Under the pieces are notes generated by a model. It was not told where the DNA came from. It did not search any database and saw nothing but the letters and a program-made list of their open reading frames with translations. Positions 1 through 34,452 of a stretch of DNA of 34,452 nt are shown in pieces. Every line of letters starts with the position of its first letter. The first letter of the stretch is position 1. The stretch is from Gemmatimonadota bacterium (GTDB lineage Bacteria > Gemmatimonadota > Gemmatimonadetes > Longimicrobiales > RSA9). The stretch spans positions 1 through 34,452 of the forward strand of contig SLCC01000179.1 of assembly GCA_007126035.1 (NCBI GenBank), read 5' to 3'. A program made the translations under genes and the position numbers.

Positions 1-36
1 CCCGTCCTGGAGCCCGTCCTGGAGCCCGTCCTGGAC
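1..36. repeat. 12-bp tandem repeat, three copies
   Basis: The unit cccgtcctggag occurs at 1-12 and 13-24, with one change at 25-36 (last base c). On the minus strand it encodes a Pro-Gly-Arg-Ala repeat in the partial gene. The array may continue beyond the window. The period is a multiple of three, so gain or loss of units would keep the frame. Confidence 0.85.
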
Positions 37-139
37 GCCGGTCGGGTGGCGGGCTCAGGGCGTCGTCGCCGTGCTCGAGCTCGTACCTGGCCGCGTACCG
101 GAGCACGTCGGTGAAGGTCAGTTCGCGGTTGCTGCTCAT
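1..139 (-). CDS. 5' part of an unidentified gene at the end of the nap operon
   Basis: ATG at 139 (minus) overlaps the TGA of the tetraheme cytochrome gene in the form ATGA, the same coupling used at other junctions of this operon, so I take it as a real start. Only 46 codons are in the window. The protein begins MSSNRELTFTDVLRYAARYE, continues with an acidic stretch, and then enters an Arg-Ala-Pro-Gly repeat encoded by a 12-bp DNA repeat at the very edge. There is no signal peptide, heme motif or Fe-S motif in the visible part, so the product looks cytoplasmic or starts with a cytoplasmic tail. I do not recognise the family. Its position suggests a role linked to nitrate reduction, which is inference only. 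Fairly sure it is a gene, unsure of function. Confidence 0.55.
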   Translation of the reverse strand, partial: MSSNRELTFTDVLRYAARYELEHGDDALSPPPDRRPGRAPGRAPGR

Positions 140-939
140 GGCGAGACTCGTCTTGCGCGGGGCAACTGTGGTCCGGGGAATGGCTCCCGGGGTGCGATGG
201 CGGGCAGGTGGGGGTCGTGGCAGTCGGAGCAGCCCATGAGCACGCGCCGGCCTCGCCAGCCGTCCAGGCGCTTGCCGTGGATTCCGGCGGCCCAGTCGTC
301 CACCTGTGGGTAGTGGCACTGGGCGCAGAGGCGGTAGGCGTGGGCCAGAGGCACCTGCTCGCCGCCGATGAGGACGAGCTGCTCCACGTCGTCTGTGGCG
401 TGGCAAGTGGTGCAGCTGCTGCCGCTCCGTTCCGGGTGGCGCGGCTGGACGTTCCGGTGGGAGGTGGAGCCGTGGCCGTAGGGTCCGGGCGCCTGCCCCG
501 GCTGGTGGCACGACGAGCACGGGTAGTGGGCCGTGGCGCCGGTGCGCAGCGAGATTTCGAAGGAAGAGCGTCCGATGAGACGGTCGTGCCCCACCTGGTC
601 CCGGTTCCGGACCGCCACCTCGAAGGGCTCGCCGCCGGGGCCGGTCAGGTCCTGGACCGGCTCGCTCCGCACGGCGGCCAGGGCCGGGGGGGCGGCCTGA
701 CTCCGGTCGGCCACGAGGCCTCGGTCCCCGGCGGGCCGGCCCGTGGCCGGTGTCGCCGGGGCCCGGGAGCCCGGCGTCGCGGACGGCTCCGAGAGCGTCG
801 CCGGCGGCGGCTCTACTACCGGTGTCGGCTCGGCGTCGGCTCGTTCGCACGCGGCCATGCCGAAGCCGGTGGAGGCGATCGCGGCGGCCATCAGCGGAGT
901 GGCGACGTGGTTTCCCGTGAGCTTCGCGAGCTTTCTCAT
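136..939 (-). CDS. tetraheme c-type cytochrome lipoprotein
   Basis: A 267-residue protein, starting at the ATG at 939 preceded by GGGAGG. It overlaps the upstream stop as ATGA, so I prefer it to the longer open frame. An N-terminal hydrophobic segment ends in a lipobox-like GMAAC (Cys31), so it is probably an exported membrane-anchored lipoprotein. A Pro/Ala/Glu-rich linker (about 35-90) leads to four heme motifs: CSSCH 141-145, CTTCH 176-180, CAQCH 205-209 and CSDCH 237-241. The last is in a context (W-x3-IHGK...CSDCHDPH) seen in multiheme electron carriers. It most likely shuttles electrons between a quinol oxidase module and the NapB-like protein encoded just upstream, standing in for NapC or NapH. 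The heme count is read directly; the partner is inferred. Confidence 0.8.
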   Translation of the reverse strand: MRKLAKLTGNHVATPLMAAAIASTGFGMAACERADAEPTPVVEPPPATLSEPSATPGSRAPATPATGRPAGDRGLVADRSQAAPPALAAVRSEPVQDLTGPGGEPFEVAVRNRDQVGHDRLIGRSSFEISLRTGATAHYPCSSCHQPGQAPGPYGHGSTSHRNVQPRHPERSGSSCTTCHATDDVEQLVLIGGEQVPLAHAYRLCAQCHYPQVDDWAAGIHGKRLDGWRGRRVLMGCSDCHDPHLPAIAPREPFPGPQLPRARRVSP

Positions 940-1727
940 GGCGAGCCTCCCGGCCCGGGTCGGGTGTATGCGTCCGCCTGGTCCCCAGCGGGCAGGTGGC
1001 ACTGACGGCAGTTGGCCCGTTCGGGGTGGCTGGTCCGGATCTCCGCCACGGCGCTGGGCCCGCCGTGGCAGGCCAGGCAGTTGCCCCGGTGGTGGAAGTC
1101 ATGGGGGATGGCCGGGGGCGCTCCGGGCAGGGCCACCTGACCGGTGGCGGGCCAGCGTGGCTCGGGCCAGTCCAGGGCCACGAGCTCGGGCGGCGACGCC
1201 TCCATGACGTGGCACTGGGCGCACACGGCGTCAGGCCCGCCATCGGGATACGGGAGCCCCAGCAGGCGGTCATCGGCCACGTGGCACTGGAGACAGTGGC
1301 TGCGCTCCGGGTGCGGCGTGATGGGGGCGTAGGCGGCGAAGCGCTCCACGAAGCCGCCTCGCTCGTGACAGCTGTTGCAGTGCCCGCCCATGGCCTCCTC
1401 TCTGGTCAGGGAGTGGGGGATCCGTGGTGGGGCGCCGGGATAGGCCCTGAGCCGCCGGTAGATGGCCATGGAGCGGGGGTGCGCCTCGAGGCGGGGGCGG
1501 GCCGCGGGGTCGACTCCCAACTGGTCGGGCAGCGTCCGGAACACCTCCGCCTCCGCCAGGATGGGTGAGGCGGCGGGGACGACGGCACGCTCCAGCTCCG
1601 CGCCGGCCCGATCCCCTCCGGGCGGGGCGGATGGTGCCAGCACCATGATGGCCACAACCATGAGCGTGGTGGTGCCGCCGATGGTCGCCAGTCGGGCCGG
1701 CAGGCGCCGGTCGACACCGCCGTTCAT
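936..1727 (-). CDS. pentaheme NapB-like cytochrome with duplicated NapB module
   Basis: 263 residues from the ATG at 1727, which overlaps the napA TGA as ATGA. Residues 12-34 form a signal or anchor segment. Five heme motifs are visible: CNSCH 117-121, CLQCH 145-149, CAQCH 169-173, CLACH 217-221 and CRQCH 240-244. Two stretches share the pattern typical of the NapB small subunit of periplasmic nitrate reductase: PGAPP-IPH, then CxxCH, then HPER, then a second CxxCH. They are residues about 97-150 and 201-246. NapB is normally a diheme protein, so this looks like two NapB modules joined by one extra heme. It should pass electrons to the 4Fe-4S cluster of NapA. The downstream gene starts in its stop codon. 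The NapB relationship rests on motif pattern and position after napA. Confidence 0.8.
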   Translation of the reverse strand: MNGGVDRRLPARLATIGGTTTLMVVAIMVLAPSAPPGGDRAGAELERAVVPAASPILAEAEVFRTLPDQLGVDPAARPRLEAHPRSMAIYRRLRAYPGAPPRIPHSLTREEAMGGHCNSCHERGGFVERFAAYAPITPHPERSHCLQCHVADDRLLGLPYPDGGPDAVCAQCHVMEASPPELVALDWPEPRWPATGQVALPGAPPAIPHDFHHRGNCLACHGGPSAVAEIRTSHPERANCRQCHLPAGDQADAYTRPGPGGSP

Positions 1728-4066
1728 GTCCCGGTCATCCTTGCCACTCGCTCGACCCTGACCGCGCACTTCTTGTAGTCGGGCTGGCCGGAGACGGGGC
1801 AGTGTGCGTCGGAGGTGAGTTCGTTGATGAGCAGGGATTCGTCGAAGAAAGGCACGAACAGGTGTCCCCGGGGCGGTTGTCCCCGATGGTCGAGCCGGGC
1901 GGTGATCTGGATGCTGCCCCGCCGGCTCACCAGGCGGACCCGGTCACCATCCTGAACGCCCAGCTCCCGGGCGTCGTGGTCGTTGATCTCCACGTACGCC
2001 CCGGGCATGGCCCGGTGCAGCGTGGGGATCCGCCGGGTCAGGACGCCGGAGCTCCAGTGCTCCAGCACCCGGCCCGTCTCGAGCCAGAAGGGGAACTCGG
2101 TGTCGGGCACCTCCGGCGCCGGCTCGAAGGGCCGGAGCCAGATGCGGGCCCGGCCGTCGGGGTTGCCATAGAAGTGGAAGTCGCCGCGGCCCGCGTCGGC
2201 CGCCGGGTCGTGGGCGGTGTTGTAGCGCCACCGCGTCTCCCGGCCGTCCACGTACGGCCACATGACACCGGGACGACTCTCCAGCTCGGACAACAACGCC
2301 ATCCGGTGCGACGGCCCGTCGTGGAACCGCGTGTACTCCGCCCAAATGTCCGCCACGTGGCTCTCCCGGGGCCAGGGGAACAGCTCCTGGTGACCGAGAC
2401 GCCGCGCCACCTCGATCATCTGCCAGGTATCGCCCATGGCCTCGCCGGGAGCGTCCACCATCTGCTGGAAGTGCTGGGTCCGCCGCTCGCCGTTGCCGAA
2501 CAGCCCCTCCTCCTCGATCCAGAGCGCCGATGGCAGCACCACGTCGGCCACCTCCGTGGTGGGCGTGGGGTAGACGTCGGAGACGACCAGGAACCGGCCT
2601 TCCTTCCGGGCCGCCGCACGGTACCGGCTCAGGTCCGGCAGCGTCACCATCGGGTTCGTCGCCTGGACCCAGAGGAACCGGATGTCGCCACGCTCCAGCG
2701 CACGGAACATGGACAGGGCGTGGTGGCCGGGACGGGAGTCGATCCTCGACGACGGAACGCCCCATATCCCGGCGGCGAATTCCCGGTCCTCCGGGTCGGC
2801 CACCGTGCCCCGGGGCAGCGCATGAGCCAGGGCGCCCACCTCCCGCACCGCGCCGCACGCACTGGGCTGGTCCGTCAGTGAGAGCGGACCGTTGCCAGGT
2901 GAGGCGATCTTACCAGTAAGGAGGTGGATGTTGTAGATGAGGTTGTTGGCCCAGCTGCCCCGCGTATGCTGGTTGATGCCCGTGGACCAGAGTGACACGA
3001 CCCGGAGCGACGGATCGGCGTACAGTGAGGCCAGCCACCGGATGTCCGCCGCCTGCACCCCAGACAGCCGTTCCACCCGTTCCGGCGAGTAGTCGGCCAG
3101 GAAACGGACGTAGTCGTCGAAGCTGGCCTCCGCTTCGTCCTCGCTGACCAGGGCGTCGTCCCGCAGCCCGTAGCCGATGCCCGTGCTACCCCGCCGGAAG
3201 GCCACGTGCCGGTCCACGAAGCTCCGGTTCACCCGGCCCCGGGCCACTATCTCGTGGCAGATGGCGTTGGCCACGGCCAGGTCGGACTGGGGGGCGAAGA
3301 GGAGGGCCCGGTCCGACGCGTAGCTGGTGCGGGTGCTGCGAGTGGCCAGGTCCACGATCCGCACCGACGGACTCCGCTGCCGGCGTTCCAGCATCCGGGA
3401 GAAGAGGACCGGGTAGGTCTCCGCCATGTTGGCGCCCCAGAGCACGAAGACATCCGCGTGGTCCAGGTCCTCGTAGCACCCCATGGGTTGGTCCAGGCCG
3501 AAGCTGGAGATGGCGCCGGTCATGGCGCTGGCGGTGTAGAGCCGTGCGCTGGCGTCGATGTTGTTGGTGCCGAGTGCGCCCTTGAACAGCTTCGTCGCCA
3601 CGTAGCCCGCCGGGATCGTCCACTGACCCGACCCGTACATGGCCACGCTGTCCTTGCCGTGTGCCTCAACCGTCTCCCGCAGGGTCCGGGCGACCAGGTC
3701 CAGCGCCCGCTCCATGGGGACCTGGACCAGTCGGTCGCCCTGGCGGACCAGCGCCCGGGTCAGCCGGTCCCTGCCGTACAGCGCCTGGACTGAGTGGTAG
3801 CCCTTCACGCAGGCCAGCCCCCTGCTCACCGGCGACGCCGGGTCGCCCCGGACGGCCACCGCGCGACCACCTTCCAGCCCCACCAAGAGGCCACAGCCCA
3901 CGCCGCAGAACCTGCACGGCGTCTTCTTCCACTCCAGGCCCAGGCCACCGATCAGGCGGGTGAGGTCCTGGCCGAAGGCCACGCCAGGCGTCAGCGCAGC
4001 CGCCGCAGCCGCCGCGGCGCCCGCTGCCGCCTGCTTCATGAACTCCCGGCGATCCGCAACGCTCAT
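1724..4066 (-). CDS. napA: periplasmic nitrate reductase catalytic subunit NapA
   Basis: Reduces nitrate to nitrite in the periplasm using a bis-MGD molybdenum centre and one 4Fe-4S cluster. The protein is 780 residues, within the family range. A twin-arginine signal (DRREFMK, residues 5-11) precedes an Ala-rich hydrophobic stretch, indicating Tat export. The cluster ligands are Cys51, 54, 58 and 86 (PCRFCGVGCG ... GLACVKG), with Lys88 in the position of the conserved electron-relay lysine. Cys197 in DQPMGCYEDLD matches the molybdenum-ligand motif, followed by DVFVLWGANMAE as in other NapA proteins. The C-terminal molybdopterin dinucleotide-binding domain is complete. The start overlaps napD as ATGA and the stop overlaps the NapB-like gene the same way. 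Other oxidoreductases of this superfamily are possible, but napD next door supports NapA. Confidence 0.92.
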   Translation of the reverse strand: MSVADRREFMKQAAAGAAAAAAAALTPGVAFGQDLTRLIGGLGLEWKKTPCRFCGVGCGLLVGLEGGRAVAVRGDPASPVSRGLACVKGYHSVQALYGRDRLTRALVRQGDRLVQVPMERALDLVARTLRETVEAHGKDSVAMYGSGQWTIPAGYVATKLFKGALGTNNIDASARLYTASAMTGAISSFGLDQPMGCYEDLDHADVFVLWGANMAETYPVLFSRMLERRQRSPSVRIVDLATRSTRTSYASDRALLFAPQSDLAVANAICHEIVARGRVNRSFVDRHVAFRRGSTGIGYGLRDDALVSEDEAEASFDDYVRFLADYSPERVERLSGVQAADIRWLASLYADPSLRVVSLWSTGINQHTRGSWANNLIYNIHLLTGKIASPGNGPLSLTDQPSACGAVREVGALAHALPRGTVADPEDREFAAGIWGVPSSRIDSRPGHHALSMFRALERGDIRFLWVQATNPMVTLPDLSRYRAAARKEGRFLVVSDVYPTPTTEVADVVLPSALWIEEEGLFGNGERRTQHFQQMVDAPGEAMGDTWQMIEVARRLGHQELFPWPRESHVADIWAEYTRFHDGPSHRMALLSELESRPGVMWPYVDGRETRWRYNTAHDPAADAGRGDFHFYGNPDGRARIWLRPFEPAPEVPDTEFPFWLETGRVLEHWSSGVLTRRIPTLHRAMPGAYVEINDHDARELGVQDGDRVRLVSRRGSIQITARLDHRGQPPRGHLFVPFFDESLLINELTSDAHCPVSGQPDYKKCAVRVERVARMTGT

Positions 4067-4296
4067 TGGGACAACACCTCGGCGAAGGTCAGTACCATGG
4101 AATGCACACCAGCCAGGCTCTCGGCCCGCTCGCGGAGCGAACGCTCCTCCGTCCGGGACCCCGTCTCCGTCACCAGAACCAGCAGATCATGGCTCGTCGA
4201 CGGCACCACCTCGCATTCCGGCATGGCGGCCAGTCGCTGGCGCACGCTCTCCTTGGCGCCCGGCTCAGAAATCACCAGATAGCTACAGATGCCCAT
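4063..4296 (-). CDS. napD: NapD, chaperone for NapA maturation
   Basis: A small 77-residue cytoplasmic protein with the ferredoxin-like fold pattern of NapD (begins MGICSYLVISEPG). NapD binds the twin-arginine signal peptide of NapA and holds it back until the molybdenum cofactor is loaded. The ATG at 4296 overlaps the upstream TAA (TAATG) and has GGAGGG about 5 nt upstream. Its TGA overlaps the napA start, so NapD and NapA are translated in coupled fashion. Length, sequence start and position immediately before a Tat-dependent napA all agree. Sequence conservation in NapD is low, so the call leans partly on context. Confidence 0.85.
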   Translation of the reverse strand: MGICSYLVISEPGAKESVRQRLAAMPECEVVPSTSHDLLVLVTETGSRTEERSLRERAESLAGVHSMVLTFAEVLSQ

Positions 4297-5204
4297 TATC
4301 CCTCCGTTCCGGGCCGCACCGGCCCAGGCTTCACATGACAGGCTACGCAGGGCCGGTCAGGTCGGTGGTCTCTTTGCTCCGTATGACAGACCAGGCATGA
4401 CGGGCGCGTGTGCACCGGCCGCTCCGTCGCCTCGCTCGAGTGGCAGCCCGAGCCCCCGCAGGTGAGATGCGCCGCCAGACCGTGGACTCCGGGCTCCGGG
4501 GCGACGTGGCAACTGGCGCACTCCGCCTCCGGTCGGTGATGCTCCACGTGGCAACTGACGCACGGCTCAGCCGCCAACCACATCCCGCCACGATGACAGT
4601 CGAGGCAACCCACCTCGCCATGTCTACCATGGTCGAAGACCAGATCCCGGACACGAGGCTCCGACCACACCGAGAGAGACAGGGGCGTCGCAATTGAGCG
4701 AGGCGCACCTAACTCCGCCGGCTCGTGGCAGGCGGTGCAGCCAGCAGGCAACGAGGCACCATGATGACAGGCCTCGCAGTCCCGGGCCGTCCACTGCCGA
4801 ACCGCACGATGCCGCTCCCCGGCACGATGACAGTCACCGCACGAGACCGCCGCGTGTTCGTCGTGACGGAACGGGCGACGGTCCGGATGGATCCGGAAGC
4901 CACCCGCCGGTGGGCGAACCTCCTGCGTAGCCAGGCCACCGCCCAGCAGCCCGGGAGTAGCCAGGGCCGGGGCCGCCAGCAACACACTCCTCTCGACCGG
5001 GTCGGCCAGCGGCGGAACCGCGGCGGACGGGGCCGTCCAGCTACGGGTCAGCTGAGAGGCAGGGATGGCCGGCGCCATAGCCAGCAATAACCCAACAACC
5101 AGGCCCACCGCCGCCCGGAACATCGCCCCGGAAACCCTTGCGCCCACCCGGGCCACGAACGGGGCTGACCGACGGCGAGTCCCGCTGCGCGAGCGTCGTC
5201 TCAT
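4296..5204 (-). CDS. multiheme c-type cytochrome, eight CxxCH plus one CX4CH
   Basis: 302 residues from the ATG at 5204, which has GGGAGA upstream; the longer open frame has no such support. An Arg-rich N-terminus and a hydrophobic segment (about 28-48) form a signal peptide or anchor. Heme motifs: CGDCH 122-126, CEACH 143-147, CTACH 156-160, CLDCH 200-204, CVSCH 215-219, CASCH 229-233, CX4CH 249-255 (CGGSGCH), CLVCH 270-274 and CVACH 286-290. Many extra histidines (for example HRAGERH, HHRPE) could be distal ligands. The layout resembles class III and related multiheme cytochromes; CX4CH sites are known in tetraheme cytochrome c3. As first gene of the nap operon it probably carries or stores electrons for NapA. 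A sensor or nitrite-related role cannot be excluded. Confidence 0.82.
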   Translation of the reverse strand: MRRRSRSGTRRRSAPFVARVGARVSGAMFRAAVGLVVGLLLAMAPAIPASQLTRSWTAPSAAVPPLADPVERSVLLAAPALATPGLLGGGLATQEVRPPAGGFRIHPDRRPFRHDEHAAVSCGDCHRAGERHRAVRQWTARDCEACHHGASLPAGCTACHEPAELGAPRSIATPLSLSVWSEPRVRDLVFDHGRHGEVGCLDCHRGGMWLAAEPCVSCHVEHHRPEAECASCHVAPEPGVHGLAAHLTCGGSGCHSSEATERPVHTRPSCLVCHTEQRDHRPDRPCVACHVKPGPVRPGTEG

Positions 5205-5546
5205 GGGAGTATCTCCCGCTATGTGAACGGCTGGCTGGTCGATTAGATAGGGCGGGTCTGCCGGACCCGTCCTGAAAATCCCTTCCACCCCCACGAGTGT
5301 TCAAGGGGAAGATCCCTGACCCGGAGTAGGGATATGCCTGATCCTGTGAATGCGGGGACCAGGCCAGGGCCGGTGGATGTGGGGCAAACCCGCACACGAC
5401 CGGCGCGGGGGCTGGAGTGCTCCACGAGAAGGTCGGGCTCCCGAGCGTTCACAGAGGCCAGGGTGGGGAACGCTCCTTGCCTCGCTTCACGTCTCGCCCG
5501 TGAGAGGGAGATAGCGGCTGGACGATTCTGGACCCGACCTGTTGCC
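5205..5546. promoter_or_regulatory. divergent intergenic region between nap operon and lipoprotein gene
   Basis: About 340 bases without a convincing gene, lying between the outward-reading nap operon (minus) and the lipoprotein gene (plus), so promoters for both should be here. Two dyads are visible. One is cgggtc/gacccg at 5253-5269, with a 5-nt loop, close to the nap start. The other is atccct/agggat at 5312-5333, with a 10-nt spacer. I could not find a convincing FNR box (TTGAT-N4-ATCAA), NarL heptamer cluster or clean sigma-70 promoter. Confidence 0.4.
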
Positions 5547-6263
5547 ATGACGATGCCAAGACAGCTACCGATCAGACTGCTGCCCATTCTACCGGTGCTG
5601 GGTGCCGCCCTGCTTCTGAGCGCCTGTCCGGAACCGGAGCTCGATCCACCGGAGGAGCTGCCGGTGGAGCCTGAGCCTGAGCCTGAGCCGACGCCGGAGC
5701 CCCGGATCAGGCCCGGCCCCGACCTGGATCAGTTGGAGGTGGATGACGACACGGTCCGGGGTGCGGACGGCACGGTGCTGCTGGAGATCGACGACGTGCC
5801 TGGGGACATGCCGGTTGATGCTGACACGGAGTTCGGCGCCGCCACTCACTTCACCGAGGCGTCCGTCTCGCCTGACGGTGAGTGGCTGGCGGTGGTGACC
5901 GGCAGCGCGGCGCACAGCGGCGGTTGGCTGGTTCGTGTGGAGACGCGCGCTCCCCGGCCGGCGGCGTTCCAGTACGGCGGCGGCATCACCATCGGTCCGT
6001 GGAGCGACGAAGCCCGCCGGGTCGTCTTCGTGCACGAGGGCCCGGCGGGAGACCGTACGCTGACGGTGGTGGATCGGCAGCGGCTCGGCGACACGGCGGA
6101 CGAGAGTGGCATGGCCGTGCGGGTCCCGGACCACGACGACCGTCCGCCCGAGGAGCGCAGGTACGAGGCGGTTGTCTGGCGTGATGGCCGCCTGGTCTTC
6201 CAGGTGGACGGGGAGCGGTGGGTCTTCGATCCCGACACCGGCGACGTGGAGCGGGAGGGCTGA
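5547..6263 (+). CDS. lipoprotein with beta-propeller-like (PD40/TolB-like) repeats
   Basis: 238 residues from the ATG at 5547; a second in-frame ATG at 5553 is equally possible and neither has a strong ribosome site. Residues 8-27 form a lipoprotein signal ending LLLSAC (Cys27). A Pro-Glu repeat linker follows (about 35-52, from a repeated gagcct DNA unit). The body contains TolB/PD40-like signatures such as ASVSPDGEWLAVV and PWSDEARRVVFVHEG, suggesting at least two or three propeller blades. That is too few for a complete propeller unless it oligomerises. It is probably an exposed membrane-anchored binding or scaffold protein. It reads in the same direction as the M48 peptidase gene 178 nt downstream. 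No specific function can be given. Confidence 0.7.
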   Translation: MTMPRQLPIRLLPILPVLGAALLLSACPEPELDPPEELPVEPEPEPEPTPEPRIRPGPDLDQLEVDDDTVRGADGTVLLEIDDVPGDMPVDADTEFGAATHFTEASVSPDGEWLAVVTGSAAHSGGWLVRVETRAPRPAAFQYGGGITIGPWSDEARRVVFVHEGPAGDRTLTVVDRQRLGDTADESGMAVRVPDHDDRPPEERRYEAVVWRDGRLVFQVDGERWVFDPDTGDVEREG

Positions 6264-6441
6264 CGGCCCGGTCGTCGATCCGGACAGTATCGCCGAGGTC
6301 CCGGTCAGCGCCGAGACATCCGGCCGCGGGCCCGGTCGCGGGCCCGGCCGCGGGCTCGAGGCGACCAGGGCTGACGGGTGTGCATCTTGCACCGCCGGCG
6401 TGCCCGACTCGTTCCGCAACCAGTAGAACCGAGGCGACATC

Positions 6442-7266
6442 ATGATCTTCCACCTGCCGATCACGCGCCGCCCGCTTGCGATCCTGGTCCTCACGGGAGC
6501 CACGGTCTTCGGTAGCGCCTGCGCTCCGCGGATCACCACCGATCAGGAAGTCCAGATGGGGGAGGACCTGGCGGCGGAGATCAACCGGGAGCTCCCGATC
6601 GTGGACGTCCCGCCGATCCACGGCTACATCAACGATCTGGGCAGCACCATCGCCCGGACCGCCGATCCCCGGGACATCCCGTACAGCTTCTACGTGGTGA
6701 ACACCGCGGAGGTGAACGCCTTTGCCGTGCCCGGCGGTCATGTCTACCTGTTCCGCGGGCTCATCGAGCGGACGGAGAACCTGAGCGAGCTGGCTGGCGT
6801 GGTGGCCCACGAGGTAGCGCACGTGGTGGAGCGCCACGGCATCGAGCAGTGGCGCCGTGCCCAGCAGGCGCAGATGGGCCTGGCGCTGGCCAGCATCCTC
6901 CTGGGCGGCATCCCGGACCCGGCGGCCGTGGCCATCGAGCTGGGAGCCGCGGGCGTGTTCGCCGGGTACAGTCGGGACGCGGAGCGCGAGGCTGACGAGG
7001 AGGCGGTGGATTACCTGGTGGAGGTGGGAATCCATCCCGAGGGACTGGTGACGTTCTTCGAGAAGCTGCTGGAAGAGCGACGGCGTGAGCCGGGCGCTTT
7101 GGAGCAGTTCTTCGCCACGCACCCCACTACCGAGGAGCGCATGGAGAACACACGGGGCCACATCGCTGCCATACCGGCGGATCAACTCGCCGGGCTCCAG
7201 CAAGACAGCGACGCGTTCCAGCAGTTCCGGCAGCAGGTGATTCAGCTGCCGCCGCCGCCGCAGTAG
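6442..7266 (+). CDS. M48-family zinc metallopeptidase lipoprotein
   Basis: 274 residues; the ATG at 6442 has GAGG upstream. A signal peptide ends with the lipobox GSAC (Cys27), so the enzyme is probably tethered to a membrane facing the periplasm. The zinc site is HEVAH at 123-127, and EREADEEAVDYL gives the third ligand (Glu183). VNAFAVPGGHVYLFRGL (92-108) is the classic M48 substrate-strand motif, and ATHPTTEERMENT near the C-terminus is also typical. Family members such as BepA/YfgC and LoiP degrade or help assemble envelope proteins. BepA carries TPR repeats, which I do not see here, so this is closer to the short LoiP-like form. It ends convergently with the small minus-strand lipoprotein gene, sharing a hairpin terminator. 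Confidence 0.9.
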   Translation: MIFHLPITRRPLAILVLTGATVFGSACAPRITTDQEVQMGEDLAAEINRELPIVDVPPIHGYINDLGSTIARTADPRDIPYSFYVVNTAEVNAFAVPGGHVYLFRGLIERTENLSELAGVVAHEVAHVVERHGIEQWRRAQQAQMGLALASILLGGIPDPAAVAIELGAAGVFAGYSRDAEREADEEAVDYLVEVGIHPEGLVTFFEKLLEERRREPGALEQFFATHPTTEERMENTRGHIAAIPADQLAGLQQDSDAFQQFRQQVIQLPPPPQ

Positions 7267-7271
7267 ATATT

Positions 7272-7367
7272 CAGCCTGTGCGGACAGGGTAACGACTTCG
7301 GGCCGGTAGCTGCCTTTGAGACGGCCACCGGCCCGAAGTGTGTCTTCCTACCGCCAGCTACTCTTCG
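7272..7367. repeat. 96-bp direct repeat, copy 1
   Basis: This segment matches 7884-7979 at a constant offset of 612 bp, with about 7 differences in 96 positions. It includes a long inverted repeat and, on the minus strand, the final two Glu codons and TAG stop of the small lipoprotein gene. Confidence 0.9.
7296..7338. terminator. bidirectional hairpin between convergent genes
   Basis: The 12-bp perfect stem cttcgggccggt (7296-7307) / accggcccgaag (7327-7338) extends three more pairs inward with one A-C mismatch. It sits between the M48 gene (plus, ends 7266) and the small lipoprotein gene (minus, ends 7358), so it likely terminates both. No strong T tract follows on either side. Confidence 0.65.
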
Positions 7368-7801
7368 GACACCAGCTCACCGCAGGCCATTAGCACGTGC
7401 CCGTCGGCCGACAGGACCACCACGTGATACGCCTCTTCGGCGTCCAGCACATGGGCGACCGTGGCTTCCGCTGAGGCTGTACCGTTCTCATCGGTCTCCA
7501 GAGCAGGATAGTCGGCCTCATCACCGATACGGGCCTCCAGGTCGCAGGCGGCACCCTCGCCCACGTGCCACAGGAATGCCGCGTTCTCGGCGCCGTCCTC
7601 AACCTGGATGGCGGAGGTGAACCCGGTGTCGCTGGACTGAGCGCTCAGCGAGCCGGTCAGCGTCGCTCCAGCCTCCGGGACCAGAGCCGCGCTCCAGCTC
7701 AACGGTTCCGGGACCAGCGGTTCTGTGGACGAGTCGCACGCCGCTAATCCAAGGATTCCCAGCAGACATAGGGCTGGGAGGATCTTACGAGATAACAGCA
7801 T
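7358..7801 (-). CDS. small lipoprotein, possible SOD/CHRD-like beta-sandwich
   Basis: 147 residues; the ATG at 7801 has a very good ribosome site (AGGAGGAAG). A lipoprotein signal ends LAAC (Cys22), with Asp at +2. The mature part has the rhythm of the Cu/Zn-SOD-like or CHRD-like proteins common in environmental bacteria: a strand with W-H, a central Cys (GAACDLE), YPAL-x-T-D-E-N-G-T-A, then a strand pair ending VLMACGELVSEE. The two cysteines could form a disulfide. The metal-binding histidine cluster of true SODs is not visible, so an enzymatic role is unlikely. The gene is bracketed by near-identical 96-bp direct repeats. The fold assignment is tentative; the lipoprotein call is firm. Confidence 0.72.
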   Translation of the reverse strand: MLLSRKILPALCLLGILGLAACDSSTEPLVPEPLSWSAALVPEAGATLTGSLSAQSSDTGFTSAIQVEDGAENAAFLWHVGEGAACDLEARIGDEADYPALETDENGTASAEATVAHVLDAEEAYHVVVLSADGHVLMACGELVSEE

Positions 7802-7883
7802 CTTCTTCCTCCTGGTTAGTTGAAATGGGTTCGATGCGACCCAACAACGATCCAGGTGGCAGGCTTCTGCCGCAGGAGGCGTC

Positions 7884-7979
7884 CAGCCTGTAGGGACAGG
7901 GGAACGACTTCGGGCCGGTGGCTGCCTTTGAGACGGCCACCGGCCCGAAGCGTGTCTTCCTACCGTCAGCTACTCCTCG
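7884..7979. repeat. 96-bp direct repeat, copy 2
   Basis: Second copy of the element at 7272-7367. It likewise includes the last two Glu codons and the TAG stop of the minus-strand gene to its right (UPF0182). Flanking sequence outside the repeat is not similar. Confidence 0.9.
7908..7950 (-). terminator. hairpin terminator candidate downstream of the UPF0182 gene
   Basis: A perfect 15-bp stem (7908-7922 with 7936-7950) and a 13-nt loop lie about 20 nt past the UPF0182 stop. This copy pairs perfectly where copy 1 has a mismatch. No T run follows. Confidence 0.6.
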
Positions 7980-10789
7980 CCCTGGGGTGCGCCCTGGGGT
8001 GCGCCCTGGGGTGCGCCCTGGGGTGCGCCCTGGGGTGCGCCGCCCTCCAGGTTACCCAGGTCTTCGATGAGCTGTTGCAGCCTGCTCATGACATCCTGGA
8101 GGCCCTGCCTGACCGCGTCCACCGCCTCGGCCCGCACGGGGCGAGGCTCCGGCTCCAGCGCCACCGGGGGCAGCGCGGCCGGGTCGTCGACCACCGGCGC
8201 TATGGCCGGGAGCTCGCCCACCAGCGCGGCCACGGAGGCGTCCAGGGTCTGGTGCATGACTACGGTGGTGGCGTCGGCCAGGATGATCCGCCTCAGCTCG
8301 GGGAAGTCCAGCGCCTCGGGTCGGAGGAACACGGGCTCCGCGTACAGGAGCGCGTCGCCCAGCGGGATCACCAGCAGGATGCCCCGCATGACCTCTGAGC
8401 CGACCTGGCCCCAGAGGGTGAACTGCTCGGAGATGACGGCGTCGTTGTCGATGCGGGCCTCCACCTGTCGGGGTCCGTCCACGTGACGGCCCGAGGGGAA
8501 GCGGAAGAGCATCAGTTCGCCGTACTGCTCGCCGTCGCTCCGTGCGGCCATCCAGCCCACCAGGTTGTGCCGGCCATCCGGTGTGAAGGGCTGGATCAGG
8601 AGGAACTCCTCCGTATCCTCGCCCGGCAGCCGGGCCAGGATGTAGTACGGTCGCAGCGGCTGGGACCGTCCGAACGCGGTCTGCACCGGGATGGACCACT
8701 GGTCTTCCTTGTTGTAGAAGACCACCGGATCCTGCATGTGGTACTGGAGCAGCATCTGCGTCTGGATCGTGAACATGTCCATGGGGACACGAACGTGCTC
8801 GCGCAGGTACTCCGGCATCTCGGCGGCGCTGCGGAAGAGGGTGGGGAACATGCCCTGGTAGGCCTGGATCAGCGGGTCGTCCGGCTCGAAGACGTAGTAG
8901 TCAACGGTCCCGTGGTACGCGTCCACCACCGTCTTCACGCTGTTCCGGATGTAGTTGAACCGCCCGCCTGGATATGGCGTGGAGTACGGGTAGCGGTTCG
9001 TGATGGTGTACCCGTCCTGGATCCAGAAGAGCCGGCCGTCCGCCACCACCGAGTACGCCTCCCGGTCACGGAGCAGGAACGGGCTGATGGTGGCGAAGCG
9101 GTGGGGCACGGTTCGCCGGTACTGGATCACGCTCTCCGGCTCGATCTCGTTGGAGATCAGGAGGTTCAGGTCACGGAACTGCCAGGCGTACAGCAGCCGC
9201 CGGAACATGGAGCTCAGGGCGACGCCCCCGTCCCCCTGGTAACGGGTGTAGACGGGCCCGTCCGGGCCCGGATAGTTGAACTCGGGCATGCCACTGCGGG
9301 CCACCACGTAGTTCAGACTCTTCAACCCGTAGTAAACCTCCGGTCTCTCCAGGGGGACCGGTCCCAGGGGCGGCACGTCCCGGACCAAGAAGGTCGGGCG
9401 GCCGCCGGGCGCCACCTCTGTCACCGGGCTCATGGCCACGCCGTACCCGTGGGTGAACTGGAGCCGGCGGTTCACCCACCGCTGGGCCTCAGCGGGCAGC
9501 TTCTCCGCCGACAGCTCGCGGGTGGCCAGCATGACCTGGCGCAGCTCGTCACCTACGCGGTACCGGTCCGTGTGCACCGCCAGGAAGTCGTAGTAGAGCC
9601 GGAAGAACTGGATCTGGTTGTAGCTCTGAAGCAGCGGCAGCTCGTCCCATAGCCTGACGTTGCCGACCGTGCCCGGGTCTTCGGCTACCGTGCCCGCGTC
9701 CACCCGACCCAGCGCCGGATGGCTCCTGGACTGGATCCTCTCCAGGCCGAACGCCTGGCGCGTATTCTGGATGTTGTGAGCCAGGAACGGCCGCTCCCGG
9801 GCCATCTCCGCGGGCTCGACCTGGAGCCGCTGCACCAGCGCCGGGATACCCGCCAGGATCACCAGGTACAATCCAACCCAGAGGGCGACGGCGCCCAGGA
9901 TCAGCCTGTTGCCCGACAGGCGCAGGCCGCCCACCAGGATCAGCCCCGCGCTAACCAGCGCCACCACGGCCATTGCTGTCCGGCCTGGCAGGGTCGCCAG
10001 GTTGTCCGTGTACCCGATCCCGTAGACCGCCCCGGCCTGGGAGTAGAGCAGCTCGTAACGGCCCAGCCAGTGGCCCACCGCGACGAGCACGAAGATGATG
10101 GCACCCAGGATCGCGAGCTGGGACCGGGCCTGGCCCATGAACAGGCCGGCGTCGCTGCGGGTCCGGCTGGTCAGGTAGTAGAACGCCGCCACGATGACCA
10201 TGACGGTGGCCACCGCCCCGATCAACCAACCCCGGAGGAGCTCGATGGCCGGCAGCGTGAAGACGTAGAAGCCCAGGTCCCGACCGAAGATCGGGTCCAC
10301 GTCGCCGAAGGGGACCCGGTTCAGGAAGAGCAGGACCCGCTCCCATTCCGCTGCGGGGTGCGCCGCCAGCAGGAGTGCAGCCAGCCCGGCGAAGAGCATG
10401 GTGGCCCGGACCAGGAGGGTCCGCGTCAACTGGTATTCCCGCGGCCCCAGCATGGGCGCGATCAACGGTGCGCCCCCGGTGGCGCGGAACGCGTACCACA
10501 TGCTCGGAATGGCTATCAACAGGAACAGCGCCACCGCCACCACGTACAGGACCACCCGGGTAGAGACCATGGTCCACAGGACGCTCTCGTAGCCCAGGCC
10601 GCCGAACCACAGCCAGTCCGTGTAGAACGATGCCGCCCAGCCCAGCGCCATCAGTACCAGGATGACTGCCACCAGCCCGAGGCCGATTAGCATCATCCGG
10701 TTCAGGAGCTTCGGGTCCAGGTTCTGGAAGTTCAACTGTTGAAACGGGCCCTGGCCCTCAGGCTGTTCAGGTCCGCGAAAGTCCGTCAT
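7970..10789 (-). CDS. UPF0182-family large membrane protein
   Basis: 939 residues. The N-terminal third has about seven transmembrane segments (first at about residues 33-52; also LILGAVALWVGLYLVILAGI). It is followed by a large soluble domain beginning with the conserved ARERPFLAHNIQNTRQAFGL and TVGNVRLWDE-PLLQSYNQIQ signatures of UPF0182 (PF03699). These are large proteins of unknown function known from actinobacteria, cyanobacteria and others. Further family signatures are VYYGL, YTRYQGDGGV and GYTITNRYPYSTP. The C-terminus has a predicted helical stretch and five GAPQ repeats encoded by a 12-bp tandem repeat. Start ATG at 10789 has no evident ribosome site but matches the expected N-terminus. 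It appears to be a single-gene unit with hairpins on both sides. Confidence 0.88.
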   Translation of the reverse strand: MTDFRGPEQPEGQGPFQQLNFQNLDPKLLNRMMLIGLGLVAVILVLMALGWAASFYTDWLWFGGLGYESVLWTMVSTRVVLYVVAVALFLLIAIPSMWYAFRATGGAPLIAPMLGPREYQLTRTLLVRATMLFAGLAALLLAAHPAAEWERVLLFLNRVPFGDVDPIFGRDLGFYVFTLPAIELLRGWLIGAVATVMVIVAAFYYLTSRTRSDAGLFMGQARSQLAILGAIIFVLVAVGHWLGRYELLYSQAGAVYGIGYTDNLATLPGRTAMAVVALVSAGLILVGGLRLSGNRLILGAVALWVGLYLVILAGIPALVQRLQVEPAEMARERPFLAHNIQNTRQAFGLERIQSRSHPALGRVDAGTVAEDPGTVGNVRLWDELPLLQSYNQIQFFRLYYDFLAVHTDRYRVGDELRQVMLATRELSAEKLPAEAQRWVNRRLQFTHGYGVAMSPVTEVAPGGRPTFLVRDVPPLGPVPLERPEVYYGLKSLNYVVARSGMPEFNYPGPDGPVYTRYQGDGGVALSSMFRRLLYAWQFRDLNLLISNEIEPESVIQYRRTVPHRFATISPFLLRDREAYSVVADGRLFWIQDGYTITNRYPYSTPYPGGRFNYIRNSVKTVVDAYHGTVDYYVFEPDDPLIQAYQGMFPTLFRSAAEMPEYLREHVRVPMDMFTIQTQMLLQYHMQDPVVFYNKEDQWSIPVQTAFGRSQPLRPYYILARLPGEDTEEFLLIQPFTPDGRHNLVGWMAARSDGEQYGELMLFRFPSGRHVDGPRQVEARIDNDAVISEQFTLWGQVGSEVMRGILLVIPLGDALLYAEPVFLRPEALDFPELRRIILADATTVVMHQTLDASVAALVGELPAIAPVVDDPAALPPVALEPEPRPVRAEAVDAVRQGLQDVMSRLQQLIEDLGNLEGGAPQGAPQGAPQGAPQGAPQGEE
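7981..8040. repeat. 12-bp tandem repeat, five perfect copies
   Basis: cctggggtgcgc is repeated five times without a mismatch at 7981-8040, encoding the GAPQ repeat at the extreme C-terminus of the UPF0182 protein. Perfect identity suggests recent expansion; the unit keeps the frame. Confidence 0.95.
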
Positions 10790-10856
10790 GATCTAACACC
10801 CGTGATGTCGGTAGTCCGATGAAGGAAAGGTACCGAAGAAGCGCCACGCCCACCAC

Positions 10857-10891
10857 TCCCGGATACGGCAAGCTCTGCCGATAATCCGGGA
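10857..10891. promoter_or_regulatory. imperfect two-stem hairpin upstream of the UPF0182 gene
   Basis: tcccggat (10857-10864) pairs with atccggga (10884-10891), and inside it cggca (10866-10870) pairs with tgccg (10876-10880) around a 5-nt loop, with a small asymmetric bulge. It lies 68 nt before the UPF0182 start. It could be a leader structure or a transcription boundary. Confidence 0.4.
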
Positions 10892-10923
10892 TCGGGTGAC
10901 GCGCAGCCACGCCCGGAGGCCCA

Positions 10924-10971
10924 CGGCTCCCGGAATCGCTCAGCGGCTACCGATCCAGCGTCCGGGAGCCG
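10924..10971. promoter_or_regulatory. 11-bp perfect inverted repeat
   Basis: cggctcccgga (10924-10934) and its exact complement tccgggagccg (10961-10971) enclose 26 nt, in which cgct/agcg can pair further. Its arms share the tcccgga core with the neighbouring hairpin at 10857-10891. Confidence 0.5.
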
Positions 10972-10988
10972 AACTCAGACTTGAAAGT

Positions 10989-11014
10989 CGGGACCGGCCC
11001 GCCGTCCGGTCCCG
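10989..11014 (-). terminator. terminator candidate after sdhCAB
   Basis: The stem cgggaccgg/ccggtcccg (9 bp, 8-nt loop) begins 8 nt past the sdhB stop. In the direction of transcription it is followed by ACTTTC, a weak T-rich end. Best reading is the terminator of the sdh operon. Confidence 0.65.
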
Positions 11015-11022
11015 GCTGTGTC

Positions 11023-11784
11023 TCAGGACGCCGCCGTGGCCAGGGATCCGAACCCGCCCCGGAACAGCTCCCGGTTCAGCCGAGCGATGTGGCCTATGTC
11101 GATCCCCTTGGGGCACTCGGCTTCACAGGCGGCCGTGTTGCTACAGGCGCCGAACCCCAGCTCGTCCGCCTTGGCCATCATGGCCCAGGCCCGCCGCTTC
11201 GCCTCGGGCTGTCCCTGGGGGAGCAGAGCCAGTTGCGACACCTTCGCCGCCACGAACAACATCACCGAGCCGTTCGGGCAGGCCGCTGTACACGAGCCGC
11301 AGCCGATGCAGACCGCCGCGTCGAACGCCTCGTCCGACCGCTCCTTCGAGATGGGGATCGAGTTGGCCTCCGGCGCCGCGCCCGTGTTGGCCGAGATGAA
11401 GCCGCCGGCCTGAAGGATCTGGTCCAGCGCCGTACGGTCCACCATCAGGTCACGGATCACCGGGAAAGCCTTCGAGCGCCACGGCTCGATCACTATGGTG
11501 TCCCCGTCCGCGAACTTCGTCATCCGCAGCTCGCAGGTGGTAGTCTCCTTGCCCGGGCCATGGGGCCGGCCATTGATGTAGAGCGAGCAGCAGCCGCATA
11601 TGCCTTCACGACAGTCGTGCTCGAAGACCACCGGCTCCTCGCCCCGCTCGATGAGCGTTGTGTTCAGGTAGTCGAGCATCTCCAGGAACGACATCTCCCG
11701 GGACACGTCATCGAGAACGTGCGTCACGAAGCCGCCCTTGTGGGTAGCCGTCTCCTGGCGCCAGATCTTCAGTTGGATCCTCAT
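11023..11784 (-). CDS. sdhB: succinate dehydrogenase/fumarate reductase iron-sulfur subunit
   Basis: 253 residues; carries electrons from the flavin of SdhA to the membrane quinone site. The [2Fe-2S] ligands are Cys58, 63, 66 and 84 (DCREGICGCCSLYINGR ... TTTC). The C-terminal ferredoxin domain has the [4Fe-4S] motif CIGCGSCTAACP and the [3Fe-4S] motif beginning CSNTAACEAECPKGID. The ATG at 11784 follows the sdhA TAA after one base. Length and motif spacing match the type-B enzymes (SdhCAB with a single membrane subunit). Whether the complex runs as succinate dehydrogenase or fumarate reductase cannot be told from the sequence; in an organism with beta-oxidation and nitrate respiration the oxidative direction is more likely. 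Confidence 0.94.
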   Translation of the reverse strand: MRIQLKIWRQETATHKGGFVTHVLDDVSREMSFLEMLDYLNTTLIERGEEPVVFEHDCREGICGCCSLYINGRPHGPGKETTTCELRMTKFADGDTIVIEPWRSKAFPVIRDLMVDRTALDQILQAGGFISANTGAAPEANSIPISKERSDEAFDAAVCIGCGSCTAACPNGSVMLFVAAKVSQLALLPQGQPEAKRRAWAMMAKADELGFGACSNTAACEAECPKGIDIGHIARLNRELFRGGFGSLATAAS

Positions 11785-11785
11785 A

Positions 11786-13704
<1,919 letters not shown>

Positions 13705-13705
<1 letters not shown>

Positions 13706-14382
13706 CAGGCTGAACCCACCTGCGATTGGATGAAGAAGTACAGGGGCAGGGAAGCGAACCCCACCGCTACCACGGCGGCGTACACATTGCCGACCCTGGC
13801 CCACCGCCGCCGCCAGCGACGGTTGCTCAGGCCCACCGTCTGGATGGCCGACTGGAGACCGTGCGCCACGTGCAGGCCCAGGAACACCATGGCCGCCGTG
13901 TACAGCGACACGTACCACCACAGCCCGAAGCGGGCCGTCACCAGGGCGTAGGCGTCCTTCATCACCGGCGAGTTCTCCGCCAGCGGCGGCGAGCCGAAGG
14001 TCATGGGGATGGCGAAGCTCGACAGGTGAAGACCCAGGAACAGGATCACGAGCCCGCCCAGCACGAACATGTGCCGCGATGCCCACGTACTCCCGCCCGC
14101 CGCGTCGACCATGGCATACCGTTCAGGTCGCGACCGCCAGTTCGACCAGGCCAGGTACGAGCTCACCAGGATATGTACCACCAGCCCGGCCGCCAGCACC
14201 GGGCGCATGGCAAGGATCGCCGGGTTCGTGCCCATCCAGTGCGCCACCGCGTTGTACGTATCGCGACCGGCGAACATGGTGAGGTTCACCGCCAGGTGGA
14301 CCACCAGGAAGAGGATAAGGAACAGGCCGGACAGGCCCACGATGAGCTTCTTGCCCACCGAGGCCCCTAAGAATGCTCTCAT
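13705..14382 (-). CDS. sdhC: succinate dehydrogenase cytochrome b subunit (type B)
   Basis: 225 residues from the ATG at 14382 ([20 protein letters not shown]), the usual N-terminus of SdhC/FrdC b558 subunits; the longer frame adds 19 unlikely residues. Five transmembrane segments fit the type-B fold that binds two b hemes without an SdhD. Candidate heme ligands are the membrane histidines in [33 protein letters not shown] and [14 protein letters not shown]. It anchors SdhAB and exchanges electrons with menaquinone or ubiquinone. Its stop overlaps the sdhA start. Ribosome site is weak. A 9-bp inverted repeat lies 33 nt upstream of the start. Confidence 0.92.
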
Positions 14383-14414
14383 CAGGCTGGCTCGGGATTG
14401 ACGTGGATGATGGT

Positions 14415-14440
14415 CATGCTCCACGCACCGCTGGAGCATG
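14415..14440 (-). promoter_or_regulatory. 9-bp inverted repeat upstream of sdhC
   Basis: catgctcca (14415-14423) and tggagcatg (14432-14440) are perfect complements around 8 nt, ending 33 nt before the sdhC start. It is suitable as a regulator site or a leader hairpin. No convincing -35/-10 pair was identified next to it. Confidence 0.45.
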
Positions 14441-14491
14441 GACTCGGGCGCCGTCTCGCACCACTCGTATCTCGGTCAAGGGTAAGGTTCG

Positions 14492-14511
14492 GAGCGCCGT
14501 TCCCGGCGCTC
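14492..14511 (-). terminator. terminator candidate after the S9 peptidase gene
   Basis: gagcgcc/ggcgctc (7 bp, 6-nt loop) lies about 60 nt downstream of the S9 peptidase stop and upstream of sdhC. T-rich ACCTTACCCTT follows in the minus direction. Confidence 0.45.
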
Positions 14512-14572
14512 TGTTAGAATGGGACCCGGTGTGGAGTCGAGTCAAGACCTCCACCCCTGGCTCCGTCCCTTG

Positions 14573-16885
14573 CTACCCCCCCGGCTCCTCATCGGTCTTC
14601 AGGTACCGGTCGTACCAGGCCAGGATGCGCTCGTGGTAGTCGATGGCCTCTTCCACGGTGGACCGGGGCATGCCGTGGCCGCCGTCGATGTAGCTGACCC
14701 ACTCCACGTCCCGGCCCAGACGGCGCAGGGCGTAATACATCTCGGAGGTGGTGCGCTCGGTCACGTTGTGGTCCTGCTGGCCGGTCATGAGCAGCAGCGG
14801 AGTGCGGATCCGGTCCGCCATCATGACGGCCGAATGGGCCAGGTACTTGTGGGGCTGCTCCCAGAGAGTGCCGCCGATCCGGTCCTGGCTCCGTTCCGGC
14901 GCGTGGATGTTCCTGGTCCCGAGCCGGGGCGAGTCGGTGTAGAAGCTCACCATGTTGGTCTTGCCGGAGATATTGATGGCGGCCTTGAACCTGGATGTTT
15001 GGGCGATGAGGAGGTTGGTGGCGTAGCCGCCGTAGCTGGTGCCGTGGACGCCCAGCCGGTCCGGATCGGCCACGCCCATCGCGATGATCCTGTTCGCCGC
15101 CGCGGTCACGCCCTTGAGCCAGCCTTCTCCCGGGTAGCCTCGCTCCAGGTGCACCGACGGCTGCATGACCGCGTACCCGTTGGCGTTCAGCAGGGCCACG
15201 GTGCTGTTGAAGCGTTCATCGAAGTATGACTCGTAGACGATGAAGACGGTGGGATAGCGCTGGCCTGGCTGGTAATCAGCGGGGTAATGCAGCACGCCGT
15301 AGAGCTTGCGTCCGTCCGCGTCCAGGTAATCTATCAGCTCCACGTCCCCCAGGCGGCGCTCCGCCAGCCACGGGTTCGTGTCCGTGAGGCGACGCATGTT
15401 CGACAGGTCCGGGTCCGCGGTATGGATGTCCGCGGGCCGGGCGCCGTCGGCCACGTTCAGGAGCATGGTCTCACCGTCGCCCGAGAGCCGCAGCCCCGAG
15501 AGCTGGCGGGTCCCGCGGGTGAGCTCGGTGAGCTGGCCGGTGGGCCGGTCGTAGCGATAGACGCCCCGGTCCCACTCGGTACGGGACGCGTAGGTCAGGT
15601 AGATGCGCTGCCCGTCCCTGCTCCATTCGGCCACCGCCCAGCGGGGCGCCTCGTCGTCGTCGGGGTCCTGCTCCACGATCTGCTCCCGCTCTCCCGTGGC
15701 CGTGTCGAAGAGCCAGAGCCCACGCCGGTTCGACGCCACCAGGAGCGATCCGTCGTGGCTGAGCCGGACGGGGGAGAAGCGCTCCTCGCGTCGGTTCCTG
15801 TCATCAGCCGCGCCTTCCTCACCCTCGGCGGCGACGGTGTCCGGGCTCGCCGGCTCCGGCTCCGCCAGCGTCCGCGGCTCGTCCAGCTCCAGGTCGCCGA
15901 ACAGCAGCTTGCCGTCCCTGGCGAAGGCCCAGGCCCGGCCGTCGCCCGACCAGCGCAAGGTCAGGCCACGGTCCGAGTCGAGGATGACCCGCTCGTCGCC
16001 CGTGTCCAGCCGCACGGCCCGGATCCGGTTCTCGCGCCCGAAGATCTGCTCGTAGCTGGTCCCTTCGGTGATGTCGTCGTGGAGCCGGAGCCACGCGCCG
16101 TCGTCGGTTACGGCCCAGCCGCCCAACATGGACTCCGGCGCCAGCTCCTCGACTCGTCCGGACCGGACCTGGTAGACGGCCACGCCCTGTCGCAGCCCCA
16201 GGCGCCGAACCTCGTCCCACGACAGGAACGGCTCGTCACTCGAACGGACGACGATGGGGCCGTGGACCTCGTGCCGGAACCGCTCCGCCGCCTCCTGGCG
16301 CCATGACTGGGTGCGCGTGGCGAAGAACAGGCGTGACCCGTCGTCGGACCAGCGGAGCGCCGTGTTGTCGGCCAGGATCCGGCCCCGGGGCAGGCTGACC
16401 ATGCGCAGGCGTGACCGGGCACGCTCCCAGAGGGCGAGGCGGAAGTCGTCGCCCTCCCGGACCACCAGCGCCAGCAGCGCCGCGTCCGGTGACCATGCCG
16501 CACCCCGGATCTGCCGCTTCACGGGGAACAGCGGCGTCTCCTGGCCGGTCCGGGTGTCCATTACCCGCACCTCGGACAGTACGGGGGCCACGTACGTCGG
16601 GTCGCCGAAGCGGTGGTTGTCGATCCCGATCCGGTCCCGCTGCGACGTGTAGCTGATCACCGCCCACTGGCCGTCGGCGCTCAGGTCATGGACGCTGGTG
16701 CCTCGGACCTCCAGCACATCGGCAATGGAGAAGTCCGCTGCCGCGGCGCCGGCTGGCGACCGGGATTCCGCTGCCGCCGAAGCGGCAGGCGCCATCTGGG
16801 TGGCGACAGGGACGGGCGCCGCCACGAGCCAGGCGGCCACGACGAGCAGCGATACGACATGGCGGTACGGCCAGCGAGCAGACAT
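14573..16885 (-). CDS. secreted S9-family (prolyl oligopeptidase-like) serine peptidase
   Basis: 770 residues. The ATG at 16885 has an excellent ribosome site (GAGGAGGTGA), so the much longer open frame that continues upstream through the next gene is not the protein. A signal peptide covers about residues 1-30. The N-terminal two thirds carry beta-propeller blades with LSADGQW, WSPDAALLAL, WSDDGSRLFF and LSHDGSLLVA signatures. The C-terminal alpha/beta hydrolase has the triad Ser617 (GTSYGG), Asp705 (TGQQDHN) and His737 (DGGHGMP). Such enzymes cleave short peptides, often after proline or as acylaminoacyl peptidases, in the periplasm. It lies in a run with an amidohydrolase and a second S9 enzyme, suggesting a peptide-scavenging locus. 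Specificity cannot be read from sequence. Confidence 0.92.
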   Translation of the reverse strand: MSARWPYRHVVSLLVVAAWLVAAPVPVATQMAPAASAAAESRSPAGAAAADFSIADVLEVRGTSVHDLSADGQWAVISYTSQRDRIGIDNHRFGDPTYVAPVLSEVRVMDTRTGQETPLFPVKRQIRGAAWSPDAALLALVVREGDDFRLALWERARSRLRMVSLPRGRILADNTALRWSDDGSRLFFATRTQSWRQEAAERFRHEVHGPIVVRSSDEPFLSWDEVRRLGLRQGVAVYQVRSGRVEELAPESMLGGWAVTDDGAWLRLHDDITEGTSYEQIFGRENRIRAVRLDTGDERVILDSDRGLTLRWSGDGRAWAFARDGKLLFGDLELDEPRTLAEPEPASPDTVAAEGEEGAADDRNRREERFSPVRLSHDGSLLVASNRRGLWLFDTATGEREQIVEQDPDDDEAPRWAVAEWSRDGQRIYLTYASRTEWDRGVYRYDRPTGQLTELTRGTRQLSGLRLSGDGETMLLNVADGARPADIHTADPDLSNMRRLTDTNPWLAERRLGDVELIDYLDADGRKLYGVLHYPADYQPGQRYPTVFIVYESYFDERFNSTVALLNANGYAVMQPSVHLERGYPGEGWLKGVTAAANRIIAMGVADPDRLGVHGTSYGGYATNLLIAQTSRFKAAINISGKTNMVSFYTDSPRLGTRNIHAPERSQDRIGGTLWEQPHKYLAHSAVMMADRIRTPLLLMTGQQDHNVTERTTSEMYYALRRLGRDVEWVSYIDGGHGMPRSTVEEAIDYHERILAWYDRYLKTDEEPGG

Positions 16886-17082
16886 CCGGTCACCTCCTCT
16901 GCGGCCCCACGCGGGGCGAGATTCCTGTCGAGTCAGGGCGAACGACCTGGACCCGGAGAGACGCCCCGCCGGGCGGGCCGTCCAATCCGAGGAAGCGAAG
17001 ATAGGTCGGCGACCGGGCGCAGGGCAGGGGGTATCGAGGACTGGTACGCCCCCGTCCCCCGGCGCCGGTACGCCCGGGCCCA

Positions 17083-18810
17083 TCAGCGCTGGTACACCAC
17101 CTGGCCGCCGAGGACGGTGTAGAGCACGTGCGCGTCCCTGACCTGGCTGGCGGGCACGGTCATGATGTCGTGGGAGAGCACCACGATGTCGGCCAGCTTG
17201 CCGGGTGTGATGGAGCCTTTCACGTCCTCCTCGAACGCGGAGATGGCGCCGGCCATGGTGTAGCTGTACAGCGCCTCCTCCCGTGTCTTCCGCTGCTCGG
17301 GGAAGAAGTAGCTGCCGTCGGGCAGCTCCCTGGTGATGGAGGCGTGGAAGCTGACCAGCGGATCGATGGGCTCCACGGGGACATCCGTCCCGTTGGTGAC
17401 CACCGCTCCGGCGTCCAGGAGGGAGCGCCAGACGTAGGCGCCCGTCCGGGCACGCTCCTGGCCCACCCGCTGCGGGACCCAGGGCCCGTCGGAGGTGCAG
17501 TGGTTGGCCTGCATGGAAGCGATCACGCCCAGCTCGGCGAAGCGGGGGACGTCGGCGGGGTCCAGGTGCTGCGCGTGCTCGATCCGCCAGCGCAGGTCCG
17601 TCTTCTCCGGGTTCGCCCGGAAGACCTCCTCGTAGATGTTCAGGGTCTCCTGGTTGCCCCGGTCGCCGATGGCGTGGGTGTTGACCTGGAACCCGTGGCG
17701 GATGGCGACCTCGGCGATCCGTCGTAGCTCCTCCGGATCGAGCTGGGGCAGGCCCGCCGTCTCCGGATTGTCGGCGTACGGCTCCAGCAGCCAGGCGCCG
17801 TGGGTGCCCAGCGCGCCGTCGAGCTGCGTCTTGATGGAGCGGACGGTGAGGAAGTGGTCGCCGTATCCCAGGAGCCGGTACTCCGGCAGCCGTCGCTCCA
17901 GGGCTGCCGGGGATGCGCCGCGGACCATGGCGTAGAGCCGGACCGGCAGCTCGCCCGCGTCGGCCAGGGCCCGGAAACCGTCGATCTCGGCCAGGCTCGC
18001 CCCTGCATCGTGGAAGCTGGTCACCCCGTAGCGAATCGCCTCCTCGCCGGCCAGACGGACCTGCTCGCGGAAGTGGGCCTGACGCTGCTCCGCCGTGCGC
18101 TGGTCGTCGGCCCGTGCCTGTACCCGCCTGGCCAGGCCCTGGGCCGCCTGGCGCAGGTAACCCGTGGCCTCGCCGTCGGCGCCACGCACGATGGTGCCGC
18201 CCGGCGGGTCCGGCGTGTCCCGGTCGATACCCGCCAGCTCCAGCGCCATGGCGTTGGCGATGGAGCCGTGGCCGCTGGCGTGGGTGAGGAGCACCGGGTT
18301 GTCCGGGCTCACCCGGCTGAGGGCGTGGTGTGGCGGTACTCCGTCGACGGTGCCGGGCGGCGCCGGGACCCACTTGTCCTGGTGCCAGCCGCGGCCCAGG
18401 ATCCACTCGCCGGGCTCCGCTGACCGGGCGGACTCGGCCACCATCTGGACCAGCTGATCCCAGCTGTCCGCCTGGGTCAGGTCGAGGATCATCTTCGCGG
18501 TCCCGAGACCGAGGAAGTGGCCGTGCCCTTCCACGAAGCCCGGGATGGCCAGCCGGCCCTCGAGGTCGACGACGCGGGTGTCCGGGCCGATGTGGGCACG
18601 GATCTCCTCGTCGCTGCCCACGGCGACGATCCATTGCCCGCGGGAGGCCACGGCCTGGACCTCGGGCCGGTCCGGGTCCACCGTGACGATCTTTCCGTTC
18701 AGGAGCACCAGGTCCGCCGGCGCCGTCCGCGAGCCCAGCATCGCTGCTCCCAGGATCAGCACACCGGCCAGTGCGGCGACTACGAGGTACGGCAGGTAAC
18801 GTGAGGTCAT
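17083..18810 (-). CDS. membrane-anchored metal-dependent amidohydrolase (YtcJ-like, amidohydrolase family 3)
   Basis: 575 residues. An N-terminal transmembrane segment (about 8-26) anchors or exports it. Then comes the small beta domain start DLVLLNGKIVTVDPDRPEVQAVA typical of amidohydrolases. Metal-site motifs are GFVEGHGHF, VNTHAIGDRG, RIEHAQHL and TNGTDVPVEP, and the closing signature is GSITPGKLADIVVLS. This order is that of the YtcJ/LAF3-like branch, whose members hydrolyse amides or N-acyl amino compounds; substrates are mostly unknown. It sits between two S9 peptidases on the same strand, separated by 197 and 186 nt, so it may be transcribed separately. The ribosome site before ATG 18810 is weak. 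Confidence 0.9.
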   Translation of the reverse strand: MTSRYLPYLVVAALAGVLILGAAMLGSRTAPADLVLLNGKIVTVDPDRPEVQAVASRGQWIVAVGSDEEIRAHIGPDTRVVDLEGRLAIPGFVEGHGHFLGLGTAKMILDLTQADSWDQLVQMVAESARSAEPGEWILGRGWHQDKWVPAPPGTVDGVPPHHALSRVSPDNPVLLTHASGHGSIANAMALELAGIDRDTPDPPGGTIVRGADGEATGYLRQAAQGLARRVQARADDQRTAEQRQAHFREQVRLAGEEAIRYGVTSFHDAGASLAEIDGFRALADAGELPVRLYAMVRGASPAALERRLPEYRLLGYGDHFLTVRSIKTQLDGALGTHGAWLLEPYADNPETAGLPQLDPEELRRIAEVAIRHGFQVNTHAIGDRGNQETLNIYEEVFRANPEKTDLRWRIEHAQHLDPADVPRFAELGVIASMQANHCTSDGPWVPQRVGQERARTGAYVWRSLLDAGAVVTNGTDVPVEPIDPLVSFHASITRELPDGSYFFPEQRKTREEALYSYTMAGAISAFEEDVKGSITPGKLADIVVLSHDIMTVPASQVRDAHVLYTVLGGQVVYQR

Positions 18811-18996
18811 GTCGTCAATTGGATTGGGGAGTGGTTCGGTGACTCAGGGAAACCGATACTATCGAGGATATCGCCAGGTCCCTGGGAGCGAAAGAGCCGC
18901 CCCGGGGCCGGCCTGCCGGGGCCGCCGGCACACCGATCCGCCGCCCCGGCCATTCCGCCCCCCGGTCGGCACGCTCCCGGTCACTCCATCCCCCGG

Positions 18997-21558
18997 TCAC
19001 CCGTCCGCTCCCAGGAGCACCCTCTCGAACAGGTCAGCCACCCGCCGGTAGTAGTCGTACCGGCCGGCCGGGTGTGCGAAGTTGTGGCGCTCCAGGGGAT
19101 AGAACATCACGTCGAATTCCTTCTCCAGCTCGATCAGGCGCTGGACCAGGCGTACGGCATCCTGGAAGTGCACGTTGTCATCGATGACGCCGTGGACGAT
19201 GAGCAGCGCGTCCTCGAGCCCTTCGGCATGGTAGATGGGGCTCGAGGTGCGGTAGGCCTCCTCGTCCTCGAAGGGCAGGTTCAAAATCCGGCTGGTCCAG
19301 CCGTCGCTGTAGTGGGCCCAGTCGGTGACGCCGTCGTTTGAAACCCCCGCCGCGAACACGCCGGGGTAGCGGAACAGCGACATGAGGGTGAAGAAGCCGC
19401 CATACGAGACGCCGTACATGCCCACCCGGCCAGGATCGATGCCGTGCTCGCCGGCGAGCCAGTCCACCGCCGCCACGGCGCCGTCCACGTCGCTCATGCC
19501 CATGGACCGGTAGATGTCGGTGCGATAGTCCCGGCCGAAGCCCGAGCTGCCCCGGTAGTCGAAGTCCAGCACCGTGTAGCCCTGCTCCACGAGCCAGTGG
19601 ATAAAGCCCACGTGGTTGGCGAAGCCGTACACCGACCAGCCCCGGTGCGCGAACTGCCGGTACCCGCCGCCGTGGATGTGGAGAACCGCGGCCCGCTCCT
19701 GGTTGGGCTGGTCCGGGAGGTAGAGGGCCGCCCACACCGGGTCGCCATCGGGGTGGGGGAAGGCGACGATCTCCGGCCGGCGCCAGCGGTGGGCGGCGAA
19801 CCGCTGGGAGCCGCTCACGGTGACCCGCACCTCGTCGCCCCCTGGCCTCGCCTGCTGGAGGAAGAGATCCGGGAGCTGGACCGTCTCGCCCCAGGTCACC
19901 GCCACCCGCGAGCCGTCAGGAGACAGTCGGCCCACGCTGCGCCCCTGCCGCTCCGTGATCCGCGCCAGGTCGCCGCCGGCGGCGGGCAGGAGGTAGAGGT
20001 GGTCGTCCGCCGGGTGCTCCCGACTGGCCTGGAGCAGCCAGGTGGATCGGTCCCGCGACAGCTCGGCGCCCCGGACCTCCCATGCGCCGCCGGTCAGGGC
20101 CCGTGTCCCCGCGCCATCTCCCCACAGGTAGAGGTGGCTCCATCCCGACCGCTCCGAGGCGAAGGCCAGGCGGCCATCCGGGAACCACTCCAGGAGGGTG
20201 GGCTGGAGGCTGCCGCCCTGGATGGGCGGGCCGCCGATCCAGGCCGGGTCGTGCTGGTGGTCGATCACCCGCACGTCCCCGGTGGCCGGGTCCAGGAGCC
20301 CGATCCAGAGGTCCTTGTGGTCACGGGACAGGAGCTGCACCGCCGCACGGTCGCCGTCCGGGCTCCACCAGGGACCGTGGATCACCGTTGGCCGGCCCTC
20401 CGCCTCCGCCAGAGACACCTGGACCATCTCCACGCTGTCAGGGTGGAGGCGAGGGTCGATCCGCACGATACCCATGCCCACCTCGTCACGGGGCTCGCCC
20501 ACCTTCGGCCGAGCGGTGGGCGCGCGGGTGTAGCCCGATTCGTGGGCGTAATCGGCATAGACCGTGGCCTCGCGCCTGGCCGGCCGGGTCCACCTGACGG
20601 CCAGCCAGCTCCCGTCAGGGGACAGGCGGATCCGGTCTATGCGGACACCGCGGGCCACAGGGATGGCCTGCGTCGGCGTGCCGTCCACCACCCGCGAGCG
20701 CTCCCTGCGAGCGTCGTCACGGGCCCGGGCCTGGTCGTGGTGCCGGATCAGCTCCCGCTGCTGGGCCTCGAGCCAGCGGGCCATCTCGCCTCGCGTGTCC
20801 CGCTCCAGCGTGTGCCGCCGCGTGAGGCGGACCGTCCGCCCCTCCGCCAGCTGGTGCCGATACAGGTCCTCGCCCAGCATGAACAGGATCGAGCCGTCGT
20901 CCGGCGTGAATTCGGGGAACCGGACGGGGGTGGCCCCGGAATGGATCACGCGGGTACGCGCCAGGTCGGCGGCCGGCCCCGCGCCTGCTCCGCCGCCAGG
21001 CGCAGCGGGTGGGGCGGACCCCACCGCCGGACCGGCTTCCCAGAAGTACAGGTCTCCGCCTGAGGCCCAGACGGCACGCCGCCCATCCGCGCTCCACTCG
21101 GGCGACGACGCCGGCACCAGGTGCACCAGCGAATCGGGCAGCTCCGACACCGTGGCGCCCTCCCGGTCCACACGGTACCACGGGTCCAGGTCCGGGTCCT
21201 CATCGGGTTGCGGGTCACGGTGCCAGCGGAAGTACACACCCGAGCCGTCCAGCGCCCAGCGCACGCCGCGCACCTCCTGGCCCAGCCACCGGTCCGGGCT
21301 CGCCACGTCACGGAGCGTGAGCAGGGAAGGGGCCGCCGCGCCCGCCACGCCCGTAACCTCCGCGACGGCACCGGCGGGCGACGCCGCCTGGTACTGTCGC
21401 ACCGGCGTCGGAAAGAATCCACCGGACTGGGCCTCCAGCAAGGACGGCGCTCCCAGCCACGAGAACGCCGACACCAGCGCGACGACGAAACCGGTAAGGG
21501 CCATGGCCGGGAGCGAGCCGCCAGGCCTCGTCCAGCGGTCCGGGTTGGGTATCGACAT
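18997..21558 (-). CDS. secreted S9B/DPP-IV-like serine peptidase
   Basis: 853 residues from the ATG at 21558 (GAGAG upstream); the longer frame upstream is a chance extension. It has a signal segment (about 19-42). A long beta-propeller domain follows with LSPDGSWLAVRW, WSPDGDRAAV, WFPDGRLAFAS and LSPDGSRVAV blades. The C-terminal hydrolase has Ser718 (GVSYGG), Asp793 (VHGVIDDNVHF) and His825 (ERHNF). The DDNVHF motif is characteristic of dipeptidyl peptidase IV relatives, which remove X-Pro dipeptides from peptide N-termini; the residue-level specificity is inferred. About half the length precedes the catalytic domain, in line with the family. Relationship to the other S9 enzyme at 14.6-16.9 kb is distant, so this is not a recent duplication. 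Confidence 0.92.
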   Translation of the reverse strand: MSIPNPDRWTRPGGSLPAMALTGFVVALVSAFSWLGAPSLLEAQSGGFFPTPVRQYQAASPAGAVAEVTGVAGAAAPSLLTLRDVASPDRWLGQEVRGVRWALDGSGVYFRWHRDPQPDEDPDLDPWYRVDREGATVSELPDSLVHLVPASSPEWSADGRRAVWASGGDLYFWEAGPAVGSAPPAAPGGGAGAGPAADLARTRVIHSGATPVRFPEFTPDDGSILFMLGEDLYRHQLAEGRTVRLTRRHTLERDTRGEMARWLEAQQRELIRHHDQARARDDARRERSRVVDGTPTQAIPVARGVRIDRIRLSPDGSWLAVRWTRPARREATVYADYAHESGYTRAPTARPKVGEPRDEVGMGIVRIDPRLHPDSVEMVQVSLAEAEGRPTVIHGPWWSPDGDRAAVQLLSRDHKDLWIGLLDPATGDVRVIDHQHDPAWIGGPPIQGGSLQPTLLEWFPDGRLAFASERSGWSHLYLWGDGAGTRALTGGAWEVRGAELSRDRSTWLLQASREHPADDHLYLLPAAGGDLARITERQGRSVGRLSPDGSRVAVTWGETVQLPDLFLQQARPGGDEVRVTVSGSQRFAAHRWRRPEIVAFPHPDGDPVWAALYLPDQPNQERAAVLHIHGGGYRQFAHRGWSVYGFANHVGFIHWLVEQGYTVLDFDYRGSSGFGRDYRTDIYRSMGMSDVDGAVAAVDWLAGEHGIDPGRVGMYGVSYGGFFTLMSLFRYPGVFAAGVSNDGVTDWAHYSDGWTSRILNLPFEDEEAYRTSSPIYHAEGLEDALLIVHGVIDDNVHFQDAVRLVQRLIELEKEFDVMFYPLERHNFAHPAGRYDYYRRVADLFERVLLGADG

Positions 21559-21729
21559 CGATCGACTCTCTGTTCTTTGATCCACAGCGCTCGAAGAACT
21601 TGCCGGTGCGCGTCCCGCATGTCCACCTTTCGGCCAGCGATGTAGAGCTGCTCCACCACCGTCGAGCACTCCAGCGGGCTGGAGCCCTGAGAGCGTCAAT
21701 GTTCGCCCAGCAAGCTCGGCGGTGGGCAA
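21559..21729 (-). pseudogene. possible decayed C-terminus of an amidohydrolase
   Basis: Between the ATPase and the S9B gene, the minus strand can be read as ELAGRTLTLSG in one frame and, after a frame change near 21690, GSSPLECSTVVEQLYIAGR KVDMRDAHRQ in another. That matches the pattern of the last strand and tail of imidazolonepropionase-type amidohydrolases (ADLVVLSGDPLE...VEQVYIAGR...MRDRH..L). No start, metal motif or proper stop is present, and the ATPase gene abuts it. I infer a gene remnant interrupted by a frameshift and truncated upstream. The match is from remembered family patterns only and the stretch is short. Confidence 0.35.
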
Positions 21730-21751
21730 CCGTGGCCCCAGCGCCTTCCGC

Positions 21752-22888
21752 TCACCCCGTCTCCCGCCGCACCCACTCCCGGAAGAAGGGGTTCTCGAAC
21801 CGGGTCGACCCCGCCTCCCGGACCAGAATCGACCGGCCGGTGAGGGCGTCCAGGGCGGTGGTCACCGACGACGATGGGCCCAGCTCGAAGCGCTGCCGGG
21901 TCTCCTGGGCGTGCAGCTCAACGGCGCCCGCCGCCACTGCCCGGAGCAGGCGCTGCTGGAGCGGCGTCAAATACTCCCAGGTGCGGCGGAGCCCCGTGTC
22001 GTCGTTGCGGACGATCTCGGCGATGGCCGTCTCCACCGCGTCCCCGTCGGCCCGACCCGACAGCGCCGCCTGGAACCAGAGGGTGCGAGCCGCCTGGACC
22101 ACGTCCTGGGTTCGCGGACCCACCCGCTCCACCAGCGCCGCGCCCACGCCCCGCGCCCGCACCCCCGAGCCGGTCAGCCGCTCGTCGATCCACCGGGCCA
22201 GGTGCGCCGGGGCCATGGCGCCCACGTGGAGCTTCTCGAAGAAAGCGTAGAACGCTCGCTTGGGCTGGAGCATGGCCTGGATCAGCGACTCCTTCGACCC
22301 GGCGCATACGAACGACGTCGCCCGGTTCTCCTGCATCCGGTTCCGCAGCAGCCACTCCGCTCCCTCGCCGCCCAGCTCGCTCAGCCGCTGGAACTCGTCC
22401 AGCACCACCACCACCGGCGACGACTCACGCGCCGAAACCGACTCCACTCGGTCCAGCACCCGCTCCAATAACGCCCGCTCCGCCTCACCGCCCCGCGGCC
22501 GCGCCTCCAGACCCACGCCCAGACGCGGATTCCCCAGCTCGTCGAAGCCGAGCGTCACCACCGGGCTCAGCGTCCGCGCCCACTCCACCAACCGGCCGTG
22601 CCACGGCTCCACCGCCGACACCGCCGCCAGCAGCCGGTCCGCCACCTCCACCAGCGACGCCGCCGTCGCCAGGTCCGCGTGGATCACCACCCCGCCACCC
22701 GACCGAACCCGGACCGCCGACACCGCCAGAATGCTGCTCTTCCCCATCCGCCGGGGGCCGTAGACCAGCAGCCGGCCGCGGCCGGTCATCGCCCGGACCA
22801 CCATGTCGACCTCGTCGGCCCGGTCCGTGAAGTAGGACCCGACCACGTGCTCGGCGGTGCGGAATGGGTTATCGGTCATGGGGGTCAT
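21752..22888 (-). CDS. AAA+ ATPase with winged-helix-like C-terminus (PF01637-like)
   Basis: 378 residues from the ATG at 22888; an ATG at 22879 (MTDNPFR) is an alternative and neither has a clear ribosome site. The start FRTAEHVVGSYFTDRADEVD is the entry motif of archaeal-type ATPases. Walker A is GPRRMGKSS (44-52) and Walker B is VVVVLDEFQ (159-167, Asp164/Glu165). The tail (about residues 300-378) reads like a winged-helix domain: TPLQQRLLRAVA, then SSSVTTALDALTGRSILV, then FENPFFREWV. These stand-alone ATPases are of unclear role and often patchily distributed. It lies between a probable gene relic and the etf operon, with a perfect palindrome upstream, which suggests its own regulation and possibly recent arrival. 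Confidence 0.85.
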   Translation of the reverse strand: MTPMTDNPFRTAEHVVGSYFTDRADEVDMVVRAMTGRGRLLVYGPRRMGKSSILAVSAVRVRSGGGVVIHADLATAASLVEVADRLLAAVSAVEPWHGRLVEWARTLSPVVTLGFDELGNPRLGVGLEARPRGGEAERALLERVLDRVESVSARESSPVVVVLDEFQRLSELGGEGAEWLLRNRMQENRATSFVCAGSKESLIQAMLQPKRAFYAFFEKLHVGAMAPAHLARWIDERLTGSGVRARGVGAALVERVGPRTQDVVQAARTLWFQAALSGRADGDAVETAIAEIVRNDDTGLRRTWEYLTPLQQRLLRAVAAGAVELHAQETRQRFELGPSSSVTTALDALTGRSILVREAGSTRFENPFFREWVRRETG

Positions 22889-22908
22889 GGGGCACCGAAC
22901 CCGCGGGT

Positions 22909-22945
22909 CGTCACGCAGTTATACGTCACGTAATATTACGTGACG
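22909..22945. promoter_or_regulatory. perfect 22-bp palindrome plus extra half-site upstream of the ATPase
   Basis: Positions 22924-22945 are a perfect palindrome with half-site CGTCACGTAAT and no central gap. A further CGTCACG lies at 22909-22915, 15 bp away in the same orientation. The AT-rich centre taatat resembles a -10 element on both strands. The site starts 36 bp upstream of the ATPase start and about 54 bp past the etfA stop. This geometry suits a dimeric repressor site rather than a terminator, because no loop remains. The regulator is unknown. Confidence 0.7.
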
Positions 22946-22998
22946 GAGGCCGCGCGGCAAGGACGGCCGGCTGGGGCCCGGAGACGGTAGGGAACGCT

Positions 22999-23967
22999 TC
23001 AGTGACCCTGCCTGATCTTCTCGGTCAGTACCGGGAGCAGATCCATCAGGTCGGCGACCACGCCGACGTCCGCGGACTGGAAGATGGGCGCCTTCGGGTT
23101 CTTGTTGACGGCCAGCAGGAACGGGTTCCCCTTGACGCCTCCCAGATGCTGGAACGATCCGCTGATCCCGAGGGCGAGATAGACCTTCGGCTTCACGGTC
23201 TTCCCGGAGGTGCCGACCTGCCGTGAGTTCTCGAGCCACTTCGCGTCGATGATCGGCCGTGAACAGCAGACCGCCGCACCCATGGCCTCGCTCAGCTCCT
23301 CGACCAGGGCGAGGTTCTCCTCGTCGCCGATCCCGCGCCCCACGGAGACGAGCACCTCCTCGCGGGTGATGTCCACGTCTCCCGTCTCGGCCTCGATCAG
23401 CTCGACGAACCTCCGCCGCGCCGCGATCCCGTCGGCGTCCGTCGACCTGTCCACGACCTGGCCGGACGCTGAGCCGCTTTGCGCGGCGGGGAACGCGCCG
23501 GGACGGATCGTGATCACCGCGCCGTTGGCGACGTTGCAGTGAACGTGCGCACTCACCTGGCCGGCGAACTCCTGGCGCACGACCTTCAGAGTGGTGCCCT
23601 CCAGCCCGTCGGCGTCCACCACATCAGGTACGTAAGTGGCGCCGAGCCTCACCGCCAACCCGGGTCCGAGGTCGAGTCCGAACGTGTTGTGGGGCAGCAG
23701 CGTCATCGACCCTGGGGTCAGCAGCTTGACGAGGAGCGGCCGCAGCAGCTCCGCGTTCGGATACGCCAGCGCCTCGGTGTCGAGCTTCCAGACCTCGTCG
23801 AAGGAGCGGGCCGCTTCCCGGGCCACCGCGTCCACCCCGGAGCCGGCGACGATGGCGGTGGGGCTGCTCCCGGGAAACAGCCGCTGGGCCGCGGTCGCCA
23901 GCTCGAGGGCGGTGTCGTCGATGGTGCCTGCACTATGAGCGACGTAAACGAAGACTCTGGCGTCCAT
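22999..23967 (-). CDS. etfA: electron transfer flavoprotein alpha subunit
   Basis: 322 residues; forms the heterodimer with EtfB that accepts electrons from acyl-CoA dehydrogenases. The C-terminal FAD-binding domain has SVGRGIGDEENLALVEELSE, RPIIDAKWLENSRQVGTSG, and LALGISGSFQHLGG followed by AVNKNPKAPIFQSADVG; these are the signature stretches of EtfA. The ATG at 23967 overlaps the etfB TAA (TAATG), so the two are translationally coupled. It is the last gene of the beta-oxidation operon. The FAD signature carries SFQ where many proteins have AIQ, a minor difference. Length matches the family. Confidence 0.94.
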   Translation of the reverse strand: MDARVFVYVAHSAGTIDDTALELATAAQRLFPGSSPTAIVAGSGVDAVAREAARSFDEVWKLDTEALAYPNAELLRPLLVKLLTPGSMTLLPHNTFGLDLGPGLAVRLGATYVPDVVDADGLEGTTLKVVRQEFAGQVSAHVHCNVANGAVITIRPGAFPAAQSGSASGQVVDRSTDADGIAARRRFVELIEAETGDVDITREEVLVSVGRGIGDEENLALVEELSEAMGAAVCCSRPIIDAKWLENSRQVGTSGKTVKPKVYLALGISGSFQHLGGVKGNPFLLAVNKNPKAPIFQSADVGVVADLMDLLPVLTEKIRQGH

Positions 23968-24758
23968 TACCTGATCCCTCCCTGGGCTCTGAGCAGATCG
24001 ACGATCCTGTCGGCGATTTCTTCGGTGCTCCCCTCGATCATCTCGGCAGCGGCTCGCTGCTCCGGAACGAAGTAGTCGACCCGCCTGACCTTCGCTCCCG
24101 CGGTGCCGACGGTTTCTGCGGAGATGCCGAGGGCTTCCGCATCCATGACCGGAAGCTCGATGGACGCGACCTTCCGGATCCCGCGGACGCCCACGTAGCG
24201 CGGCTCATTGATCCCGGTCTGGATCGACAGGACGCACGGGGTCTCGATCTCGTTGATCTCCTGGCTGCCGCCGTCGATCTCCCGGCCGATCCGGAGCGGA
24301 CCATCGCTGTTCGTCTCGACGAGGTTGACCACCGAGGCGTAGGGCCAATCCAGCAGGGCCGCCAGCATCCCACCCACCTGCGCGGCACCGTCGTCGGCCT
24401 GCGCCCCGGTCAGGATCAGGTCGTAGGTCCCGTTCTTCGCGGCGGCCGCCAGGATCGTCGCGGTGCCGAGGCCGTCCGATCCCTCGAACGCCTCGTCCGT
24501 CAGCAGGAGCCCCTGGGACGCGCCCATGGCCATCTGGCGACGGACCACTTCTTCCCCCTCGTCGTCGTCGACGGAGACGATCGTGACGTTCCCACCCGTC
24601 CGTTCGGCGATCCGGACCGCTTCCTCCACCGCGTAGTTGTCCCACTCGTTGACCGAATAGACCAGGTCATCGCGCTCGATGTCCCCGCCGTCCGGCCCGA
24701 TGCTGATCTCGTTCTCTGCCGGGTCGGGCACCCGTTTCACGCAAACCAGGATCTCCAT
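23967..24758 (-). CDS. etfB: electron transfer flavoprotein beta subunit
   Basis: 263 residues from the ATG at 24758 (MEILVCVKRVPDP, preceded by GGGAAG), the canonical EtfB start; the longer frame overlaps the upstream gene. Features are SVNEWDNYAVEEAVRI near residue 50, and the AMP/FAD-contact region DLILTGAQADDGAAQVGGMLA, where most EtfB proteins have TGxQAxDxDxxQVGP. CVLSIQTGINEPRYVGVRGIRKV is the conserved recognition-loop region. It pairs with EtfA to carry electrons from acyl-CoA dehydrogenase to the membrane Fe-S oxidoreductase encoded 19 nt upstream. The order oxidoreductase-etfB-etfA supports that chain. It belongs to the ordinary, non-bifurcating setting by context, though this was not tested. 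Confidence 0.94.
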   Translation of the reverse strand: MEILVCVKRVPDPAENEISIGPDGGDIERDDLVYSVNEWDNYAVEEAVRIAERTGGNVTIVSVDDDEGEEVVRRQMAMGASQGLLLTDEAFEGSDGLGTATILAAAAKNGTYDLILTGAQADDGAAQVGGMLAALLDWPYASVVNLVETNSDGPLRIGREIDGGSQEINEIETPCVLSIQTGINEPRYVGVRGIRKVASIELPVMDAEALGISAETVGTAGAKVRRVDYFVPEQRAAAEMIEGSTEEIADRIVDLLRAQGGIR

Positions 24759-24777
24759 GTCGCTTCCCGTGAAGGGT

Positions 24778-26907
24778 TCATGTCTGGGGCTGCTCCAACT
24801 GTCCATCGATCAGCTCCACCAGGTCGGGAGCTTCCACCTCTCGCTCCAACTGCCCATCGATCAGCTCCACCAGGTCGAGGGCTTCCATCTCTCCCTCCAG
24901 GCCGGCCACCTTGATGGCGTCCTCGATGTTCGTGAGACAGTACGGGCAGGCGGTGACGATCACGTCGGCGCCTGCCTCCCGGGCCTGCTGGACCCTGACC
25001 ACGCCCATCCGCTGCTCCTCCTCGGGCTCGTAGAAGAGCATCAGTCCGCCACCGCCGCAGCAGAAGGCCCGGTCGCGGCAGTTGCCCTCCATCTCGACGC
25101 GCCTCAGGCCGGGGATCCCGTCCAGCGCCCGTCGCGGGGCCTCGTAGCTGCCGTTGTGGCGGCCGAGATAGCAGGGATCGTGGTACGTGTAGGCCTTCGA
25201 CGGGTCCGTCATCGGCTTCAGCGTCAGCTCGCCGCATGCCACCGCGTCCGCGATCAGCTCGCTGACGTGGTGGACCGGAGGGATGTGGTCGTAGTCGTGG
25301 CGCAGCGTGTTCAGCGTGTGCGGGTCGCTCACCACGATCCTCTGCGCCTCCGCCGCCCTGATCGACTCGGTGTTCTCTTCCTTCAGGACCTGGAAGAGCA
25401 TCTCCTCGCCGAAGCGCCGGACGTCGTTGCCACTGTCCTTCTCGGCCGTGCCGATCACCACGAAGTCCACGTCCGCCCGCGCCAGAATGCGCGCGGTGGC
25501 CCGGGCGATATTCTGCATCCGGTCATCGTAGGCGGTGATGCTGTCGACGAAGTACAGCGTCCCGGCCGTCTCCCCGTTCTCCACGAGCTTGACGGGCGTC
25601 CCACTGCCGTTCCCGGTGGCCCACTCCGCGCGCTTCTTCTCGAGCTTGCCCCACGGGTTGCCCCGTTTCTCCAGGGATGCCAGCGGCTTCTGGAGTGACT
25701 GGGGCACGTTGCCGTCGTCCACCATCCCGCGGCGCAGGTCCACGATCTTGTCGATGTACTCGATCCCCAGCGGGCATTCCTCCTCGCATGCGCCGCAGGT
25801 CGTACAGGACCAGATCTCGTCCTCGCCGTAGATCCCGCCCATCAGGGGCGACGGCTCCGCCGCGGACCGGCGGAAGGCCGGGTAGTGCTCGAACGCGTAG
25901 TCGCGCGCCTTGATGCTGACGAACCGGGGCGACAGCGGGCGGCCCACCCGGTTGGCGGGGCAGCGGTCCGAGCAGCGGCCACAGTCCACACAGCTGTAGA
26001 AGTCCAGCATGTGCTTCCACGTGAAGTCCTCGAACGTCTTCACGCCGAAGGATTCCAGATGGTCGAGGTCCGCATCGGGCACGCCGTGCAGCACCGGCTT
26101 GACGGTGCCCGTCTCCAGCCGCATGAAGAACACGCTGAACAGGGAGGTGACCACGTGGAAGTGCTTCCCGAATGGGAGCAGACAGAGGAACGCGAAGAAG
26201 GTCACGTCGTGAACGGCGTACGCCGCCAGGTTGACTGAGGCCAGGGCCGGCACCTCCGTTCCGGACAGCAGCCGCTCGAAGGCCCACGTCAGCGTCAGCG
26301 CCGTGGCATGTCCGGACCCCGCCCCGGCGGCGAACAGGCTCGCCTCGAAGATGCTCTCGGAGACCATCAGGGTCCCGATCAGGCCCAGGACGAGCAGCGC
26401 CTCCGGGGTGTGGTCCTTTCCCAGCTTCTCGGGGACGGCGTAGCGGGCCGGCCGGAACAAGCCCCGGCGCACCGCCAGGATCACCACCGCCACGAACACG
26501 GCCGTCGCCGCATAGTCCTTCACCACGTGGTAGGCGGCGCCGAGGCCTCCGCCGAGCCCCGGCATCTCGAATCCCTCGAAGATCCCCAGGAGCACGAGCT
26601 CCGTCGCCCGGATCGCCAGGACCAGGAACCCGAAGAACACGACTATGTGCAGCACCCCCGCGAGCATGTAGCGAGGCTGCCGCCACTGGGCGAGCCAGTA
26701 CTTCAGGACCATCACGAGCCGCTCGGGGATCCGGCTCAGGCGAGGATCCGGTCGCGCCCGGCGCAAAGGCTCCAGGCGCCGCCAGATCACCCACGCGAAC
26801 ACACCGACCCCCACGAGCGTGACCAGCAGGAACAGCAGGTCCGCCGGGATGCCGGCTATCGTCGCGGACGCCGGAGAGAACGGCCGCTGGACCATGGCGT
26901 CGTCCAT
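24778..26907 (-). CDS. membrane-bound Fe-S ETF:quinone oxidoreductase (EMO/DUF224 type)
   Basis: 709 residues; the ATG at 26907 has AGGGAG upstream. The N-terminal half has about six transmembrane segments with histidines (His87, 127, 233, 251) suited to b-heme binding, as in NarI-like domains. Two 4Fe-4S motifs follow: Cys306/309/312/316 and Cys368/371/374/378. The C-terminal half is HdrB/GlpC-like. Its second CCG motif is intact (DPCY, CCGGGG 616-621, ACPYC 653-657). The first is degenerate: DSITAYD and EKDSGND stand where cysteines are expected. It should move electrons from EtfAB to membrane quinone, replacing the flavoprotein EtfQO. A 17-residue duplication ends the protein. Neighbours on both sides are beta-oxidation and ETF genes. 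Confidence 0.88.
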   Translation of the reverse strand: MDDAMVQRPFSPASATIAGIPADLLFLLVTLVGVGVFAWVIWRRLEPLRRARPDPRLSRIPERLVMVLKYWLAQWRQPRYMLAGVLHIVVFFGFLVLAIRATELVLLGIFEGFEMPGLGGGLGAAYHVVKDYAATAVFVAVVILAVRRGLFRPARYAVPEKLGKDHTPEALLVLGLIGTLMVSESIFEASLFAAGAGSGHATALTLTWAFERLLSGTEVPALASVNLAAYAVHDVTFFAFLCLLPFGKHFHVVTSLFSVFFMRLETGTVKPVLHGVPDADLDHLESFGVKTFEDFTWKHMLDFYSCVDCGRCSDRCPANRVGRPLSPRFVSIKARDYAFEHYPAFRRSAAEPSPLMGGIYGEDEIWSCTTCGACEEECPLGIEYIDKIVDLRRGMVDDGNVPQSLQKPLASLEKRGNPWGKLEKKRAEWATGNGSGTPVKLVENGETAGTLYFVDSITAYDDRMQNIARATARILARADVDFVVIGTAEKDSGNDVRRFGEEMLFQVLKEENTESIRAAEAQRIVVSDPHTLNTLRHDYDHIPPVHHVSELIADAVACGELTLKPMTDPSKAYTYHDPCYLGRHNGSYEAPRRALDGIPGLRRVEMEGNCRDRAFCCGGGGLMLFYEPEEEQRMGVVRVQQAREAGADVIVTACPYCLTNIEDAIKVAGLEGEMEALDLVELIDGQLEREVEAPDLVELIDGQLEQPQT
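24792..24893. repeat. 51-bp tandem duplication in the Fe-S oxidoreductase gene
   Basis: Units 24792-24842 and 24843-24893 differ at about four positions. Each encodes a 17-residue segment containing DLVELIDGQLE, placed just before the stop. The duplication keeps the frame. Confidence 0.92.
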
Positions 26908-26916
26908 GGGATCTCC

Positions 26917-28731
26917 CTATCTGCCCGCGAACGCTTCTTCGGGGATGTCGACCACGACGCTGCTCCCCGATAGGATCACGTCCATCTTGGCGAGCGCGAG
27001 CGGGAGCATGTTCGTGGTGAAGAACTCCGCGCTCCCGAGCTGGCCCTCGTAGAACGCCCGGTCCTTCGGCTTCGCTCCCGCCTCGAGCGCTTCGGCCGCG
27101 ACGCGCGCGCGCCACAGCAGCATCCACCCCACCATGACGTCGCCGCAGACGTCGAGGAACGGGTGCGCGTACCCGGCCGCCACCTGGATCTTCAACATGG
27201 CGGTCAGGCCCAGGTTCCGCCCCACCTCTTCCAGGCGGATCAACGCGCGCTCCATGGCGTCGGCCATCTCGGCGGTCCGGTCCACAGCGGCGGCGGAGTC
27301 GATCGTGGCCCGGATCTCCTCGGCGAGATCGAGGATGGGGCGCCCACCGTTCTGGCCGAGCTTGCGGAAGAGCAGGTCCATGGCCTGGATGCCGTTGGTC
27401 CCTTCGTAGATGGGCGTGATCCGGCAGTCCCGCAGCAGCTGCTCCACCGGGTACTCCTTGATGTAGCCATACCCGCCGAACACCTGGATCCCCAGGTCGC
27501 ACACCTCCAGGCCCCGCTCCGTGGTGTAGGCCTTGGCGATGGGGATCAGGAAGTCCACGATCCCCTGTAGCCGCGCCTTCTCGTCGGGATCGTCCGCCGT
27601 CGCGATCCCATCGGAGCAGTACGAGGTGTAGAGGGAGAGGCTCCGCAGGCTCTCCACGTATACCTTCATGATCATCAGCATGCGTCGCACGTCCGGGTGC
27701 CTGATGATCGGGACGCTGGGTGCTTCCTTGTCCATGATCTGGAGGAGGTCACGGCCCTGGATGCGCTTGCGGGCGTAGTCGAGGGCGTACAGGTACGAGG
27801 CGCTGGCGCAGGCAAGGGCCTGGTCGCCCACCATGAGCCGCGCATCGTTCATCATCAGGAACATCGAGCGCATGCCCTTGTTCGCCTCGCCCAGCAGCAG
27901 ACCCCGGCATTCACCCCTGGTTCCCAGAGCGATGGTGGCGGTGCTGTTGCCGTGGATCCCCATCTTCTCTTCGAGACCGGTGCAGACCACGTCGTTCGGC
28001 TCGCCGAGGCTGCCGTCCTCATTGACCCAGATCTTCGGGACGATGAAGAGGGAGATGCCCCTGGTGCCGGCGGGAGCGCCGTCGATGCGGGCGAGGACCG
28101 GGTGGATGATGTTGTCGGTCAGGTCATGATCGCCGCCAGAGGAGAAGATCTTGGTGCCGACGATGGAGTAGGTCCCGTCCTCGTTCGGGGTGGCCGTGGC
28201 CTGGAGCGCGCCCAGGTCCGAGCCCGCTTCCGGCTCGGTCAGGAGCATGGTGCCGGTCCACTCTCCCGAGTACAGCTTCTTCAGGAAGCGCTTCTTCTGC
28301 TCCTCCGTCCCGAACGTCTCGATGAGCGTGCCGGCGCCATGGGTGAGACCGGCGTACATCACGAACGCGAAGTTCGCCGCGAGCAGGAACTCCGAGGCGG
28401 CCGACGCCACCGACCGGGGCATGCCCTGACCGCCCCACTCGGGGTCCTCGGTCAGGGCCACCCACTCTCCCTCCGTCAGGGCGCTCCACGCCTTGTGGAA
28501 CGACTCGGGCACCGTCACGGCGCCGTTGTCGAACCGGGCCCCGATGCGGTCGCCATCGACCTGCGTCGGAAGGATCTCCTTCACCGCCAGCGTCCTCGCC
28601 TCGGAGATGATCAGGTCGATCGCCTTGCGATTGAACTCGGCGAAGCGCTCGTGTTCGGCGAGAGTCTCGACGTTGAGCTGCTCATGAAGGACGAAGTCCA
28701 CGTCTCTGCGGTCAGCTAGAATCTGGGCCAT
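26917..28731 (-). CDS. long-form acyl-CoA dehydrogenase with C-terminal extension
   Basis: 604 residues from the ATG at 28731 (GAGAGGAAA upstream); the open frame continues upstream by chance through fadA. It catalyses alpha,beta-dehydrogenation of an acyl-CoA with FAD. Signatures are LTEPEAGSDLGALQATA (substrate/flavin loop), GTKIFSSGGDHDL, and QVFGGYGYIKEYPVEQLLRDCRITPIYEGTNGIQA, with the catalytic Glu in YEGTNG. The extra C-terminal domain of about 130 residues is as in the roughly 600-residue enzymes related to DmdC and PF12806-containing dehydrogenases, which act on acyl-CoA or methylthioacyl-CoA substrates. The operon context argues for general fatty acyl-CoA oxidation, electrons going to EtfAB. 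Chain-length preference cannot be told from sequence. Confidence 0.9.
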   Translation of the reverse strand: MAQILADRRDVDFVLHEQLNVETLAEHERFAEFNRKAIDLIISEARTLAVKEILPTQVDGDRIGARFDNGAVTVPESFHKAWSALTEGEWVALTEDPEWGGQGMPRSVASAASEFLLAANFAFVMYAGLTHGAGTLIETFGTEEQKKRFLKKLYSGEWTGTMLLTEPEAGSDLGALQATATPNEDGTYSIVGTKIFSSGGDHDLTDNIIHPVLARIDGAPAGTRGISLFIVPKIWVNEDGSLGEPNDVVCTGLEEKMGIHGNSTATIALGTRGECRGLLLGEANKGMRSMFLMMNDARLMVGDQALACASASYLYALDYARKRIQGRDLLQIMDKEAPSVPIIRHPDVRRMLMIMKVYVESLRSLSLYTSYCSDGIATADDPDEKARLQGIVDFLIPIAKAYTTERGLEVCDLGIQVFGGYGYIKEYPVEQLLRDCRITPIYEGTNGIQAMDLLFRKLGQNGGRPILDLAEEIRATIDSAAAVDRTAEMADAMERALIRLEEVGRNLGLTAMLKIQVAAGYAHPFLDVCGDVMVGWMLLWRARVAAEALEAGAKPKDRAFYEGQLGSAEFFTTNMLPLALAKMDVILSGSSVVVDIPEEAFAGR

Positions 28732-28769
28732 GTTTCCTCTCGAGTGCGTTCGTGCGGTGCGCCTTGGCG

Positions 28770-29936
<1,167 letters not shown>

Positions 29937-32189
29937 CTACCTCGTTTCCTTGACGGTTCCAGCGGGGTCGCCAGTGGCGGCGACCATCGCCTGCTCCTCG
30001 GTATCGGCGGGACCGGCCGGGTCGGCGTCGTGGCCAGCCTCGTGGAACTGCCCGTCCCGCTCGGCGAGCCGCACCATCTGGGCGGTCGGCTCGTAGAGCT
30101 TGCCGAGCGAGCCGTACCTGGCGGCGGTCTCGTTCAGCGCGCGGATACCCACGGCGTCGGCGTACCGGAACGGGCCGCCGCGGAAGGGCGGGAAGCCGAG
30201 CCCGTAGACCAGGGCCATGTCCACCTCGACGGGCGTGTCGACGATGCCGTCCTCGAGGCAGCGGGAGCACTCGATCAGAAGGGGGAGCATCATGCGATCG
30301 ATGATGTCCTGGTCGCTGATCGAAGCGCCGTGGTCGGCCTGGACCAGCGGCTCGAGGAGGGCCTGAGCCTCCTCATCGACGGTCTTCTTCGGCACGCCCT
30401 TCCTGTCGGGCAGGTAGGCGTAGAAGCCCTTGCCGTTCTTCTGCCCGAACCGCTCCGCCTCGAACATGGCGTCGATGGCGGTGCGCCCCGGCGTGGCCAT
30501 GCGGTCCGGGTAGCCTTCCGCCATGACCGCATGCGCGTGGTGCGCCGTGTCGATCCCCACCACGTCCAGCAGGTAGGCCGGCCCCATGGGCCAGCCGAAC
30601 TTCTCCATCACCGCATCGATCCGGAGGAAGTCGACACCGTCGTTGACCAGGCCGAGGAATCCGGCGAAGTAGGGGAACAGGACGCGGTTGACCAGGAAAC
30701 CCGGGCAGTCGTTCACCACGATGGGCGTCTTCCCCATGGCCAGCGCGTATCCGACGGTGGTGGCCACCGCCCGGTCACCGGACTTCTCGCCACGGATGAC
30801 CTCCACCAGCGGCATCTTGTAGACCGGGTTGAAGAAGTGCATGCCGCAGAAGTTCTCCGGCCGCTTCAACCCTTCGGATAGCCGCGTGATCGAGATCGTG
30901 GAGGTGTTGCTCGCCAGCACGGCGTCGTCCTCGACCCGGTCCTCGACCTCGGCCAGGACGGACTTCTTGACCTTCTCGTTCTCCACCACCGCTTCCACCA
31001 CGATGTCCACGTCGTCGAAGTCGCCGTACGAGAGCGTTGGCCGGATCCGGGTCAGGACCTCCGCCATCTCGTCGGACGTCATCCGGTCCCGCGAGACGAG
31101 CTTCCCCAGCAGCTTCCGCGCCTCGGACAGCCCGAGATCGAGGGCCTCCTCGGCGATGTCCTTCATGACGATGGGAACGCCCTGTGACGCGGATTGGTAG
31201 GCGATCCCGCCTCCCATGATCCCGGCACCGAGCACCGCGGCCGACTTCACCTCAGGGGCCGCCTTCGCCGTGGTCCTGGCCACCTTCTTCACGTATTGAT
31301 CGCCCAGGAAGATCGTGACCAGGTTCGCCGCCGTGGGGGTCTTCGCCATCCTGGCGAAGCCCTTCGCCTCGATCTTCAGCGCGTCGTCCCGACCCATGGC
31401 CGCGCCCTGCTGCATCGCCTTGATGGCAGCGACCGGAGACGGATAGTTGGGCCCCGCCTTGCCGGCCACGAAGCCCTTCGCGGTCTCGAACGCCATCATG
31501 CTCTCGACGGGATTGAGCTTCAGGGGCGAAGTCTTCTCGGCCCGGCGCGCCTTCCAGTCCCTCCTGCCAGCCACCGCCTGCTCGAGCAGGTCGAGCGCGC
31601 CCTCCCGGAGCTTGTCCGGCGCGAGCACCGCGTCGACCACCCCCGTCTTGAAGGCCGCCTCGGCGTCGTACTGGCTGCCGCCGGCTATCCATTCGATGGC
31701 GTTGTCGGCGCCGACCAGACGGGAGAGCCGAACCGTGCCGCCGAAGCCCGGGAAGATCCCCAGCTTCGTCTCGGGCAGGCCGATCTTCGCCGTCGACGAC
31801 ATCACCCGATAGTCCGTCGTCAGCGCCAGCTCCAGACCACCGCCGAGGGCGAAGCCGTTGATCGCCGTCACCGTCGGGAAGTCGAAATCCTCGATCGCCG
31901 AGAACATCCGGTGCACGTCGAGGATCCACTCGACCAGCTGACCTTCCGGGTAGCCGAAATACTCGGTGAACTCGGTGATGTCGGCGCCGACTATGAAGCC
32001 GTCCTTGCCGCTCGTTATCAGGAGCCCGCGCACGCCCGCGTCGGCCCCGAGGAGTGCTACCGCCTGGCCCAGCTCCTCCAGGGTAAGCTTGTTGAACTTG
32101 TTGACGGAATCGCCCTGGAGGTCGAACCGCAGCTCCGCCATCCCTCCATCGAGCGTCGAACACTGGATCGACTGACCTTCGAACCTCAC
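29937..32189 (-). CDS. fadB: multifunctional fatty acid oxidation protein FadB
   Basis: 750 residues from a GTG at 32189, chosen because GGAGG lies 5 nt before it and the protein then begins [16 protein letters not shown], aligned with the known N-terminus of FadB; ATG choices upstream add unlikely residues. The N-terminal enoyl-CoA hydratase/isomerase has Glu120 (GGGLE) and Glu140 ([15 protein letters not shown]). The central 3-hydroxyacyl-CoA dehydrogenase has the NAD fold [17 protein letters not shown] and the catalytic His in [30 protein letters not shown] and [14 protein letters not shown] close the dehydrogenase domains. Similarity to Pseudomonas/E. coli FadB is strong over the whole length, apart from an acidic C-terminal tail of about 30 residues. 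First gene of the beta-oxidation operon. Confidence 0.95.
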
Positions 32190-32194
32190 GGGGA

Positions 32195-32199
32195 CCTCC
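32195..32199 (-). promoter_or_regulatory. ribosome binding site that decides the fadB start
   Basis: GGAGG (minus strand) with 5 nt to the GTG at 32189. No comparable site precedes the in-frame ATG codons at 32240 or further upstream. Confidence 0.7.
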
Positions 32200-32247
32200 G
32201 TTTCGTACCTGAATGAGCACCCACCCAGCGAATCCTTCATGGCGGCC

Positions 32248-32266
32248 GGGGGGGGGCGAGAAAAAA
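32248..32266. repeat. homopolymer runs in the fadB leader
   Basis: A run of nine G (32248-32256) is followed by cgag and then six A (32261-32266). On the transcribed strand this reads T6 then C9, about 60 nt before the fadB start. The T run could also end a terminator for the upstream pspC gene, but only a weak 4-bp stem precedes it. Confidence 0.6.
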
Positions 32267-32339
32267 GGGATGGCTCCGCCGACCCGCCAATGGTCATGGA
32301 GGCCGGAGAGAAAGGCTGCGCTTGGGGCTGGGAAACAGG

Positions 32340-32362
32340 CGCCCGGGGTTGGAGCCCGGGCG
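32340..32362 (-). terminator. hairpin between pspC and fadB
   Basis: cgcccggg (32340-32347) pairs with cccgggcg (32355-32362) around gttggag; 8-bp perfect stem. It lies about 140 nt after the pspC stop and about 150 nt before fadB. It is followed in the minus direction by CCTGTTT, so it could end pspC transcription or be a leader structure for fadB. Confidence 0.45.
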
Positions 32363-32381
32363 TTGATCGTCTGGGGTCAAC

Positions 32382-32439
32382 ATTTTACGTCCCCTTGGCA
32401 TTTTCCTTCACAATGCACCTGTGGACGCCAGTGGGTCAA
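32382..32439 (-). promoter_or_regulatory. candidate promoters for the fadB operon
   Basis: The roughly 310 bases between fadB and pspC hold no gene. On the minus strand TAAAAT (32387-32382) is a good -10 match but lacks a good -35. Further upstream TTGACC (32439-32434) is followed after 18 nt by CATTGT. Both are weak and either may be chance. GGGTCAA occurs twice in the region (plus strand, about 32374 and 32433). Confidence 0.3.
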
Positions 32440-32501
32440 GGGCTCTCGGCTCGGTACGACCGGGAAGCTGGGCGGCGGGGGCCACTTCCAAAAGCGCGCC
32501 G

Positions 32502-32708
32502 TCACACTGCGCTGCGTCGCTCCGGGATCATGAACCATAGCACCAGGTACACCAGGATGCCCGGGAACGCGGCGGAGATGATGGACAAGGCAACGTAGCC
32601 GAAGCGGACCCGGGTCGCCGACCAGCCGAAATACTCGGCCAGGCCGCCGCAGACGCCGGCGATGACGCGGTCGGTCGTGGAGCGGGCGAGCTTGGTTCTG
32701 GGACTCAT
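32502..32708 (-). CDS. small PspC-domain membrane protein
   Basis: 68 residues from the ATG at 32708, with GGAGG upstream. It consists of one PspC domain: KLARSTTDRVIAGVCGGLAEYFGW is the diagnostic N-terminal signature, followed by a hydrophobic segment VALSIISAAFPGILVYLVLWFMI. Proteins of this kind sit in the inner membrane and are linked to envelope stress through the phage shock response; stand-alone short versions without pspA/pspB, as here, have no defined role. It lies 61 nt downstream of the DUF1028 gene on the same strand and may be co-transcribed with it. Confidence 0.88.
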   Translation of the reverse strand: MSPRTKLARSTTDRVIAGVCGGLAEYFGWSATRVRFGYVALSIISAAFPGILVYLVLWFMIPERRSAV

Positions 32709-32769
32709 GATGGACCTCCGGGTTCGGTACGCGGGCAAGTTAACACGCCCGGCAACGCTCGACCCGGAG

Positions 32770-33456
32770 TCAGACCGTCCCTTCACTGCCCCGGTAGTCG
32801 AACCCGCCCAGCGGGTCGTCCCGGGTCGGCAGCATCAGGACCTCGGGGAGCAGGTCGCGGCCGAGGGTCGCGCGCAGACGATGCAGCTCCTCCAGCGGCC
32901 TGTCGGCGTCGTCCACCCGCAGGTCCCATAGCGGGTACGCCTCCGAGCCCATGACCAGGATGGTGGCCGAACGGTGGCCCTTCGTGTCGCCGCCCGCGTC
33001 CTCGCCGGCGTCGATGGCGGCCAGCAGCCGATCCACCATGGCCGCTCCCTCGGCGGCGAGATAGGCCTCGATAGCGGCGTCCACCACCTCGGGACCGACC
33101 AGCCGATTGCCCTGGCACGCAAAGTACGGCCCCGTGGTCTGGCCCTTCCAGTCCTCCGGCAGCGAGCCGGTGTGCGCCGCCGAGCGTCCCTGGCGGTCCA
33201 CGAGGCCAAGCTGCCGTCCCTCACGCCCCGGGTCTCGCTCGATCAGAAGCGCCACTGCCTCGTCCGCCGGCACGCCCTCGCTCATCAGGTCGAGCCCGTC
33301 AAAGGCCAGGTAGGGATTCACCATGGCCTGCGACGCGGCAGCACCGACGCCCGCGCGCGCGTGCGCCACCAGCTTGCCCACACCCGGCATGGCGGTCATG
33401 GCCGCGACGCCGACTGCGCCGTTGACGGGGTCCGTGGCGATCAGGGAGAAGGTCAT
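32770..33456 (-). CDS. DUF1028 family protein
   Basis: 228 residues beginning MTFSLIATDPVNGAVGVAAM, the characteristic start of DUF1028 (PF06267), a family with an Ntn-hydrolase-like fold and no firmly assigned reaction. Other family stretches are GVGAAASQAMVNPYLAFDGLDLMSEG, QLGLVDRQGRSAAHTG, YFACQGNRLVGPEVVDAA and ending LWDLRVDDADRPLEELHRL. There is no signal peptide. It lies divergently from vapBC and upstream of pspC. The ribosome site before the ATG at 33456 is weak, but the N-terminus matches the family. Confidence 0.88.
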   Translation of the reverse strand: MTFSLIATDPVNGAVGVAAMTAMPGVGKLVAHARAGVGAAASQAMVNPYLAFDGLDLMSEGVPADEAVALLIERDPGREGRQLGLVDRQGRSAAHTGSLPEDWKGQTTGPYFACQGNRLVGPEVVDAAIEAYLAAEGAAMVDRLLAAIDAGEDAGGDTKGHRSATILVMGSEAYPLWDLRVDDADRPLEELHRLRATLGRDLLPEVLMLPTRDDPLGGFDYRGSEGTV

Positions 33457-33549
33457 CGACGGTGTCCGTGGTCAGAGGAACGGGGAGCGCCCGTGAACAG
33501 GTATACCGGGCTCGACGCGCATGTGTCAACCGACGAAGCGGCCCAGCAC

Positions 33550-33577
33550 TTGCCCGGCTCCCGAGATGGTGTAATTC
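33550..33577 (+). promoter_or_regulatory. candidate promoter of vapBC
   Basis: TTGCCC (33550-33555), 16-nt spacer, TAATTC (33572-33577), ending 27 nt before the vapB start. This is the only locally AT-rich stretch in the divergent region. No obvious inverted-repeat operator was found. Confidence 0.35.
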
Positions 33578-33604
33578 TTCATTTAGGGTGGAAGGAGAGA
33601 TGCC

Positions 33605-33877
33605 ATGCCGTTGAACATCAAGAACCGGGAAGTGGAGCGGTTGGCGGCAGAAGTGGCCAGCCTGACGGGCGAAACGAAGACGGAAGCCGTGCGCCGAGCG
33701 TTGGTGGAGCGCAGGGCGCGGCTGAGATCGCGGATCGCAGACGCGGGGGGTAGCGGGCGCATCCTTCGGTTCCTCGAGCACGAAGTGTGGGCGCGGGTCC
33801 CTGACGACCAGATCGGCCGGGCCCCGGACCGGCGCGAGCGGGAGACGATCCTCGGGTATGGTCCGGAAGGCGTATGA
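33605..33877 (+). CDS. vapB: VapB-type antitoxin
   Basis: 90 residues; the ATG at 33605 is preceded by GGAAGGAGAG. The sequence MPLNIKNREVERLAAEVASL then TGETKTEAVRRALVERRARL is the typical ribbon-helix-helix-like N-terminus of the Rv0623/PF07704 VapB group. The C-terminus with RFLEHEVWARVPDDQIG and ETILGYGPEGV is the toxin-binding part seen in these antitoxins. It neutralises VapC and normally represses its own promoter with it. Its TGA overlaps the vapC ATG (ATGA), the usual coupling that keeps antitoxin in excess. Confidence 0.92.
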   Translation: MPLNIKNREVERLAAEVASLTGETKTEAVRRALVERRARLRSRIADAGGSGRILRFLEHEVWARVPDDQIGRAPDRRERETILGYGPEGV

Positions 33878-34260
33878 TCGTAGACGCATCCGCGATCCTG
33901 GCGGTGATCTTCCGGGAGCCCGGCTACGATGCTCTGCTGGCAAAGCTCCAATCCGCCGAAGCCGTGGCGGTCGGAGCCCCGACGCTTGCGGAAGCGGGAA
34001 TCGTGCTGCACGCGCGCCTGGGCGACGCTTCGCGAGGTCTCATCGAGCGGATCCTCGACGAACTCTCGATCCAGGAGATTCCCTTCGGGGAGGTCCACTG
34101 GAGGGAGGCGGTCGACGCGTTCCGGCGGTTCGGCAAGGGCCGGCATCCCGCCGGTCTCAACTTCGGTGACTGCCTCACCTACGCCGCCGCCAAACTATCA
34201 GGAGAGCCGCTCCTGTTCGTAGGGGAGGATTTCGCCCGAACCGATCTGGAGCGGGCCTGA
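33874..34260 (+). CDS. vapC: VapC-type PIN-domain ribonuclease toxin
   Basis: 128 residues with a complete PIN domain: Asp4 (MIVDASAIL), Glu in PTLAEAGIVL, the GDCLTYAAAKL motif with its acidic residue, and FVGEDFARTDL with the last acidic residue. These bind Mg2+ or Mn2+ for RNA cleavage; VapC toxins typically cut tRNA or the sarcin-ricin loop of 23S rRNA. The target here cannot be told. All catalytic positions are present, so the toxin looks active. The start overlaps vapB by 4 nt. It is followed after 153 nt by tRNA-Pro. Confidence 0.93.
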   Translation: MIVDASAILAVIFREPGYDALLAKLQSAEAVAVGAPTLAEAGIVLHARLGDASRGLIERILDELSIQEIPFGEVHWREAVDAFRRFGKGRHPAGLNFGDCLTYAAAKLSGEPLLFVGEDFARTDLERA

Positions 34261-34373
34261 ACCGACGCTGCTGGAGGGCAGCGCTATCGCACGCAACGCC
34301 CGCCCGTTCCGCCAGAAGATATGGGATCCGGGGTGCGCGGTCTTGCGTTGCCGTGCCACGGCTCCTCGCGGGG

Positions 34374-34402
34374 TTGTGACCCGCCGCCCCTGCCGCCATC
34401 TT
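34374..34402 (+). promoter_or_regulatory. candidate promoter of tRNA-Pro
   Basis: TTGTGA (34374-34379), 17-nt spacer, CATCTT (34397-34402); transcription would start a few bases before the tRNA at 34414. The match is modest, but the placement is right. Confidence 0.35.
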
Positions 34403-34413
34403 TACCGCACCTT

Positions 34414-34452
34414 CGGGGCGTGGCGCAGCCCGGTAGCGCACCTGCTTTGGGA
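34414..34452 (+). tRNA. tRNA-Pro (anticodon UGG), 5' part only
   Basis: The acceptor strand cggggcg (34414-34420), D stem gcgc/gcgc (34423-34426, 34436-34439) with loop agcccggta, anticodon stem cctgc (34441-34445) and loop tttggga (34446-34452) give anticodon TGG at 34448-34450, read as proline. The CGGGGCGTGGCGCAG start is typical of bacterial tRNA-Pro. The 3' half lies beyond the window. Confidence 0.92.

Follow-up and report, generated by a model that had tools for sequence, protein, structure and literature searches.

Hairpins that resemble intrinsic terminators often lack the poly-U trail, some 90% of them in M. tuberculosis, and a survey states that several bacteria commonly have hairpins without this trail at the ends of genes (PMC8355165). 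The locus described here lies in a window of 34,452 nucleotides (the whole stretch of DNA that was analysed) from a Gemmatimonadota bacterium, and it resembles the I-shaped terminator-like hairpins without a U-tract that are found between convergent genes in having a GC-rich stem right after the stops, which serves both strands and is followed by no T-run. Unlike those hairpins, a single hairpin occurs here twice, ending two adjacent genes. The locus also resembles the short local segmental (tandem) duplications known from bacterial genomes in its direct orientation, short distance, two copies and divergence by point changes, but a whole gene lies between the copies, so that a second step is needed, in which either the duplicated body of the lipoprotein gene would have been lost or the template would have been switched. 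A third likeness is to transposed Arabidopsis genes, for which it has been proposed that a circular product was inserted and left genic repeats on either side (PMC2869330). In both cases direct repeats that derive from local genic sequence flank a gene; the differences are that the kingdom is another one, that the repeat here seems native to the bracketed gene, and that an orthologous empty site is not visible here. The features of the locus are as follows.

6442-7266, plus strand: M48 family peptidase lipoprotein gene (PF01435, E 1.7e-28), convergent with the small lipoprotein gene; the second M48 copy of the genome
7257-7367 (core 7272-7367): repeat copy A, with the M48 end, the convergent intergenic hairpin and the final 10 coding nt of the lipoprotein gene; matches copy B at 89% identity across 111 nt
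7296-7339: hairpin of copy A, near-perfect, whose minus-strand stem has 18 pairs; folding z -7.9 (minus) and -5.2 (plus)
7358-7801, minus strand: small lipoprotein gene, 147 aa, lipobox LAAC, remote CHRD-like family
7869-7979 (core 7884-7979): repeat copy B, with the hairpin and the last 10 coding nt of the UPF0182 gene, placed between the start of the lipoprotein gene and the end of UPF0182
7908-7950: hairpin of copy B, near-perfect; folding z -5.6 (minus) and -4.6 (plus)
7970-10789, minus strand: UPF0182 membrane protein gene, 939 aa (Pfam PF03699, E 1e-264)
7978-8041, minus strand: exact 12-bp tandem array of 5.3 copies, encoding the GAPQ tail of UPF0182 and abutting copy B

The core of copy A is identical to that of copy B at 89 of 96 positions (92.7%), in direct orientation, with a constant offset of 612 and no indels, in agreement with the direct repeats of about 93% identity reported by the first-pass annotation. 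Weaker similarity stretches the pair leftward to 7257 and 7869 (111 bp, BLAST E 1.1e-33). The two copies differ at 12 of these 111 sites, the longest identical run is 30 nt, and the stem-loop is the best-conserved part, with one difference. The final 10 coding nt in each copy (C, two Glu codons and TAG) belong to the lipoprotein gene in copy A and to UPF0182 in copy B, both on the minus strand; at its left edge, copy A also overlaps the final codons of the M48 peptidase gene, the third gene involved. The long hairpin and the Glu-Glu-stop gene ends that had been noticed in both copies were thus borne out by the folding z-scores and the gene coordinates. Elsewhere in the window, a minus-strand ORF at 4296-5294 has a class III cytochrome c match with several CxxCH-type motifs.

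The assembly that holds the window is a 3.88-Mb draft of 218 contigs, 98% complete, with an estimated contamination of 4.24%, and these properties leave room for an assembly artefact as the origin of the second copy. We consider this very improbable, since a longest identical run of 30 nt with differences at 12 of 111 sites is short for an assembler to confuse, and the composition of the window matches the rest of the genome. Second copies of three genes were found elsewhere in the assembly at 36-61% identity: M48 (6442-7266; contig C134), UPF0182 (7970-10789; C102) and the succinate dehydrogenase/fumarate reductase iron-sulphur subunit (sdhB, 11023-11784; C5). A contaminant contig was nevertheless rejected, because both GC content and tetranucleotide pattern match the genome. 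The tetranucleotide correlation of the window with the rest of the genome was 0.90-0.91, within the genome's own range of 0.82-0.95; relatives from the family gave 0.60-0.79. It follows from this match that the search for further repeat copies was made in the right genome.

That search, made over the whole assembly, returned exactly two copies of the repeat, and the remaining matches were those of the palindrome to its own reverse, or short pieces (14-31 nt) that match by chance. No copy was found in 60 relatives or in 295 genomes of the same class; three of the genomes searched yielded only pieces of the hairpin region, 23-49 nt long. A palindromic core in intergenic space is what would be expected if the 111-bp unit were a small mobile or dispersed element of MITE or REP type with many copies, but with two copies in the assembly and none in relatives such an element is rejected as highly improbable. 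The first-pass annotation had called for a search of the genome and its relatives and had named an ordinary dispersed repeat as the result that would count against its reading; with two copies only, this is excluded. Two copies in the same orientation, a short distance apart and with none elsewhere, fit a local segmental duplication. Further local duplications of short segments were present in a 570-kb sample of the genome, which served as the background for repeats and hairpins, among them a 56-nt hairpin-bearing unit on contig C185, duplicated at an offset of 104 (L154:14705-14760 and 14809-14864). Within the window, a 51-bp tandem unit is present at 24792-24899 in two copies that are 91% identical.

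The same 570-kb sample contained 16 near-perfect stems of at least 12 pairs, 14 of them outside predicted genes. The other strong hairpins that lie outside predicted genes, about a dozen, had unrelated stems, usually with no T-run, and a gene-end hairpin of this type is therefore ordinary in this genome. Judged by sequence comparison, copies A and B share descent, because they have the same stem, loop and flanks while the other hairpins of the genome have unrelated stems. An alternative is that the two gene-end hairpins were acquired separately and then made alike by gene conversion, and the best conservation being in the hairpin region, with one difference within the stem-loop, would fit such a history. 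We regard it as quite unlikely: the identity spans both flanks into the coding ends, which conversion of unrelated hairpins would not create, and the other hairpins of the genome are unrelated.

As in an intrinsic terminator, a stable GC-rich hairpin follows both minus-strand genes, with an 18-pair stem beginning 19 nt past the stop. The one A.C mismatch of the copy A stem on the plus strand becomes a G-U pair on the minus strand. A T-run after the stem is absent at both hairpins (tails CGTTACCC and CGTTCCCC; plus strand GTGTCTT), and neither hairpin was called by an intrinsic-terminator scan. The earlier description of these structures as terminators thus holds for a strong gene-end hairpin (z -4.6 to -7.9), but not for a T-run or a terminator call. 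A known structured RNA was also rejected, as the whole window had no Rfam match at gathering score. We infer that the hairpin of copy A is probably a terminator or a 3'-end stabiliser without a U-tract. Its likely role would be to end or protect transcripts, those of the M48 and lipoprotein genes at copy A and that of UPF0182 at copy B, where the hairpin would likely keep read-through of the long UPF0182 message out of the lipoprotein gene.

The gene-end comparisons bear on which gene owned the hairpin. The lipoprotein family has two further members in this genome, scattered on contigs C14 and C187; its CHRD match is weak and was seen in one member. Lipoprotein homologues stop at the same point, at ACGEL plus 0-4 residues, and a stem of at least 11 pairs soon follows the stop in 8 of the 15 homologues examined, including the C187 paralogue. 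The small lipoprotein gene thus looks like the native owner of both the hairpin and the gene end. For UPF0182, the C-terminal tail (APQG)x5-EE is foreign, being present in no orthologue: the Gemmatimonadota orthologues (n=5, three of them near-identical; 63-64% identical to the protein of the window) end earlier, with LEGGGG or LERGSG before the stop, and the stems after these stops have at most 8 pairs and a z near 0. The UPF0182 of the window continues through five perfect GAPQ units into the EE-stop of the repeat, and on this comparison the hairpin and gene end look foreign to it. The perfect 12-bp units suggest a recent expansion, with length variation between strains being likely, and the array alone could have altered the UPF0182 end. 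The UPF0182 type found here is common to Desulfobacterota and some Gemmatimonadota and differs from the family's own, a distribution that suggests horizontal transfer of the gene.

Because both hairpin and gene end appear to belong to the lipoprotein gene and to be foreign to UPF0182, the hairpin probably moved to UPF0182, rather than the lipoprotein gene to the hairpin. The opposite course would make the lipoprotein gene the newcomer: a circle or fragment bearing this gene and a hairpin would have recombined into an M48-hairpin-UPF0182 junction, in the manner of a single crossover, leaving a hairpin on both sides. Insertion of a cassette in this way agrees with a gene flanked by direct repeats, whose deletion restores a clean two-gene junction, with the scattered members of the lipoprotein family, and with the comparable route proposed for Arabidopsis (PMC2869330). 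It also requires that UPF0182 owned the hairpin and EE-stop beforehand, although its orthologues are without both, and that the incoming DNA already bore a homologous hairpin, of which no third copy exists. We therefore hold it to be possible but rather unlikely. Of the proposal in the first-pass annotation that a cassette was inserted or duplicated at a terminator, the duplication at a gene-end hairpin, giving two unrelated genes the same 3' end, is retained; the inserted cassette is less supported.

The history we favour, as the probable one, is a single illegitimate local duplication of the convergent gene-end segment from copy A to the UPF0182 3' end. Copy A would have begun as an ordinary gene-end hairpin between the convergent M48 and small lipoprotein genes. 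A segment of about 96-111 bp, from about the M48 end through the hairpin to the last two lipoprotein codons, would have been duplicated once, in direct orientation, and would have landed next to the fresh 12-bp array. The copy would thereby have supplied UPF0182 with its final codons, stop and hairpin, and UPF0182 transcription would have been split from the downstream lipoprotein gene. Two mechanisms may be inferred. In one, hairpin and lipoprotein gene would have been duplicated in tandem, and the body of the second lipoprotein gene would then have been lost; in the other, the template would have been switched at the hairpin. The assignment of copy A as source and copy B as derived is favoured by the gene-end comparisons and by a left-edge trace, none of them decisive: the left 15 nt of the similarity would be traces of the M48 end in copy B, a weak similarity with a chance probability of ~0.004-0.01. 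The M48 end is itself shorter than in paralogues (LPPPPQ versus LPPPPAEFQR before the stop), and more than one rearrangement may therefore lie here. The M48, UPF0182 and lipoprotein genes were adjacent in no fetched relative, the nearest relatives being of the same family only, and an equivalent junction was found neither in the family and class genomes nor at 80 UPF0182 loci of the genome_contigs collection.

Recombination between the copies in silico removed 612 bp, and the joined sequence kept M48 and the full 939-aa UPF0182, so that the clean deletion of the lipoprotein gene foreseen in the first-pass annotation is right at this level. In E. coli, about 30 nt of identity is close to the least that RecA-dependent exchange needs. 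The longest identity between the copies lies near this limit, and such deletions should therefore be rare.

Taken as a whole, the locus looks like a real, unusual-looking yet ordinary one-off local rearrangement, and not a mobile cassette. In the literature searched, no bacterial case of a gene-end hairpin duplicated in this way is described. A broader reading, which we consider unlikely, is that the hairpins at gene ends serve this lineage as portable homology, with local copying that includes the last codons giving unrelated genes the same 3' end, as well as direct repeats for later loss or exchange of small genes. The locus shows no new system; it leads to the prediction of a 612-bp deletion and is at most a clean small example of how the last codons, stop and hairpin of a gene can be replaced in a single event, through copying of a neighbour's end.
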